DNA of 64,000 nucleotides from Candidatus Zixiibacteriota bacterium (GTDB taxonomy: Bacteria > Zixibacteria > MSB-5A5 > GN15 > FEB-12), in NCBI GenBank assembly GCA_020351995.1, contig CP070674.1, positions 2,180,667-2,244,666 of the forward strand. Direction: 5' to 3'. The position numbers and the translations under genes are program-made. This document shows positions 1 to 64,000 of the stretch, one piece after another. The notes under the pieces are model-generated. The model made no database searches, had not been told where the DNA came from, and saw only the letters and a program-made list of their open reading frames with translations. Positions within the stretch are counted from its first letter, which is position 1. Every line of letters begins with the position of its first letter.

Positions 1-1122
1 TTCGAAGCCGATATGGTCATCAGCCCGGACACGATTACCATCAGTAATATGACGGCGCGGTTTGTTTCCAGCGATGCCACGTTTTCGGGCAAATTGGCCA
101 ATCCGTTCCCATATTTGCTTCCGGTTGAAGGTGTGGATCGTACCGAAGTCAAAAAGCCCATTTTCCTGTTCAAACTGTCATCTCATCGATTCGACACGGA
201 CAAAATGTTCCCCGAAGCGGTGCCGGGCTCGGGTGAGAATCGTGCCACTATGTCGCTCGATTCGGTGTCGACGTTTATCCTTCCCGACATTGACGGCCTG
301 GGGACCTTTGAGGCCGATACGATTATATACAGCGGCGTGGAGTTAACCTCTATTCAGGGAAAAATAAAAATTCACGACCGGAAAATAGAGTGCTACGACG
401 CCATTGGCAAAGTCTATACAGGTGATGTTGCCGGGAACACGACTATTGATCTTAACGATTTTGCCCAACCCCGTTATTCCGGCGAGTTCAAAGCCTCAAA
501 TGTCGAAGCTAACGATTTCATAAGCCGTTTCACAAGGTTCGGGGGGATGGTGTTCGGTAAGGTCAATCTGGAAGGAGACTATGCCGCCAGGGGTTGGGAA
601 CCAACAGATTTCATCAAGTCTCTCAACATGAACTCGGCGTATACCCAGCTCGAGGGCAAGCTCGTCACCTCCGGGGTGGTGTATTCCTTACTGAACGAGT
701 TGGCCGAACAGGCCGGCCAGTCTTTTAATAACGAGCAGGCGCTAAAAGACCTCAAGACAAATATTCTGGTCAAAGATGGCCGGGTGGGGCTTGACAAGCT
801 CAAGACAAAATTGGGGAAAGTGGGTGATGTTGAACTCGGCGGCTTCTACGGCCTGCTTTCAAATGAGATCGACTTCAGCGGGACTATTCTTCTATCGGAG
901 GAGTGGACACAAAAACTATTCTCGCAAAAGGGCCTGCTCAGCGGTCTGGCCGGGCTTCTCACTGACAAAAGCGTCAATCGTGTCAAGCTCCCGATTGCGT
1001 TCGGAGGAACACCCAACAAGCCCGAATTCAAGATCGACTACGATGCCCTGACCGAGAGTCTGGGCGATGACCTTAAGAAGGATGCCGGAGACCTGCTGAA
1101 AAATCTCTTTAAGAAGAAATGA
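1..1122 (+). CDS. AsmA-like C-terminal domain protein (5' end outside window)
   Basis: The reading frame is open from base 1, so the N-terminus lies upstream of the window; the visible part is 373 codons. It resembles the C-terminal region of AsmA/YhdP-type proteins, which are periplasmic or envelope-spanning beta-rich proteins linked to outer-membrane assembly and lipid transport. Supporting signs are alternating short strands, the stretch GDVAGNTTIDL, the segment 'FGGMVFGKVNLEGDY' where a family member would begin its last repeated domain, and the closing part with 'FGGTPNKPEFKID', the usual last conserved block before a Lys-rich end (LFKKK). No catalytic residues are expected. The next gene starts 48 bases downstream and encodes an unrelated transporter. 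The family call is from overall pattern, so the exact subfamily is uncertain. Confidence 0.7.
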   Translation, partial: FEADMVISPDTITISNMTARFVSSDATFSGKLANPFPYLLPVEGVDRTEVKKPIFLFKLSSHRFDTDKMFPEAVPGSGENRATMSLDSVSTFILPDIDGLGTFEADTIIYSGVELTSIQGKIKIHDRKIECYDAIGKVYTGDVAGNTTIDLNDFAQPRYSGEFKASNVEANDFISRFTRFGGMVFGKVNLEGDYAARGWEPTDFIKSLNMNSAYTQLEGKLVTSGVVYSLLNELAEQAGQSFNNEQALKDLKTNILVKDGRVGLDKLKTKLGKVGDVELGGFYGLLSNEIDFSGTILLSEEWTQKLFSQKGLLSGLAGLLTDKSVNRVKLPIAFGGTPNKPEFKIDYDALTESLGDDLKKDAGDLLKNLFKKK

Positions 1123-1170
1123 TATCAGTCGTTTTGACGACCGATCCTGAACGCCGCAAGAGGGTGACAG

Positions 1171-1857
1171 ATGGTCTGGCTTGCTGAACAGCTGGGAGTC
1201 CTTACAAAAATATTCTATTACCTGATACAGGTTGTACACTGGACAATTCTGATATCGGTGTCGGCGTATATCCTGGCGTTGGTCCTGGGGCTGATCTTCG
1301 GTATAGCTCGCATCTCGCGTAATCGCTTTATCCGGGGTCTGGCCGGGATATATATAAATGTCCTTAGAGGTGTACCCCTGCTTGTCCTGATATTCTTCTT
1401 TTATTTCGGACTGGGTAAATTTATAAACCTCGACCGATTCGTGGCCGGCGTGATCGCGGTGGGGGTTTGTTATGGCGCTTATATGGCGGAGATCTTCCGG
1501 TCCGGCATTGAGGCTATCGATTACGGCCAGCATGAGGCTGCCATGTCACTGGGTATGACCCGCTGGCAGACTCTTCGCCACATAATCCTCCCCCAATCGT
1601 TTCGTATTGTCGTCGCTCCGGGAGCCAACGAATTCATCGCGTGTCTGAAAGATTCGTCCCTGGTTTCGATTATCGGGCTGAGGGAGCTCACACGGGCCGG
1701 ACGGGAATACGCCGCCCAATATTTTCTCGATTTTCATACCTGGCTGATGGTGGGTCTCATATACCTGATTATGACCCTGACCCTCACGAGACTGGTTAAG
1801 CGTTTGGAAAAGAAATTCGCCATCCATGGTTACGGAGCGAGCCGCGATGATCATTGA
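1171..1857 (+). CDS. Polar amino-acid ABC transporter permease (HisM/GlnP family)
   Basis: This 228-residue inner-membrane protein has the size and pattern of HisM/GlnP permeases, which move polar amino acids across the cytoplasmic membrane. It has an N-terminal membrane span, then '[19 protein letters not shown]', the cytoplasmic coupling loop '[21 protein letters not shown]' (EAA motif, residues about 128-148) and '[15 protein letters not shown]' near the C-terminus, all family hallmarks. The start ATG follows AGGGTGA at a good distance. Its end overlaps the ATPase gene by 11 bases, so the two are co-translated. No periplasmic substrate-binding protein is encoded next to the pair, so the substrate cannot be inferred beyond 'polar amino acid'. 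Confidence 0.9.
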
Positions 1858-2572
1858 GATAAAGGATGTGGTGTGTCGATTCGGCACTGTGACAGCGCTC
1901 GATGGAATTAGCCTCGCCGTCAAGCAGGGCGAGGTCGTGGTTGTTCTGGGTCCATCAGGGTCTGGCAAATCCACCCTTCTGAGATGCCTCAACGCGCTGG
2001 AGGAAATTCAGTCCGGTGAGATCAATGTCGACGGCTTCCTGATTGATCGCAATCACCGCCAGATCCACCAGATCCGGCTCGAGGTCGGTATGGTCTTTCA
2101 GCATTTCAATCTTTTTCCGCATCTGTCGGTACTGGAGAATGTCAACCTTGCTCAGAGAGTTGTCCGGAAGCGCAGCAAGGTCGAAGCTGCGCGCGTATCC
2201 TCCGAGCTCCTCGAAAAAGTGGGTTTGGAGGACAAAGTTGGAGCCTTTCCCGGTCAGCTATCCGGAGGTCAAAAGCAGCGGGTTGCGATCGCCAGGGCGC
2301 TGGCGTTGAATCCCAAAATCATGCTCTTCGACGAGGTGACTTCGGCTCTGGACCCGGAAATGATCGGCGAGGTTCTGGAGGTTATGAAACAGCTGGCCCG
2401 GGAAGGAATGACAATGTTGATTGTCACGCACGAAATCGGCTTTGCCCGCGAGGCGGCTGACCGGGTCGTGTTTATCGATGCTGGTAAGATAGTCGAGGAG
2501 GGTAGTCCTCAGGAATTCTTCTCAAACCCACGCAACCCACGGACCAAAGAGTTTCTGGCTCACGTGCTGTAA
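1847..2572 (+). CDS. Amino-acid ABC transporter ATP-binding protein (GlnQ family)
   Basis: This 241-residue ATPase drives the upstream permease. Walker A is GPSGSGKST, the Q-loop lies in [12 protein letters not shown], the signature is LSGGQKQR, Walker B is [14 protein letters not shown], and the switch histidine is in IVTHE. The typical GlnQ/HisP wording '[14 protein letters not shown]' supports the polar amino-acid subfamily. An upstream in-frame ATG at 1826 exists, but the ATG at 1847 follows GGAGCGAG and gives the usual family N-terminus (MIIEIKDV), so I chose 1847. It overlaps the permease stop, which indicates translational coupling. Confidence 0.92.
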
Positions 2573-2681
2573 GAGGACGCTATCACGTGTCACCTGGAAA
2601 ATGCTGCCGCAATGTCCGCTCTCCGAACAATTTCCCTTTTTTATTCGTTCTGTTTATAGAAATGCAGCCGATAGTGATACC

Positions 2682-4691
2682 ATGATGAAACGAGCAACAG
2701 GCCACAAAATCAAACCAGCAGCACTTCTCGTGTCGGTATTCCTGATAATCTCGACAACGGGCTTCGCCCAGGACAAAATAGTCTCAGACAAGCTGACCCC
2801 GTCGGCACGACTTCTGGTCAATAGCGCCGACAGGCAGACTTACCAGCGCTACTGGCTTTACCTGGATTCATCCGCTGTCGACCCCGACGCCCTTCAGTTG
2901 AGTGAACGGTCTCTGGCCAGACGAGCCAGAGTGGACCCGGTGAATTTCCTTATTGACTGGAAAGATTATCCCATTTCCGACTCAGTGTTACAGGAAGTTG
3001 AGCGTGCGGGTATGAGAATTCGCCGTACCTCCCGATGGCTCAAAGCTGTATCGGTTGAAGCAGATTTTTCGGGTGTTGCCACGGCAGTAGCCATGTCGTT
3101 TGTACGAAAAATAGACCCGGTTAAGACGTTCGTCCGAATCAGAGATGATGACATACTCAACGCCAAACCGATTGTCCCGCCTCGTCAGACGATCGATTAT
3201 GAATATGGCTTAACGCTGTTTCAGAATGAATTTATCAAGGCGGTCAAACTTCACAAGGCAGGGCTGACTGGAAGCGGTGTGATGATCGCTGTATTCGATA
3301 CCGGTTTTGATATCAATCATCCGGCTTTTGCCTTCGCTGATATATTCGCCACCTATGATTTCATCAATAATGATGTGTCCGTTGATGACAGTGAGTGTCC
3401 GTCATCTCTTTCCACCGACCAGAACTTTCATGGCACAGCCGTACTCTCTGTCATCGCAGGCAACGTATCCGGAACTTTCGTCGGTGTTGCCCCCAACGCC
3501 ACTTTTCTGCTCGCCAAGACGGAAATTAGCTGTGATTTTACTGAGATAAAGCAGGAAGAAGACAACTGGATTGCTGCCATGGAATGGGCCGACGCCCTCG
3601 GGGCCGACATAATCAGCTCCTCCGTTGGTTACGCGGTGTTTCAGGATGAGGGAAGTTACACTTTCGAGGACCTGGATGGGAACACGACGCTTATCACAAT
3701 CGCCGCCGATGAAGCTGCCGCCAATAATATTCTGGTAGTAAATTCCGCCGGCAATGAACGCAACAAAACGTGGGGACATATCCTCGCGCCGGCCGGTGGT
3801 GATTCGGTGTTGGCGGTGGGAGCTGTAAACGGTGATTCAACACTGGCCAGCTTCTCCTCGCCCGGTCCTACCGCCGACGGACGCATCAAGCCGGATATTG
3901 TGACTCTGGGAGTCGGCGTGGCCACCGCCAGCCATCTGGGTGGTTATCTGACCGCAAGTGGCACTTCATTTTCAGCGCCTCTTACCGCTGGAGGGGCGGC
4001 GCTGGCTATGGAGCGTGATCCAACCCTGACGGCGATGGACCTACTTGACCGAATAAAAGAAACCGGTAGTCAGGCAAGCAGTCCCGACAATGATTTTGGC
4101 TGGGGTCTCTTCGACGCCGCCAAAGCAGCTAACTTAGCTGTTACTTATAACTTACCGGGAACATTGCAGGCACGGTTCAACCGGCCCGAGGTGTTCCAGC
4201 TGGAAGTCGTCGGTTGGGGGGGGCCAATTCCAGCCCTCACGGCGATATACCTGCCCGACTGGGTCAGTTTCACTGACAATGGCGACGGAACCGGGGTTAT
4301 CGGCATTTTGGCCGATTCTGAAAGCTCACCCATAGACTCGATTGTAATTGAAGCCGACGTCATCGAGTTTGCCGATACAACGTCCTTCAAAATTGAGGTA
4401 TTCCCAGGGGTGCCAATCACCGCTGGACCCAACCCGTTTCGTGATGAGGTCACGATATTCGTTGGACAGGACGTGGGAGATGTTCAGTCTATTTCAATTT
4501 TCAACAGTGCCGGAGAAATTGTGTGGGAAAAAGTCAACAATTTCGCCCAAAATGCCGATGCAACATATGGGTTACAAGAAATCTGGGATGGCCGCAACCA
4601 GTACGGACGCGTTGCGGCGGCCGGTGTTTATATTGTTACCGTTGTTACCGACCGGCAAACATTCCGCGTTAAGCTGTTGAAAACTGATTAG
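2682..4691 (+). CDS. Secreted S8 (subtilisin-like) serine peptidase with C-terminal FlgD/type IX-like Ig domain
   Basis: This 669-residue exported protease begins with a signal peptide (MMKRATGHKIKPAALLVSVF, ending near FAQ). A longer in-frame start at 2601 would put a poor extension before the signal, so 2682 is preferred. The catalytic triad is visible: Asp206 in VFDTGFD, His250 in FHGTAV and Ser429 in SGTSFSAP; the oxyanion Asn lies in NSAGNE. After the catalytic domain comes a beta-rich stretch, then a closing domain beginning 'GPNPFRDEVTIFV' with 'ISIFNSAGEIVW' and 'WDGRNQYGRVAAAGVYIV', the pattern of FlgD-like Ig or type IX sorting domains. It is therefore a plausible substrate of the PorU/PorV-like system encoded at 52-59 kb. 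It likely degrades extracellular protein; the substrate is unknown. Confidence 0.9.
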   Translation: MMKRATGHKIKPAALLVSVFLIISTTGFAQDKIVSDKLTPSARLLVNSADRQTYQRYWLYLDSSAVDPDALQLSERSLARRARVDPVNFLIDWKDYPISDSVLQEVERAGMRIRRTSRWLKAVSVEADFSGVATAVAMSFVRKIDPVKTFVRIRDDDILNAKPIVPPRQTIDYEYGLTLFQNEFIKAVKLHKAGLTGSGVMIAVFDTGFDINHPAFAFADIFATYDFINNDVSVDDSECPSSLSTDQNFHGTAVLSVIAGNVSGTFVGVAPNATFLLAKTEISCDFTEIKQEEDNWIAAMEWADALGADIISSSVGYAVFQDEGSYTFEDLDGNTTLITIAADEAAANNILVVNSAGNERNKTWGHILAPAGGDSVLAVGAVNGDSTLASFSSPGPTADGRIKPDIVTLGVGVATASHLGGYLTASGTSFSAPLTAGGAALAMERDPTLTAMDLLDRIKETGSQASSPDNDFGWGLFDAAKAANLAVTYNLPGTLQARFNRPEVFQLEVVGWGGPIPALTAIYLPDWVSFTDNGDGTGVIGILADSESSPIDSIVIEADVIEFADTTSFKIEVFPGVPITAGPNPFRDEVTIFVGQDVGDVQSISIFNSAGEIVWEKVNNFAQNADATYGLQEIWDGRNQYGRVAAAGVYIVTVVTDRQTFRVKLLKTD

Positions 4692-4702
4692 ACAGACTGA
4701 AC

Positions 4703-6604
4703 ATGACCACGAACCAGTATGCGGCCGGCATCGGTTTCACCCGGTGTGCGGTCTGTAAGATCGATCTCAAGGGTCGATTTGTTTATCTCGATGAAAAAAT
4801 AGAAAGCCTCCTCGGCTATACCAAAGAAGAATTGTTCGGAAAGTCTTTTCTCGAGTTTCTCGATGAGCCCTCCCAGCAGCAGATAGAAGCCCTTTTGTCG
4901 CAACGCAATCATTACGAAACGTTCTACGATGCCACCACTATCAGCCTGCTTGATCGCTCCGGCCAGCCTTTGAAGATGCGGGTCGTGGTATCGTTGAACT
5001 TTATTGCCGGCAACCCCGTTAACTACCAGTTGATAATTGACCACGAAGGTCCCGCCCCGGAGTCAACGCTGGCGCCAAAAACGGCCGACTACCGGTCTTT
5101 CCTGTCCGAATTGAGTCGAATCGGGTCTCTGGCGGACTGGAAGGAACTGCTCCGGTTGCTGTGCCGATTTGTCGGAACCCATCAGGCATGCCTCTATCTG
5201 ATTAATGAAGATTCGCTTGAGCTACGTTCCGCTGTGAGCACTGATGCGGCCGGGGAATTCGTCTTTAACCATGTGCCGGAACCAGGCATGCTTCATAAAC
5301 TGGTAGCCGAATCCGGCGATGAATACTCCTTTATTGATCAGAACGCCGTACAGTATATGATTGAACAATGCGGCTCGGCCCCAAATGAGTTTGTTACTCG
5401 TCTTGAAACAACCAGAGGAAACAGCTTTGTTATGCGGCTGGTGTTTGCCGATGATTTCGCTCACGACCGGGCCCTCGCCTCCATCCGTGATGCTCGCCTT
5501 GCCCTCGATCTATTCGTGAAGTTTCTGGAAAATGACAGTGCTGATCAAGACCAGACCCCTAGCGTCAGGTTTACGGTTGGCTTTCTCGATGCACTCGCCA
5601 TCCCGGCCTTTCTGACCGGGGCTGATGGTTCAATTGTCGGCTATAACCCATCAACTCTCAGGCTGTTTTCCGAAGCGCAGCTTGAAGGGAATTACCTTGA
5701 GGTCCTGAATCATTACGTCGGGCTGAACCCGCCGGGGTTAATCGACTCCGTTGTTGATTATCTGAATACCTCTGGTGAACAGGCCTCCCCCGATGATATG
5801 GTCGTCAGTCTAAAAGTGTCACATGCGGAGCGAATGAAGCTGTCGGTGATGAAGCTCAGCGATGAGAACCGTGACCTCAGCGGCTGTTTTGTATTTGTTC
5901 CGGAGGCATCTGATACGGCTGCGCCCCCAGGCTGTGACAGCACCGCTATCTGGAGGAGTGTGCTCAGGCAGCTTCGACAGTATCTCAAGTCGACAGAAGG
6001 CCTTACCCGCCAGTTCGGACACGAATTCTACAACCAGCTGGGGGAAACCGGCAATGCCGATCTGGAGCGCCTGGCCGGCGGGATCAGGGATGTCAGAGCT
6101 ATTGTGGGTGAAATGTCTCGCTTCGCCAGGCTGTTCGATGTCAAAGAACCGTCAAGGCTTATCGATCTCAACCTGCTGGTTGCGGAACAAATGCGGCAAC
6201 TTGTCCCAATTGAGTCCGCCGCCAGGGTTAACTGTACCTACCAGAACTTGCCCAAGATTACGACTCGTGAGGACCAGCTGGGATACGTTATCGGCATGGT
6301 GCTCCGCAACAGCATTAGTTATAGTGACAGCGATGCCACTAACATCAGAATCAAAGCCGACGTCCGGGATGGCATCTGCCGCATAACGATTACTGACAAC
6401 GGCTTCGGCATCGCCGCCAAGCATCTCCCGAGAGTTTTTGAGCCGCTCTACCGTGCGCCCGAAAAGAAAGTAAAAGCCATCGCCGGGCACGGATTGGGAC
6501 TGACTCTGGCCAGGGAAATTACCAGGGCTCTCGGCGGAGATATAAACATAACGTCAGTTGTAGGAGAGGGGAGCGAAGTTAAGATTAACCTTCCGACGGA
6601 ATGA
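4703..6604 (+). CDS. PAS-domain sensor histidine kinase, soluble
   Basis: This 633-residue protein has no membrane segment, so it should sense a cytoplasmic signal. Order: an N-terminal PAS domain (about 8-115, with 'GRFVYLDEKIESLLGYTKEE'), a GAF-like region (about 130-280), a second PAS-like domain (about 290-400, 'IPAFLTGADGSIVGYNPS'), a helical dimerisation region and a HATPase domain. The best phosphoacceptor candidate is His440 in QFGHEFYNQ; the usual proline of the H-box is missing, which is atypical. The ATPase part has the N-box (VLRNSISY), G1 (DNGFGIA) and G2 (GHGLGLTLA) and looks functional. It overlaps the response regulator by four bases (ATGA), so that protein is its probable partner. 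The signal is unknown. Confidence 0.85.
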   Translation: MTTNQYAAGIGFTRCAVCKIDLKGRFVYLDEKIESLLGYTKEELFGKSFLEFLDEPSQQQIEALLSQRNHYETFYDATTISLLDRSGQPLKMRVVVSLNFIAGNPVNYQLIIDHEGPAPESTLAPKTADYRSFLSELSRIGSLADWKELLRLLCRFVGTHQACLYLINEDSLELRSAVSTDAAGEFVFNHVPEPGMLHKLVAESGDEYSFIDQNAVQYMIEQCGSAPNEFVTRLETTRGNSFVMRLVFADDFAHDRALASIRDARLALDLFVKFLENDSADQDQTPSVRFTVGFLDALAIPAFLTGADGSIVGYNPSTLRLFSEAQLEGNYLEVLNHYVGLNPPGLIDSVVDYLNTSGEQASPDDMVVSLKVSHAERMKLSVMKLSDENRDLSGCFVFVPEASDTAAPPGCDSTAIWRSVLRQLRQYLKSTEGLTRQFGHEFYNQLGETGNADLERLAGGIRDVRAIVGEMSRFARLFDVKEPSRLIDLNLLVAEQMRQLVPIESAARVNCTYQNLPKITTREDQLGYVIGMVLRNSISYSDSDATNIRIKADVRDGICRITITDNGFGIAAKHLPRVFEPLYRAPEKKVKAIAGHGLGLTLAREITRALGGDINITSVVGEGSEVKINLPTE

Positions 6605-7326
6605 GATCTATGACCCCGGAACCCAACCCTGAACCAAAGATTCTGATCGTCGAAGAAAACGAATTCCATGGACTTACCATGGGTCGTCAGATTTCACACA
6701 GGGTCGATGGTTCACAGGTGGTGATTGCCCGAAATGCTGACGATGCCCTCCGTTACGCCCGAACACAACACTTTGATATTGCCGTCATAGACTTGGTCCT
6801 GTCTGATTGCGACGGTCTTAGCCTGGTGCACTCACTTCACCAAATTGACACTGAATTGGCCATCATTGCGGTGGCCGAAGAGGTCAGCGACAAAATCAGC
6901 CGAGAAGCCCTTAGATGCGGGTGCGACGAACTGCTCGTGAAGGACAGCTCGTATTATGTGGTTATACCTCGTATGGTGGTCGGTTTGTGGTCTCGAAAAA
7001 AGCAACGTGCGGGTCGGAACCGGGAATCTATCGATGATCGGACAATACCGGTTGAAGCCATTGAGCAGACCAGAATAGAACTGAAGCGGGAACTGAATCA
7101 CCATGTTGAGGAGATAGTGCGGGCCGCCCGGCAGATTCTGGCCCGAAGCGATTTGAAGGACAATGATTTGGCCGAAACCGTAAGACTGATTCACGCCTCA
7201 GCGTTGAGCGTAAAAAACTCGCTGGACACCACCCCGCACCCGGCTGATTCAGGTAACCGGTTGGACACTCGAACACGCCTTAGCCTGCGCCAGAAGGTCA
7301 GTTATCCGGTCGAAACCGATGGCTGA
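6601..7326 (+). CDS. Response regulator with receiver domain and helical C-terminal region
   Basis: This 241-residue protein is translated from an ATG overlapping the kinase stop codon. The receiver domain (about 13-130) has an acidic pair in ILIVEEN, the phosphoacceptor Asp64 in AVIDLVLSD and the conserved Lys114 in LLVKDSS. The C-terminal 110 residues contain no recognisable DNA-binding or enzyme domain. They are mostly helical and carry a His pair in 'RELNHHVEEIVRAAR', resembling a degenerate dimerisation segment. Output is therefore probably by protein-protein contact rather than promoter binding. The gene ends just before the yicC promoter region. Confidence 0.82.
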   Translation: MRSMTPEPNPEPKILIVEENEFHGLTMGRQISHRVDGSQVVIARNADDALRYARTQHFDIAVIDLVLSDCDGLSLVHSLHQIDTELAIIAVAEEVSDKISREALRCGCDELLVKDSSYYVVIPRMVVGLWSRKKQRAGRNRESIDDRTIPVEAIEQTRIELKRELNHHVEEIVRAARQILARSDLKDNDLAETVRLIHASALSVKNSLDTTPHPADSGNRLDTRTRLSLRQKVSYPVETDG

Positions 7327-7348
7327 ATCACTTTCGGGGGAATATCGG

Positions 7349-7381
7349 TTGACAAATTGAGCTAAAGAACTATTCTTTAGC
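7349..7381 (+). promoter_or_regulatory. Candidate promoter with overlapping inverted repeat upstream of yicC
   Basis: A TTGACA box at 7349-7354 is followed, after 16 bases, by TATTCT at 7371-7376. A perfect nine-base inverted repeat, GCTAAAGAA (7361-7369) and TTCTTTAGC (7373-7381) with a three-base centre, covers the -10 box. It could be a repressor operator, or a weak terminator for the upstream kinase genes, as the sequence continues TGTTTTAT. The promoter would serve the yicC-gmk-rpoZ run. Confidence 0.5.
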
Positions 7382-7405
7382 CTGTTTTATATTAGGGTGA
7401 AGCTT

Positions 7406-8281
7406 ATGAACTCGATGACAGGCTTTGGAAAAGCCGAAATAAAAGCCCGGTGCGGGAAAATGACGGTTGAGATCTCCAGCGTGAACAACCGGTTTCTCGA
7501 GATCTCACAGCGCCTGCCGCGGCAATTCTTCAGCCTGGAACCAAAAGTGCGTGATGTAATCAGCTCACTCATCAGCAGGGGAAAGGTTAGTATCTACGTT
7601 GGCTTTGAGGACAACGATGGTTCCATGGAGCAGTATCACTTGAATCGAACGGCGGTTAAGGCCTATTACCGACAGTTGATGAAACTGAAAAAGGAACTCA
7701 AGATCGGGGGGGACATCACCACCCGCGACCTCCTGCTGCTGCCGGAAGTTGCTAGGCCGGAAGAGGTTAGCCTCGACTCCGCGGCTGTATGGAAGGACTT
7801 GAAAAAGGTCATTGAGAAAGCTATGACTGAACTGCTGGCGATGCGGCGTAAAGAGGGGCAGTCCATGGCGCGTGATATGAAGAAGCGCTTGAACGCCCTC
7901 AACAGGCAGGTAAAGCAAATACAGAAACGGACTGTCAACGCTGTTGATCTGTATCGTGAGAAACTGACCAACCGGGTTGAAGAACTGCTTAAAGAGCCGC
8001 TACCCGATAATGCTAGAATAGAGGAACAGATTGCCCTGATGGCCGAAAAGACCGACATATCGGAGGAATGCACCCGCTTCCTGAGTCATATTCAGCAGTA
8101 CGGTGAAACCCTGGGCTCCTCCGACCCGATCGGCAAAAGGCTGAATTTTATTCTTCAGGAGATGAATCGCGAGGCCAATACTATTGCCTCCAAATCGACC
8201 GACCTTGATATATCTTCCGTAGTTATTTCCGTTAAGGAAGAGATTGAGAAGATGAGGGAGTTAGTGCAGAACGTTGAGTAA
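7406..8281 (+). CDS. yicC: YicC family protein, putative endoribonuclease
   Basis: This 291-residue protein matches YicC in length and landmarks: the N-terminal MNSMTGFGKAE, 'VEISSVNNRFLEISQRLP' and the C-terminal 'GKRLNFILQEMNREANTI' followed by VKEEIEKMRELVQNVE. E. coli YicC is described as an endoribonuclease involved in small-RNA turnover; I infer the same for this one. A GTG at 7397 is in frame, but AGGGTG (7394-7399) lies at the right distance from the ATG at 7406 and the family N-terminus begins there. It heads the common yicC-gmk-rpoZ order. Confidence 0.92.
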   Translation: MNSMTGFGKAEIKARCGKMTVEISSVNNRFLEISQRLPRQFFSLEPKVRDVISSLISRGKVSIYVGFEDNDGSMEQYHLNRTAVKAYYRQLMKLKKELKIGGDITTRDLLLLPEVARPEEVSLDSAAVWKDLKKVIEKAMTELLAMRRKEGQSMARDMKKRLNALNRQVKQIQKRTVNAVDLYREKLTNRVEELLKEPLPDNARIEEQIALMAEKTDISEECTRFLSHIQQYGETLGSSDPIGKRLNFILQEMNREANTIASKSTDLDISSVVISVKEEIEKMRELVQNVE

Positions 8282-8303
8282 GGCGCGGCACGTAGACCAA
8301 ATA

Positions 8304-8924
8304 ATGAAACGAACCCCGGGCACTATTATTGTAATATCTTCTCCATCCGGTGGTGGTAAAACCTCCATCTGCCGCAAGCTACTGACGCCTGCGCGTAAAA
8401 GAAAGGGCTGGCGTTTTTCGATATCGTATACCACCCGTGCCAGGCGGCCCGGTGAGAGAAACGGTCGCGAATACTACTTCGTCACTGAGAACGAATTCAA
8501 GAAACTTGTCAGGCGCCGCTTTTTCGCCGAGCACTTCAAGGTTCACCTGTACAGGTACGGTACTCCGCGCCGGCAACTGGAGCAGGTGCTCAAAGGCGGC
8601 GGCGTTATGATACTTGACGTGGATGTTCAGGGTGCCTTTCGGATTAAAAAAGAGTACCCTCAGGCCGTTACCATTTTCATTCTTCCGCCGTCCATACCGG
8701 TTTTGAGAAAGCGCTTGATCAGGCGGGGGACGGAAACGAGGGAACAGCGGCGGGTACGTTTTGAAAACGCCAGGAAGGAAATCGCCCTGTACCGAAAATT
8801 CCAATACTGTGTCATCAATGATGATCTCGATACGGCGGTGAAAGAGGTTTTGAGCATTATTGATTGTCATCACTGCCGGACCGAGAACATCAAGCCGGAA
8901 CAAATAAGAAAATTATTAGTTTAA
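8304..8924 (+). CDS. gmk: Guanylate kinase
   Basis: This 206-residue cytosolic enzyme phosphorylates GMP to GDP using ATP. The P-loop SSPSGGGKTS is at residues 12-21, followed by the GMP-binding stretch 'SISYTTRARRPGERNGREYYF' and 'DVDVQGAFRIKKEYP' before the lid region 'RLIRRGTETREQ'. An in-frame TTG at 8274 would add ten residues and overlap yicC, but the ATG at 8304 gives the usual short N-terminus (MKRTPGTIIVIS). It sits between yicC and rpoZ, its common position, and is probably co-transcribed with both. Confidence 0.95.
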   Translation: MKRTPGTIIVISSPSGGGKTSICRKLLTPARKRKGWRFSISYTTRARRPGERNGREYYFVTENEFKKLVRRRFFAEHFKVHLYRYGTPRRQLEQVLKGGGVMILDVDVQGAFRIKKEYPQAVTIFILPPSIPVLRKRLIRRGTETREQRRVRFENARKEIALYRKFQYCVINDDLDTAVKEVLSIIDCHHCRTENIKPEQIRKLLV

Positions 8925-8951
8925 GTGAGTGGTTTTTATAAGGAGGTTGAA

Positions 8952-9179
8952 GTGCACAGACTTTCCATCGAGGACCTCGAAAAGCTCGGGTTAAACCGGT
9001 ATGAGGCCGTAATTGTTGCTTCGCAGCATGCCAGGAGCTTGAACAACAAGCGCTTAAGGTCTCTGGAGAAAATGGAAGAAAATCCCGCCGTGGAGATCGA
9101 GGCCCGGAAAATTACTATGGTTGCCCTCAAAGATCTTTTGGAGGGAAGGGTAAAGTTTAATCGCTCCAATTCGATGTAA
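8952..9179 (+). CDS. rpoZ: RNA polymerase omega subunit
   Basis: This 75-residue protein is the small omega subunit that helps RNA polymerase fold and assemble. The diagnostic part is 'NRYEAVIVASQHARSLNN', matching the omega motif in which a conserved Tyr/Phe-x-x-V...A..RA-R-x-N contacts the beta' subunit, followed by EARKITMVALKDLLEG. The start is decided by the ribosome-binding site: AGGAGG at 8941-8946 lies five bases before the GTG at 8952. An earlier GTG at 8925 would abut the gmk stop but has no such site. It completes the yicC-gmk-rpoZ unit. Confidence 0.92.
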   Translation: MHRLSIEDLEKLGLNRYEAVIVASQHARSLNNKRLRSLEKMEENPAVEIEARKITMVALKDLLEGRVKFNRSNSM

Positions 9180-9218
9180 TATATATTGCTTTCCACGCAG
9201 CGCTAAAAAAGGATACCA

Positions 9219-11507
9219 ATGGCCAAGAACCTTCTGATAGTTGAGTCTCCCGCTAAGACCCGGACCCTTTCCCGCTTTTTGGGTAAAGATTTTGATATAA
9301 TGGCTACCGTGGGCCATATTTGCGACCTCCCGAAATCCAAACTCGGCGTCGACCCCGAGAACAGCTTCAATCCCGACTACATCGTCATAAAAGGGAAAGA
9401 AAAGGTCATTCGCGACCTGAAAAAGGCCGCCAAAATGGCCAAAACGGTCTATCTGGCACCGGATCCGGATCGCGAGGGTGAGGCTATCGCCTGGCATGTA
9501 TCCAACAGTATTGGCAAATCCAGTAAGGCCAAAATCGTCCGTGTAGCTTTCAATGAAATAACAAAGCCGGCTGTCACGGAAGCTATTGATAATCCGCGAG
9601 ATATCGATATGAATCTGGTGAACGCCCAGCAGGCGCGCCGTGTTCTGGATCGCATAGTTGGATACACCGTTTCTCCTTTCTTGTGGAGCACCGTGGCCCG
9701 CAACCTGTCGGCGGGACGAGTTCAGTCGGTCGCTCTGCGTCTGATAGTTGAACGTGAGGAGGCGGTTAAGGCATTCGAACCGCAAGAGTATTGGAATATC
9801 GTAGCTGACCTGAAAACCAGGAAGAAAGAAAATTTCTCCTCGAAGCTCCATAAGATTGACAAACTCACTGTATCGACACCCAACGGTACTATTAACAATA
9901 AGATTATCATCAGGTCCGAGAAGGAAGTCAAAAAGTACGTCAAGGAGTTGGAGGGGCAGGATTTCGTTGTCTCGGACGTTAAGAACTCCGAAAAAACAAA
10001 GCGGGCCTCGGCTCCTTTCATAACATCGACTCTGCAGCAGGAGGCGGCCAAGAAGCATGGTTTCAGCGCCAAGCAGACCATGTCGATCGCCCAGAAACTG
10101 TATGAGGGTATTGAGATCGGTAAGGAAGGTCCGGTGGGACTGATTACCTACATGCGGACCGACTCAACGCGCATTTCCAACGAGGCCATTAAAGCCGTAA
10201 GAGCATATATAAGTAAGAACTTTGGCAAGGAATACCTTCCGGCGAAGGCGGTCCAGTACGGCAAGAAAAAAACCGCGCAGGATGCTCACGAAGCCATCCG
10301 GCCGACTTACATGAACCTGCCTCCGGAGAAAGTCAAAAAGCAACTGACCGCGCCGCAGTTAAGGCTGTACACGCTTGTCTGGAACCGTTTCGTTGCCAGT
10401 CAGATGAACCCGGCGAGGTTCGATGTTGACACCGTGCTTATATCCGCCGGCCGATTTACCTTCCGATCAGTCGCGGAGCGAGTGGCCTTTGACGGGTTTC
10501 TCAAGATTTATCATGAGGAGAAAGAACCCGACGAAAACGGAAACGGCCAGAATGGTGTCGATTCTTTGCCGGTGCTTAAGCCAGGGGACAAGTTAACATT
10601 GATTAAGCTGAATCCGTCGCAGTCATTCACGAAACCTCCCCCCAGGTTTTCCGAGGCTATGCTGGTCAAGGAATTGGAGGCTGACGGCATCGGGCGCCCA
10701 TCCACTTACGCCACTATTATATCTACCCTCAAGGATCGCAAGTATGTGGAAATGGAACAACGCAAACTGCTGCCGACAGAACTTGGTGTCACGGTGTGCA
10801 AGATATTGACTGAAAATTTCCCCGACCTCTTTGATATCAGTTTTACGGCTGAGATGGAAAGGGAACTCGATGCCATCGAGGAAGGCGACGATGATTGGGT
10901 GGAAGTGGTTGGTGAGTTCTATGAACCCTTTATGGAAACCATCGACGAACTGAAAGGAAGAGAAAAAGAAATCAAAGCCTCGATGGAAGAGATGACTGAC
11001 ATCAAGTGCGAGAAGTGCGGTTCCCCGATGGTAATAAAGTGGGGTCGAAACGGTCGTTTCCTGGCCTGTTCGGCCTACCCGAAATGCAAATCGACGCGTC
11101 CTCTTCCGGAAGAAGAAGCCAGAAATAAAACTGATGAGAAGTGCGATAAATGTGGCTCTCCCATGGTCATCAAGACTGGACGCTTCGGCCGCTTTATGGC
11201 TTGCTCCGCTTACCCGGACTGTAAGAACACCAAAGCCATTACGCTCGGCATTAAATGCCCCAGGCCGGGCTGTTCCGGGGATATCATTGAAAAACACACC
11301 AAGGCCCGCCGGATTTTTTACGGCTGTTCGAACTACCCCAAGTGCGACTACGCCAGCTGGGATATGCCCGTCAAGATAGAGTGCCCTTCCTGTCATCATC
11401 CCTTCATGTTGCTTAAAGTTTCCAAGGCTAAGGGCGAGTACTATCGCTGCCCTGAGTGCAAGCACCAGATGAGCGGAGAAACTTCCGAGAAAAAGACAGT
11501 GGCCTGA
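9219..11507 (+). CDS. topA: DNA topoisomerase I (type IA)
   Basis: This 762-residue enzyme relaxes negative supercoils by cutting one strand through a tyrosine link. The TOPRIM domain carries the acidic cluster in APDPDREGEAIAWH. The catalytic tyrosine is Tyr311 in LITYMRTDSTR. The core is followed by four C-terminal cysteine modules: two near-identical ones starting CEKCGSPM and CDKCGSPM, a third starting CPRPGCSG and a last CPSCHH...CPEC. The first two are about 60% identical, suggesting internal duplication. Length and order are those of bacterial TopA. It is followed by a hairpin at 11533 and then xerC. Confidence 0.96.
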   Translation: MAKNLLIVESPAKTRTLSRFLGKDFDIMATVGHICDLPKSKLGVDPENSFNPDYIVIKGKEKVIRDLKKAAKMAKTVYLAPDPDREGEAIAWHVSNSIGKSSKAKIVRVAFNEITKPAVTEAIDNPRDIDMNLVNAQQARRVLDRIVGYTVSPFLWSTVARNLSAGRVQSVALRLIVEREEAVKAFEPQEYWNIVADLKTRKKENFSSKLHKIDKLTVSTPNGTINNKIIIRSEKEVKKYVKELEGQDFVVSDVKNSEKTKRASAPFITSTLQQEAAKKHGFSAKQTMSIAQKLYEGIEIGKEGPVGLITYMRTDSTRISNEAIKAVRAYISKNFGKEYLPAKAVQYGKKKTAQDAHEAIRPTYMNLPPEKVKKQLTAPQLRLYTLVWNRFVASQMNPARFDVDTVLISAGRFTFRSVAERVAFDGFLKIYHEEKEPDENGNGQNGVDSLPVLKPGDKLTLIKLNPSQSFTKPPPRFSEAMLVKELEADGIGRPSTYATIISTLKDRKYVEMEQRKLLPTELGVTVCKILTENFPDLFDISFTAEMERELDAIEEGDDDWVEVVGEFYEPFMETIDELKGREKEIKASMEEMTDIKCEKCGSPMVIKWGRNGRFLACSAYPKCKSTRPLPEEEARNKTDEKCDKCGSPMVIKTGRFGRFMACSAYPDCKNTKAITLGIKCPRPGCSGDIIEKHTKARRIFYGCSNYPKCDYASWDMPVKIECPSCHHPFMLLKVSKAKGEYYRCPECKHQMSGETSEKKTVA

Positions 11508-11532
11508 GAACTGTTCCTGTTAAAACGATTGG

Positions 11533-11561
11533 AGCCGCAGCGTATACGCAGCGGCTTTCTT
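11533..11561 (+). terminator. Candidate rho-independent terminator after topA
   Basis: AGCCGC (11533-11538) pairs with GCGGCT (11551-11556). The inner self-complementary GCGTATACGC lengthens the stem after an A-A mismatch, and TTCTTATT follows. Confidence 0.55.
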
Positions 11562-11618
11562 ATTGCCGGAAGTTTCAAATTGATTGACCGGCCATAGGTT
11601 TTTCAATAACTTGCCTGC

Positions 11619-12533
11619 ATGTTGGCTGATCTTCTTAAAAAATACCTTAAGGCACTCTTTAAGGAAAAACGGTGCGCCGCTCGAACGATTGAAGCCTACC
11701 GCCGGGACCTGGTGCCCTGGATTGATTTTCTGATGAAAAAGCATGAGGAACTTCCCGGTGCCTCCAGGAATGATCCCCTTTTCTTAAGGCTCTACCTCAG
11801 GCAGCGCTCGGAGGCGGGAGTCTCAAACCGCTCCCTGGCTCGTTTCCTCTCGGCCCTTTCCGGATTTCAGCGTTTCCTCGCGACCCATTCAGGGAGCAAA
11901 CAGTACATCTTTAAAATCCCCACCATGAAATACCGAAGCGGAATTCCGGACTTTGTTCCGCAAAAGGAGGTTGTTCGCCTGTTTGATCACTCCTCCGCGC
12001 GCGATGATAAGAAGCGATATGCTTACTGGCGGGATTACATAATGATCGCGCTATTGTATGCTACCGGCGTAAGGAGGGAAGAATTAGCCAATATTAAGCT
12101 CTCTGATGTTGACCTTGACGGTGGCACGGTCACGGTACTCGGTAAGGGTAACAAGGTTCGCGTCGTGCCGATAGGAGATGCCACCTTGAAAGAAGTCAGC
12201 CAGTTCATAAAAGTGAGGCAGGTGTTTTGTGATGAGAAAGCTGCGCGTACGCCCTACCTTTTCTTGAACAATCAGGGAGGACCCCTGACTGTTCGATCGG
12301 TTGACCGTCTCGTCAAGAAGTTTGCCGCCGGGCTGGGTTTAGAAATTACCCCACATACGCTGAGGCATTCATTTGCCACTCACCTTCTGGAAAACGGGGC
12401 GGATCTTATGCTGATAAAGGAAATTCTTGGACATTCATCTTTGTCGACGACTCAAAAATACACTCACATTACAGCGGAATCGATGAAAAAAGCTTACAAA
12501 GTCGCGCATCCGCGTTCGGGCTCGAAAAAATAG
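11619..12533 (+). CDS. xerC: Tyrosine recombinase XerC/XerD family
   Basis: This 304-residue recombinase should resolve chromosome dimers at the dif site during division. The N-terminal SAM-like DNA-binding domain spans about 1-95. The catalytic set is complete: Arg152 in TGVRREEL, the Lys of [11 protein letters not shown], His246 and Arg249 in [12 protein letters not shown], His272 in [10 protein letters not shown] and the nucleophile Tyr281. It lies upstream of hslVU as in many bacteria, which favours XerC over a phage integrase; no phage gene is nearby. There is no ribosome-binding site before the ATG. A weak promoter-like pair (TTGACC 11584-11589, TAACTT 11607-11612) ends six bases before the start, so the mRNA may be leaderless. 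Confidence 0.88.
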
Positions 12534-12544
12534 CGAGGGTAAGG

Positions 12545-13081
12545 ATGAAATTACACGGAACCACTATCATTGGTTTGGTACATAACGGTCAGGCAGCGAT
12601 GGCCGGTGACGGCCAGGTGACGTTCGACGATACGGTCATGAAGACCGGAGCCGTCAAAATCAGACGGCTGCACGATGGCAAAATCCTGGCCGGGTTCGCC
12701 GGCGCCGTGGCCGACGCAATGGCTCTTTACGAACTTCTGGAAAAGAAAATAGATGAGTACGACGGTAATCTCCCGAGAGCTTCCGTCGAACTGGCCAAGG
12801 AATGGCGCACTGACCGAACTCTTCAGCGGCTCCAGGCGGTTATTGCTGTCACTGACAAAGAACACATTTTCCTGATAAGCGGGAATGGTGAGGTTATTGA
12901 GCCGGATGACGGCCTGATCGCCATCGGTTCGGGTGGCTCATACGCGCTGGCGGCGGCCAGGGCTCTGATGTTTGCCAATCCTAAGCTCAGCGCCGAGAAA
13001 GTCGCCGTCAAGGCGCTGGAAATTGCCAGCGATATCTGTGTCTATACCAATAAGAATATCAAGGTGGAAATTCTTAAATGA
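12545..13081 (+). CDS. hslV: ATP-dependent protease subunit HslV (ClpQ)
   Basis: This 178-residue protein is the proteolytic ring of the HslUV complex. The propeptide MKLHG should be removed to expose Thr6 as the catalytic N-terminal threonine ([10 protein letters not shown]), followed by [11 protein letters not shown] and '[17 protein letters not shown]', both typical of HslV. The stretch '[18 protein letters not shown]' matches the ring-contact region. Its stop codon overlaps the hslU start (ATGA), so the two subunits are translationally coupled. Confidence 0.95.
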
Positions 13082-14421
13082 ATGACAGCTACCTGAAACC
13101 AAAAGAAATTGTCGCCCACCTTGACAAGTATATTGTAGGCCAGGCCGATGCGAAGAAATCCGTGGCAATAGCCCTGCGGAACCGATGGCGCCGACAGCAG
13201 ACACCAGAGGAAGTCCGCCGCGAGATCATGCCCAATAATATAATCATGATCGGTCCCACCGGCGTCGGCAAAACCGAGATATCCCGACGTCTGGCTGATC
13301 TCGCCGGTGCTCCGTTTTTGAAGGTGGAAGCATCCAAATTCACCGAGGTTGGATACGTTGGCCGGGACGTCGAGTCAATGGTTCGTGATCTTGTGGATAT
13401 CGCCGTGAATATGGTCCGGGTGGAAAAGTCAAAGAGCTTCGAGGCAAGAGCCGAAGAAAACACCAACGAACGACTGCTGGACCTCCTGCTGGGGCCGCCA
13501 CCGCAAACGAAAGGCGCAACCGATGGCGAACAGATCGACTCGCTGATACGGACCCGGGAAAAGCTGCGGACCCGACTGCTCGAAGGGAAACTAGACGACC
13601 GTGAAATTGAGTTGGAAACCACGCAATCGCAATTCCCGGTTGTCGAGATATTCACTCCTATGGGGATGGAGGAGCTCGGAGCTAACTTTCAGGAGATGTT
13701 CTCGGGGCTGGTGCCGCAGAAGAAAAAGCGGCGTAAGATGAAAGTCAGCGAAGCTCGGCGTCTGACCTTCAATGAAGAGTTAGGCAAGCTGGTCAATATG
13801 GACGACGTCGTGGCCGAAGCGCTGGAAAGGGTTCAGGAGTCGGGCATAATATTCATCGATGAGCTCGATAAAATCGTCGGGGATTCGTCCCGAACCGGTC
13901 CCGATGTCAGCCGCGAAGGCGTGCAACGGGACATCCTGCCCATCGTTGAGGGTTGCGCCGTGTCTACCAAGTACGGAATGGTTCGGACCGATCACATTCT
14001 GTTTATCGCCGCCGGCGCCTTTCATGCTGCCAAACCGTCGGATCTGATACCGGAACTTCAGGGTCGCTTTCCCATAAGAGTCGAACTTCAGTCACTTACA
14101 GCCGAGGACTTTGAGAAGATACTCATAGAGCCAAAAGTGTCACTGGTCAAGCAGTACAAGGCTCTGCTGAAAACCGAGGGTGTCACTCTTGAGTTCTCCC
14201 CTGACAGCATCAGGAAGATCGCCTCTTACGCTGAAAAGGTAAACCGTGAAGCCGAGAACATCGGCGCCCGCCGACTGCACACGGTCATGACCACGTTGCT
14301 GGAAGATATTCTCTTCGATCCCCCGCTTAGTAAGAAAAAGATCGTTGTCAGCGGGCGGATGGTATCCACTCGGCTCGATAAGATTATCGAGAACGAAGAT
14401 CTGAGTAAGTATATACTGTGA
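13078..14421 (+). CDS. hslU: ATP-dependent protease ATPase subunit HslU (ClpY)
   Basis: This 447-residue AAA+ unfoldase feeds substrates into HslV. The N-terminus [20 protein letters not shown] is the standard HslU opening. Walker A is GPTGVGKT at residues 59-66 and Walker B is [10 protein letters not shown]. The sensor region reads '[20 protein letters not shown]', and '[15 protein letters not shown]' follows. The intermediate I-domain lies between the Walker motifs and includes the Lys-rich '[11 protein letters not shown]'. The C-terminus EDLSKYIL is the segment that inserts into HslV pockets. It ends 30 bases before the end of a convergent gene. Confidence 0.96.
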
Positions 14422-14450
14422 TGGGTCGTGGTGGCTGAGTATAGGGGAGA

Positions 14451-15176
14451 TCAGGGACCGTAAATCTTGATGTCGCCAATGAAGCAATTGCAGGCTACAT
14501 AGAGCTTCTTCTCGGATTCCTGATAATTTGCGGTCTGTGAGTCAATACTGTTGCCGAACCCTGAGGCGCGTTTACCCATAACATCAATATCCCCCACAAA
14601 ACTGGAACAGTGTGTGAAGACAGCCATGTCGGCTGGTGCCGTAATACGGATATCACCGATAAAGCTCGAGATAATCAGTCGATTCAGACCCTGTTCGAGA
14701 ATTCCCCCCTTAAGACGGATCTCTACATCACCGAACCCCGCTGATACCTCGACATTTTGGAGGTTCACACCGGTACAGTCGATAAACATATCGCCAAATG
14801 TCTTACTGTACTTAAACTTGCCCGGTTCGTCGGTTCTGGGGCTCTGAGAAACCCGCGGTTCCTCATAGTTGCTCGACGAATAGGAGTTGTCCTGAGGCGG
14901 TTCGATCTTCTGCTCATCCGGTCGGACCTAATCATCCTTTGGAACTGCAGTCTGCTGTGTATCAAAAGGTGGGGGAGGGGGTGGGGGGGCGAACCTTTCG
15001 GCAGCCTCCTGGCTCCGGCGACGAAGTATGAGCCAGAGACCAAATACAATCAGGGCCAGGGGTATCAGGGTGCTGAAAAGCTGCTCGGCGTCGAACAGAC
15101 CGGTAGTCTCACCCAGAAGGATTATCCCAATTGCCACCAGGATAACGCCCCATATTAGTTTGCTTTTCGGCTTCAT
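14451..15176 (-). pseudogene. LiaF-like envelope-stress membrane protein interrupted by an in-frame TAG
   Basis: Two open segments on the minus strand lie in the same frame and are separated by one TAG (14928-14930). The upstream piece starts at 15176 with two membrane spans (LIWGVILVAIGIILLG and LIPLALIVFGLWLIL) and an Arg-rich end, then a run of seven prolines. After the TAG the frame stays open for 46 codons before the first internal Met (14789). It continues into a C-terminal domain with three 'F(I/V)GDI' strands (SSFIGDIRI, SSFVGDIDV, NCFIGDIKI), the pattern of the LiaF/VraT C-terminal fold. Joined, the gene would be 241 codons plus the TAG, a normal LiaF-like length. It is a nonsense mutant, a sequence error, or, less likely, read through. 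TAG is an ordinary stop elsewhere in this window. Confidence 0.75.
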
Positions 15177-15303
15177 AGCTGTCCTGCCCTTAAGATTGTC
15201 TACAGGTTTAGTTTACGTAATATGATTGTCAATGTTGCTCCAAGCAACTTTTATATTCTTTTTGTCATAGGTCAATAAAAAATGCTGCCATCGAATTGAC
15301 GGC

Positions 15304-15332
15304 TTGACATCGAAGAAATAAACGTCTTAATT
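15304..15332 (+). promoter_or_regulatory. Weak candidate promoter of argF
   Basis: TTGACA at 15304-15309 is followed after 17 bases by TTAATT, a poor -10 box. The distance to the argF start leaves room for a leader of about 40 bases containing the AGGAGG site. I saw no clear arginine-repressor box. Confidence 0.3.
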
Positions 15333-15377
15333 CCCGACGATTTTGGCATTAACCCGCGATAAAAACCAGGAGGTAAT

Positions 15378-16289
15378 ATGCCCCGTTCTTTGACCCAGAT
15401 AACTGATCTTTCCGCCGCCGAACTTAAACAACTCTTTGATCTATGCGCCCGGATGAAAAAGGGCGAAATCACTCCCAAACCGCTTTCCGGAAAATCGGTT
15501 GCCTGCATTTTTACCAAGGAATCCCTGCGTACCAGGATATCGTTTGAAGTTGGTATCCCTGAATTAGGGGGGCACCCAATTTATGTTACCGACAGGGAAA
15601 TTAAATTGGGCGAGCGGGAATCGGTGGCTGATGCCGCCAGGGTGCTCTCGCGGTATGTGGGTCTGATCATGATTCGGACTTTCAAGCAGTCCCACGTCGA
15701 CGAGTTGGCCAGGTATGCCTCGGTTCCTGTTGTCAATGGCCTTACCGATCTCGTCCACCCGTGCCAGGTACTTGGCGACTATTTTACTATGCTGGAACAC
15801 CTCCAACCGAGCGATCGATACAAGGTCGCCTACGTTGGTGACGGCAACAATGTTGTCAACAGTTGGCTCAATCTGGCTTCGGTTATTCCACTCGAGTTCA
15901 GGATAGGTACTGCGGCTGATACACAGCCTGATTCAAGTATCATTGCTAAAGCCAAAGCCAATCCTGATAGCAGAATTGTCATCACCGGTGACCCTGTGGA
16001 AGCGGTGTCCGGGGCCGACGTTGTCTATACTGATGTCTGGGCATCCATGGGGCAGAAGGATCAGGCCGAAGAGAAGGCAAAGAAACTCAGGAAATATCAG
16101 CTCAACAGCGAACTGCTGAAGGCGGCGGCACCCCACGCTATCGTCATGCATTGCCTGCCCGCCGAGCGGGGACGTGAGATAACCGATGAAGTCATGGACG
16201 GTCCGCAATCCGTAGTCTTCGATGAAGCCGAAAACCGGCTTCACATACAGAAGGCCATTATGGTTTTCCTGCTCGACCTGATGAAATAG
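15378..16289 (+). CDS. argF: Ornithine carbamoyltransferase
   Basis: This 303-residue cytosolic enzyme makes citrulline from ornithine and carbamoyl phosphate in arginine synthesis. The carbamoyl-phosphate loop is ESLRTRISFEVG and the second phosphate-binding motif is HPCQVLGD. The ornithine loop includes YTDVWASMGQ and the catalytic cysteine lies in MHCLPAERGREI, which separates it from aspartate carbamoyltransferase. AGGAGG lies just before the ATG. No other arg gene is adjacent, and a strong terminator follows, so it appears to be a single-gene unit. Confidence 0.95.
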   Translation: MPRSLTQITDLSAAELKQLFDLCARMKKGEITPKPLSGKSVACIFTKESLRTRISFEVGIPELGGHPIYVTDREIKLGERESVADAARVLSRYVGLIMIRTFKQSHVDELARYASVPVVNGLTDLVHPCQVLGDYFTMLEHLQPSDRYKVAYVGDGNNVVNSWLNLASVIPLEFRIGTAADTQPDSSIIAKAKANPDSRIVITGDPVEAVSGADVVYTDVWASMGQKDQAEEKAKKLRKYQLNSELLKAAAPHAIVMHCLPAERGREITDEVMDGPQSVVFDEAENRLHIQKAIMVFLLDLMK

Positions 16290-16318
16290 TTGTTTTGCGT
16301 GTCAGACAGAAATACTGT

Positions 16319-16348
16319 GCCCGGTCGATATGACCGGGCTTTTTTCTT
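16319..16348 (+). terminator. Rho-independent terminator of argF
   Basis: A perfect eight-base stem, GCCCGGTC (16319-16326) and GACCGGGC (16332-16339), has a five-base loop and is followed by TTTTTTCTT. Confidence 0.88.
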
Positions 16349-16366
16349 AAGCTGGATATCCGGTAG

Positions 16367-16395
16367 TTGACAGATCAAGTTCCTCGCGTTACACT
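16367..16395 (+). promoter_or_regulatory. Promoter of the thioesterase gene, probably leaderless
   Basis: TTGACA (16367-16372), a 17-base spacer and TACACT (16390-16395) end seven bases before the ATG at 16403. Transcription would start at or next to the start codon, and no ribosome-binding site is present. Confidence 0.55.
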
Positions 16396-16402
16396 TGTCC
16401 AC

Positions 16403-16834
16403 ATGAAAGAAGTGCTAAGGTATCCCAACTGCTTTGTTTGTGGCGACCAAAACCACCATGGCCTGAAAGCAAAGTTCTATTATGACGGTGAGAAAGCTGT
16501 CAGCAGCGTGATCGCCAGCGAAAACTTTGAAGGCTACAAAGGAATTTATCACGGCGGGGTTATCTCCTCGTTGCTCGACGAGGTTATGATCAAGGCTATC
16601 CTGGCCGAGGAGAAATACGTCGTTACCGTCGAGTTGACCGTTCGCTATCTGGCTTCCCTTCCGGTCGGTGAAAAAGTTAACTTCGAAGGAAGAGTCACAA
16701 AGCAGAAAGGTAAAGTCATCTTTACGAAGGGTCAGGCAGCGGGCGAAAACGGCTCGGTTTTTGCCACTGCCACCGGCAAGTACGTGGAAGCAAGGCCGGG
16801 CCTCAAAGAGCAGTTGATGAAGTCTGTTGACTAA
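16403..16834 (+). CDS. PaaI-type hotdog-fold thioesterase
   Basis: This 143-residue protein resembles PaaI/YiiD-type acyl-CoA thioesterases. It begins with the cysteine pair CFVCG found in a subset of these proteins, followed by the active-site region 'GYKGIYHGGVISSLLDEVMIK', where His-Gly-Gly and the later Asp/Glu on the long hotdog helix are diagnostic. 'TVELTVRYLASLPVGEKV' forms the next strands. The substrate is unknown. A TTG at 16367 is in frame but coincides with the -35 box, so the ATG at 16403 is preferred. It is flanked by the argF terminator and an unrelated gene, so it is probably transcribed alone. Confidence 0.82.
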   Translation: MKEVLRYPNCFVCGDQNHHGLKAKFYYDGEKAVSSVIASENFEGYKGIYHGGVISSLLDEVMIKAILAEEKYVVTVELTVRYLASLPVGEKVNFEGRVTKQKGKVIFTKGQAAGENGSVFATATGKYVEARPGLKEQLMKSVD

Positions 16835-16977
16835 AAGGTTATAACGGATTTCAACATCTCTGAAAGGCAATCCCCACTCAGAATCATGGCAGCCAGCCAG
16901 GCGCGACCTAAGTCATTGCCGCACAGCGCATTTAATCAAAGGCCCATTTCGGCACTATCCTTGCTCGTATGTAGTGT

Positions 16978-17490
16978 ATGAAAAACAAGAAACCCGCGGT
17001 ATGCTGTTACATTGCCGCCTTTACCAACGCAAGATTGGACTCCTTTTTGGAAGACAACGGGTTTTCGAAAGGAATGATCTGTTTCGCCATTCCGACCTAC
17101 GGGATCATGTTTCGTTGTCGAACTGAAGGCCGCCTGATAGACCTGGAATTCAGCGCTCTGTTCTCATTGCTGGAATTCGTCAAATCGAAACTGGAAGGGG
17201 AGAAAATTAAGAGTCTCCAGATATTCTCCTCGAATCCCGAGCTTGTCTTCGCTTTTACTGAGAAGTCGCCGCACATGCGAAAGGGCAGTTCGCGCCGGAC
17301 CCTGCTTGACCAGTACGCCAAATCGATGCAGATAGCGATTGGTTACTCAAAGCCCGCTGAAAACCGTGCCCTGACATCTCCGGCGGAGTATCCCTCTGTC
17401 CCGAACGACCGGGTCGTCAAGCTGAATATTGACAAAAGTGAACTCACTAAGGTCGAATTCAAACCTTTCCAGAAGGGTATCAAAATCTAA
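16978..17490 (+). CDS. Conserved-looking protein of unknown function
   Basis: This 170-residue soluble protein is not recognised. It has an N-terminal block of alternating strands with two adjacent cysteines (AVCCYIAAF), a compact alpha/beta region up to about residue 105 (including 'KSLQIFSSNPELVFAFTEK'), then a basic patch (MRKGSSRRTLLDQYAK) and a polar, probably flexible C-terminal third. There is no signal peptide or membrane span. Codon use resembles its neighbours and both flanks are clean, so it is likely a real gene. No ribosome-binding site is seen before the ATG, and a TATGTA sequence lies four bases upstream, so translation may be leaderless. Confidence 0.65.
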   Translation: MKNKKPAVCCYIAAFTNARLDSFLEDNGFSKGMICFAIPTYGIMFRCRTEGRLIDLEFSALFSLLEFVKSKLEGEKIKSLQIFSSNPELVFAFTEKSPHMRKGSSRRTLLDQYAKSMQIAIGYSKPAENRALTSPAEYPSVPNDRVVKLNIDKSELTKVEFKPFQKGIKI

Positions 17491-17506
17491 ACCATCCGGT
17501 TTTGAC

Positions 17507-17534
17507 TTGACAATTCAGCCCCTGTGAATAAATT
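17507..17534 (+). promoter_or_regulatory. Candidate promoter of the M28 peptidase gene
   Basis: TTGACA at 17507-17512 and TAAATT at 17529-17534 are separated by 16 bases. This would leave a leader of about 95 bases before the ATG at 17636. Confidence 0.45.
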
Positions 17535-17635
17535 ACTATTGTAACCCGTTCACAAAGTATTACAGCGACTTACGTTCCTATAATTGCTTTGTCAGTATAA
17601 CATAGCACCTTGATTCGGAAGGTTTTGTCACTCCC

Positions 17636-20344
17636 ATGAAACAGCTTTTGGCCGCTTTTTTGTTGGCGTTTACAGCCGTGGCGCCTGCCGGTGCCGACGA
17701 TATAGGCCTGGTCACCGTTAAAAACAGCTACCAGGCCAAGGTACTCGGTGAATTGCTTGGTCACGCCTACGTCAGGATCGAGCAAAAATATCTGACCTCT
17801 GTCAGTGAAGAGCAGATGGCCGCTTTGGCTAAAGCGGGCATCGAGTATGAGACTGTGTTTACCGATGCCGACCCGTCATCGACCTATCTGATTTATCCCC
17901 CTCGAAAAAGGGGTAATCTCGACCAGGCTCCATCTGGAAGCAAAGAAATAGGTTTGGGTTTGAGGGTCTCGAGAAGCCAGCCGCCGGAGGGCCCCGGGCA
18001 TGGTAAGTTCGCCGCTCTGGATGAGTTAAGCGTGGAGTTCCTTTTTGTATCTCCCGCTATCGAAGGTTTCCTCAGTAGCCTCGCGGATTATCCCTCGGAT
18101 ACCCTGGCCTACCGTGTCGACGTGGATTCCATCTATGCTTTCGATACCTGTCTGGAGGCCTTTCAGACCCGATATATCTGGACCGATTCCATCGACAGAG
18201 CCCGTGACTGGATGGTCCAGACGCTGCTCGACTGGGGCTACACTGACGTTACCACTCCCCAGTTTCAATACGACGGTGCCTGGCACTACAACGTAATGGC
18301 GGTCAAACCGGGATGGGCGGAACCCGACAAAGTTATCGTTGTCGGGGGACATTATGACTCTATTACATACGGAGTGCCCCCGGGACCGCTGGTCTATGCT
18401 CCCGGAGCCGATGATAACGCCTCAGGTACCGTAACTATGCTGGAGATGGCGCGCATTCTGGCTGATATCCCGCTGCGCAAGACAGTTATTTTCATGGCCT
18501 TTTCCGCCGAGGAGGTCGGTCTGGTTGGTTCTTACGCGGCGGCGCACGACTTCTGGCTGGCTGGTACCGATCTGGAGGTCATGTTCAACTATGACATGGT
18601 AGCCTTCGACCCTTACGATGATTGGCGAGTGGATCTGTCATCGGCGTACAACACCGCCTATCGCCAGATCTCGTATGATGCCGCCACCAGAGTCACTCCG
18701 CTGAGCCCGCGGATCGTTTCTATGGGAGGATCGTCAGATCATTTCTCATTTGTCCAGCACGGTTACGACATAGTTGATGCCATAGAGACTAATTTCAATG
18801 ACGACGGCTGGCACACCAATCTTGACGTATCCTCACGACTGAACTTCGACTATTTTTCCGACGTGGTCCGCATGGCGGTAGCATCGGTCGGCATTGTCGC
18901 CGACGCCGCTCATCCAACCGAGATTGAGCAGATAATAGACCAGGGGGACGGGCAATCCGTCGAAGTCTTCTGGACCGATTGTCACCCGGAATATTCATAT
19001 ACCATCAACTACGGTACTGCGTCCGGTTATTATCCGTATTCGGTATCGGTACCGTCCGGCCTGTGTTCCTACGTTATCGACGGTCTCACGGAGGGGATGA
19101 TGTATTACTTTTCGGTCGTCGGTGAGGTCGAGGGTGCTTATCCGCCGGCGTGGGCTGGTGAGGACAGTTCTCAATCATTTGTAGTGCCACGAACGCCCGA
19201 AAACATCTCAATAGAACCTGAGCTTCGTCAGATCGGCCTGGTCTGGAGCCCCAATCGCGAGGCTGACTTTTCTCATTACCGGGTGTACCGGGACGCCGGT
19301 TCGGGTCTGACTCTCTTTGCGGACAACCTGACGGATACCGGCTTTGTGGATACCGATGTCGAAGCACTGGTCGAGTATATCTACCAGGTTTCGGCGGTTG
19401 ACCTGGATCTTTATGAATCAGCCCTTACCGATCCCGTGAGCGCCATGGCCTATACTTTCGATCAGGGTATATTGCTGGTCGACGAAACCGCGGACGATCC
19501 GTACCTGCCCAACCAGGCAGCCCAGGAGGCTTTCTTCGATAGTGCCTTCGCCGGAATACCCTTTGCTCTCGATACGGTGGGCGGTACCATCGATACTCTC
19601 CAGCGGCAGAAAGCCGGCCCGTATTCCTCGATTATCTGGCTCGATGATGATGTCAGTCACAAAGATATCGCGTATAATGAGAATGGCATAGAATGGTACA
19701 CCGGATATCCAACCGATATGTTCATCGGCGGCTGGCAGACTATCACCCGCTGGGAGGATTCGCCCATAACCACGGGCCATGTCTTGTACGAAGAATTTGG
19801 TGTCAGGTCTTACGATCAAAATGACGTCAATGATTTTGTCGGCGGCATCGGGCAGAACGGCTGGCCGTCGGTTACCATGGACACGGATAATCTGTGGAAA
19901 GGGAAATTCCCGTTCATCCCTGCCCTTGAAGGACGTGCGGGAACAACCGTAATCTACACCTATGATTCATTTACGGACAATCCGCAGTTCGAAGGCAAGC
20001 CGTGTGGTTTCATCTATGAGTCGGACCATGGCAAAAGAATAATAATCGCGTTTCCGGTCTGGTGGCTTACGCCAGCGTCATCCCAGGCGCTGATGGCCAG
20101 AGTCGCGGCCGAGTTCGGGGAAGGCCCGGCCTACGTGTACGGTGATGCCGACGGCTCCGGGCAGTTTGACATACTCGATATTGACTTCCTCATCGACTAT
20201 CTCTACCGGGGTGGCCCCGCGCCGACAAATATGGACGCCGCCGATGCTGACAGTTCTTGCCAGTTTGACATTCTGGACGTTGACTACATGGTCGACTACC
20301 TCTATCGAGGAGGGCTACCGCCCGGTCCGGGCTGTGTCCAGTAG
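17636..20344 (+). CDS. Secreted M28 zinc peptidase with fibronectin-like domains and C-terminal dockerin
   Basis: This 902-residue exported metallopeptidase starts with a signal peptide (MKQLLAAFLLAFTAVAPAGA). The M28 catalytic domain, about 215-425, holds the two-zinc site: His239 in GGHYDS, Asp259 in GADDNASG, the Glu292-Glu293 pair in SAEEVGL, Asp in NYDMV and His in GWHTN. M28 enzymes are mostly aminopeptidases or carboxypeptidases. Two fibronectin-III-like modules follow (about 430-605), then an alpha/beta region and a C-terminal dockerin: two calcium-binding repeats, each with QFDILD and DYLYRGG, at 20140-20340. Dockerins bind cohesins, so it may attach to a surface scaffold; this form is common in Zixibacteria as I recall. 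A terminator follows. Confidence 0.92.
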   Translation: MKQLLAAFLLAFTAVAPAGADDIGLVTVKNSYQAKVLGELLGHAYVRIEQKYLTSVSEEQMAALAKAGIEYETVFTDADPSSTYLIYPPRKRGNLDQAPSGSKEIGLGLRVSRSQPPEGPGHGKFAALDELSVEFLFVSPAIEGFLSSLADYPSDTLAYRVDVDSIYAFDTCLEAFQTRYIWTDSIDRARDWMVQTLLDWGYTDVTTPQFQYDGAWHYNVMAVKPGWAEPDKVIVVGGHYDSITYGVPPGPLVYAPGADDNASGTVTMLEMARILADIPLRKTVIFMAFSAEEVGLVGSYAAAHDFWLAGTDLEVMFNYDMVAFDPYDDWRVDLSSAYNTAYRQISYDAATRVTPLSPRIVSMGGSSDHFSFVQHGYDIVDAIETNFNDDGWHTNLDVSSRLNFDYFSDVVRMAVASVGIVADAAHPTEIEQIIDQGDGQSVEVFWTDCHPEYSYTINYGTASGYYPYSVSVPSGLCSYVIDGLTEGMMYYFSVVGEVEGAYPPAWAGEDSSQSFVVPRTPENISIEPELRQIGLVWSPNREADFSHYRVYRDAGSGLTLFADNLTDTGFVDTDVEALVEYIYQVSAVDLDLYESALTDPVSAMAYTFDQGILLVDETADDPYLPNQAAQEAFFDSAFAGIPFALDTVGGTIDTLQRQKAGPYSSIIWLDDDVSHKDIAYNENGIEWYTGYPTDMFIGGWQTITRWEDSPITTGHVLYEEFGVRSYDQNDVNDFVGGIGQNGWPSVTMDTDNLWKGKFPFIPALEGRAGTTVIYTYDSFTDNPQFEGKPCGFIYESDHGKRIIIAFPVWWLTPASSQALMARVAAEFGEGPAYVYGDADGSGQFDILDIDFLIDYLYRGGPAPTNMDAADADSSCQFDILDVDYMVDYLYRGGLPPGPGCVQ

Positions 20345-20373
20345 TAACTGCTGAATTAAATCGCCGAATCCCG

Positions 20374-20409
20374 GCGCGGGCTCCCTGGCGGGCTCGCGCT
20401 TTTGTTATT
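20374..20409 (+). terminator. Rho-independent terminator of the M28 peptidase gene
   Basis: GCGCGGGCTC (20374-20383) pairs with GGGCTCGCGC (20390-20399) over ten positions with two G-U pairs and a six-base loop, followed by TTTTGTTATT. Confidence 0.75.
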
Positions 20410-20539
20410 GCACCGGTGGAGCAGCCTGCGGCGCCCACCGATAAATATTAGTTGAAACAGAGCTTTCTCCCGAATAGATTAAAGAATTGCTCCATCCAGG
20501 GGTATGGAAACGGGGACTCGCGATCCCGGAATCGCGGGC

Positions 20540-20569
20540 AAAAATAATGCCTCAAAGCGAGGCATTATT
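20540..20569 (-). terminator. Rho-independent terminator of rpsT
   Basis: Read on the minus strand, AATAATGCCTC and GAGGCATTATT form a perfect eleven-base stem (20543-20553 and 20559-20569) with a five-base loop. A run of five T, partly shared with the stem, ends it 27 bases after the rpsT stop. A second GC-rich palindrome, CGCGAT...ATCGCG, lies just beyond at 20519-20536. Confidence 0.88.
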
Positions 20570-20595
20570 AACATCTGAATTCGGAACGTGAAAGA

Positions 20596-20850
20596 TTATC
20601 CAAGTTGCTGAACGAAGCGAGCAAGACGGGCTTTGTTGCGGTCGGCGTTCTTCTTATGAATCAACCCGCGGGCAACGGCCTTATCAAGCAAAGACATAAC
20701 CGAACGATACTGAACCAGGGCTTCTTCCTTGCTGGTCATGGTTCGAAGGTCTCTTATGTTGGTCCGAAGGAAAGATTTGTATTTTCGGTTCCGCAGCCGT
20801 TGCTGTTCAGAGGTCTTCATCCGCTTCTTACACGATTTATGATGCGGCAA
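20596..20850 (-). CDS. rpsT: 30S ribosomal protein S20
   Basis: This 84-residue basic protein binds 16S rRNA early in 30S assembly. The N-terminal HHKSCKKRMKTSEQQRLRN matches the S20 opening (usually NHKSAxKRxRQ), and 'GLIHKKNADRNKARLARFV' matches the conserved C-terminal helix. The start codon is TTG, six bases after AAGGA. E. coli rpsT also starts with UUG, where it takes part in autoregulation. It is transcribed alone, away from murJ, from a promoter that overlaps the murJ start region. Confidence 0.95.
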   Translation of the reverse strand: MPHHKSCKKRMKTSEQQRLRNRKYKSFLRTNIRDLRTMTSKEEALVQYRSVMSLLDKAVARGLIHKKNADRNKARLARFVQQLG

Positions 20851-20899
20851 AATATATCCTTTCAGCGTTACGTAAAGTTCTTGTTCGAGTTAAACCGTA

Positions 20900-20927
20900 A
20901 AGATAAACGGCAAACTGATTTTGTCAA
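20900..20927 (-). promoter_or_regulatory. Promoter of rpsT
   Basis: On the minus strand TTGACA (20927-20922), a 16-base spacer and TATCTT (20905-20900) precede the TTG start by about 50 bases. The -35 box overlaps the proposed TTG start codon of murJ on the other strand. Confidence 0.55.
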
Positions 20928-22498
20928 TAAGTAACCAACACAAAAATTCACTGCTGGGTTCAGCCGGGGTTGTCTCCGGAGCAACCGCCTTCTCCCGTGT
21001 TTTGGGGCTAATTCGGGAGCAGGTAATGGCTTATTTCTTCGGTGCCGGCATGGCTACCGATGCTTTTCTGACCGCCTTTCGGATTCCCAATCTGCTCAGG
21101 GATATGTTTGCCGAAGGGGCCTTGTCGGCGGCCTTCATACCTGTTTTCAAGGAAAAACTGGTCAACCAGACCAGAGACGAGGCGTTCAAACTCGCCGATA
21201 TTGTCATCACCGCCATCCTCCTCGGAGTCGGTCTGATAGTGCTGCTGGGGATTGTAGCCTCTCCGGCCATTGTATATATCTCCGCCAAAGGTTTCTCGGC
21301 GATACCCGAGAAATTCGGTCTGACTGTTAGTCTGACCAGGGTAATGTTTGCCTATCTGCTGCTCGTTTCTCTCTCGGCTCTGGTTATGGGCATGCTCAAC
21401 TCGTTCGGCAAATTCGGAATTCCAGCTCTCTCTCCGGCACTCTTCAACCTCGGTATCATCGGTACCGTATCCCTGTTTTATCACCTGTTTGACCAACCGG
21501 TCTACACCCTCGCTATTGGGGTGCTGATCGGCGGCGCGGCACAACTCATGATTCAGTTACCGCCGCTTCTGCGAATCGGCTATCGTTTCAAACCGGCCTT
21601 TAACTTTCTCGACGAGGGCATGAAAAAAGTCATCAACCTGCTGATGCCCATGATAGTTGGACTGTCCGCAGGAAGGGTTAATATCCTTTTGAATACCCTG
21701 CTGGCGTCGTTCTTAATGCAGGGCTCGATATCCTTCTTGAGTTATGCTTATCGACTGATGCACTTCCCCCTGGGGGTTTTCGCGGTCGCCCTCGGTACGG
21801 TTGCTCTGCCCACCGTTTCCGAACTGGTTGCCAGACGAGACACGGAAGGCCTCAAACGCACCTTTGATCAAGCGGTTGGGCTAAATCTATTTGTCGTGGT
21901 TCCTTCGGCTGTCTGCCTCGCGATGCTGGGTCGAGAAATAGTTAACTTGATCTTTGCCTGGGGGGCGTTCTCCGAGGCCGATGCCGCCAACACCAGCCTG
22001 GCTCTACTGCACTATTCGTACGGTTTGGTAGGCTTTGCGGCTGTACGCGTAACGGTGCCTTTCTACTACGCATTCGGTGATTCGCGCCTGCCCATGAAGG
22101 CTTCGATCGCGTCGGTGTTGGTGAATATGGCCCTGTACTATCCACTCATTCAGATTCTCGATTTTGCGGGTCTGGCGGCCGCGACTTCGATTGCAGGGTT
22201 GCTGAATTTCGTGATTTTGTTATATTTCCTGCCGTCACGAGGGATCAAGTTCTCCGTCGGACGTATTGGATTAAACTTATTCAGGGTTAGCCTGGCGTCG
22301 ATTCTGGCTATATATGTCGGCAGGCTGATTCCGCTTGATTTCTACAGGGGAGGTTCCATGGTATTAACAAGACTGGAGCAATTGCTCGTTCCGCTGGTCA
22401 TAGCCGGCCTTCTGTACATCCTCTTTTGCATATTGATGGGTGTCGATGAGGTAAGGGTCATTTACCGAAGGTTGTTCGGAAAAACCGCCGGCGACTAA
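20921..22498 (+). CDS. murJ: Lipid II flippase MurJ (MviN family)
   Basis: This 525-residue inner-membrane protein with about 14 spans should flip lipid II to the periplasmic side for peptidoglycan synthesis. Hallmarks are 'SRVLGLIREQVMAYFFGAG', 'TDAFLTAFRIPNLLRDMFAEGALSAAFIPVF' in the first helices, and 'FPLGVFAVALGTVALPTVS'. The functional Arg in the first helix region (GLIREQ) and the FRIPN motif are intact. The start is TTG, with no convincing ribosome-binding site; no better start lies before the first conserved helix. Its stop directly abuts the comEC ATG, so both are probably one transcript. Confidence 0.93.
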   Translation: MSISNQHKNSLLGSAGVVSGATAFSRVLGLIREQVMAYFFGAGMATDAFLTAFRIPNLLRDMFAEGALSAAFIPVFKEKLVNQTRDEAFKLADIVITAILLGVGLIVLLGIVASPAIVYISAKGFSAIPEKFGLTVSLTRVMFAYLLLVSLSALVMGMLNSFGKFGIPALSPALFNLGIIGTVSLFYHLFDQPVYTLAIGVLIGGAAQLMIQLPPLLRIGYRFKPAFNFLDEGMKKVINLLMPMIVGLSAGRVNILLNTLLASFLMQGSISFLSYAYRLMHFPLGVFAVALGTVALPTVSELVARRDTEGLKRTFDQAVGLNLFVVVPSAVCLAMLGREIVNLIFAWGAFSEADAANTSLALLHYSYGLVGFAAVRVTVPFYYAFGDSRLPMKASIASVLVNMALYYPLIQILDFAGLAAATSIAGLLNFVILLYFLPSRGIKFSVGRIGLNLFRVSLASILAIYVGRLIPLDFYRGGSMVLTRLEQLLVPLVIAGLLYILFCILMGVDEVRVIYRRLFGKTAGD

Positions 22499-24769
22499 AT
22501 GATCCGACGTTTCCCGTCCGTCTTCTTGCTGGTCTTTGTCATCTCCGGAATTGTCCTGGCTGACCTGAGCCGGATTCCTTCCGCGGCATTCTTGCTGCTT
22601 TGTCTGCTTTCGTGTCTGACCGGGTTCTTCGTCCTTGGCCCCCCTCGGGAGCGGCTGGCGGCAGTGCTATTCGCGGTATCTCTGGCCGCCTTTTCCGCTT
22701 TCCATTTTGCCGTTCGTTATTACGATCTGGGTCCGAATCATGTTGCCCGTCTCGCCGAAAACCCGCGACAGTTTCACATTTTCGGTCGGGTCGCTGACTG
22801 GCCTGACCTTAAGATGGATCGAACCGAAATAAAGATCAGTGTTGACTCCGTCCCCGACGCCGGACTGTTTCATGTATCGGGCTGCGTTCTGCTGCGAATC
22901 TCTGACACGACAACGGTTCTGCAACGGGGCGATAGAGTCGAATTCTATGGAAGAATCTATCCGATACGGAAGTCCGCACCTCCCTTTGACTACGGTCGGT
23001 ACCTCAATATGAAGGGGGTTTTTGGCACCGTGTACCTGTCGACCCTGCTCGACGTGAGAATTGACCAGCGCAACCGTTACGGGATTCTGGCTCATGTTGA
23101 TCAACTGCGCGATGCTATCAGAAATATCCTCTATCGTAATCTCTCGCCGACCTCGGCTGCCCTTGCCTGTGGATTTTTGATAGGCGAAACCAGAAACATT
23201 CCAACCCAGGTGTATCAGCGTTTTCGTGATTCCGGGACTCTTCACCTGTTGGCTGTGTCAGGTTCCAACGTAGCTTTGATACTGCTGTTTTTCGTCCTTT
23301 TTCTCAGGCCGCTGGCCGTCAGTCCGGTCCGTCGGGCGATTATCCTGTTGTCCATTATATTGACCTTTTCGCTCCTGTCATATGGCGAGCCTTCAGTGGT
23401 CAGAGCGGCTGTTATGGCCGCCCTCGTCATCATCGCCGGACTGCTTCAAAGGCGCCACGATCTCAACAATGTCATTGCGGTTGCCGCCACAATTATTCTC
23501 CTGGCTGATCCCGCTCAGCTTTTTGATATCGGTTTCCAGTTGTCGTTTGTTATAGCCTGGGGTCTGATCTTTATCTTGCCCCGGATTACGGAACTCTTCC
23601 AAACTGTACAGAGTCGGTGGTGGTATCGCTGGCTGATTTTTCCGTTCCTGGTTTCCACTGTGGCCCAGGTTTGTTCGATAGGTATCATTGGCTTCTATTT
23701 TGAACGTGTTCCGTTGATATCACCGCTGGCCAATCTGATAATCGTGCCGCTGGTCTCCATAGCTGTCATGGGAGTCCTGGTCGTCTTGCTGGCCCACCTG
23801 CTCCTGCCGTCGTTAGGGCTTTTTGCCGGGGCCTGGCTGGATATCTTGCTCAAGTTGACACTTGTTCTGGTACGCGCTCTGGGGAGCGAAACAATGCCCA
23901 GTCTAAAGGTGCCGGACACCCCGATGTGGATGGTCGCATCATTTTATCTGTTTCTGTTGCTGACTATTCTCGCTCTCCGCAGAATACGTCTCCGTCGCGC
24001 AGTGCTCGTTGTCTCGCTGGTAGCTCTCAATGCTGGACTTCTGGCCGCCATCCTGTCTAAACGAAACTCACAGGGCATGGTGACGATCACACTCTTTCAA
24101 GTACCGGGTGGAATAACTGCTGTGGTACAACCTTCCGAGAGCCGAACGGCGGACATGGTTATAACCGGGATGGATACTCGACAGTACTCAGTTTGCTCGC
24201 GGATTATTAAACCGCAACTGTTCAGGCTCGGCGTGAACAAAATCGGGAGCGTCTTTGTGCTGGCGGCCGAATTCGACGCCGCGCGCGACATTCTCCAAAT
24301 GGCCATTTCCGATTCGGTCCGAAACGTTTATGTTGAGCAACAACTCCGCACCAGTTTTCTCGACGCCCTGGATCTCGCACCGACGCCCGAGCCGGAATGC
24401 CGAATTGTAAGTCTGGGCAGAACCGCCGGTTATGCCGATTCCCTTGGGCCTGTATATTGTAAGACCGGCAGTGGGCTGGTCCTTTCCGCCAGTGGTTCCA
24501 GGCTTATCTTTTGTGACCGAATCGAGCCCGATCGTTTCAAACCATCGGAAACTGCCGCTGATGCCATTCTGATCATAGGCCGACCCTTCTGTATCTCCGA
24601 ACGGGACCTGCCGCAGCTCTTTCATGCCGGATACCGGCACATAGTCTGTTCAAATATTGAGCAGCGCAAACCCGGCCAACATCCGTCTCAAGGGGGGGCC
24701 GGCTCGGCCTTTAGACCCGAGCACATCGATCTGCTCAGCCTCCGGGGGATAGTAACGCTGAATCTGTAA
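22499..24769 (+). CDS. comEC: ComEC/Rec2-family DNA-uptake channel protein with degenerate C-terminal domain
   Basis: This 756-residue membrane protein has the DUF4131 N-terminal part (with FDYGRYLNMKGVFGTVY), then the competence domain starting 'DSGTLHLLAVSGSNVALI' and running through about ten helices to residue 500. ComEC forms the inner-membrane channel for single-stranded DNA in natural transformation. The C-terminal 230 residues align in layout with the metallo-beta-lactamase domain (VTITLFQVPGGITAVVQ). However, the zinc motif HxHxDH is absent: the equivalent spot reads SVFVLAAEFDAARDI. Nuclease activity is therefore unlikely in this part. It is joined to murJ with no gap. Confidence 0.85.
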   Translation: MIRRFPSVFLLVFVISGIVLADLSRIPSAAFLLLCLLSCLTGFFVLGPPRERLAAVLFAVSLAAFSAFHFAVRYYDLGPNHVARLAENPRQFHIFGRVADWPDLKMDRTEIKISVDSVPDAGLFHVSGCVLLRISDTTTVLQRGDRVEFYGRIYPIRKSAPPFDYGRYLNMKGVFGTVYLSTLLDVRIDQRNRYGILAHVDQLRDAIRNILYRNLSPTSAALACGFLIGETRNIPTQVYQRFRDSGTLHLLAVSGSNVALILLFFVLFLRPLAVSPVRRAIILLSIILTFSLLSYGEPSVVRAAVMAALVIIAGLLQRRHDLNNVIAVAATIILLADPAQLFDIGFQLSFVIAWGLIFILPRITELFQTVQSRWWYRWLIFPFLVSTVAQVCSIGIIGFYFERVPLISPLANLIIVPLVSIAVMGVLVVLLAHLLLPSLGLFAGAWLDILLKLTLVLVRALGSETMPSLKVPDTPMWMVASFYLFLLLTILALRRIRLRRAVLVVSLVALNAGLLAAILSKRNSQGMVTITLFQVPGGITAVVQPSESRTADMVITGMDTRQYSVCSRIIKPQLFRLGVNKIGSVFVLAAEFDAARDILQMAISDSVRNVYVEQQLRTSFLDALDLAPTPEPECRIVSLGRTAGYADSLGPVYCKTGSGLVLSASGSRLIFCDRIEPDRFKPSETAADAILIIGRPFCISERDLPQLFHAGYRHIVCSNIEQRKPGQHPSQGGAGSAFRPEHIDLLSLRGIVTLNL

Positions 24770-24792
24770 AAGGTTTGGTCCCAACCTTATGC
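24770..24792 (+). terminator. Weak candidate terminator after comEC
   Basis: AAGGTT-T-GG and CCAACCTT (24770-24788) pair with one bulge directly after the comEC stop, followed by ATGCTTTT. The T-run is short. The rest of the gap up to 24904 shows no gene. Confidence 0.35.
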
Positions 24793-24904
24793 TTTTGCCT
24801 CCAAAGCGATTTTGCGATTAAGAAATCCGCCCAAAATCCCGATAAATATAGAGAAATATCCTATTTGGTGAACGATCTCTAAGGAACAGTTTTGGGGACC
24901 AGAT

Positions 24905-26107
24905 ATGAGTTTAGCGGGCAACCTTAAGACAGTCTCTTTCCCGGATATACTGCAGCTGCTGGCCACCGGAAAGAAGACTGGTATTCTGGAGGTAAAGACT
25001 TCGACGCGACAGAAGGAAGTTGCGTTCAAAGACGGCAATATCATTTATGCCTCCTCGGTCAACACCTCCGAAGACCTGCTGGGGAACATGCTTCTTCGGC
25101 GAGGTAAGATTACAAAGACCGAGCTGGATAGAGCCATTTCGCTGCACAAGCAAACCGGCAGACAGCTGGGCACGACTCTCATAGATATGAATCTCTTCCA
25201 GAAAGAAGAAATCGCCGAGTGTCTCAAACTTCAAATCGAAGAGATTGTCTACAATCTCTTCTCGTGGCAGGAAGGCGATTTTGTTTTTCACGAAAACGCT
25301 GCACCGGCCAACGTGCCTTTTCTCATCGAACTGAATACCATGAATGTTATCATGGAAGGTACCCGTCGAATCGATGAGTGGATGGAAATTCAAAAGGTCC
25401 TGCCACCCGATGACGTGGTGCTTGCCCTGGCTAAATCGCCGAAGATCAACAAAGACGACATTTCAATCTCGCTCGAAGAATTCCGCATTATGGCCCTGAT
25501 AAACGAAGAGCGGACTCTTCCCGATCTCATCAATGTGTCACCTATGGGCGAATTCGTTACCTGCCGGGCCATTTATCGTCTGATTATCGGAAACCTGATC
25601 GAGGTTGTCGGTCGCCGCGAGGACAGCCCGGAAGAGAAAGAAGATGAAGAAGAAGTCCTGCTCAGCGTAATTTTCCATCTCTATAATAATTGTTTTTATA
25701 AGATCAGGAGCTTGGTGGACTCGGTACTTGGTGAAAGCAACACTCGTTTTGCAAACTTTGTGTCGCAGTATCGAAGTGGTGTGTTCACCTTTTTCCCCGG
25801 GGTTGACCCGGCCTCGGATCTGTGCCCGTCGTTTGATAAATTCATGGTGGCTGTCAGAGCCATTCCGACTGAAACCAGATATCATAAGCTCATGTCCGGT
25901 CTGGAGAACATGCTGTCCGAGCAGCTGGAATATGTCTTCCGTCTGCTGGGTGTCGGCCTCTACAGAGAAGCTGCGGTTCAGGTTAAGAAAGAAATCTCCG
26001 AACCGCTGGCCGTCCGCCGTGAGCTCGTTAAGAGATACGCACTGGACGACAGTTTCTATAAGACGATGAAGAGAGCAGAGAAAGTCGTCAAAATGGTAAG
26101 AGGGTAA
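24905..26107 (+). CDS. DUF4388 (PATAN-like) domain protein
   Basis: This 400-residue soluble protein opens with a DUF4388/PATAN domain: 'MSLAGNLKTVSFPDILQLLA', 'KTGILEVKTSTRQKEVAFKDG' and IIYASS. These domains occur in proteins linked to two-component, GTPase and gliding or pilus control systems in myxobacteria, cyanobacteria and FCB bacteria, probably as protein-protein adapters. A helical segment typical of the family follows (LLGNMLLRRGKITKTELDRA), then 'EEIVYNLFSWQEGDFVFHE'. The C-terminal half (about 240-400) is helical and unrecognised. It is two bases from the small membrane-protein gene and just upstream of the Roadblock-MglA genes, so I infer a role in the same control circuit. Confidence 0.78.
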   Translation: MSLAGNLKTVSFPDILQLLATGKKTGILEVKTSTRQKEVAFKDGNIIYASSVNTSEDLLGNMLLRRGKITKTELDRAISLHKQTGRQLGTTLIDMNLFQKEEIAECLKLQIEEIVYNLFSWQEGDFVFHENAAPANVPFLIELNTMNVIMEGTRRIDEWMEIQKVLPPDDVVLALAKSPKINKDDISISLEEFRIMALINEERTLPDLINVSPMGEFVTCRAIYRLIIGNLIEVVGRREDSPEEKEDEEEVLLSVIFHLYNNCFYKIRSLVDSVLGESNTRFANFVSQYRSGVFTFFPGVDPASDLCPSFDKFMVAVRAIPTETRYHKLMSGLENMLSEQLEYVFRLLGVGLYREAAVQVKKEISEPLAVRRELVKRYALDDSFYKTMKRAEKVVKMVRG

Positions 26108-26109
26108 AG

Positions 26110-26472
26110 ATGAAAAGAATAGTTGGATTGAGTTTAGTGTGCGTGCTGCTGGGTAGCAGCACCGCCTTCGCGGCTAACATAGCGGTTATCACCAGCCCGC
26201 CGACCATGCTGAAGTTCGTGGTTTTTGGAGTGGTTGTGGGTTGCCTGGTGGCCTCGGTGAAACTCCTCGGGGTACTTAAAGGCGGCCTCCTTTTCAAAAG
26301 CTGGCAGATATTTATGTTTGCTTTTGCGGCGCTTGGACTTGCCCAACTGGCCGGCCTGCTAAGCGATTTCGAGATTTTTGCCCTGCCCGATTTTGTGACT
26401 CCGGCCCTCTGGGTGGTGGTCTGCGCGCTGTTTTTGTACGGCATTTTTGAGGCGAAGAAGATTCTCGACTGA
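26110..26472 (+). CDS. Small membrane protein of unknown function
   Basis: This 120-residue protein has an N-terminal signal-like segment (MKRIVGLSLVCVLLGSSTAFA) and then three probable membrane spans (about 31-55, 65-85 and 95-114). I do not recognise a family. A good ribosome-binding site (GAGGG) precedes it, and it starts two bases after the DUF4388 gene, so the two are co-transcribed. The following promoter at 26487 separates it from the Roadblock genes, though read-through is possible. It could be a membrane anchor for the DUF4388 protein; that is conjecture. Confidence 0.6.
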   Translation: MKRIVGLSLVCVLLGSSTAFAANIAVITSPPTMLKFVVFGVVVGCLVASVKLLGVLKGGLLFKSWQIFMFAFAALGLAQLAGLLSDFEIFALPDFVTPALWVVVCALFLYGIFEAKKILD

Positions 26473-26486
26473 AGGGATTTATTAAG

Positions 26487-26515
26487 TTGACATAACTGAC
26501 TGTATGATATATAAA
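26487..26515 (+). promoter_or_regulatory. Strong sigma-70-type promoter of the Roadblock-MglA-Pil genes
   Basis: TTGACA (26487-26492), a 17-base spacer and TATAAA (26510-26515) form the best promoter match in the window. Transcription would start near 26522, about 58 bases before the first Roadblock gene. Confidence 0.75.
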
Positions 26516-26579
26516 TACAAGTCGAGTCAAGTTGCCGGGTATGGTAGTGAATTGAAAACCAATAAGTTTGAAGTTGCTC

Positions 26580-27440
26580 ATGATAAATGCTGTTGAGATA
26601 GATGACCGGATCAGCAAATGTCAGAAGATTCTCGACGTTGACCCGAACTCACAGATATTTGCCGCTTTAGCTGAAGCTTACCGGAAAAAAGGAGAATTCG
26701 AAGCGGCCTTTCGAGTGTGCCAAAACGGTCTGCGAATTCACCCCAATTACGGCTCCGCTCACGTAGTTATGGCCAAAATAAATCTCGATCGCGGCCTGTA
26801 CGATTGGGCGGAAATCGAAGCCAAGAAGGCTGCTGACATTGATGGGCGCACGCGAACCATTGAACTCCTTCTCGCTGAAATTTACATCTATAAGGGCGAG
26901 TTCCACGAGGCCATAAAGCTGCTGAGAAAACTCAACGAAGCCGACCCCAATAACGATCAGATTAAAAAATTGCTCGATATTGCTCAAAAGATCCCCGAAG
27001 AGCAGACTGCTCTGGCCGGGAAGGATAAGGTCGATGATGAGAAGGAATCGGACAGCACCGACGGCGTCCAGGTTGCTGATGAATCGGCTTCCAAAAGCAT
27101 CCTTGGCACAAGGGATGTTATTGAGCGGGCGATGAAAACAGGCGGTGTTGAGGGCGCTCTGCTGGTCAATTTTGAAGGGCTGGTTATTGACGCTGAGTGG
27201 AACCTGGCTACGGATCCTTCTCTTTGCAGTGCCACATTGGGGGATGTCAGCAACGTCCTAAGCCAGGACCTGGTAAGAAGTTCATTCGGCAATTTCCAGA
27301 CAGTCCTGATAGAAGCCGGCAATGCGACTTTCTATCTGGTCCGAGTACATAATGGTTTGTTCCTGTTTGTTGTCAATGAGTCAGCTAACCTGGGGACACT
27401 GAGAATGAAGGTAGAAAATTTACTGGACAACTACCAGTAA
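26580..27440 (+). CDS. TPR-Roadblock/LC7 fusion protein
   Basis: This 286-residue protein joins two domains. Residues 5-135 hold TPR repeats ('SQIFAALAEAYRKKGEFEAA', 'SAHVVMAKINLDRGLYDWAE', LLLAEIYIYKGEFHEAIKLL). After an acidic linker, residues about 170-286 look like a Roadblock/LC7 domain ('GVEGALLVNFEGLVIDAEWN', with the final strands and helix ending VENLLDNYQ). Roadblock proteins such as MglB regulate small Ras-like GTPases, and TPRs bind other proteins, so this may be a scaffolded regulator for the MglA-like GTPase encoded two genes downstream. The ATG at 26580 is preferred over an in-frame TTG at 26568. It is the first gene after the strong promoter. Confidence 0.78.
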   Translation: MINAVEIDDRISKCQKILDVDPNSQIFAALAEAYRKKGEFEAAFRVCQNGLRIHPNYGSAHVVMAKINLDRGLYDWAEIEAKKAADIDGRTRTIELLLAEIYIYKGEFHEAIKLLRKLNEADPNNDQIKKLLDIAQKIPEEQTALAGKDKVDDEKESDSTDGVQVADESASKSILGTRDVIERAMKTGGVEGALLVNFEGLVIDAEWNLATDPSLCSATLGDVSNVLSQDLVRSSFGNFQTVLIEAGNATFYLVRVHNGLFLFVVNESANLGTLRMKVENLLDNYQ

Positions 27441-27457
27441 GTAATAAAGGACAGCTT

Positions 27458-28426
27458 ATGGAAATTAGCGGACGCATAGCAAGACAAATACTGCTCTTTT
27501 CGCTATTGGTGCTGACGGTGTCAATGGTAATATTTCCCAAGAAGTACGGTACCATGCTGCCCGAGGCACCGCTGGTGAACGTCGTCTTTGAGCTGGTATT
27601 TTACGGCCTTGTGGTTCATCTACTGAATCGAAAGCTATCGCCTCTGCAGCTGATTTCGTCGGCGGGTCTCTGTCTGATTTATCGATTCGCCCTCGGAGGG
27701 GGGGTTGGACTGCTCATTGTGGCCTTGTATAGTTGGAAATTGAAGACCGCCCTGCTGGCCGGGATGGGAAGTTATCTGCCCGGTATGCTGCTACAGATAG
27801 TCGCGGCGCCGTTTATACTCAAACCAGTTATCGATTCACTGCATAACCCGAGGGCGGCACGCCGGACTCGACCGGCTGCGAGCACGAACGCCAGTGATGC
27901 CACGAGCTCGGTGGCGGTATCCAAAGAAAAAGGATTCAGCAAAACAGTGCCTACGTACGCCACCGAAAGTCCCGCCGCGTCCGGCCGGACAGCGCAAACA
28001 GGAACCTCATCATCCGCAGTCTCCGATGGAAACGGATTTGAGCGGGCCACGCGCTACATTGGCGAGGATGGTTCTGTGCTTGTTGCGGCCGTGGTGGATA
28101 AGGAAGGCCTCTTACTGGGGAATTTCAGTCGCCGCGGAGTGGATGCCGAGGAATGGGCTCCTTTTGCGCTGACTCTGGTCGAACAAAACGAGCAAGTGGT
28201 CTCAAAGTTGGCGTGTGATGCGCCTGAGAAAATTGACATCCTTTTCGATAATAAGAGAATTGTGGTCGCCTGCGAAAAAGCTTACTCCCTGATGGTAGTG
28301 AGCGAACGGGCCACCGACGATGTGCTTAACATTAGAATAAATCAGGGACTGGAAATCATTAGAAAATACGTGGTTGAACGATACAGCGATAAGCTTATCG
28401 GGAACGCGGAGAAGGCTTATGTATGA
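27458..28426 (+). CDS. Membrane-anchored Roadblock/LC7-like protein
   Basis: This 322-residue protein has about four membrane spans in residues 8-125 (for example 'QILLFSLLVLTVSMVIF' and 'LLAGMGSYLPGMLLQIVAAP'), a Ser/Thr/Ala-rich linker, and a cytoplasmic C-terminal domain (about 195-310). That domain has the Roadblock pattern: 'GSVLVAAVVDKEGLLLGNF' as the first strands, then 'RIVVACEKAYSLMVVSER' and a final helix. The Roadblock call is by pattern and is weaker than for its neighbours. It overlaps the next Roadblock gene by eight bases. It could place GTPase regulation at the membrane, for example at the pilus base. Confidence 0.65.
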   Translation: MEISGRIARQILLFSLLVLTVSMVIFPKKYGTMLPEAPLVNVVFELVFYGLVVHLLNRKLSPLQLISSAGLCLIYRFALGGGVGLLIVALYSWKLKTALLAGMGSYLPGMLLQIVAAPFILKPVIDSLHNPRAARRTRPAASTNASDATSSVAVSKEKGFSKTVPTYATESPAASGRTAQTGTSSSAVSDGNGFERATRYIGEDGSVLVAAVVDKEGLLLGNFSRRGVDAEEWAPFALTLVEQNEQVVSKLACDAPEKIDILFDNKRIVVACEKAYSLMVVSERATDDVLNIRINQGLEIIRKYVVERYSDKLIGNAEKAYV

Positions 28427-28760
28427 CGTGTTAGACGATTTGAACAAAACAACCGGTGTGACCGGGTCTATGGTGGTAGGCAATGACGGTATTGTCATTG
28501 CTGCCAATCTGGATGAATCGTTTGAGGGCGAGGCGATCGGAGCTCTGGCAGCGTCAATAACGACCAACATTCAGAAATCTCTCGATCGGCTCAAATCTAC
28601 GCCGCTCAAGCAAGTCACAATTGAGGCTGAGCAGGGAAAACTGTTCTTCACGGACGCGGGGCTCGGCATATTGGTCGTCACAACGGAGAAACAGGTGAAC
28701 ATAGGGTTGATTCGCCTGGAAATCAAAAACGCAATAAGCAAGATTAAACTGGCAGGATAA
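28419..28760 (+). CDS. Roadblock/LC7-domain protein
   Basis: This 113-residue protein is a stand-alone Roadblock/LC7 domain: 'GVTGSMVVGNDGIVIAANLD' gives the first strands, 'LKQVTIEAEQGKLFFTDAG' and LGILVVTTEKQVNIGLIRLE the later ones. Its size and layout match MglB-type proteins, which act as GTPase-activating proteins or scaffolds for MglA. The ATG at 28419 overlaps the upstream stop and follows GGAGAAGG; a longer in-frame start at 28374 lies inside the previous gene. It lies 30 bases before the MglA-like gene and is one of two MglB candidates. Confidence 0.85.
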   Translation: MYDVLDDLNKTTGVTGSMVVGNDGIVIAANLDESFEGEAIGALAASITTNIQKSLDRLKSTPLKQVTIEAEQGKLFFTDAGLGILVVTTEKQVNIGLIRLEIKNAISKIKLAG

Positions 28761-28790
28761 CAAATCTTCTTCATACGGGATTCTTAAAGT

Positions 28791-29933
28791 ATGGTATCAA
28801 TAAATTACTCGTCACGGGAGGTCTGCTGCAAAATTGTGTACTACGGGCCAGGTCTGTCCGGAAAGACAACTAACCTGTTGTATGTTCATTCGAAGGTTCC
28901 GTCGGACACGCGTGGCAAAATGATATCTCTGGCAACCGAGGCGGATCGTACTCTGTATTTTGACTTTCTGCCAATCAATATAGGAACCATTAACGGCTTC
29001 GCCGCCAAGTTCCAGCTGTATACTGTGCCGGGCCAGGTATATTACAACGCTACCCGAAAGCTGGTCTTGCGAGGTGTCGACGGAGTGGTGTTTGTAGCCG
29101 ATAGCCAGCCCGACAAAATGGAGGAAAATATCGAGTCGTTGATAAACCTCGAAGAGAACCTTCGGGAATATGGGTACGATATCAGCGATCTTCCTATGGT
29201 GATTCAGTATAATAAACGAGACCTTCCAGGGGTCCTTCCAATTGAGACCCTCAACGCGAAATTGAACACACGGGGACTCCCGCACTTCGGGGCATCGGCC
29301 ACCCTCGGCAATGGCGTCTTTGATACGCTCAAACTAATCATTAAGTTGGTCCTGGAGAAGGCCAAGCGGAGCGCCTCCGATCGTGCCCAGCCCAGTGTAA
29401 ATCTCGCGCCGGGGTCGGCCGCTGAACCGGCAACACCCGCTCCGCCCGCGACTCCGGCTCCTCAGGTCGCTTCCACCGACGAACCTGAGCCTGAACCTGA
29501 ACCCATGGCTCCGTATCCCGAGCCCGCACCGGAAGAATCCGTTCCCGCCGCCCCGTCTACTGTCGACCCCGTGACATCCGAGGTCAAGGATGATGACACT
29601 GGCCGACTGCCAGGCCGGGCGACGCAGCCGGTGTCGGTTGGTGTTGGGGCACCTTCAGCTGAGGCAACTTCGACAGATCCGGAGCCGACTACGTATCGTC
29701 CCTATCCGGGCTCAGAGGAAGGCCCTCAGGACTTCGAGAAAAAAGTATCCTCGGCAAATTTCACTCCGAAGAAGATGGAAGAACCAGATGACGACGATTC
29801 TGTCTCGAACAGGATTCGTTCCAGCTCCGGCGGTGATGCCGATGTGTCCAGACCCGCTATGGCTCCTTCACTGAAAAAGCGGGGCGATAATAAGAAGCGT
29901 GGTTTCATTAAACGTTTGTTTGGTATCAAATAG
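28791..29933 (+). CDS. mglA: MglA-like small GTPase with long Pro/Glu-rich C-terminal extension
   Basis: The N-terminal 195 residues form an MglA-type Ras-like GTPase: P-loop GPGLSGKTT (Lys25, Thr26), the switch region with TEADRTLYFDF, the switch-II segment TVPGQVYYNATRK carrying the catalytic Gln, the base-recognition motif QYNKRDLP, and GASA. MglA sets cell polarity and directs type IV pili or gliding machinery. The family is normally about 195 residues; here a further 185 follow. That part is low-complexity, rich in Pro, Ala and Glu, and ends in a basic amphipathic tail (KKRGDNKKRGFIKRLFGIK) that could bind membrane or an effector. It lies between two Roadblock genes and upstream of pilB-pilT-pilC. 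Confidence 0.88.
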   Translation: MVSINYSSREVCCKIVYYGPGLSGKTTNLLYVHSKVPSDTRGKMISLATEADRTLYFDFLPINIGTINGFAAKFQLYTVPGQVYYNATRKLVLRGVDGVVFVADSQPDKMEENIESLINLEENLREYGYDISDLPMVIQYNKRDLPGVLPIETLNAKLNTRGLPHFGASATLGNGVFDTLKLIIKLVLEKAKRSASDRAQPSVNLAPGSAAEPATPAPPATPAPQVASTDEPEPEPEPMAPYPEPAPEESVPAAPSTVDPVTSEVKDDDTGRLPGRATQPVSVGVGAPSAEATSTDPEPTTYRPYPGSEEGPQDFEKKVSSANFTPKKMEEPDDDDSVSNRIRSSSGGDADVSRPAMAPSLKKRGDNKKRGFIKRLFGIK

Positions 29934-29950
29934 TCATCCAGGAGGCATAA

Positions 29951-30442
29951 ATGGCTGACGATAGTCTGATAATCTATGAAGAGGAAATTAACCAGATCGA
30001 CTCGTTGATTTCGAAAATGCTCAAAGGCGCCGAGGCCAAATGTGCGCTCTTGGTCGATAAGGATGGACACCTGATCACCCGCCAGGGCTTCACCCACTCC
30101 TTAGATACAACCGCTCTGGCCGCTCTGCTGGCTGGGTCATTCGCCTCGACCAAAGAAATCGCACGACTTGTTGGCGAACCGGAATTCTCCGTTCTCTTTC
30201 ACCAGGGCAAAAAGGACCATATCCATATGTCGCTGGTGGGAGATCGCTCTATCCTTGTGGTCATCTTTGACGACCGTACAACCATCGGGATGGTCCGCCT
30301 TTACGCCAAGGAGACCGCGATAGAACTGGGGAAGATCTTCGAGAAGATTAAGGAGCAGTCGTTCGACAAAAGCAAGGCCGGTATTACAAATGATTTTGCC
30401 AGCCAGGCCGAAGACAAACTCGACGACATTTTCCAGGATTAG
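29951..30442 (+). CDS. Roadblock/LC7-domain protein (MglB-like)
   Basis: This 163-residue protein is an MglB-like Roadblock domain with a longer C-terminal helix. The first strands are 'AKCALLVDKDGHLITRQGF', the dimer helix contains 'TTALAALLAGSFASTKEIAR', and 'HIHMSLVGDRSILVVIFDD' gives the central strands. AGGAGG precedes the ATG, and it starts 17 bases after the MglA-like gene, the usual mglA-mglB neighbourhood, so it is the best candidate for the true MglB GTPase-activating protein. The acidic tail (AEDKLDDIFQD) is unusual. pilB follows after 68 bases. Confidence 0.87.
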   Translation: MADDSLIIYEEEINQIDSLISKMLKGAEAKCALLVDKDGHLITRQGFTHSLDTTALAALLAGSFASTKEIARLVGEPEFSVLFHQGKKDHIHMSLVGDRSILVVIFDDRTTIGMVRLYAKETAIELGKIFEKIKEQSFDKSKAGITNDFASQAEDKLDDIFQD

Positions 30443-30510
30443 AGCAACATACCGTTAGTTAAACATTGGCGCAGGGAAAATCCTGTGTCTTACTTCGAGT
30501 TTCGAGTGTT

Positions 30511-32211
30511 ATGTCCACTGAACTAAGCGCGATGTTGGTCAAGGCCGGCAAAATTACGCCGGAACAGGCGGAACAGGCCCTGGCCTTGACAAAAGAAAAA
30601 GGAGAGAAGTTTGAAGCTGCACTGGTCAAAGTCGGTGCCGCTGACTCCGAGGACGATATCGCCAAGTTTATAGGCAAACATCTCAAGATCGGTGCCCTGA
30701 GGCTCAGCGATGTCGAACTCAATCCCGATATCGTTAAGCTCATCCCCCTCGATATAGCCCGCAAGTTCAAGGTCGTCGCTGTATCCAAGCTCAACAAAAC
30801 CCTGCTGGTGGCCATCAGCGACCCTAATAACATTTATGTTCTGGATGCCATAAAGTTCATTACCGGGTGCACCGTGCAACCGGTCATCTCGCCTGAGAAG
30901 GCTATCGAGAAGGCCATCGAGACCTACTACAAAGACGCCGACGGCCTTTCGGAACTGGTCAAAGGTCTCGAAGCGGACTCGGATCTCGAGGTGGTTTCCG
31001 ACGAAGAAGCGCCGAGCGAATCCGATCTGTTGTCCCAGATTCAGGACAAGCCGCTGGTTAAACTGGTTGACTCTATTATCGCCGATGCTATTCGGATGGG
31101 TGCCTCCGACATTCACTTCGAAATGTACGAAAAGCGGATCCGCGTGCGCTACCGGGTGGACGGTGATCTCCGTGAAATGGCCCCGCTGCCGTTTAAGTAC
31201 CGGGCGGCAATCGTGTCGAGAATTAAGATTATGGCCGAGCTCGATATCTCCGAGCGCCGCCTCCCTCAGGACGGCCGTATCAAGATCAAGATAGCCGGGC
31301 GCACCGTTGACCTCCGTGTCTCGGTTCTGCCCACTATATTCGGTGAAAAGGTCGTTATGCGTATCCTGGATCCCATGGCCCTTATGGTCGATATGACCAA
31401 GCTGGGGTTCAGGGAAGAGGACCTCAAGAAATTCCACGAGAAGATCCACCTGCCCTACGGCATTATCCTCGTAACCGGCCCCACCGGTTCCGGTAAAACG
31501 ACTACTCTATACTCGGCCCTCAAACAAATCAATACGGTCGATGTCAATATCATGACTGCCGAGGATCCGGTCGAGTTCAACTTCGACGGTATCAATCAGG
31601 TAGCCGTCAAGTCGGATATAGGCCTGACCTTCGCCGCATCGCTCCGGTCCTTCTTGCGTCAGGACCCTGATATCATAATGGTCGGTGAGGTTCGTGACGG
31701 CGAGACGGCCGAAATCGCCATCCGAGCAGCCCTGACCGGACACCTGGTCTTCTCGACCCTGCATACCAACGACGCCCCATCATCGATTAACCGCTTGATT
31801 GATATGGGCGTACCTTATTATCTGGTGGCCTCGGCCACCAAGCTGATTATGGCCCAGCGTATGATGCGCAAGATTTGTCCGAGCTGCAAGGAAGAGATCA
31901 ACCTTACTCAGGAGCAGGTCGAGGGTTTGAACGTACCAAAAGAGTTGCTGCGCAATATTAGAGCTTTTCGGGGTGTCGGGTGCAGCGACTGCAACAATAC
32001 CGGTCTCGCCGGTCGGACCGGTATATACGAGGTTATGCCCATAACCAAGGATATCGAGTCCCTCATACTGTCACAGGCCAACGATTCGGAAATCCGGGAC
32101 GTAGCCCTCAAACAGGGCATGTTCAGTCTGCGGATGGCCGCCGTCGAAAAAATGAAGAATGGCGTGGTATCCATAGACGAAGTGTTCTCGGTAACCTCAG
32201 CCAACCTCTAA
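30511..32211 (+). CDS. pilB: Type IV pilus extension ATPase PilB
   Basis: This 566-residue hexameric ATPase powers pilin polymerisation. The N-terminal T2SSE/MshEN domain (about 1-150) is followed by the linker and the ATPase core. Walker A GPTGSGKT is at residues 323-330, the Asp box reads TAEDPVEF, Walker B is DPDIIMVGEVRD and the His box is LVFSTLHTND. The four zinc cysteines, C456, C459, C491 and C494, are present, as usual for PilB and GspE. In-frame sequence begins at 30466, but the ATG at 30511 gives the family N-terminus. The gene lies in the mglA array and upstream of pilT and pilC. Confidence 0.93.
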   Translation: MSTELSAMLVKAGKITPEQAEQALALTKEKGEKFEAALVKVGAADSEDDIAKFIGKHLKIGALRLSDVELNPDIVKLIPLDIARKFKVVAVSKLNKTLLVAISDPNNIYVLDAIKFITGCTVQPVISPEKAIEKAIETYYKDADGLSELVKGLEADSDLEVVSDEEAPSESDLLSQIQDKPLVKLVDSIIADAIRMGASDIHFEMYEKRIRVRYRVDGDLREMAPLPFKYRAAIVSRIKIMAELDISERRLPQDGRIKIKIAGRTVDLRVSVLPTIFGEKVVMRILDPMALMVDMTKLGFREEDLKKFHEKIHLPYGIILVTGPTGSGKTTTLYSALKQINTVDVNIMTAEDPVEFNFDGINQVAVKSDIGLTFAASLRSFLRQDPDIIMVGEVRDGETAEIAIRAALTGHLVFSTLHTNDAPSSINRLIDMGVPYYLVASATKLIMAQRMMRKICPSCKEEINLTQEQVEGLNVPKELLRNIRAFRGVGCSDCNNTGLAGRTGIYEVMPITKDIESLILSQANDSEIRDVALKQGMFSLRMAAVEKMKNGVVSIDEVFSVTSANL

Positions 32212-32249
32212 GCCCTTCCCAAATAAATGCCTTGTAGTTCAAGGGCTTA
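32209..32249. repeat. Perfect nine-base inverted repeat overlapping the pilB stop
   Basis: TAAGCCCTT (32209-32217, containing the stop codon) and AAGGGCTTA (32241-32249) are separated by 23 bases. There is no T-run, so it is not a standard terminator; it may stabilise or process the mRNA between pilB and pilT. Confidence 0.45.
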
Positions 32250-32361
32250 CCCCTCGATTTTACCCGAATTTCTTTCAAGATTCTACGGCATTTTCCGATA
32301 ATAATACAAAACGGCGGTTTTAAGCCGGCTCGGGAAAAAATACATATTCTGGAGATAGTCT

Positions 32362-33438
32362 ATGGTATCCCTGCGTGAACTGTTAGAGCAGATGGTTAAG
32401 ATGGGAGCCTCGGATCTGCATCTAACTGTCGGTTCTCCTCCGGTCGTGAGGGTCGATGGCAAGCTTCAACGTCTCAACTATGACATTCTCACCAGTGAGC
32501 AAACCAAAAAGCTTTCCTATTCGATGTTGAATGAAAAGCAGAAACAGAAATTCGAACAAAATTCAGAACTTGACTTCTCGTTTGGTATCGAGCAGATGAG
32601 TCGCTTCCGCTGCAATATGTTTATGCAGCGCGGTAATGTCGCCGTTGCCCTTCGCCAGATACCGTACAAGATCATGTCATTCGAGGAACTGGGTCTGCCC
32701 AAGGTTGTGGCCGATTTCGCGAAGCTTCCGCGCGGATTGGTACTGGTAACGGGTCCGACTGGTTCCGGTAAATCAACCACCCTGGCATCGGTCATAGATA
32801 AAATCAATCGCGAACGCCCGGTTCACATCATCACTGTCGAGGACCCCATTGAGTACCTGCACCGGCATCAGCAGGCACTGATAAATCAGCGCGAGGTATA
32901 TTCTGACACACCCACTTTCGCATCGGCTCTCAAGTATGCTTTGCGTGAGGATCCGGATGTTGTTCTGATCGGCGAGATGCGCGACCTGGAAACAATCGAA
33001 TCAGCTCTGTCTATATCCGAAACGGGCCACTTGGCTTTTGCTACTCTGCACACTAACTCGGCGTCCGAGTCAATCAACCGAATTATTGACGCTTTTCCGA
33101 CTAACCAGCAGGAACAGATACGGATCTCGTTATCCTTCACGCTGCAGGCGATTATCTCGCAGACACTGATTCCCAAGATCGGTGGCGGCCGGGTTCTGGC
33201 AATGGAAATTCTCGTGGTTACCCCGGCTATTCGGGCCCTGGTCAGGGACGACAAGGTCCACCAGATATATTCCATGATTCAGTCGGGTCAGAAATTCGGG
33301 ATGAAGACTATGAATCAGTCTCTCTCAGAACTGTATTTGACAGGTAAGATCACTATAAATGATGCTATGAGCTACAGTCATAATCCTCAGGAGTTAAGCG
33401 AATCGTTGTCAAAACAAAAGAACCCAGCTTTAGCATAG
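32362..33438 (+). CDS. pilT: Type IV pilus retraction ATPase PilT
   Basis: This 358-residue ATPase drives pilus disassembly and twitching. It has the short PilT N-terminal PAS-like domain ('MGASDLHLTVGSPPVVRVDG') and Walker A GPTGSGKS (131-138). The core also has VEDPIEYLH, Walker B DPDVVLIGEMRD, the His box LAFATLHTNSA, and the PilT-specific C-terminal AIRALVRDDKVHQIYSMIQ. It lacks the zinc cysteines of PilB, as expected. GGAGA lies before the ATG. The order pilB-pilT-pilC is the classic pilus motor cluster. Confidence 0.95.
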   Translation: MVSLRELLEQMVKMGASDLHLTVGSPPVVRVDGKLQRLNYDILTSEQTKKLSYSMLNEKQKQKFEQNSELDFSFGIEQMSRFRCNMFMQRGNVAVALRQIPYKIMSFEELGLPKVVADFAKLPRGLVLVTGPTGSGKSTTLASVIDKINRERPVHIITVEDPIEYLHRHQQALINQREVYSDTPTFASALKYALREDPDVVLIGEMRDLETIESALSISETGHLAFATLHTNSASESINRIIDAFPTNQQEQIRISLSFTLQAIISQTLIPKIGGGRVLAMEILVVTPAIRALVRDDKVHQIYSMIQSGQKFGMKTMNQSLSELYLTGKITINDAMSYSHNPQELSESLSKQKNPALA

Positions 33439-33467
33439 CGAAGCTGTTTTTGAGAAAGGATTGAGTA

Positions 33468-34664
33468 GTGCCAGTTTTTGAATATAAAGGAAAGACCCTT
33501 GCCGGTGCCGCTGTAAAAGGCGAGCTCAAGGCTAATAGTCGAGCCGACCTGGAAAGGGTACTCCGGCAAAATCGGATCATGGTGACTTCGATCACCAAGA
33601 AAGCTCCGGAGATCACTATCAAAATCGGCACCGGCATCAAGCGAATAGAAGTATCCCGCTTCACACGACAGTTCGCTACCATGATCGGCGCTGGACTTCC
33701 GATGGTGCAGTGTCTGGATATTCTCGCTACCCAGATGGAAAACAAGGAACTGGCCAAGATAGTACAGCAGGTAAAGGACGGTGTGCAGGGGGGTGCCACG
33801 CTGTCGGAAGCGCTGGCTCGCCATCCGAAAATCTTCGACCCGCTCTACACCAACATGGTCGAAGCCGGTGAGGTAGGCGGTGCCCTGGATGCCATCCTCA
33901 ATCGTCTGGCCGTGTACCGCGAAAAGGCCGATCAGCTGATTCGAAAGGTCAAGGGTGCTATGGTCTATCCGTCGGTTATTGTCGTCGTGGCCGCTGCCGT
34001 GACGGTAGGTATGTTGACCTTTATTGTTCCGGTATTCGCCAAGATGTTCGGCGGCGTCGGAGCTGAACTGCCAAAACCGACCCAGGTCGTCTTGAGTATA
34101 TCCAACTTCCTGAAGGCCAACTTCGTCGTCCTGTTCTTCACAACGATCGGTGCCCTTGCCGCCCTGATCTGGTGGAAACGAACCCCGAACGGTGCTCTAT
34201 ACTGGGATAAATTCCTGCTGGCTTCGCCGGTGCTGGGAAACCTTGTACGGAAATCCTCAATCGCCCGTTTTTCCCGCACTCTTGCCACCCTGCTGGCATC
34301 GGGTGTGTCGATTCTCGAGGCGCTCGAAATTACAGGAAAAGCGGCCGGTAACCTGGTCGTCGCAAACGCTATCAAGAAATCCGTGCTGGCTATCGCCGAG
34401 GGTGACACTATTACCGGACCCCTCAAAGAAACCGGTGTCTTCCCGCCCATGGTTACCCAGATGATCGCAGTGGGTGAAAAGACCGGTGGCTTGGATGAAA
34501 TGTTAAGCAAGATCGCTGATTTCTACGATGAAGAGGTGGATGAAGCCGTTTCGGCGCTGACTTCGATCATTGAACCGGTTATCATCGTTTTTATGGGTGT
34601 CATCATCGGTGGTATCTTGATTGCCATGTACCTGCCGATGTTCGACATCATAGGCAAGATCTGA
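33468..34664 (+). CDS. pilC: Type IV pilus inner-membrane platform protein PilC
   Basis: This 398-residue protein forms the membrane platform that PilB and PilT act on. It has two repeated T2SSF domains: 'FTRQFATMIGAGLPMVQCLD' in the first and 'FSRTLATLLASGVSILEALE' in the second. Three main membrane segments lie near residues 170, 220 and 375 ('VIIVFMGVIIGGILIAMYLP'). The start is GTG, six to eight bases after GAAAGGA. It ends before a strong hairpin at 34707, which may end this transcription unit. Confidence 0.95.
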   Translation: MPVFEYKGKTLAGAAVKGELKANSRADLERVLRQNRIMVTSITKKAPEITIKIGTGIKRIEVSRFTRQFATMIGAGLPMVQCLDILATQMENKELAKIVQQVKDGVQGGATLSEALARHPKIFDPLYTNMVEAGEVGGALDAILNRLAVYREKADQLIRKVKGAMVYPSVIVVVAAAVTVGMLTFIVPVFAKMFGGVGAELPKPTQVVLSISNFLKANFVVLFFTTIGALAALIWWKRTPNGALYWDKFLLASPVLGNLVRKSSIARFSRTLATLLASGVSILEALEITGKAAGNLVVANAIKKSVLAIAEGDTITGPLKETGVFPPMVTQMIAVGEKTGGLDEMLSKIADFYDEEVDEAVSALTSIIEPVIIVFMGVIIGGILIAMYLPMFDIIGKI

Positions 34665-34706
34665 CGCATCGCAACCAGGTGTGTTCGAAAAGACTTTTCC
34701 AAATGT

Positions 34707-34733
34707 ACGGCGCCGGGGGGCGCCGTTACTTTT
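34707..34733 (+). terminator. GC-rich hairpin abutting the next start codon
   Basis: ACGGCGCC (34707-34714) and GGCGCCGT (34719-34726) form a perfect eight-base stem with a GGGG loop, followed by TACTTTT and then immediately the ATG of the kinase gene. It could be a terminator for pilC or an attenuator or translational control hairpin for the kinase. Confidence 0.55.
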
Positions 34734-36437
34734 ATGGCTGAGAAACATACATTCGATAGAATTGGCTGGTTTTTACCGCTCAGACTGGCTCACTATATAG
34801 TTTTGTTTGCGGTAGTGGTGTTGTGGATGAGCTACCCCCGGTTCATGCAACCCCAGTTCATAATCTATTCCGCCTGCACTCTTCTGTTCTCGATTCTTCT
34901 GGCACTTGGCAACAAGCACAACTTAAAGAACGTAACGGCCGTTGTTATCGGGCTTCAGTTTCTGTTTGAGATCGTCCTCGAATCCGGAATCATCTATTCC
35001 ACCGGAAACGTCAATTCGCCCTTCTCGGCCCTCTTTATCCTGACTATTGTCGCGGCCGCCCTGATTTACCGACTCCTCGGCACTCTGGTTATAGCTTCGC
35101 TGGTTTCTGTCGCGTATACCTTCATAATCTGGCTCGGATTGTCATCCGGGGAGTCGCACGAACTGTCCATCCAGACCCTCAGGACAGTATTCTCCACTGA
35201 CGAGAGCGTCTTCTATTCAATCTTTCTCCATATTCTCATCTTTTACCTGGTGGCCTTTATTTCAGGGTACCTCGCCGAGAGGCTTAAACAACGAGACCGA
35301 CAGCTCGAAGACACTTCCCTCGCCCTTAAGAAAGCAAAACTTGAAACTGACGATATACTCCGGCACCTCAACTCTGGCCTGCTGACGATCGACTCCAGCG
35401 GATGTATCATCTATTTTAATCGGGCCGCCGAGAGAATACTTGGGTATAAAGAAGAAGATGTCAAGGGTATGCACTGCGAGGAAGCCTTCGCCGAACGCAT
35501 GCCGGGGCTGGCCAGACGCCTGATGGACGGCATAGAAAACCACGTCGAGCACCCGAGAGTCGAACTGGAAATCGTTAACACTGACGGAAAAGTCGTTCCC
35601 CTCGGTCTGTCGACCTCAATTCTTACTCAGGAGGCCAGGGAAATGCGGGGGATCATCGCTATATTTTCCGACCTGACTGAAGCCAAGCGTCTTGAGGCAA
35701 AAATGCGCACGGCCGATCGGCTGGCCGCCGTCGGCGAACTGTCGGCCTCGATCGCGCACGAAATACGGAACCCGCTGGCTGCTATCGCCGGTTCCGTGGA
35801 AGTCCTCAAAAAAGATGTTCAGGTTTCCGGCGAAGATGAGCGACTGATGAATCTTATCATTAAAGAATCGGATCGCCTGACTAATATCCTCACGGAATTT
35901 CTGTCATATGCCAGGATCGATCGGGCCGCCTACAACAAGGTTGAACTCTGCCACCTGGTGAGCGATGTTATTGAGATGCTGTACCACCACCGTGACCTGG
36001 GCGGTCGGGCCGATTTCAAGATTGAATCCGAAGAATCATTTGTCTACGTGGTCGGGGATGAAGACCTGATAAAGCAGTTACTGTTGAACCTGGCCGTAAA
36101 CGCCTGCGAGTCTTTCGAGGGCGATGCGGGACAGGTTGTGTTCCGATTCTTATCGGACCGTCAGAACAATAAGATTCTGCTGCACATTCACGACAACGGA
36201 CCCGGAATAAAACCGGAGTATATAAAGAAGATTTACCAACCCTTTTTCTCGACAAAGAAGGAAGGAACCGGCCTGGGACTATCCATCGTCCACCGGATTT
36301 GTACCGCCTTGAAGCTGAAGGTAGATGTCCATTCTGAACCCGGAAAGGGTACAACTTTCATTGTCGAGTTCGATATCTATGCCCCGGAGCCACCGACGCA
36401 GTCCGAAACAAGCCCGGAGTTGACAGCTAACCAGTGA
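34734..36437 (+). CDS. PilS-like membrane sensor histidine kinase with PAS domain
   Basis: This 567-residue kinase has six N-terminal membrane spans (about 15-185), a PAS domain (about 205-320, 'SSGCIIYFNRAAERILGYKEED'), a HisKA domain with His342 in SIAHEIRNPLAAIAGSVEVL, and a HATPase domain with NLAVNACESF, DNGPGI and GTGLGLSIV. The six-span sensor plus PAS plus the NtrB-like H-box match PilS, which senses pilin in the membrane and controls pilin transcription through PilR. No PilR-like regulator is encoded in the window. The start lies directly after a hairpin and has no free ribosome-binding site; no good alternative start precedes the first membrane span. Confidence 0.87.
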   Translation: MAEKHTFDRIGWFLPLRLAHYIVLFAVVVLWMSYPRFMQPQFIIYSACTLLFSILLALGNKHNLKNVTAVVIGLQFLFEIVLESGIIYSTGNVNSPFSALFILTIVAAALIYRLLGTLVIASLVSVAYTFIIWLGLSSGESHELSIQTLRTVFSTDESVFYSIFLHILIFYLVAFISGYLAERLKQRDRQLEDTSLALKKAKLETDDILRHLNSGLLTIDSSGCIIYFNRAAERILGYKEEDVKGMHCEEAFAERMPGLARRLMDGIENHVEHPRVELEIVNTDGKVVPLGLSTSILTQEAREMRGIIAIFSDLTEAKRLEAKMRTADRLAAVGELSASIAHEIRNPLAAIAGSVEVLKKDVQVSGEDERLMNLIIKESDRLTNILTEFLSYARIDRAAYNKVELCHLVSDVIEMLYHHRDLGGRADFKIESEESFVYVVGDEDLIKQLLLNLAVNACESFEGDAGQVVFRFLSDRQNNKILLHIHDNGPGIKPEYIKKIYQPFFSTKKEGTGLGLSIVHRICTALKLKVDVHSEPGKGTTFIVEFDIYAPEPPTQSETSPELTANQ

Positions 36438-36532
36438 GTACATGTCTGGTTAGCAGGAGATTGCACTTGTTTTTCCGGAGACAATGCATAATTTAGAGGA
36501 TTGCCAATAACTCAAATGGAGACGCTAAAGTA

Positions 36533-38290
36533 ATGCTGCTACGTTTTTCTACCATCTTGGCCGCTGTCCTGTTTCTGCTGGTCGGTTGCCGTCCGACCAT
36601 GGTTACACAGGAAAACGCTCAGGGCTTTGATTATGTCATTGTCGAGGGTGATCAATCATTCGAAGTGACCATGGCTCAACTATATAATGAATTGAAAGGG
36701 AGCAAGCTGTTCCCCGGGGGTGGGATCGTTGAACCAGATTCCATCGAGATAGTACTCGATAGTATAGTCTTGGATACTCTTGACGGATTCGAAGCTGCCT
36801 TCGTTGATCTTGAGAGTAACTATGAATTGCATCGCCAGTACAAATCCCGCTATCGAGACGCGTTGATCGCTGGTTATCTTGATAAATTTGTGTACGGCAA
36901 AGTCGAGATAGATTCTCAGGCGGTGGCTGACTTTTATTTCAGTCGGCCGGATCTCTTTACGCTGCCGGAAAGGGTTTTTGTTTATCATATCCTGATAGCT
37001 GCCAAAGGACTCAGATACGGGCCGGATTCGCTCTTGTATGAAGATATGACAAGACCCGAAGTCGAGGCTGAAGCGGAAAAGGTGAGTCGGGAAATTCGAA
37101 GTATGATTGACTCACCGGAATCGTTCAAAGAGATTGCGGCCCAGTACTCTCATGACACTACCGCCCGCAGTTCCGGAGGCCTGGTCGGATGGGCCGAGCG
37201 AGGTCTGTACCTTCACCCCTTTGACTCGGTGGCCTTCGCGATGAAGCCCGGCGACATATCGGACCCCTATGAGGACTCATATGGCTGGCATATTGTGATG
37301 GTTGAGGATTATCAGGCAGAGGGCATGCCGCCTTTAAATGCCCAGACATACCTGGCCGCGGCCGAAAATTATCGAATAGCCCAGGCTAACATTATCGGCG
37401 CCAGCCTTATGGATACCCTGATGGATGGGATCGAAGTCAGATTCAACGAAACTCTGATGGATACCAACTTGTACTTTGTCGATATCCGGGAGTGGGTAGC
37501 TATAGTCAACGGTCAGGATACTATTGAGTGCAATGATGCTCGAGGGCCAGAGTTGAAAATGCGGAATCAGTATCAAGTGGCCAACACAACTGCCGAGCAG
37601 AAGAGATTCATGCTCTTGGAATTGGCCCGCAAGTACAAGCTTATCCAGGCCGCCAGGGCTACAGGTATCGACACTCTTCCTGAAATCGTTTCCGAGAGAA
37701 GAGGCCTGTGGCACAAATACTCGAAAACCATTGTAAAGCGATCATATGCCATCGATCCATACTGGCGCGCTCCCGACAGTGTCGTCGAGAGCTATTATAA
37801 CGAGCACTTCGCGGAGTTCAATCCGGCCAAGCCGATGAAAGTCCAGCACATTATCGTTCAGGATTCCCTTTTTGCTGATTTCTTGCGAGATCAAGCTATG
37901 TCAGGCTACGAATTCCTGGACCTTGCTGAAGAGTACTTCTCCGCGGATAAAGCCGATCGTCGAAAACTTGCCGACCTTGGCGACATTGGCGAGAATGACG
38001 TCTCCAACGAGTTCTGGGAGAGGGCCAGGCAAACGGTTCTGGGCGAAGTTTCGCACCCGGTCAGAACCGAACAGGGCTTCCATATCATAAAAGTCCTTGA
38101 GCGTCGGGACGCCAAGTCTCTGGGTCAGGCCGGCCCTGATATCCAGCAACTTATGAAGGAAATACGACGCCAGGACCTCATCCGAGACCATTACGAAAGC
38201 TTGAAGAAGAAGTATAATGTAAAATTCAAGGGTAAGATTGTCCCGGTTCATCTCGAACCATTAGCAATGCGCACCCCATTCGAATGGTAG
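36533..38290 (+). CDS. Lipoprotein with two parvulin-type peptidyl-prolyl isomerase domains
   Basis: This 585-residue protein has a lipoprotein signal with lipobox LLVGC (Cys19), so it should be anchored in the periplasm-facing membrane. The first rotamase domain, about 140-265, has 'VFVYHILIAAKG' and 'YSHDTTARSSGGLVGWAERG' with SYGWHIVMVEDY. The second, about 430-560, has MKVQHIIVQDS and TEQGFHIIKVLERRD. This SurA/PrsA-like two-domain layout suggests a foldase for exported or outer-membrane proteins, useful in an organism exporting many beta-rich proteins. The second domain has lost the Gly-Gly motif of the first, so it may be non-catalytic. Its end overlaps the next gene by seven bases. Confidence 0.87.
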   Translation: MLLRFSTILAAVLFLLVGCRPTMVTQENAQGFDYVIVEGDQSFEVTMAQLYNELKGSKLFPGGGIVEPDSIEIVLDSIVLDTLDGFEAAFVDLESNYELHRQYKSRYRDALIAGYLDKFVYGKVEIDSQAVADFYFSRPDLFTLPERVFVYHILIAAKGLRYGPDSLLYEDMTRPEVEAEAEKVSREIRSMIDSPESFKEIAAQYSHDTTARSSGGLVGWAERGLYLHPFDSVAFAMKPGDISDPYEDSYGWHIVMVEDYQAEGMPPLNAQTYLAAAENYRIAQANIIGASLMDTLMDGIEVRFNETLMDTNLYFVDIREWVAIVNGQDTIECNDARGPELKMRNQYQVANTTAEQKRFMLLELARKYKLIQAARATGIDTLPEIVSERRGLWHKYSKTIVKRSYAIDPYWRAPDSVVESYYNEHFAEFNPAKPMKVQHIIVQDSLFADFLRDQAMSGYEFLDLAEEYFSADKADRRKLADLGDIGENDVSNEFWERARQTVLGEVSHPVRTEQGFHIIKVLERRDAKSLGQAGPDIQQLMKEIRRQDLIRDHYESLKKKYNVKFKGKIVPVHLEPLAMRTPFEW

Positions 38291-38913
38291 CCGATAACAG
38301 TAGTTGCGAAAACCAGATAAGTTTTCATCAGGAGATTTTCCGCAAGGGCACCCATATGTTTGCCCTGGTCATCCCCGGTGGATACTATTTTCTCAAGTTA
38401 TCACGGGCAGATATGCTCATGATAATGATCCCAATTGCTACGGCCATGCTGATTATCGACATCTCCCGCCTAAGGCAATGGCGATTCTGGACTTCCTTCG
38501 CCAGGAAAATCGGCGGGTCACTCATTCGCCATCACGAGCAGGCCGGTGATTTTACAGGTGCTTCATATATACTTATCTCAGTTTGCTTAACAGTTGCTTT
38601 ATTCACTAAACCCATTGCCATTGCGGCCCTCTCGTTTATCATCGTCGGCGATACGTTCGCGGCCATCATTGGGCGCAAATTTGGACGGCACAGATTCTAC
38701 CGCAACAAAACGATTGAGGGCTCGCTGGCTTGCCTTGGGGGCACCCTGATCACGGCTATGTTGTTGCCAGATATCGGGTTAATGTTGGCGGTCGTCGGCG
38801 CCGTGATAGCCGTAATTGTTGAGGCTTTTCCCCTCGGAGTGGATGATAATATATCCGTCCCACTTGTCACAGGTCTTGTCATGACCCTCCTGGTCAAATT
38901 GCCCACATTTTAG
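38284..38913 (+). CDS. Dolichol/phosphatidate kinase-like membrane protein (SEC59/DGK1/VTE5 family)
   Basis: This 209-residue protein has six or seven membrane spans. The diagnostic region is 'VGDTFAAIIGRKFGRHRFYR' followed by NKTIEGSLACLGG, matching CTP-dependent polyprenol, diacylglycerol or phytol kinases. EIFRKGTHMFAL near the N-terminus matches the family's R-K-x-x-H motif. It probably phosphorylates a lipid alcohol or diacylglycerol; the substrate is not predictable. It overlaps the foldase gene by seven bases and is therefore translated with it, although the functional link is unclear. Confidence 0.82.
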   Translation: MVADNSSCENQISFHQEIFRKGTHMFALVIPGGYYFLKLSRADMLMIMIPIATAMLIIDISRLRQWRFWTSFARKIGGSLIRHHEQAGDFTGASYILISVCLTVALFTKPIAIAALSFIIVGDTFAAIIGRKFGRHRFYRNKTIEGSLACLGGTLITAMLLPDIGLMLAVVGAVIAVIVEAFPLGVDDNISVPLVTGLVMTLLVKLPTF

Positions 38914-38923
38914 CAGATTATTG

Positions 38924-38952
38924 TTGATAGTCGTTCGTATAATCTTTATAAG
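38924..38952 (+). promoter_or_regulatory. Promoter of the cold-shock gene
   Basis: TTGATA (38924-38929), a 17-base spacer and TATAAG (38947-38952) give a strong match; a second exact TATAAT lies at 38938-38943. The leader to the ATG at 39000 is about 40 bases. Confidence 0.6.
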
Positions 38953-38999
38953 AGAACGTACAGGGGAATCTAACCAAAATCTTCCACGGAGGATTCTTG

Positions 39000-39206
39000 A
39001 TGTCTAAGGGCAAGGTCAAGTACTTCAATGACACCAAAGGGTGGGGCTTTATAGCCGGCGAGGATACCGATCAGGACGTTTATGTCCACTACACGGCGAT
39101 CAATATGGATGGATACAAGACACTCAAGGAAGGTCAGGAAGTTTTGTATGAGTTGACCGAGACAGGGAAGGGATACCAGGCCAAGAACGTAACCCCACAA
39201 GAATGA
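39000..39206 (+). CDS. Cold-shock domain protein (CspA family)
   Basis: This 68-residue protein is a single cold-shock domain that binds single-stranded RNA or DNA and melts RNA structure. RNP1 is KGWGFI and RNP2 is VYVHYTAI, the latter with Tyr instead of the usual Phe at two ring positions. The N-terminus GKVKYFNDTKGWGFI is typical. GGAGG lies eight bases before the ATG; an in-frame TTG three bases upstream is not preferred. It has its own promoter and a terminator, so it is a single-gene unit. Confidence 0.93.
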   Translation: MSKGKVKYFNDTKGWGFIAGEDTDQDVYVHYTAINMDGYKTLKEGQEVLYELTETGKGYQAKNVTPQE

Positions 39207-39234
39207 ACCGTTAACACTAACTACGAATTTAGAG

Positions 39235-39266
39235 GCCACCCGTTACGTGCGGGTGGCTTTTCTGTT
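39235..39266 (+). terminator. Rho-independent terminator of the cold-shock gene
   Basis: GCCACCCG (39235-39242) and CGGGTGGC (39250-39257) form a perfect eight-base stem with a seven-base loop, followed by TTTTCTGTT. Confidence 0.85.
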
Positions 39267-39293
39267 AGTGGTCGTAACCGTGATTTCCCGCTT

Positions 39294-39321
39294 TTGAAAT
39301 TCGAATAATATTTCGTATATT
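39294..39321 (+). promoter_or_regulatory. Promoter of the threonine aldolase gene, probably leaderless
   Basis: TTGAAA (39294-39299), 16 bases and TATATT (39316-39321) end seven bases before the ATG at 39329. No ribosome-binding site is present, so the transcript probably begins at the start codon. Confidence 0.55.
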
Positions 39322-39328
39322 GTCTCCC

Positions 39329-40354
39329 ATGAAAATCATAGATCTCCGTTCGGATACTGTCACCAGGCCATCACCTCAAATGCGCCGGGCCATAGCCGAG
39401 GCCGCTGTTGGCGATGACGTTTTCGGTGACGACCCAACCGTTACCGAACTCGAGCGCTATACGGCGCAGTTGCTTGGAAAAGAGGCCGCTCTTTTTGTCC
39501 CTTCGGGAACCATGAGTAATCAGATCTGCCTGAAGGCCCATTCTCGCCCGGGATGGGAGCTTATTTGCGACAGGGAGTGCCATGTGGTCAATTACGAAGT
39601 AGCCGGACCGGCCGTTCATTCCAGTCTGCTGGTGAACCTGATTACTACCGAATATGGAATGATTACAGCTGATGTCATCCGCCGATCAATTCGCCCGAAG
39701 AATATTCACTGCCCGGAGACGAAGATGGTGGCCCTGGAGAATACCCATAATCATCACGGGGGGACAATTCTACCTCACGACGAGGTTCTGAAGGTCAAAG
39801 AGGTCTGTGATGAATTCGGTTTGATTCTCCATCTCGACGGAGCGCGGATCTGGAATGCCCATGTCGCCACCGGCAGATCCCTGCCTGAACTGGCAGTACC
39901 TTTCGATTCTGTTTCGGTTTGTCTGTCAAAAGGTCTCGGGGCGCCTATCGGTTCTCTCTCGGTGGGCTCGGCGGAGTTCATTGACAGGTGCCGACGGGTG
40001 AGAAAGCTGTTCGGAGGCGGTATGCGGCAGGTCGGCATCATCGCGGCGGCTGGCTTGTACGCGCTTCAGAACAACATCGACCGTCTCTCCGAGGATCACG
40101 CCAACGCCAGATTCCTCGCTGAAGAATTGGATCAAATTGACGGCCTCAGCGTTGACATGGTGAGGGTGCAAACGAATATTATCCTTGTTAACATCCTTAC
40201 CGACGAGTCGGCAGTATCAATGCTTGACAAGATGAAAGAAGTCTCTGTTTTGGGAGTGCCCTTCGGGCCCAAACAGATCAGGTTCGTAACCCATCTTGAC
40301 GTCAGTCGAAGCGACTGTGAAGAGGCGCTAGGTCGACTTACGAATATTCTTTGA
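39329..40354 (+). CDS. ltaE: Low-specificity L-threonine aldolase (PLP fold type I)
   Basis: This 341-residue enzyme cleaves L-threonine or L-allo-threonine to glycine and acetaldehyde. Landmarks are the N-terminal DLRSDTVTRPSPQMRRA, GDDVFGDDPTV, the substrate-binding 'ALENTHNHHGGTILP', the PLP-contacting 'LHLDGARIWNAHVATG' and the PLP lysine in CLSKGLGAPIGS, followed by RKLFGGGMRQVG. All fit the threonine aldolase family closely. An in-frame TTG lies nine bases upstream, but the ATG fits the promoter position and the family N-terminus. Confidence 0.94.
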   Translation: MKIIDLRSDTVTRPSPQMRRAIAEAAVGDDVFGDDPTVTELERYTAQLLGKEAALFVPSGTMSNQICLKAHSRPGWELICDRECHVVNYEVAGPAVHSSLLVNLITTEYGMITADVIRRSIRPKNIHCPETKMVALENTHNHHGGTILPHDEVLKVKEVCDEFGLILHLDGARIWNAHVATGRSLPELAVPFDSVSVCLSKGLGAPIGSLSVGSAEFIDRCRRVRKLFGGGMRQVGIIAAAGLYALQNNIDRLSEDHANARFLAEELDQIDGLSVDMVRVQTNIILVNILTDESAVSMLDKMKEVSVLGVPFGPKQIRFVTHLDVSRSDCEEALGRLTNIL

Positions 40355-40376
40355 CCAGCTATAACAGCCCGCAGGT

Positions 40377-41147
40377 ATGAACGGAAACAAAATTATAATT
40401 CTGGGCTCCTCATCAGGATTACCCCAGGCCGGTCGGGCCTGTTCGGGGTACGCGCTCAAAACAGGGGACAGCCTTTCCCTGATCGACTGCGGGGGAGGCG
40501 TAACCTCTTCATTTCTCAGGAGGGGCTTAAATCCACTCGCCGTTGAACGTATATTCATAAGCCACACCCATCCGGACCACGTGATCGAACTACCCCTGTT
40601 TCTTCAGTTGCTGCACCTCGAAAAACGCCGGGAACCGGTGAAGCTGTATCTGCCGGCCGACTTCGTGGAACCCATGCGCCGGTTTCTTCCAGCCCTTTAT
40701 ATAATCGAAGATAAGCTGCCCTTTGAGCTTGATATAGTTGGATACGAAGAAGGTTTTGAGTACAACGATGTCTTCAAATTAAAGGCTGTCGGAAACAAGC
40801 ATCTCAAAGCGTATAAAGAGTTGATCGAGATCAATCAACTCTCCAACAAGATGCAGTGTTGTTCTTTCGATATTGAAATTGATGGTAAGAGGGTCTTCTA
40901 TTCGGCCGATATCGCCACTTACGACGATATTCGACCCCACCTCGACGGCAGGGATGTCGTTATACTTGAGTCGACGCACGTCGCTCTGGAGGAGTTTATC
41001 GAACACGCTCGATCAATTAGTGTCGGACGATACGTGATTACGCATCTGGGAACCGATGAAGAGGTGGGCGAAATAAACCGGATGATTTCAAAAGCCGGCC
41101 TGGACAATGTCACCACCGCCGTTGATGGTATGGAAATTCCCCTTTGA
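40377..41147 (+). CDS. Metallo-beta-lactamase-fold hydrolase (RNase Z-like group)
   Basis: This 256-residue protein has the metal-binding motif HTHPDH (residues 63-68), the later ligands in 'FYSADIATYDDI' (Asp) and VITHLG (His), and 'ILGSSSGLPQAGRACSGYAL' at the N-terminus, as in RNase Z-like and phosphodiesterase-like members. The RNase Z exosite arm is not evident, and the motif has Pro where RNase Z usually has Gly or Gly/Ser, so tRNA 3' processing is not certain. It lies 22 bases after the threonine aldolase gene, probably in the same transcript, and converges with sdhB. Confidence 0.8.
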   Translation: MNGNKIIILGSSSGLPQAGRACSGYALKTGDSLSLIDCGGGVTSSFLRRGLNPLAVERIFISHTHPDHVIELPLFLQLLHLEKRREPVKLYLPADFVEPMRRFLPALYIIEDKLPFELDIVGYEEGFEYNDVFKLKAVGNKHLKAYKELIEINQLSNKMQCCSFDIEIDGKRVFYSADIATYDDIRPHLDGRDVVILESTHVALEEFIEHARSISVGRYVITHLGTDEEVGEINRMISKAGLDNVTTAVDGMEIPL

Positions 41148-41162
41148 TTAACGTGCTTGGAC

Positions 41163-41209
41163 TGGAAAAAGAAGACCCCGAATCCGGCCCATGCCCGATC
41201 CGGGGTCTT
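41163..41209 (-). terminator. Rho-independent terminator of sdhCAB
   Basis: On the minus strand AAGACCCCG and CGGGGTCTT (41201-41209 and 41172-41180) form a perfect nine-base outer stem with further inner pairing, followed by CTTTTTC. It lies between the convergent hydrolase gene and sdhB. Confidence 0.82.
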
Positions 41210-41229
41210 GTCGCTTACGAAGGATTGCC

Positions 41230-41973
41230 CTATTTTGCGATAGTGGCCATCAGGTATTCCCGGTTCATCTTGGCGATGAACCTGACCGAGATTTCCTTCG
41301 GGCAGGCCGCTTCGCACTCATAGTAGTTGGTGCAGTTACCGAATCCTTCTTCATCCATCTGGGCAATCATTTTCTCGACCCGCTGTTTTCGCTCAGCGTG
41401 TCCCTGTGGAAGCAGGGCAAACTGAGAGACTTTGGCCGAGACGAACAGCATCGCCGAAGCGTTCTTGCACGAGGCGACGCAGGCCCCACAGCCAATACAT
41501 GCCGCGGCATCGAAAGCGACGTCGGCGTTGGCCTTGGGTATGGGTAGGGCATTGGCGTCAGGGGCTCCTCCCGTATTTACGGAGACAAAACCGCCTGCCT
41601 GCATGACTCGGTCAAACGCGCTACGGTCAACGATCAGGTCTTTTGTGACGGGGAAAGCCTTGGCCCGCCACGGTTCAATGTAGATTGTATCGCCGTCTTT
41701 GAAGTGGCGCATGTGAAGCTGGCAAACGGTGGTCGCTTTCTCAGGTCCGTGCGCGCGCCCGTTGATCATCAGCGAGCACATTCCGCAAATACCTTCACGG
41801 CAGTCGTGATCGAAGGCAATCGGATCTACGCCTTCCTGAATAAGCCCCTCATTCACAACGTCGAGCATCTCCAGAAATGACATATGGTGATTGATGTCCC
41901 TCGCGTCGTATTTCTCGAGACTGCCTTTATCCTCGGCGTCCTTCTGACGCCATACATATAATGTCAGGTTCAT
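41230..41973 (-). CDS. sdhB: Succinate dehydrogenase/fumarate reductase iron-sulfur subunit
   Basis: This 247-residue subunit carries electrons from the flavoprotein to the membrane quinone site. The [2Fe-2S] cysteines are in [16 protein letters not shown] with a further Cys at TTVCQLH. The C-terminal ferredoxin-like part has [13 protein letters not shown] and '[15 protein letters not shown]' for the [4Fe-4S] and [3Fe-4S] clusters. Its sequence and length are those of the b558-type complexes of Bacteroidetes and Chlorobi. The start codon shares one base with the sdhA stop, so expression is coupled. A terminator follows. Confidence 0.95.
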
Positions 41974-43886
41974 TACTTGTAACTCCTTGTTGTCAGTTCG
42001 ACGTTCTCAAAAACAAGGGGTTCCTTATGTAAATTCGGCTCTTTGCCGACTCCAGTGTATTCCCATGCGGAAACGTAGCAGAAGTCTCTGTCGTTACGAA
42101 GGGCTTCGCCCTCTTCCGTCTGGTATTCTTCACGGAAATGAGCGCCGCAGGACTCCTCGCGGGTCAGTGCGTCATAGCACATGACCTCGCCGATTTCCAG
42201 AAAGTCCGCCACCCGGCCGGCAAGTTCCAGTTGCTGGTTGAGTTCATCGGCGGATCCCATAACCTTCAAGTCTTGCCAGAACTCTTCGCGTAGAGCGGGA
42301 ATTTCCTGCAGGGCCTTCTTCAAACCGGTAGCATTCCGGCCCATGCCGCAGTATTCCCACATTATCTTGCCCAGCGCCCGATGGAAAGTATCAGGGGAGC
42401 GCTTGCCGTTTATCGACAGAAGCTTGTTGATCCTCTCCTTGACTTCCTCCTCGGCCTTTTTGAATTCCGGATGGTCGGCTTTGATGTTGGACACACCGGC
42501 TCTCGCGAAGTGGTTGCCAAGGGTGTAGGGGAGAACAAAGTAACCATCGGCCAGACCCTGCATCAGTGCGCTGGCTCCCAGACGATTAGCTCCGTGATCG
42601 GAGAAGTTGGCCTCGCCCGCCACGAACAGGGCTGGAATGGTGCTCTCCAGGTTGTAGTCAACCCAGAGCCCACCCATGGTATAGTGCGAAGCGGGATAAA
42701 TACGCATCGGAACAGTATAGGGATCCTCGCCCGTGATGCGCTCGTACATCTGGAACAAATTGCCATAGCGCTCTTCAATGACGTTCTTTCCCAGTCGTTT
42801 TATGGCGTCGGCGAAATCCAGGTAAACCCCGACACCGGTCTCACCCACGCCGCGTCCGTCGTCGACCACTTCTTTAGCGCTACGTGATGAGATGTCGCGC
42901 GGGGCCAGGTTCCCGAAGCTCGGGTACTTGCGCTCGAGATAGTAATCGCGCTCGTCTTCAGGTATATCCGCGGCCGCGCGTTTGTCATCGCGGTTTTTCG
43001 GCACCCAGATCCGACCGTCATTGCGCAACGATTCGGACATCAGCGTGAGCTTGGATTGATATTCTCCGCTGACAGGGATGCAGGTGGGGTGAATCTGCGT
43101 GAAACAAGGGTTGGCGAACAGCGCGCCCTTCTTATAGGCTTTATAAGCTGCGGTTACGTTACAACCTTTGGCATAGGTGGCAAGATAAAATACGTTGCCG
43201 TAGCCGCCGGTGGCCAGTACGACCGCATCAGCAGCGTGAGAACTGATCTTCCCGGTAACCATATCGCGCACAACAATACCTCTGGCCCGGCCATCGACGA
43301 CCACGACGTCCAGCATCTCCGCGCGCGGATACATCCTGACCTGGCCTTTGCCTATCTGTCGCGAAAGGGCCGAGTAGGCGCCTAACAGCAACTGCTGGCC
43401 GGTCTGACCGCGAGCGTAAAATGTGCGCGAGACTTGGGCACCGCCAAAGGACCGATTATCCAGAAGGCCGCCGTAATCGCGGGCGAATGGTACACCCTGC
43501 GCGACGCACTGATCGATTATGTTATTGGCAACCTGGGCCAGACGATAGACATTTGCCTCGCGAGAACGGAAATCTCCGCCCTTGATTGTATCGTAGAACA
43601 GGCGCCAGGTTGAGTCACCGTCGTTCTGATAATTCTTGGAAGCGTTTATGCCACCTTGTGCGGCGATACTGTGCGCTCTGCGTGGCGAGTCCTGGTAGCA
43701 GAAGCAGGACACATTGTAACCTAATTCGGCCAGCGAGGCTGCTCCGGCCGCTCCCGCCAGTCCGGACCCGACCACGATAGCCGAGAATTTTCTCTTATTT
43801 GCGGGATTGACCAGCTTGCTTTCGAAGCGGTGCTTGTCCCATTTTTCTGCCAGAGGGCCCGAGGGGACTTTTGACTCCAGTTTCAT
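41973..43886 (-). CDS. sdhA: Succinate dehydrogenase/fumarate reductase flavoprotein subunit
   Basis: This 637-residue catalytic subunit interconverts succinate and fumarate. The FAD-binding motif is [19 protein letters not shown], and the His for covalent FAD lies in [14 protein letters not shown]. Active-site regions include '[23 protein letters not shown]', '[15 protein letters not shown]' and '[20 protein letters not shown]'. The long form (about 640 residues) with this wording is the b558-type flavoprotein of FCB bacteria rather than the proteobacterial form. It lies directly between sdhC and sdhB with no gap. Confidence 0.96.
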
Positions 43887-44615
43887 CTAATTTCCTCCTC
43901 CCGGCAGTTTAACGATGTTGAGAAGTACGGCTATGGGCATCGAAGCGTAGCCAATGAAAATTACGATTGCGAAGAGATTGCTCAGAATTTTCAGCTTGGG
44001 CAAATACTTGTCATTGGCCCAGCCCATAGTCTGGAAAAACGATTCCGAGGCGTGGCTGAGATGGTAGGCCAGCAGAAACATCGCTATTAGATAGGCAATC
44101 GCGATAGCGTAGTTGCTGAATCCCGTTATAACCATCGAATACACGTCAACGCGACCCACGGAGTCCTTCAGCTGGGCGTACTCGGGGTTGGTCACGATGA
44201 GCGTAAAATGAAGCAGATGATACACCACGAAAGCGAAAATAAGCAGTCCTGTATATATCATCGTTCGCGACGAGAGAGATGCCTGAACGGTGTCTTCGCG
44301 ATGATAACCGATCGGACGCGCCCGTCGATTTTCTAACCACAAAACAACGCCTTTCCAGACATGTATCACCGCCAGAACTAACATAAACAGCCTGAATCCC
44401 CATTTGAGCCCGCCCAGTGACTGAAGCGTTTCCGCGTATTTGTTCAGTTGCTCCTGTCCGATAAATAACTGCAGATTTCCAATCAGGTGGACGATCAAAA
44501 ACCCAATGAGGCAGATGCCGGTGATTGCCATCAAGACTTTCTTGCCGACCGAGGCTGTCGTGAAACTAACCGAAGCTTGGCTGGTAGTCATTTGATTTAA
44601 TCCCACGGTACTCAT
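43887..44615 (-). CDS. sdhC: Succinate dehydrogenase cytochrome b558 membrane subunit
   Basis: This 242-residue membrane protein has five spans and histidines within or near them (FLIVHLIGNLQLF, LAVIHVWKGVVLW, VVYHLLHFTLI, LAYHLSHASESFFQ) that bind two hemes, as in single-subunit b558-type anchors. It passes electrons to menaquinone. A shorter start at 44591 (MTTSQASVSF) has a GGGA nearby and is possible. The order sdhC-sdhA-sdhB and the one-anchor layout are typical of Bacteroidetes, Chlorobi and relatives. Confidence 0.92.
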   Translation of the reverse strand: MSTVGLNQMTTSQASVSFTTASVGKKVLMAITGICLIGFLIVHLIGNLQLFIGQEQLNKYAETLQSLGGLKWGFRLFMLVLAVIHVWKGVVLWLENRRARPIGYHREDTVQASLSSRTMIYTGLLIFAFVVYHLLHFTLIVTNPEYAQLKDSVGRVDVYSMVITGFSNYAIAIAYLIAMFLLAYHLSHASESFFQTMGWANDKYLPKLKILSNLFAIVIFIGYASMPIAVLLNIVKLPGGGN

Positions 44616-44646
44616 TAAGATTGATTCTTTATTGGTTTAGGCAGCC

Positions 44647-44675
44647 AAAATACGAACACTTGCGGGACCGGTCAA
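44647..44675 (-). promoter_or_regulatory. Promoter of sdhCAB
   Basis: On the minus strand TTGACC (44675-44670), a 17-base spacer and TATTTT (44652-44647) precede the sdhC ATG by about 30 bases. Confidence 0.55.
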
Positions 44676-44762
44676 CGAAAAAAGCACGCTGCGTTTTAGA
44701 CTGGTTTTTTTTCGGGCGTTTCAACCGATGACGGGTATAACAGTGAGAACCCCAAATTACAT

Positions 44763-44791
44763 TTGACAATAACGGCACAGTTTGATATGTT
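44763..44791 (+). promoter_or_regulatory. Promoter of the secreted-protein gene at 44842
   Basis: TTGACA (44763-44768), a 17-base spacer and TATGTT (44786-44791) precede the ATG by 50 bases, with GGGAG in between. Confidence 0.6.
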
Positions 44792-44841
44792 TGGGTTTTA
44801 CTAACCGGAGAAGGTCAATACTATCTTTGAGGGAGATAACT

Positions 44842-45414
44842 ATGTTCAGATTTATGGTAGGCTTAATCGTTGTTCTGGCGCTGCTTATTGTGGCCGGCTC
44901 TGCCGCCGCGACTGAGGTGAGTGTGAAAATTTCCGGGCCGGGTGCTGTCAATGACAGTACGATCAAGGCCGGTGAACCGGTTTCATTCGACATATATATC
45001 GAGAATGACAGGAAATTCACCTGCTTTACTATGGGTTTTAAGATGATCTCGAAGGACATCAAAAAGGTCGTTCATGTCGCCGATACCACCGGTGGCTTGA
45101 ATGAGAGGGGCGATGTCAAAGGCTACAACGGGTGGCAGGACGCTTCGATATATGACCTGGGAGGCGTGTATGTAATTGAGGCCGACTGGGACGGTACGCT
45201 GCCGGAAGTGGTCGGATTCGGCGGCCTTTGCGCCTATAAGAAATATGAACCGCATGACCTGCAGAAGTGTCTTTCCTGGGACCTGCGTATAGAACAGCCA
45301 GGATCAATTACGGTTGACTCTTCATATTTCTCGCCCGGTGGTAAGTGGATCTTTGGCCAACCCGCCCATGAGCCCGCCTGGAAGGGACCTTATACTTTCC
45401 TGGTCGTGCAGTAG
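44842..45414 (+). CDS. Secreted protein with cohesin-like or Ig-like beta domain
   Basis: This 190-residue exported protein has a clear signal peptide (MFRFMVGLIVVLALLIVAGS, cut near SAAA). The mature part is a single beta-rich domain: 'VNDSTIKAGEPVSFDIYIEN' followed by FTCFTMGFKM resembles the opening of cohesin-type domains, in which a secreted protein bears an 'affirmative' hydrophobic face. The match is only suggestive. The ATG at 44842 follows GGGAG and fits the promoter; a longer in-frame start has no support. A strong terminator follows, so it is transcribed alone. It could pair with the dockerin on the M28 peptidase, but nothing here proves this. Confidence 0.65.
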   Translation: MFRFMVGLIVVLALLIVAGSAAATEVSVKISGPGAVNDSTIKAGEPVSFDIYIENDRKFTCFTMGFKMISKDIKKVVHVADTTGGLNERGDVKGYNGWQDASIYDLGGVYVIEADWDGTLPEVVGFGGLCAYKKYEPHDLQKCLSWDLRIEQPGSITVDSSYFSPGGKWIFGQPAHEPAWKGPYTFLVVQ

Positions 45415-45440
45415 CCGGAGAGGCTTTGTATTGAAAACGC

Positions 45441-45469
45441 AAGCCCGCCGTAAGGCGGGCTTTTTCTTT
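45441..45469 (+). terminator. Rho-independent terminator of the secreted-protein gene
   Basis: AAGCCCGCC (45441-45449) and GGCGGGCTT (45454-45462) form a perfect nine-base stem with a GTAA loop and a T-rich tail. Confidence 0.92.
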
Positions 45470-45599
45470 GCACTTCACCACCCCGATTGCCTTAAATGCT
45501 AACTCAATTCGCTAAGCCTTTAAGGTCACTCAGCGTGATAATCTTTTTCGACAGCCGGCGGGCAATCACAGCATCCGCCGCGCCCGTAAGGAACTTGGT

Positions 45600-47090
45600 C
45601 TACTTCAGGAAGATCAGTTTGATAATCTGCGAAGAATTGTCCGACTGCAGTTTGGCGAAATAAACGCCCGATGACTGCATAATACCGTTGACATCAGCCC
45701 CGTTCCAGTAAGCGTAGTAGGTTCCCGGTGAGAAAATTCCTTCGGCCAGTTGTGTAACTTCCTGGCCCAATATATTATAAATCTTTAACGTCAAATACTG
45801 AGCTTCTTCAGTCTCAAAGGACAGACGGGTTTCCCCGTTGAATGGATTCGGGTAGTTTTGTTGAAGCGTAAACGTCTGGGGCGCCGACTCATCCGATGTC
45901 GTCAGAGGTCTCCGTCTGAAAATATCAAACCGGTAGATAAAAACACTGTCAGCCACCCGCCCGACGAGATTCAGGGTCGATGGATTAGAATACGTTTCGA
46001 AGAAACTTGTCGCCTCGAGGTTGCGACCCAATTCCAGCGAATCGATAATTTCTCCGTTTTCGAAATCTATCAAGAATACCCGGTTGTTCTCGACCATTCC
46101 CACCACAAGGCCCATGTCCCGATAAACGTGGCGCAGGTCGATGACAATATCCTCGATATCCCACAGTCGCGTTGCCGCCTCTCCGGCGAAGCTGTAGCAA
46201 ACTACTTCGGGGATCATGCCGGACAGAATCTGCTCAAGGTCTTCCGACACCCCGCTGAATATGACTTCATCAAGCCCGTCGGATCGGTCGAAGTTGCCGA
46301 CCAGGGCACCGCGTGAGAAGCCTTGCGGCGTGGTGACCTCGGTCATTCGGATTTCCATCGAATCCTGAACCGCCACTGTGGTCAGGGACATCTGAGCGAT
46401 AGCCGACCGATCACCGGATTGGCGGAAGTCATAGCCGTATTCATAGTTGGTGTATCCGAAATACTCGTGCTGGTCGTCGCCAAAGAAATCGCCGCTCCAC
46501 ATCGATGTTACTGGTCCCCGGTAAAGTTCGTCGCGAAGGTCGCGACTATACAGGATGGTTGTGGAATAGGCCTCGGTCGAGGATCCAAAGCCGGGCAGGT
46601 CCTCCCGGTAGCGCAACGAGGCTTCAAACCATACTCCCCTGGCTCCTTCGAAGCGAATATCCTGGTGAACGATCGCGTCGAATGCGCCATAACCGCTGAA
46701 ACAATTGGTGGCGAAATCGGTCACGTTTACTTCGTCCGAGCCGACTGATACGAGAGAAATCCCCGGTAGCTGATTGGGAAGAGTGACAAGGCAGTATATG
46801 TTGAGCGTTTTGCTTTCGGTATCGCGGTAATGGATAGTCTTTACCGGCACTCCGAGCAGATCTACCGCTACCAGCGTATCCACACCAAATTCATCTACAA
46901 TCAGCCGGCGCTCCGCCTGATCGGAGTAAATAAACCCGGTATGCTGTCCTTTGACATCCACTATCGGATCAATGAACGCATAATTCTCCGCACCGCGTGT
47001 CTGTTCGGCATACGAAATCTCGAACGGGGCGGCCCCGATGGTGGAAAAGGATAGCAATGTGAGAAGGAATACCGTTAGCAATTTTGCCAT
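45600..47090 (-). CDS. Secreted protein with C-terminal type IX-type sorting domain
   Basis: This 496-residue exported protein begins with a signal peptide (MAKLLTVFLLTLLSFSTIGA). Residues about 25-400 are beta-rich and unrecognised, with several Asp-rich strands as in propeller-like folds. The last 80 residues are a textbook type IX/Por sorting-like domain: 'TLQQNYPNPFNGETRLSFE', LTLKIYNILGQEVTQL, 'GTYYAYWNGADVNGIMQSSG', VYFAKLQ and a basic end (IIKLIFLK). It is therefore likely cargo of the PorU/PorV-like system at 52-59 kb. Its function is unknown. Confidence 0.87.
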   Translation of the reverse strand: MAKLLTVFLLTLLSFSTIGAAPFEISYAEQTRGAENYAFIDPIVDVKGQHTGFIYSDQAERRLIVDEFGVDTLVAVDLLGVPVKTIHYRDTESKTLNIYCLVTLPNQLPGISLVSVGSDEVNVTDFATNCFSGYGAFDAIVHQDIRFEGARGVWFEASLRYREDLPGFGSSTEAYSTTILYSRDLRDELYRGPVTSMWSGDFFGDDQHEYFGYTNYEYGYDFRQSGDRSAIAQMSLTTVAVQDSMEIRMTEVTTPQGFSRGALVGNFDRSDGLDEVIFSGVSEDLEQILSGMIPEVVCYSFAGEAATRLWDIEDIVIDLRHVYRDMGLVVGMVENNRVFLIDFENGEIIDSLELGRNLEATSFFETYSNPSTLNLVGRVADSVFIYRFDIFRRRPLTTSDESAPQTFTLQQNYPNPFNGETRLSFETEEAQYLTLKIYNILGQEVTQLAEGIFSPGTYYAYWNGADVNGIMQSSGVYFAKLQSDNSSQIIKLIFLK

Positions 47091-47113
47091 AGGCGACCCT
47101 TATATTTCAATTC

Positions 47114-47142
47114 TATATAAAATACGCCGGTAGTCCTGTAAA
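47114..47142 (-). promoter_or_regulatory. Promoter of the type IX-like cargo gene
   Basis: On the minus strand TTTACA (47142-47137), a 17-base spacer and TATATA (47119-47114) precede the ATG by about 23 bases, with AAGGG close to the start. Confidence 0.55.
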
Positions 47143-47278
47143 GTTTTAACACTAAATCATTCTCATATAGTTTCTGCGAAAATGTAAGCCGTTGCGAGGC
47201 AAGCAGATAAACTTTTCCACTGTGATAAATACTGGTAGGACGGGTCCGACCCACAACCTGCTACGAGCAAAACCGAAC

Positions 47279-47896
47279 TCAGCGCACTCTGAAAATCGCG
47301 AAGTCATCAACAACGATGCAACTGGGGCGTTCGGGAAATGTCTGAAACCATATCTCCAGATAGTCGATAGTATAGGTCGATGCGGCCTCAAATCTAAACC
47401 GTGCCTTTCGCCAGTCTGGCGTTATCTCATAGATGGAAAACGGAAAATCGCCGAAGTCGGTATACGCCCAGACAGAAACGAGCGCCGCGGGATCCTCTCC
47501 ATCCGGGTTGTCTTGCCGGGTCCAAAAACTAAACTCATAAGTGGTACCTTCTTGAAGATAGATGTCGTAACAAAATGTTCTCAAAATCCCGAAATCTACA
47601 GTTCCCACCGGGACTTCATACCGAAGGCACTTGAGTCCATCGTGCGGGTTGTCTTCAGAGATAGAAAGGTACGGGATTCCCCAGATCGCTTCCCAGTGGG
47701 TCCAGTTCTCCTCGAAGCCTCCGTTGAGGATGAGGTTCTGCGCGCGGCCGGGATTCAGCGGTTTGGCCGGGGATCTTATGGCCGGCGAAGCATGGTCGGG
47801 AGACATCGGGTCATTGCCTGAACAACTCAGGCCGAACAGCAGCACGGCCGCACACAGCAGCAGACTGCCCGCTGTGGTTTTACTTACCGGTCGCAT
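47279..47896 (-). CDS. Lipoprotein with carbohydrate-binding-like (CBM4/9-type) domain
   Basis: This 205-residue lipoprotein has the lipobox FGLSC (Cys25) after a hydrophobic signal. The mature domain starts 'NLILNGGFEENWTHWE', the common opening of galactose-binding-like jelly rolls such as CBM4/CBM9/CBM22, and continues with 'HDGLKCLRYEVP', 'GTTYEFSFWTRQDN' and the closing 'PSCIVVDDFAIFRV', all typical of that fold. It probably binds a polysaccharide or glycan at the cell surface; the ligand is unknown. AGGAGG precedes the ATG. No enzyme domain is attached, so it would act as a surface binding protein. Confidence 0.78.
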   Translation of the reverse strand: MRPVSKTTAGSLLLCAAVLLFGLSCSGNDPMSPDHASPAIRSPAKPLNPGRAQNLILNGGFEENWTHWEAIWGIPYLSISEDNPHDGLKCLRYEVPVGTVDFGILRTFCYDIYLQEGTTYEFSFWTRQDNPDGEDPAALVSVWAYTDFGDFPFSIYEITPDWRKARFRFEAASTYTIDYLEIWFQTFPERPSCIVVDDFAIFRVR

Positions 47897-48208
47897 AGCA
47901 AACCTCCTCTAAAGAAAATTATAGGCCGAGGGTCGGCGGTGAGGATAATTGCCAACTCTGAGTGAACGATCGTTGAGGCGGAGAATGATCATGCTGAAGG
48001 AGCAAGCTGATAATTCAATATACCCCCCGCTCTCTGTTGTGTCAAGCTACGCACCATTCATTCCAACTCTGCGCTAACCCTTATGTCTCAAAAGGCCATC
48101 GAAGACATCCCACAATTCGGTTGCCAAGTACCGCGCCATATGTTACCTTCGGTGGACTTGAATGGCGGAAATTCTTCAATTTGAATATAAAGAAAGGAAC
48201 ACACCGAA
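47897..48208. other. Intergenic region, 312 bases
   Basis: This lies between two divergent lipoprotein genes. It holds the AGGAGG of the minus-strand gene and a TATAAT on the minus strand (47923-47918) without a clear -35 box. On the plus side AAAGGA lies before the GTG at 48209. I see no RNA gene or repeat. Confidence 0.5.
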
Positions 48209-48811
48209 GTGCGTAAGCCCAACACAAACATAGTCTTAGCGGCGACCCTGCTGTCCCTTGCGATTACTCTGCTCATCGGGTGCTCCGGTGAACAGCAGGT
48301 CAATGAAGTTCTCGACAATGCCATGACCCTCGCTCAACAGGGCGATAAAACCCTCGTTGAACTTGACTGGAGTGGCTACGTAAGTATGGTCCATCCCGAT
48401 GATCTGGCCCGCTTCAAATCATCGCTGCTTCTGGAATTCGAGCGTCTAACCATGATACGCAAAGCGGACTCAATAACCATTTTCGACCAGACTTACAGTA
48501 TCCAGGATCTGCGTAGCAAAACGCCCGAAGAATTCTTCATCAACATAATGACCCTCATATTTCGCATCTCGCCCGAACTGGACAACAGCTTCAAGAATAT
48601 GAAAAACAAGTTCATCGGCGCGGTGGTCGAGAACGACAGCCTGATTCATGTCGTCGCCAACACCAAGATGCTTCTGGGCACCAAGCAGGTCGATGAAATG
48701 GATATCATCTCGGTTCGTAAGTTCGAGGACGAGTGGAAACTGCGGCTATCTACCAAGGTCCAGGGCATCGCGCTGATGCTGCAGCAAAGCCTGCAAATGC
48801 AGCAAAGATAG
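48209..48811 (+). CDS. Lipoprotein of unknown function
   Basis: This 200-residue protein starts with GTG after AAAGGA. The signal 'NIVLAATLLSLAITLLIGC' ends in lipobox LIGC. The mature part is helical with a long amphipathic region (about 90-140) and a 'FEDEWKLRLS' strand near the end, resembling small periplasmic proteins with a cystatin- or NTF2-like fold ('WSGYVSMVHPDDLARFK', 'ENDSLIHVVANTK'). The fold idea is weak. It lies upstream of the asparaginase gene by about 30 bases and may share its transcript. Confidence 0.72.
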   Translation: MRKPNTNIVLAATLLSLAITLLIGCSGEQQVNEVLDNAMTLAQQGDKTLVELDWSGYVSMVHPDDLARFKSSLLLEFERLTMIRKADSITIFDQTYSIQDLRSKTPEEFFINIMTLIFRISPELDNSFKNMKNKFIGAVVENDSLIHVVANTKMLLGTKQVDEMDIISVRKFEDEWKLRLSTKVQGIALMLQQSLQMQQR

Positions 48812-48841
48812 CTAACTCAACCGGGGTCGGTGGCAACGATC

Positions 48842-49849
48842 ATGGAATTAGCGGCAAGGGTTTACCGCGGCAAGGCCATTGAGGCCATCCATTACGCCTC
48901 GATAGCGGTTGTGAACGAACACGGCGAGCTGACGCACTACCTCGGCGACCCGGGAATAGTGTTCATGACACGTTCGGCTATCAAACCGTTTCAACTCCTG
49001 CCGCTGATTCTGACCGGGGCTGCCGACAGGTTTGGTTTTACGCCCGAGCAGTTGTCTATAATGTGCGGCTCACACGCTGGCACCGACCGGCATCGGGATA
49101 TGGTGCTCTCCAACCTGAGGCAGGCTGGCAACGGCCCCGAGCATCTTCTATGCGGTTCGCATCGCCCAATATGGATGGAAGTGGACAACGTTTTCCCGAA
49201 AAAAGGCGAGGAGGAAGACCCGGCCAGACATAATTGCTCCGGCAAACACACCGGTTTTCTGGCGCTGGCGCGGCACTTAGGCGTTCCTGTGGAAGATTAC
49301 TTGAGCCCCGATAGTCAGGGACAGAAACTTGTGAAGGAAACGCTCTCGTCATATTGCGAATATGAAGCCGAGGCCATGCCGTGCGGCGTCGATGGATGTT
49401 CAGCACCCAACTATCCGCTGCCCCTCAGGAATCTGGCACTGGGCTTTATGAAACTGGCCCGCGGTTACGGTGACACCCCGGAAATGAAGGTGGCCGTCAG
49501 GCGCGTTAAGGACGCGATGACGTCATACCCGTTTATGGTCTCGGGCGAAAAGCGGTTTGACTACGACATCAAGCGGTCATTTCCGGGCAATGCCGTGAGC
49601 AAGATCGGCGGCGAAGCTATCCAGGGAATAGGTTTCTCGGATCCATTGGTAGGGATTGCGGCGAAGGTTTCCGATGGCAACTTCCGGGCACTGGAGCCGA
49701 TCGTCATCGAAACCCTCAAGCAGTTGCGGATAATCGACCGAATTGACAACTACCCGGCCCTGAAGCGATATGAACAGCCCCCGGTGAGGAACAATCGCGA
49801 TATTGTCACCGGCAGTGTCGTGGTCGACTTTAAGTTGAAAAAGTGTTGA
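48842..49849 (+). CDS. Asparaginase, AnsA/Rhizobium-type (PF06089 family)
   Basis: This 335-residue enzyme belongs to the asparaginase family first known from Rhizobium etli, unrelated to E. coli types I and II; it hydrolyses asparagine to aspartate and ammonia. The family's Ser-x-x-Lys pair is Ser45 and Lys48 in RSAIKPFQ. The zinc-site residues reported for the family, Cys-x-x-Lys in HNCSGKHTGF and a Cys in PCGVDGCSAPNY, are present, as is 'MCGSHAGTDRH'. An in-frame GTG at 48830 is an alternative start; neither has a clear ribosome-binding site. No signal peptide is seen, so it is cytosolic. Confidence 0.88.
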   Translation: MELAARVYRGKAIEAIHYASIAVVNEHGELTHYLGDPGIVFMTRSAIKPFQLLPLILTGAADRFGFTPEQLSIMCGSHAGTDRHRDMVLSNLRQAGNGPEHLLCGSHRPIWMEVDNVFPKKGEEEDPARHNCSGKHTGFLALARHLGVPVEDYLSPDSQGQKLVKETLSSYCEYEAEAMPCGVDGCSAPNYPLPLRNLALGFMKLARGYGDTPEMKVAVRRVKDAMTSYPFMVSGEKRFDYDIKRSFPGNAVSKIGGEAIQGIGFSDPLVGIAAKVSDGNFRALEPIVIETLKQLRIIDRIDNYPALKRYEQPPVRNNRDIVTGSVVVDFKLKKC

Positions 49850-49862
49850 AATGTATTATATT
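49835..49862 (+). promoter_or_regulatory. Candidate promoter for the leader ORF and lyase gene
   Basis: TTGAAA (49835-49840), 16 bases and TATATT (49857-49862) lie at the end of the asparaginase gene. The same boxes with the same spacing occur before the threonine aldolase gene. Transcription would start at about 49869. Confidence 0.5.
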
Positions 49863-49868
49863 AATGTG

Positions 49869-49931
49869 ATGGAGCACGTCACTCATTTAGGATTGGAGTA
49901 TCACCGCTTACGGGTGAAGAATGTCACGTAA
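49869..49931 (+). CDS. Possible 20-residue leader peptide upstream of the lyase gene
   Basis: A short ORF (MEHVTHLGLE, then YHRLRVKNVT) starts at the predicted transcription start and ends 55 bases before the lyase GTG. It holds one Tyr (position 11). The arrangement recalls the TnaC leader before tryptophanase, although Trp and the key Pro of TnaC are absent. It has no ribosome-binding site and would be leaderless. It may be chance. Confidence 0.3.
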   Translation: MEHVTHLGLEYHRLRVKNVT

Positions 49932-49986
49932 TACTGCCTCTCTTGTTAGTTGATGTAAGGAGTTAACGCTAAACAAGGAGGTAGAG

Positions 49987-51393
49987 GTGACCAAGCCCCG
50001 CCAGCCCGCAGAACCCTTTCGAATCAAATCAGTCGAGCCAATTCAGTTGCTCGATAGAGCGACCCGCGAAAAGAAAATTGTCGAGGCCCACTATAACATT
50101 TTCAGAATAGACGCCGCCGATATCTACATTGACTTGCTCACTGATTCGGGTACGTCGGCCATGTCCAATCGGCAGTGGGCGGCTTTGATGATGGGCGATG
50201 AATCCTACGCCGGGGCTAAATCGTTCCGAAATTTCGAAAAGGTTGTCAGGGATATCTTCCGCAAAGAATACGTCATTCCCTGCCACCAGGGCCGCTCGGG
50301 CGAGAACCTTATATTCAGCACAATCCTCAAACCCGGTCAGTATGTTCTGAACAACACTCACTTTGACACCACCCGCGGTAACACCCAGCATAAGGGCGGT
50401 ATTGCTGTTGATCTGCCCTGCGCGGAGTCGGATGCCCCGGTACCTCTGCCGTTTAAGGGGGATATGGACACCGAGAAGCTAGAACACTTTATAGACGAGC
50501 ACGGGACGGACGAAATCGCCATGGTGATTATGACGATCACCAACAACTCCGTCGGTGGCCAACCGGTGTCGATGAAAAATATTAAGGCGGTATCATCGAT
50601 CTGCAAAAAGCACGGTCTGCCGTTCTTTTTCGACTGTGCCCGCTTCGCCGAGAACTGCTATTTCATCCGTCGCGACGAACCCGGTTACGAGAACAAGAGC
50701 ATTCGCAAGATTGCGGCCGAGATGTTCGATGCCTGCGATGGAGTAATGATGTCAGCGAAGAAAGACGGCTTGGCCAATATCGGAGGATTTATAGCCCTCA
50801 ACGACGGCGAACTTTACCAGAAGTTGACTGACCTGATGATTCTTATCGAAGGTTTCCCGACTTATGGCGGACTGGCCGGTCGCGATCTGGAGGTGCTGGC
50901 CGTAGGCCTTCAGGAAGTTATGGATCTGGAATATCTTAAGAATCGGGTAGGGCAGATCAAGTATTTCGGAGAAGTGCTCAAACAGGCCGGAATGCCAATA
51001 GTGGAACCGACAGGAGGCCACGCAGTATTTGTTGATGCCGGACAGTTTTTGTCGCATATTCCTACTAAGCAGTTTCCGGGCCAGTCGTTGGCCGTGGCTT
51101 TTTACGTGGAAGGTGGTATTCGCGCCGTCGAGATTGGATCGCTGATGTTTGGCGGAACCGACCCGGTGACCGGAGAGAAGCTTTCGGCGCCACGGGAACT
51201 GGTGCGCTTGGCGGTTCCGAGGCGGGTTTATACAAACTCGCATCTTGATTACATCGGAGACGTCGCGAAGATAATAACGGGGCGCAGGGAAGCGTTGAAA
51301 GGATATAAGATAACTTATCAGTCGCGTTTCCTGCGTCATTTCACATGCAAGTTAGAGTCTATCTCAACTCGGAACGTGGAGGTCGGTTCATAA
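49987..51393 (+). CDS. Tyrosine phenol-lyase/tryptophanase family PLP enzyme, closer to tyrosine phenol-lyase
   Basis: This 468-residue enzyme splits an aromatic amino acid to pyruvate, ammonia and phenol or indole. The PLP lysine is Lys259 in MSAKKDGLANIGG; PLP contacts include 'FFDCARFAENCYFI' and 'TNNSVGGQPVSM', and 'LRHFTCKLE' is the conserved end. Several stretches agree better with tyrosine phenol-lyase than tryptophanase as I recall them: NIGG after the PLP lysine, TYGGLAGRD, PTGGHAVFVDAG and RRVYTNSHLDYI. Substrate choice cannot be settled by eye. The GTG start follows AGGAGG. A possible leader ORF lies upstream. It follows the asparaginase gene, suggesting amino-acid catabolism. Confidence 0.85.
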   Translation: MTKPRQPAEPFRIKSVEPIQLLDRATREKKIVEAHYNIFRIDAADIYIDLLTDSGTSAMSNRQWAALMMGDESYAGAKSFRNFEKVVRDIFRKEYVIPCHQGRSGENLIFSTILKPGQYVLNNTHFDTTRGNTQHKGGIAVDLPCAESDAPVPLPFKGDMDTEKLEHFIDEHGTDEIAMVIMTITNNSVGGQPVSMKNIKAVSSICKKHGLPFFFDCARFAENCYFIRRDEPGYENKSIRKIAAEMFDACDGVMMSAKKDGLANIGGFIALNDGELYQKLTDLMILIEGFPTYGGLAGRDLEVLAVGLQEVMDLEYLKNRVGQIKYFGEVLKQAGMPIVEPTGGHAVFVDAGQFLSHIPTKQFPGQSLAVAFYVEGGIRAVEIGSLMFGGTDPVTGEKLSAPRELVRLAVPRRVYTNSHLDYIGDVAKIITGRREALKGYKITYQSRFLRHFTCKLESISTRNVEVGS

Positions 51394-51407
51394 AGCGGTA
51401 TCGTAAG

Positions 51408-51998
51408 ATGCCCCGGATCTTATCCGTTCTCATTCCCGCTGTCGTATTGTGCTTGGCTGTTTCCGGCTGTGTTAAGGTTGACGTCTCTACTGACCTGACA
51501 GATGAAGAGAAAGTAGAGATATCGAAACAGACCGCTGCCCGGATCCGTGCCGAATGGGCGAAAGAAATTCGGTATGCCTCGCCGGTGCAGAGGGTCAGGC
51601 TCCTGCATTCAATGTGGCTGGCGGTCACTACCAGCTATATAAATCTGGGTCGTGAAACGGTGGCCAAATGGCGATATCTGGAAAGTATCAGTGATGTGCC
51701 GGTCTGCGCCTCCGAGGTGAAAAAAATGCTTGACCGGTGGATGCTGACCGAAGAGCCTGTTTTTTCGGCCTATGAGGACAATATCACGTTCACTCTCGAA
51801 GAAATCGAATCGTCGCATTACTTCGAGAAGGACTTTCTCGAGACGATCAGCCTTCTGGGCAAGCACTATAATAAGGTCTGTGAGATAGCGTTCAATCCAA
51901 GCGGCTCACCCAAAGATTTTGAATACGCCCTCGAGCTGCTCGAGTTTGAGACGTCAAAGGTCAGCGACAGAGTAAAGGAGGCTATGACAGCCCTGTGA
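51408..51998 (+). CDS. Lipoprotein of unknown function
   Basis: This 196-residue protein has a lipoprotein signal (MPRILSVLIPAVVLCLAVSGC). An in-frame ATG at 51345 lies inside the lyase gene and would put a charged extension before the signal, so 51408 is preferred. The mature part is mostly helical ('DEEKVEISKQTAARIRAEWA', 'SHYFEKDFLETISLLGKHYN') with no recognised family. It starts 15 bases after the lyase stop and may be co-transcribed with it. Confidence 0.65.
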   Translation: MPRILSVLIPAVVLCLAVSGCVKVDVSTDLTDEEKVEISKQTAARIRAEWAKEIRYASPVQRVRLLHSMWLAVTTSYINLGRETVAKWRYLESISDVPVCASEVKKMLDRWMLTEEPVFSAYEDNITFTLEEIESSHYFEKDFLETISLLGKHYNKVCEIAFNPSGSPKDFEYALELLEFETSKVSDRVKEAMTAL

Positions 51999-52368
51999 AG
52001 GGTCCTGATGGAGAACGGCTATCGAATATATTTTGTTTTATTTATTAAATCTATTTCAGCATGAATGCTGATGGTGTTGATCCAGGGAAGCTATAGGAAT
52101 TCGCCAGGATTTCTACACGTACGCACAAAGGATTGTGTTTCAATGGCTTAGTTGCAGATTCGAAGCGGCGGCCCGGCTCTTGGCCAATAAATTGCTGATG
52201 AAAGACGTTGAGATCAGGTTCCCGAAAATGCCGGCAAACCGTTTGAGCCCTTGACTTTTTCGATGGAACCTCTTTATTAGTAAGGTTTAGAATTCCAGAG
52301 GAGATAATCTTATAGCTTCACAGTTAAAGATTTAAGTGGTTCTGAGATAGAAGGCTTTAATAAGGTCG
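51999..52368. other. Intergenic region, 370 bases, upstream of the type IX-like island
   Basis: I see no gene. It contains a six-base palindrome CAGCAT-GA-ATGCTG (about 52058-52071) and a promoter-like TTGACT (52251-52256) with TATTAG (52275-52280, 18 bases apart) that would drive porU with a leader of about 80 bases. The 5' half is AT-rich. Confidence 0.45.
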
Positions 52369-55300
52369 ATGAAGCTATATATTGTCTTTCTTCAATGCCT
52401 TGAGCGCATCAGGGCCCGGGCGAGCGAGCACATTCTGGGATTCTTCCTTATTATCCTGATGTTCGGGGCCGCCAATCCCACCTCACATGCCCAGGCAAAG
52501 AATATAGAGGTAATCTCGTCATCGGAAACCGGGTTTCATTTCCGAATTGCGCTTGACCCGGCCGGGCTGAATTGGTTCGCCGACGAAGATTCCCTGTGGA
52601 CCGGGTATACAACTGTACAGGTCGGCGTTCCCTATGGAACTCAACCGAGGGTCGTTCTTTCGCGGGGTAGTGAGCTGTCTGAACTTGGTGAGAACTATCT
52701 TCAGGGCAAGAGTCTGTCGGGGAGGGAGAAGACTCTGGTCGAGATCGGGGAGCCGGCGACGATTCGTGGAAGACAGATCGCTGGCATCAGAATTTACCCG
52801 GTAGTCGGGGGCGCGATGTATCGAGAGGTTGAGGTAAAGTTGACATTTGAGGGCACTGCCCCGACCGACATGGAGGCCGCGGCAGACCCTCATTTTGAAA
52901 AGATCTTCAGAGCAGTACTGGCCAATTATGATCAGTTTAGAGCCTGGCCTGTCTCACCGAGACCGGCCAGCAAGCCGACGGCTATTCAGGCCGGCCCTTT
53001 TGATCCATCGAACGAATGGTATAAACTATCCGTGAATCAGACCGGTCTGCATAAGCTTACGGGAGCTCAACTCGAGGCGGCCGGATTGTCGCTGAGCGAA
53101 GTATCATCGGACGAGATAAAGATGTTTAGTGGCGGGGGAATGCCTCTGGAATTTCCCAACGATCAGCCTCGTCCTGTCTTTACGGAAATCTCTATCTTGG
53201 TTCGAGACGGTCAGGATGGATGGTTTGACCGCGATGATTACGTGCTTTTCTTCGGTGAGGCTCAGGACAGATGGGTTTATAGCGCCGATGCCGCGCCGGA
53301 GTATATCGATAATCCGTATTGCGACCATAATGTTTACTGGCTGACAGTGTCAGGTGGCAGTGGCCTTAGAATGCAGTCGACGAACAGCATGACGCCGGGG
53401 ACGTTTGTCGACACATACCGAAATTATGAGCATGTCGAGCAGGATAATCTTCTAAGAAAGCTGAATGTCGGTCGGGTCAGTGACTATTACAACTGGTACT
53501 GGACAGATCAGCAGGCGCTTACATTCTGGGTACCGGTCAGCGGGTTAGTCCCCGATGATACGGCTAATGTCAGCATCTCGGCCAGGACCGGAGGCAGTTA
53601 CGTCGACCTGTGGGTGAATGGCGAACCGGCGATTAATAAGCTTTGCGGGTCCCGGAGCTGCACGTTTGGCACCACATCGCTTCTGGATGGATCTAACCAG
53701 GTCACTTTGGCTCTGTACCCCGCGTACGAGGCACCACCCTATTTAAATTATTTTGAGGTGAACTACAGCCGCGAAAATCTCCCGGTGAATGATAAGCTGG
53801 ATCTGACCCTGGGAACCTCCTCCGAAATTCTCACAGTAGAAGTTGCCAACGAGTTTTCATCCGATCCGCTGGTGCTCGACGTGAGCAATCCACTGCAGCC
53901 GCGGATTGTTGACCCAATGGTGGTCAACACGGATTATATCGAGTTTAGTTCGGAGGGAGACCTGTCAGTGTATCGGCGTTATTATCTGACCCCCGAGAAT
54001 TCTGCGGCTACCCCGATTTCGGTTCGCCTGGCATCGCCGGTTGACTTGTACGCGATCTCACAGCAGGTGGATCTGATAGTTGTCACGCCCCGGGTCTTCA
54101 TGTCATCGCTGGAGCCTTATCTGGATTACCGTCGGGCCGGTGGGTACACGGTCGCAGTTGCGGCGGTAGAGGATATCATGGACAACTTCGCTTTTGGCAT
54201 GTATGACCCGACGGCCATTCGCGACTTTCTGAAGTTCGCCTACGAGAACTATCCGTCGCCGGCACCCTCCGCGGTCCTCTTTGTGGGTGACGCTAATTAC
54301 GACTATCTGGACATTCTGGGCACCGGTACGCCTAATTATCTCCCCCCGCATATTTCATCTCTTGATTATTCGGCTTCCGACGATAACTATGTTTATTTCG
54401 GCTATTACGGGATTCTTGACAGTGACACTTCGTACCTGGATGGCGACCGCGGATTTGACATGATTTGCTCTCGCTGGCCGGTAAGGTCTCAGCAGGAAAT
54501 ACAGGTTATAACCGACAAGATTGCGCGATATGAGTCGGCCTCCCAGTTCGGCATATGGCGTAACAAGATTACGCTGGTGGCCGATGATGAGCGAGCCGGA
54601 AGCTCATCGTCTCTGGAGACTATTCACGTCCTCGACACAGAGGAGCTCGAGAACGAGCACATTCCGGCTTTATTTACGCGAGACAAGATTTATCTCTGGG
54701 AGTATCCGTTCGTGGGCCGTGAGAAACCGGAAGTAAACGACGCTATCGTTCGAGCCATCAATGACGGATCCCTGATGGTTAACTATGTTGGCCACGGTAA
54801 TCCCGATGTCTGGGCCCATGAGCATGTGCTGTGGCGCGGTGTGGACTTACCGCGTCTCAACAACAGGGAGCGGTTGCCACTGGTTTTTGTGGCATCGTGC
54901 GCGATCGGGTATTTTGACGACCCGTCGCGAGAGGGTATGGCTGAAGATTTCCTGACCCACTCGAATGGCGGAGCCGTCGGGATCATCGCGGCAACCCGCC
55001 TGGTTTACGCCAGCGCCAACGCTGATTTTAATCAGGAGACGTATGATAAGCTTCTTTATGCGGACTCGCTATCGATCTGCGAGGCGGTCTATGCGGCCAA
55101 GTTAGCGCGCCAGTACCTCGGCGGAGTTCCCTCGCCGATCACCAATGACCGCAAGTTCCTGTTCTTCGGCGAGCCCTTCGTGAGACTGGCCGTTCCGAGG
55201 CTGGATATCGAGGTTACCGCGACCCCAGACACCTTGCTGGCACTCGGCAAAACGGTGGTAGCTGGACGGGTGGTCGATGAAAATTTAGCCACTTACGCCC

Positions 55301-56253
55301 ATGACGGCGTCTTATATGTAGAAGTACTGGACTCGGAGAGAGATAAGGTGTATCGTGTCGTGAATTCTGATGGCAGCATTATGGCGGAAGTGGAATACGC
55401 CGTCACCGGACCTACCATACACCGTGGGTCTGCCACCATAGATAACGGTGAGTTTAGTTTCGACTTCCTCGCGCCCCTGGATATAGGATACGGCGGGGAT
55501 GGCGCCAGGATCTTGGTATACGCGCAGTTTGACAACATTGACGGCGCGGGGATTATCGATTCCATCGCGGTATCTGATTCGGTGGCCTCATCGGACGACG
55601 TTTTGGGTCCCACGGTCGAAATCTCCTTCCTTGGCCGACAGAACTTCATCAGCGGTGACCCTATCGCGAAAGACGCACGAATGCGGGTGGTTGTATCAGA
55701 TCCTTCCGGGGTAAACCTCACCGGCTCGATTGGGCACGGTATTACGATGGAAATAGACCGGCAATCTGAAAACACAGTGAATTTGACGCCTCTGTTCGAG
55801 TCATACCGGGATAACTATACTACCGGTGAACTGGAGTATCAGTTCGAAGGCCTAACAGCCGGGAATCATCATTTCAAGATAAAGGCCTGGGACAACGCTA
55901 ACAATTCGACCGCTTACGAGTTCGATGCTGAGGTACTTACCTCAGGGGGGCTGGCTATTCGGGAATTGCTGAATTATCCGAATCCCATGAAGGAATCGAC
56001 CCGGTTTTCTTTCTACCTTACTCAGCCCACGGAAAAATTTTCCCTCGAATTGTGTACGTTGTCCGGCAGAAAGATAAAAAGCTTCTTTCGTTATGCTCTT
56101 GAACCGGGTTATCATGACGATATAGAGTGGTATGGAACAGATGCCGATGGTAGCCGTGTGGCTACCGAAGTATATATCTATAAAGCAACGGCTTACCCTG
56201 CCGCCGGCGGGGAGAAAGTCGAATCCTTTGGAAAGTTGATATTAATCAATTAA
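52369..56253 (+). CDS. porU: PorU-like type IX secretion C25 peptidase/sortase
   Basis: This 1294-residue exported protein is a gingipain-fold (C25) peptidase with the long N-terminal beta region and C-terminal Ig-like domains of PorU. In Bacteroidetes PorU cuts the C-terminal sorting domain from type IX cargo at the cell surface and attaches A-LPS. The C25 domain spans about 565-940: it opens 'LIVVTPRVFMSSLEPYLDYR', has the catalytic His809 in NYVGHGNPDVWAHE and the nucleophile Cys844 in VASCAIGYFDD. The last 100 residues ('LNYPNPMKESTRFSFYLTQ' to the end) are a type IX/FlgD-like domain. The signal region is 'HILGFFLIILMFGAANPTSHA'. The PorV-family gene follows after 16 bases, which strongly supports the call. 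Confidence 0.9.
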   Translation: MKLYIVFLQCLERIRARASEHILGFFLIILMFGAANPTSHAQAKNIEVISSSETGFHFRIALDPAGLNWFADEDSLWTGYTTVQVGVPYGTQPRVVLSRGSELSELGENYLQGKSLSGREKTLVEIGEPATIRGRQIAGIRIYPVVGGAMYREVEVKLTFEGTAPTDMEAAADPHFEKIFRAVLANYDQFRAWPVSPRPASKPTAIQAGPFDPSNEWYKLSVNQTGLHKLTGAQLEAAGLSLSEVSSDEIKMFSGGGMPLEFPNDQPRPVFTEISILVRDGQDGWFDRDDYVLFFGEAQDRWVYSADAAPEYIDNPYCDHNVYWLTVSGGSGLRMQSTNSMTPGTFVDTYRNYEHVEQDNLLRKLNVGRVSDYYNWYWTDQQALTFWVPVSGLVPDDTANVSISARTGGSYVDLWVNGEPAINKLCGSRSCTFGTTSLLDGSNQVTLALYPAYEAPPYLNYFEVNYSRENLPVNDKLDLTLGTSSEILTVEVANEFSSDPLVLDVSNPLQPRIVDPMVVNTDYIEFSSEGDLSVYRRYYLTPENSAATPISVRLASPVDLYAISQQVDLIVVTPRVFMSSLEPYLDYRRAGGYTVAVAAVEDIMDNFAFGMYDPTAIRDFLKFAYENYPSPAPSAVLFVGDANYDYLDILGTGTPNYLPPHISSLDYSASDDNYVYFGYYGILDSDTSYLDGDRGFDMICSRWPVRSQQEIQVITDKIARYESASQFGIWRNKITLVADDERAGSSSSLETIHVLDTEELENEHIPALFTRDKIYLWEYPFVGREKPEVNDAIVRAINDGSLMVNYVGHGNPDVWAHEHVLWRGVDLPRLNNRERLPLVFVASCAIGYFDDPSREGMAEDFLTHSNGGAVGIIAATRLVYASANADFNQETYDKLLYADSLSICEAVYAAKLARQYLGGVPSPITNDRKFLFFGEPFVRLAVPRLDIEVTATPDTLLALGKTVVAGRVVDENLATYAHDGVLYVEVLDSERDKVYRVVNSDGSIMAEVEYAVTGPTIHRGSATIDNGEFSFDFLAPLDIGYGGDGARILVYAQFDNIDGAGIIDSIAVSDSVASSDDVLGPTVEISFLGRQNFISGDPIAKDARMRVVVSDPSGVNLTGSIGHGITMEIDRQSENTVNLTPLFESYRDNYTTGELEYQFEGLTAGNHHFKIKAWDNANNSTAYEFDAEVLTSGGLAIRELLNYPNPMKESTRFSFYLTQPTEKFSLELCTLSGRKIKSFFRYALEPGYHDDIEWYGTDADGSRVATEVYIYKATAYPAAGGEKVESFGKLILIN

Positions 56254-56269
56254 ATCTTGGAGAGATCGT

Positions 56270-58894
56270 ATGAAACCGACGAAATCGCTTGTCCCAATCC
56301 TGGTGTTCCTTGTCGTGGTGGCTCTGGCCGGCCAGTCTCATGCCGACATCTCGAATTCCGCCGCCCTTTATCTGCGAATCGCCCCGGGCGCCCGAGCCGC
56401 AGGTATGGGAGAAGCCTATGTGGCCATTGCGGATGACGCTACCTCCACTCACTGGAACCCCGCTGGACTGGGGGCTTACCCGTTATCGCCAGGCTGGTTA
56501 CAGGCTTCGGTTCCGTCTGACCTGCAGCCACTCAGCGGCGCCGCGGCCTTGAAAACCCGGCGCGGCCACAATTACGCCGCATATGATATCTGGGCTATGA
56601 CCGCAAAAGGGCTGGCCAGATTCGACAATAAAGACTGGTATACTTACGAAGAGTTCGGTACCAAGACCGACCAGACTCTCGAGGAAATTGTTTCCTCATA
56701 TTTCAATCTCACCGATCCCGATCAGATTGCCGCTGTTGTCAAAGAAGTCGCGCGGTTCAACGCCGCACATTCGTACGGCTATCTTGACAGTCTGAGAACA
56801 AAGGTTATGAAGGCCGTGCCGGAAAGTTACAGCGGAATAGCCTCGCTCACCGGGGGATTCGATAGCTTGGTGGCCGGCTACGACCGTTGTCTGATCCTGT
56901 GGGAGCAGGTCGACGAAGTCGAGGCCGTCTTTGAAGAGGGCATGACCGACGGTGACCTTAGTGAAAAGGAAATTGATCGGATAAACTTCGCCGTTGAGAA
57001 ATCGCGGGCACGGTTTCTTCCCGAACAATTGTACATCGGTTATTCCGCGCTCATTGGCGACCAACTGCTGAGCGTTGCTTCCACTCGTGAGTTTCTCGTT
57101 GTGGCCGGGGAAGGTGGAATATACACCTTCAACGGCAAGCAGTGGCAAACCTATACCACCGCTAACGGTTTACCCTCGGGCAACATCACCGCGCTCGCCG
57201 GTAACGACCTTTACGTATTCGTAGCGACGGATAAGGGTATTGTCTTTCTCGATGGCTACGAGATGACACTTGTCGGTGCTGAGGGCGAGTTGCCGGAAGG
57301 AAATGTTTCTTCGGTCGTAGCAGGAGAAGGCGAAGAGGTTTGGGCGGTTGTGAACAACGTTCTTTACCGCTTTAACGGTGAGGCCTGGTTGGATCACTTC
57401 GAATATCAAGTTGTGATTGATGACACTCCGGAAAAGATCGCCGAAAAACTGGTTATTTACGGTACCGAGGCCGAAAAAGACGCTTTTTTAAAAGCCATGA
57501 TGAAACTAAACTCTCCTGGCGCACCTGATGCCGCGGCCGACTCGACGGCCGAAACCGAGCAACCGGGTCAGTTAGCTCTGGAACCGGGCAAGGTAATTAA
57601 GGCCCCGTTCACGGTGGGGTTCAAGGGTAATGTCGCCAAGATCTACATGACCGTCTCCGGTCGCCTCTGGGTTGGCACAAGTTATGGTATTATCTACCGT
57701 GACGGTGATGAGTGGGAACTTGCCGGCTACCGTGAATACACTGTTACCGCCGGAGACCGCCTCAGTGATATTGTTGCTCTACCGGGTACGAGTCCGGACC
57801 TGGATGTTGAAGGGTACAAAGCCGCTCTGATGGATATCAACGATCTGCAGGGTGAGCAACTCACACCCGGTCAGGTTATCAGGGTCTACAAGAATCCCAC
57901 CGCGGCACCGGTCTATGATATGACCGAGCGGCGTGGCCATACCTTCTTCTCAACCAGTCTCGGCATGCTGGAGCACGACGGTACGGCGTGGGGTAGAGTT
58001 GATGTGCACGGATTGGAGGATACCGAAATCCTGACCGTTCAGTCTCTGGATGATGAGTTGTGGTTTTCAGGAAAACGAAAAGTCGTCTACCGTGCCAACA
58101 GTAAGACCGATATCTCGATGATGTATGTCAAGTGGCTGCCCGAGTTGGCCGACGACCTGTACTATGCTTTTGCCTCCCTCGCGACTCACGTGGAAGGATG
58201 GGGCACGTTTGGCGGTAACTTTACCTATATCTCATACGGGACAATAACCCGCACGGGTTCCTCACCGGACGACATCCAGGGGACATTTGATTCCTATGAT
58301 TTCGCCCTTACCGGTTCCTGGGGAACGTCGGTAACAGACAAACTTAAGACCGGGGTATCGGCCAAGCTCTTGGTTTCACGACTTTCTCCTCAGGGGGCTG
58401 ATCAGGAGCTCGGCGAGGGCTCGGCGACCGGCTTCGCGGTTGACGTCGGTTTGATCTATCAGTGGACACCTCGCCTGAACTTGGGTATGGCGATAACAAA
58501 TCTTGGACCGGATCTGGCTTACATCGATGCCAGCCAGGCTGATCCGCTGCCGCGAAACCTCGCCCTCGGATTCGCCTACAAACTTCTTCAGACTGATTAC
58601 TATCATCTTCTGGTCACGGCTGAAGTGAATAAGTCACTGGTCGGTGTCGATGACGGGTTCAGCGAGGAATTGGAGCAGCTGGTTCTCAACGGCGGTGCCG
58701 AGTTCCTGTACAGTGATATACTCGCTCTCCGGGGTGGTTACGTTTACGATCAGGAAGGTGACGTGAAGATCGCAACCGTCGGTATCGGTCTGGGCCCGCT
58801 GGGAATATTCAAGTTCGATTTCGCTTATATACCGAGCCTTAACGACGTGGTGCTGGAGAATACCCTGCGTATCTCGCTGGCCATCCAGCCATGA
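56270..58894 (+). CDS. PorV-family outer-membrane protein with inserted propeller blades and LysM-like modules
   Basis: This 874-residue protein has a signal peptide (to about 25). Its N-terminal stretch is characteristic of PorV/PorQ barrels ('LRIAPGARAAGMGEAYVAIA', 'DDATSTHWNPAGLG', residues 33-67). The barrel resumes at about 622 ('WLPELADDLYYAFASLATHV', EGWGTFGGNFTYISYG) and ends 'LRISLAIQP'. Between them lie about 520 extra residues: two-component-regulator-type propeller blades ('NGKQWQTYTTANGLPSGNI', 'LYVFVATDKGIVFLDG', 'GRLWVGTSYGIIYRDGDEW') as in PorZ, a helical segment (about 105-260), a clear LysM-like module (about 490-540, YTVTAGDRLSDIV...LTPGQVIRVY) and a degenerate one (about 385-450). 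PorV shuttles cargo to PorU; PorZ binds A-LPS. This fusion may do both. Confidence 0.85.
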   Translation: MKPTKSLVPILVFLVVVALAGQSHADISNSAALYLRIAPGARAAGMGEAYVAIADDATSTHWNPAGLGAYPLSPGWLQASVPSDLQPLSGAAALKTRRGHNYAAYDIWAMTAKGLARFDNKDWYTYEEFGTKTDQTLEEIVSSYFNLTDPDQIAAVVKEVARFNAAHSYGYLDSLRTKVMKAVPESYSGIASLTGGFDSLVAGYDRCLILWEQVDEVEAVFEEGMTDGDLSEKEIDRINFAVEKSRARFLPEQLYIGYSALIGDQLLSVASTREFLVVAGEGGIYTFNGKQWQTYTTANGLPSGNITALAGNDLYVFVATDKGIVFLDGYEMTLVGAEGELPEGNVSSVVAGEGEEVWAVVNNVLYRFNGEAWLDHFEYQVVIDDTPEKIAEKLVIYGTEAEKDAFLKAMMKLNSPGAPDAAADSTAETEQPGQLALEPGKVIKAPFTVGFKGNVAKIYMTVSGRLWVGTSYGIIYRDGDEWELAGYREYTVTAGDRLSDIVALPGTSPDLDVEGYKAALMDINDLQGEQLTPGQVIRVYKNPTAAPVYDMTERRGHTFFSTSLGMLEHDGTAWGRVDVHGLEDTEILTVQSLDDELWFSGKRKVVYRANSKTDISMMYVKWLPELADDLYYAFASLATHVEGWGTFGGNFTYISYGTITRTGSSPDDIQGTFDSYDFALTGSWGTSVTDKLKTGVSAKLLVSRLSPQGADQELGEGSATGFAVDVGLIYQWTPRLNLGMAITNLGPDLAYIDASQADPLPRNLALGFAYKLLQTDYYHLLVTAEVNKSLVGVDDGFSEELEQLVLNGGAEFLYSDILALRGGYVYDQEGDVKIATVGIGLGPLGIFKFDFAYIPSLNDVVLENTLRISLAIQP

Positions 58895-58910
58895 GACAGG
58901 AGAGAGTCTA

Positions 58911-61900
58911 TTGGATAATAGGACTGTCCGTGGATTACGCAGCGTACTCATATTGATCTAGTTAACGGCGGCGGCCGCAACCGCCGCCGCCGACAAAAAG
59001 CTGATAATTAATGGTAAGCAACCGCTGGACTCCCCAGCCGGAGAAAATCCTGTCCGGCATCCCTGCCTGACGCCCTTTAGCTCTGACCGAATACTTTTAC
59101 CGCTCGAAAGAGAGCATCCCTGGAGTCTGCCGAAGGCGGCCCTGGCCGCCGATTTTAGCGATACCATCAACGTGCTCGTATTGCGCTACAACTTCCGATA
59201 CGAGGAAACTGACAACCCCAACACCACTGGCCGCGGGCATATGAATCTTTACGTGCCGGTCGACGCTGCCGATACGGCCCTGTACCTCGATACCGCCGGT
59301 CATTTCATCGACCCGCCCCCTCATGATTCGCTTTATTTCGACGCCCACATGCGAGCCTTGAAGATCTACTGGGAGATCGTCTCTGACGGCAAAATAACCC
59401 TGACATGGGACATATATCCCTCGACGCCGGATTCTCTATACGAATTACCTGAGGAAATGGGTTATTACGGCAAGTGTGACCCTGCGCAGGTCCTCGACGG
59501 CATCGTGGACCTTTTCATAGATGCCGTCAAACTGGCCGATACCGCTAGCCCGGAAATACTTTTTTCTGATTACGAATCGATATTTATCATGCACGCCGGT
59601 TCCGGTCGTCAAAGTGATATTGGTTTTCCGCCCACCTGTGGTGACATTTTTACCGGTTTTATCAGGTTTGGCGACTCGGTCGGTGTCGACCATGACTCCA
59701 ATTATGTCCGCAGCGCGCTGGTCGCACCCGAAACCGACAATCAGGACAATCGCCCCATGGCACTCAATGCTACTCTTGCCCACGAGTTCGGCCACCAGCT
59801 GGGTCTGGCTGATCTTTATAGCACCTACAGCTTCATGAGCATGCTGGGTGATTTCGCCCTGATGGACAATAACGGGTTCGGAACCGGCATCGACTTCGGG
59901 TTCAGCGCCGGTACCGTGCTCGGTGCCATACCGGTGTATCCGATGTGCTGGTCACGGGCATACTTGGGCTTTGTCGATGTTGTGGATTATCGCCAGGGCA
60001 GCGATATCCCTATCGTGGCGGCGGAGATGATATCGGAAAGAATAAAAGTCGCCCGGATACCGATTACGGAGAATGAATACTACCTTATTGAGAACCGGAT
60101 AATCGATCTTGATGGCGAGCCCGTTGCGGCGAAGGCCGACAGCGCCCGGTCGGTGATCCTGGGTCCCACTGATACTGCCGGAGCGTACTTTAATCGTGAA
60201 TACGATTTTCTCATGCCGGGCTCCGGTATGCTCATATTTCACGTCGATGAGCGGGTCGCGGCGCTGGATTACAATTACGATGGTTACGACAACTTTCACG
60301 ATAATCATCTCCAGTGGCCCTTCGATATATATGGAAATCCGGTTGACCGCTTTATCACCCTGGTAGAGGCCGATGGCATCGTGAACTTCGGTGGCGTTTA
60401 CCGCTCGGGTTACGGAAGTGAAGACGATATGTTCCGAGACGACCGGGGCGATGCTTTCACACCCAACACCAATCCTCCGGCCATAGACAACTCCGGAAAT
60501 AACACTCATATATACATCACGGATATTACTCGTGCCTCGGAAACTGTTGGTGACAACACTGTGATGCGCGATACACTCATGTTCTTCGACGTCGAGACCG
60601 ACCGGCTCGTCGAGGACTTCCCGGTTCGCGCCGGGTACCCGGCTCTCGGTATATCGCCGGTTGCGGACGATCTCGATGGTGACGGTAACCCCGAAATCAT
60701 CATAGCTTCGGATACATTGCTGTCGGTGGTTACACCGGATGGCCAGAACTTCCTGCGCCAGTTCACCGGTTGTGAGAGCTGTCCAATTTATTTAGATACA
60801 GCTTTTGCGACGGTCAACTATGGCCAGCCGGACACGGTGCCTGCGTTCGCGATTACACCGAATACAATTACTGCCGGTCCCGTAGCTGGCGAATTCGCGC
60901 CCGGGGCGGAGGGGAAACTGGTTGTCGTTGGATATTCTGCGGAAAATGGCAGCGGCGGAGTGCAATTGTATGAGTTGCGCGATGATGACGAAGATGGTCT
61001 CGCCGATTTGGCCCATGGCGTCGATACCAGTTACTTCCTGACTGACGGGAAACCTATCGCGGCCGCGTTTGGAGATTGGCTGGCAATCGTAACGGACAGC
61101 GGACGGATCTATGTGAAAAAATCGTATTCCGACTTGACGGAATTTCGGAGGATTGAAGAGCCATACGTCTACGGGATGTGTCAACCCGGTGATTCCATTC
61201 CTGTGATTCTGACAGGAGAGGGTCAATTCAGTTATCTTCGCTATAACACGGAGACGACAGCGGATCGATTGTACATTAGCGAGCTGTATACTTTGGGACC
61301 GGCCGCGATGGATTATGATGCCGACGGTGATTGGGAAATCGTTGTCTGTCGGCCGGACGGTGGGATTCTGCTCGTTGAACTTGATCTTACGGCTCCTGCA
61401 TACACCACGCTTGCTCAGAGAGATATGAAATTTGAATTCACGACCCGGCCGGTGGTGGGTGATGTGGACATGGACGGCCAACCTGACATCATCATCGGCG
61501 GAAGAAACGCTGTCTACGCCTTTAATCATGAGCTTACTCTGAAGACTTCGTTTCCCATAGAAGTAAACGATCGCTTCCCGAATGATCCGCTGACTGCCGC
61601 TCCGATTGTAGCCGATATCGAGGCCACCGGTCCACCCGAAATCGTCTTTCCCACCCTGACAGGCAACATCTATTCGTTTGGTCTTGAACCCTCTTACGGT
61701 TTTCCGCTGTCGGCCGGGGAGATGGCTTCAGGTTCGCCGGTATACCTGGTTGACACGGTCGGCGGTAAACTTGGTTATCTCGGGGCCGACGGGTGGTTCT
61801 ACCTGTGGCATGTCGATGAAGATGATGACGCCGTGTTCTGGCCTATGTTTGGCGGTGATGTGGGGGCGACATTCGCTTTCGATAGCGGGAAACTTCCCGC

Positions 61901-62204
61901 TCTGAAAGAATACGCTGCCCTCTTGCCGGAGCGGAGCTTTTATAATTACCCCAATCCCGTTGTTGACGGTGCTACCACGATCCGGTATTTTCTGGCTCAG
62001 GACGCGGTAAGTGTCACCCTGGACATTTATGACCTGTCCGGCAGGCAGGTGGGCAGTCTGTCGGGTCCGACCTCGGGCCGGGTCGACAACGAATTGGTGT
62101 GGGAATGCGAGGGAGTCACACCGGGAGTCTATCGGTGTGTAATTAATGCTGATTTCGGTGGAACAATTGAAACCGCATTCACTGATATCGCTATAATAAG
62201 ATAG
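58911..62204 (+). CDS. M6-like secreted metalloprotease with FG-GAP repeats and type IX-like tail; signal peptide interrupted by TAG
   Basis: The long open frame runs from 58962, and the first standard start inside it is GTG at 59172. That start would drop the N-terminal domain edge and all export signals. The same frame upstream gives TTG at 58911 after AGGAGAG, then a signal-like peptide (MDNRTVRGLRSVLILI, TAG at 58959-58961, then LTAAAATAAADKK). One TAG thus sits in the hydrophobic core. Counting that TAG codon, the protease zinc site is HEFGHQLGLADLY (His291, Glu292, His295), as in M6/immune-inhibitor peptidases. FG-GAP/VCBS-like repeats follow ('VADDLDGDGNPEIIIAS', 'YDADGDWEIVVCRPDG', 'GDVDMDGQPDIIIGG'), then a type IX-like tail ('FYNYPNPVVDGATTIRYFL'). 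It is likely PorU/PorV cargo if expressed. Confidence 0.8.
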
Positions 62205-62214
62205 GAGACTGTTC

Positions 62215-63144
62215 GTGCGGGGAAGTAGAATCTACGAAAATATACTCTGGCTATGTTGTCTGGCTATCCTGTTTGGCGGCAGTGCTGGTGCTTCTGCCGG
62301 CGAAGGGGCTTCCGTTTTTGACCAGGAGCAGATCCGCATCAGGTACAACATGGCCTCGGGACCATATCAGAAAAATCACACTTTCGCGCTGTCCGACGAA
62401 TTTGCCAGTGATGAGGCGCCGGCTTTCGATGCTAAGAGGGGCTACAAATCGCCGGCCAAAGCATTCGTGCTGTCGCTGGTAGTTCCGGGTCTGGGCCAGT
62501 ATTATTATGGCAGCCGGGTCAAACCGTTTGTATTTCTGGGGGCCGAGGTCGCTGCCTGGATTTTCCATGTCAAATATCATAACCAGGGAGACGATATCAC
62601 CGCCGAATTCGAGGCCTTCAATCGAGCCCACTGGTCGCGTGACGACTACGAACAGAAATATCTCCTGTGGGTTTACGGTGTGACAGATGATGAGGACCTT
62701 CCGGTAGGCACCAGGGGCATTACTCATTACCTTCCCAACGAACTTACCCAGCAGTATTACGAAATGACCGGCAAATACGACCAGTTCGCGTGGGGCTGGG
62801 ATGATGCCGAGATGGACGGCAGAGATTTGGACAGCTACAGCGCCAGCGATCCGCCTGATACTGTAATAGGCGATGCCACTGCCCCGTACTCCGCCAATCG
62901 CCTGCATTACGAGGAAATGCGCAACGACGCCAACAACGCCTATGATAAAGCAACCCGTATGATTTATGTTTCCATGGTTAATCGTCTGATCAGTGCTTTT
63001 GAGGCTTTATTTGCAACGAAGAAGCACAACCGGGAAGTCAAGCGCGAAAACGATGAATTCAGCCGGTTCAAGGTGAGCGCTAAGCTAAAGTCTTATTACG
63101 CTAAGCGAGATACACCTTTTATAACCGTGACCTACAAGTTTTGA
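62215..63144 (+). CDS. DUF5683-like exported protein (first of a tandem pair)
   Basis: This 309-residue protein has an N-terminal signal-like segment (MRGSRIYENILWLCCLAILF) and a GTG start after AGGAGA. Its recognisable part is 'SPAKAFVLSLVVPGLGQYYY' with GSRVKPFVFLGAEVAAWIF, the membrane-hairpin pattern of DUF5683-like and TM2-like proteins; a long polar region with many acidic and aromatic residues follows, and the end has a beta strand (PFITVTYKF). The function is unknown. It lies 10 bases after the M6-like gene and overlaps the paralog start region, so it belongs to the same transcript as the type IX-like genes. Confidence 0.72.
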   Translation: MRGSRIYENILWLCCLAILFGGSAGASAGEGASVFDQEQIRIRYNMASGPYQKNHTFALSDEFASDEAPAFDAKRGYKSPAKAFVLSLVVPGLGQYYYGSRVKPFVFLGAEVAAWIFHVKYHNQGDDITAEFEAFNRAHWSRDDYEQKYLLWVYGVTDDEDLPVGTRGITHYLPNELTQQYYEMTGKYDQFAWGWDDAEMDGRDLDSYSASDPPDTVIGDATAPYSANRLHYEEMRNDANNAYDKATRMIYVSMVNRLISAFEALFATKKHNREVKRENDEFSRFKVSAKLKSYYAKRDTPFITVTYKF

Positions 63145-63152
63145 GTCGACCT

Positions 63153-63959
63153 ATGAAGACAGTCAAAATCGCGGCACAGGTGCTCTTGACGATATTTGTG
63201 GCTTCTGGAGTTGCCTTCGGAGCGATCAAGATGCAGCCCACGCCCATTCAGGACCAGATGAATCTCGCTATCGCCGGCGCCAATTATGCCGCCCAGGATG
63301 ACTTCGATGAATTCGACGACCCGTCTGAAAAAAAGCCGGATTCGAATACGAAGCGCACGAAACGAGTATCGATCGCAAAGGCGGCGCTACTATCGGCTCT
63401 CCTTCCGGGTCTTGGTGAGTACCATATAGGTAACCGGACAAAAGCCAGGTATTTCTTCGGTGCCGAGGCGTTGACCTGGGCAAGCTTTGTAGCCTTTCGC
63501 ATGTACGGCTCCTGGAAGAAGGACGATCTCATTCGTTTCGCGGCTCAGTACGCCAACGCCGATCTCGAAGGCAAGAGTGACGATTTTCTGGATTGGGTGG
63601 GTTTCTATAGCGACATATATGAATTCAATACCCGGGGTCGAGTGGGCGATCCGGACCGACCCTACCTGCAGGACACCCCCGAGAATCACTGGGTGTGGAT
63701 TAGCCCCGAATATCAGGCAGCCTACCGCGACCTTAAAAACAGCAGCCGGGAGGCTTATCGAAAAGCGGATTTTATGATTGGGGTCGCTATTGTGAACCGG
63801 GTCATCTCGGTCATCGACGCTATCAGAGATGCCAAGCGGGCTAACCGTCAACTTGATGATAACACCTTCGGTGACCTTGACAAACTGCACTACAAGTTCC
63901 GCATTGACCCATTGAGCCTCAACCGCCAGATCAGTCTCACCATTTACACCCCCTTCTGA
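63153..63959 (+). CDS. DUF5683-like exported protein (second of a tandem pair)
   Basis: This 268-residue protein is a divergent paralog of the preceding one. It shares the same order: signal peptide (MKTVKIAAQVLLTIFVASGV), an acidic linker, 'SIAKAALLSALLPGLGEYHI', GNRTKARYFFGAEALTWASF, then a polar helical region ending 'AIVNRVISVIDAIRDAKRAN' and a final beta strand (ISLTIYTPF). The counterpart 'SMVNRLISAFEALFATKKHN' in its neighbour shows common descent. A TTG at 63141 overlapping the upstream stop is an alternative start. The function is unknown; position suggests an envelope role in the type IX-like island. Confidence 0.72.
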   Translation: MKTVKIAAQVLLTIFVASGVAFGAIKMQPTPIQDQMNLAIAGANYAAQDDFDEFDDPSEKKPDSNTKRTKRVSIAKAALLSALLPGLGEYHIGNRTKARYFFGAEALTWASFVAFRMYGSWKKDDLIRFAAQYANADLEGKSDDFLDWVGFYSDIYEFNTRGRVGDPDRPYLQDTPENHWVWISPEYQAAYRDLKNSSREAYRKADFMIGVAIVNRVISVIDAIRDAKRANRQLDDNTFGDLDKLHYKFRIDPLSLNRQISLTIYTPF

Positions 63960-63963
63960 TACC

Positions 63964-64000
63964 ATGCGTTCTCGTGTCCTGTTAATATTTCTCGCGCTGG
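63964..64000 (+). CDS. Start of a further exported protein, cut by the window end
   Basis: An ATG five bases after the preceding stop opens MRSRVLLIFLAL, which looks like a signal peptide. Only 12 codons are visible, so the family is unknown. Confidence 0.5.
   Translation, partial: MRSRVLLIFLAL

Follow-up and report, generated by a model that had tools for sequence, protein, structure and literature searches.

In Bacteroidota, PorV has been proposed to leave the SprA translocon together with its cargo and to act as a freely moving shuttle. In the Flavobacterium translocon, SkpA touches PorV on its periplasmic face (PMC10994853). PorE of Porphyromonas gingivalis, which comprises TPR, propeller, CRD, and peptidoglycan-binding OmpA-like domains, complexes with the FadL-family barrel PorP and has been proposed to anchor the type IX secretion system (T9SS) to the cell wall (PMC9143113, PMC7192894); an alternative proposal is that PorE serves as a more general envelope tether (PMC12204202). 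PorZ, which carries propellers of the regulator class, is a surface-acting protein that supplies PorU with anionic LPS.

Searches of the open-access literature, to which this survey was confined, recovered no description of a PorV with a regulator-type propeller or of a T9SS in Zixibacteria; for PorV together with LysM, they returned only papers that concern other topics by title and abstract. The arrangement described here, a PorV-family barrel combined with a periplasmic propeller and LysM-like modules, appears undescribed.

The PorU locus and its T9SS context

The window, a stretch of 64,000 nucleotides, is part of a 3.6 Mb single-contig genome (G000). Around the gene of interest (56270-58894, + strand), it contains the following features:

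52369..56253, + strand: PorU sortase (peptidase C25); NF033707 2.1e-202, 674.7 bits (cut-off 420); PF01364 4.1e-80
59172..62204, + strand: M6-like metalloprotease with a type IX sorting domain, third gene in the conserved block; NF052323 4.2e-74, TIGR04183
62215..63144, + strand: DUF5683-like protein, fourth gene in the conserved block; PF18935 26.2 bits, just below the cut-off of 26.7
63141..63959, + strand: second DUF5683-like protein, fifth gene in the conserved block; PF18935 24.4 bits, just below the cut-off

The adjoining PorU at 52369, named in the original prediction, is borne out by its profile score, and the gene ends 16 nt upstream of the ORF encoding the 874-residue protein. The block of PorU, PorV with insert, M6 protease, and two DUF5683-like proteins is kept in nearly all Zixibacteriota loci read, as well as in a second phylum, and the inserted PorV adjoins PorU in 22 of 22 longer neighborhoods. 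Separately, comparison with L037 places an in-frame TAG within an apparent signal peptide upstream of the M6-like protease start (window 58895-59171); the window's protease may therefore lack a secretion signal, though a sequencing error is possible and relatives have intact copies. NF052323 is named for an inactivated M6 protease, yet the HEFGH zinc motif is intact in the window copy and in all relatives checked.

SprA occurs in 129 of the 132 Zixibacteriota genomes, indicating that a translocon exists, and it scores over its cut-off in the window's own genome, which thus encodes both the SprA translocon and the PorU sortase. Profiles for GldM and GldN gave no match in 12 Zixibacteriota genomes and likewise none in control genomes; the GldL profile gave one sub-cut-off match in the same 12 and none in the controls. 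Five plain PorV-family proteins (317-346 residues) are encoded elsewhere in the window's genome. Among PorV-family paralogues, L071 and L074 (G000:C1:325900 and 3478006) have long C-terminal tails, TPR-like by eye, that would lie in the periplasm, and neighboring PorV-family matches at G000:C1:827951-829756 (L070, L072, L078), two of them in one 638-residue open frame, hint at a double or tandem barrel.

Matches to the PorZ profile were found elsewhere in all 12 genomes tested, at full length in several. The window's own genome encodes a separate PorZ-like protein of 736 residues with a C-terminal sorting domain, scoring 146.2 bits, short of the cut-off of 260 but well in excess of the 9.1 bits of the 874-residue protein. 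In two distant Zixibacteriota (L091 11-3693, L087 167-3717), a PorZ-like gene lies directly behind an apolipoprotein N-acyltransferase-like gene, as judged by eye, a possible conserved pair.

Anatomy of the 874-residue protein

The 874-residue product of the ORF is a PorV-family protein with a propeller-LysM insert. It matches the PorV/PorQ family profile NF033709 (4.2e-69, 233.6 bits; cut-off 90) and falls below the cut-off of the PorV equivalog NF033710 (176.2 bits vs. 250), and is best called a PorV-family protein rather than a certified PorV. A sequence search of the PDB recovered Flavobacterium johnsoniae PorV (6h3i_F, 7.4e-28) in three stretches: query residues 9-66 align with PorV 8-64, and residues 613-796 and 786-871 align with PorV from residue 72 onward. 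In this alignment, some 540 residues replace the 7 that join the hatch to strand 1 in the F. johnsoniae protein, which has no insert but otherwise shares the hatch, the 14-stranded FadL-type barrel, and a genome encoding PorU and SprA.

An AlphaFold2 model built on 43 aligned homologues (mean pLDDT 85.9, pTM 0.80) predicts both the hatch and the 14-stranded barrel (strands at 614-872). With the whole model as a Foldseek query, PorV ranks first (8gl6_F 6.9e-18, 6h3i_F 8.4e-14), followed by two-component sensor propellers and FadL-family channels. These results uphold the earlier assignment of both flanks to the PorV family; the separation of the flanks also holds, at about 540 residues with the first strand from 614 (originally put at about 520 and 622). 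The resulting domain anatomy, listed below in order of position, is well supported.

56270..56344, + strand: signal peptide, residues 1-25, by eye (hydrophobic N-terminus ending SHA; low-confidence model helix 4-19)
56351..56476, + strand: N-terminal hatch of FadL/PorV fold, residues 28-69, ending in an NPAGL motif; profile and PDB match
56477..58105, + strand: insert with seven-bladed propeller and three LysM-like modules, residues 70-612; models, profile
56492..56509, + strand: strand 75-80, which probably completes blade G as its outer strand; judged by strand order
56537..56641, + strand: propeller blade A, residues 90-124; model
56645..57040, + strand: LysM-like module 1, expanded by a helical block, residues 126-257; hhalign 97% to module 2, 93% to module 3
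56774..57001, + strand: helical block inside LysM-like module 1, residues 169-244; model
57065..57154, + strand: propeller blade B, residues 266-295; model
57185..57271, + strand: propeller blade C, residues 306-334; model
57305..57373, + strand: propeller blade D, residues 346-368; model
57395..57607, + strand: LysM-like module 2, residues 376-446; family profile retrieves LysM chains; PF01476 in 15/42
57632..57721, + strand: propeller blade E, residues 455-484; model; hhalign 98% to blade B
57728..57889, + strand: LysM-like module 3, residues 487-540; PF01476 and profile match to LysM 4uz2 at 7.4e-9
57911..57997, + strand: propeller blade F, residues 548-576; model
58028..58096, + strand: propeller blade G, residues 587-609; model
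58109..58885, + strand: 14-stranded FadL-type barrel S1-S14, residues 614-872; profile, PDB match, AlphaFold2, Foldseek

The hatch has a median pairwise identity of 79% among homologues. A CdiI_2 match at residues 134-170, present in only 1 of 43 homologues, was taken as chance.

Modeled alone (pLDDT 90.9, pTM 0.86), the insert forms one complete seven-bladed regulator-type propeller, with blade count and closure read from the strand order of the model. PF07494, the regulator-type propeller profile, matches 30 of 43 homologues; the window's own sequence scores 13.5 bits, below the cut-off of 20.4. The regulator-type blades first recognized by eye thus stand. A fold search with the insert model returned the periplasmic sensor domains of BT3049, BT4673, and BT4663 as best matches (1.1e-8 or weaker), and PorZ came 22nd; likewise, the insert profile matched sensor-kinase propellers in the PDB at 8.6e-34 and PorZ at 0.0096. 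These hybrid two-component sensor domains are the best solved relatives of the insert and share its propeller class, but there a kinase carries two propellers together with a Y_Y_Y domain, whereas the insert is a single propeller on a barrel, broken by LysM-like modules.

Three LysM-like modules of b-a-a-b order lie between blades A and B (126-257), D and E (376-446), and E and F (487-540). PF01476 (LysM) was found in 19 of 43 homologues. Module by module, 15 of 42 module-2 sequences matched (best 1e-10), as did 12 of 42 module-3 sequences, and in the window's own sequence only module 3 exceeds the cut-off (22.9 bits vs. 20.9). Most PDB chains retrieved by the family profiles of modules 2 and 3 were LysM (best 1.9e-9 and 7.4e-9), among them the cell-wall hydrolase domains 4uz2 and 8i2e (LytE). 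The link of module 1 to LysM runs solely through profile-profile comparison with modules 2 and 3 (hhalign 97% for 1-2, 93% for 1-3, and 98% for 2-3; control pairs at or below 3%). Compared with 4uz2 and 8i2e, the modules have a longer second helix region and are placed between propeller blades, and module 1 holds a helical block of 75 residues. This block, predicted at residues 169-244, is absent in the second phylum, where module 1 is plain. Modules have also been lost (module 3 in L056; module 1 in L051 and L052) and gained, with a second copy of module 1, including the helical block, in L043 and L050 (hhalign 99%). LysM-like sequence was therefore rightly recognized at the outset and, like the propeller, is recovered by profile search, but the count of one clear and one degenerate module gives way to three mutually homologous ones.

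Membrane side and spread of the insert

In the AlphaFold2 model, the insert lies between the hatch and strand 1, and all 14 barrel strands follow it. Residues 193-199 of F. johnsoniae PorV form a periplasmic loop placed by experiment (PMC10994853), and in the 6h3i_F alignment they correspond to query 731/732, which the model assigns to the S6/S7 turn. The even-to-odd turns are therefore periplasmic throughout, as is the point where strand 1 begins. The modeled turns agree with this polarity: even-to-odd turns span 3-5 residues and odd-to-even loops span 4-17, the pattern expected if the former face the periplasm and the latter the exterior. Additionally, N-terminal tails of the FadL family pass through the pore to the outside (PMC12611786), so that the hatch would end at the periplasmic rim. 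The linkers flanking the insert are only about 5 residues on each side in the model, which would seat the propeller at that rim, directly under the barrel; this pose rests on linker length and topology. Placement of the insert on the periplasmic side is well supported by these model-based arguments, contrary to the earlier proposal that it leaves from an extracellular loop.

The same fusion, which the original prediction had suggested seeking in related genomes, is widespread. With a profile built from the insert alone, 128 of 132 Zixibacteriota genomes give a match; the full protein matches all 132, paralogues contributing to the latter count. The closest named relative (CP070756.1, Candidatus Zixiibacteriota) is 60% identical over the full protein. 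One of 109 genomes from other phyla (G134, 5e-76) also has the insert, and within the phylum of that genome it is present in 16 of 17. Open full-length homologues span two phyla at 30-61% identity.

PorU was detected in 32 of the 109 other-phylum genomes, over the cut-off in 19. Seven of them have a PorU-PorV-M6 operon with a plain PorV of 330-409 residues and 5-7 residues between hatch and barrel; a plain PorV at the same operon position indicates that the insert was added at one defined site. In trees of the hatch and barrel, the proteins with the insert form a group to which the plain operon PorVs are closest. A single gain is favored by these trees but weakly supported (80/71 after removal of long branches).

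Possible roles of the insert

We lean, with moderate confidence, toward the insert giving the PorU-linked PorV of the T9SS an integral periplasmic domain for peptidoglycan anchoring and docking that works like PorE. The PorU-linked PorV would have gained a 540-residue domain directly beneath its barrel; we infer that the LysM-like modules may bind peptidoglycan glycan strands, and the propeller may be a scaffold that also docks other periplasmic T9SS parts. PorV would then be pinned from beneath to the cell wall, and its extracellular loops would deal with substrate and PorU on the upper side. The argument is one of analogy: a FadL-family barrel with a propeller and wall-binding-type modules on PorE's side of the membrane suggests a built-in tether and dock. 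In both PorE/PorP and the protein described here, such a barrel works with a propeller in the periplasm and with a domain that binds peptidoglycan, the latter a candidate in the case of the 874-residue protein. However, PorE is a separate lipoprotein with TPR, a five-bladed propeller, CRD, and OmpA-like domain, whereas here a single chain carries seven blades and LysM-like modules; a Pfam-type profile search found neither TPR nor OmpA matches in it. The function would thus be PorE-like, achieved in one chain with unrelated modules. So pinned, PorV would be stationary rather than a freely moving shuttle, and plain PorV-family proteins elsewhere in the genome could be the carriers.

Several points weigh against anchoring: the modules are poorly conserved, module 3 alone clears the Pfam cut-off in the window's own sequence, single modules are lost in some lineages, and PorE itself may be a general tether (PMC12204202). 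The LysM-like modules are the least conserved segments of the protein (22-26% median pairwise identity vs. 51% for the barrel), and protein docking for this reason stays the main rival. In this reading the LysM-like modules of the periplasmic insert would no longer bind glycan and, with the propeller, would form a protein docking platform coupling PorV to SprA or to the energizing machinery, like the SprE/SkpA contacts in F. johnsoniae. We regard this as possible, if rather unlikely. Individually dispensable modules are in keeping with it, as is the SkpA contact with the periplasmic face of PorV (PMC10994853); further parts may also exist, given that GldL, GldM, and GldN profiles gave no convincing match in 12 genomes, although the controls were also silent and the GldM search thus had no positive control. 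Nonetheless, cell-wall LysM proteins still dominate the matches to the module 2 and module 3 profiles, and a glycan-binding fold present in three to four copies suggests avid binding to a polymer.

It is improbable that the propeller instead handles another glycan, for example by gathering lipid-linked sugar for PorU to attach to cargo, or that it senses the state of the envelope. Its closest solved relatives are periplasmic domains of polysaccharide-sensing hybrid two-component systems, and PorZ, which brings anionic LPS to PorU, has a propeller of the same class. However, no signaling domain follows the propeller in the 874-residue protein, PorZ acts at the surface and has a separate PorZ-like counterpart in this genome, and the LysM modules would be left unexplained.

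The original prediction, an extracellular PorV loop holding PorZ-like blades as a minimal fused surface attachment complex, now seems very improbable. Its ingredients (PorV, the PorU neighbor, and regulator-type blades) are all real, and PorZ and the insert do share a propeller class and a T9SS context. PorZ, however, is a surface protein with two seven-bladed propellers and a sorting domain, whereas the 874-residue protein has one propeller, lacks a sorting domain, and scores 9.1 bits against the PorZ profile NF052228 (cut-off 260). Capture of a PorZ is ruled out by the separate PorZ-like gene together with the far closer match to sensor-kinase propellers, and a surface complex is contradicted by the position of the insert ahead of strand 1 and all 14 strands, and by the homologous periplasmic turn placed by experiment (PMC10994853). 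Finally, misassembly or chance fusion of unrelated genes has a negligible probability and is ruled out by the conserved gene order and the full-length open homologues across Zixibacteriota and the second phylum.

Extending the preferred reading of a wall-anchoring and docking insert, we tentatively suggest, as a possibility short of even likelihood, that the PorU-linked PorV of these phyla is a fixed, wall-anchored station to which plain PorV paralogues shuttle cargo from SprA, giving peptidoglycan-pinned attachment sites without a PorE-type tether. The periplasmic placement of the insert corrects the tempting reading of a surface-exposed fusion, and a candidate wall-binding module fused to PorV in uncultured phyla bears on how the T9SS is anchored in the envelope and on the mobility of PorV. 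Were the station reading true, the T9SS in these phyla would be organized around peptidoglycan-pinned attachment sites.
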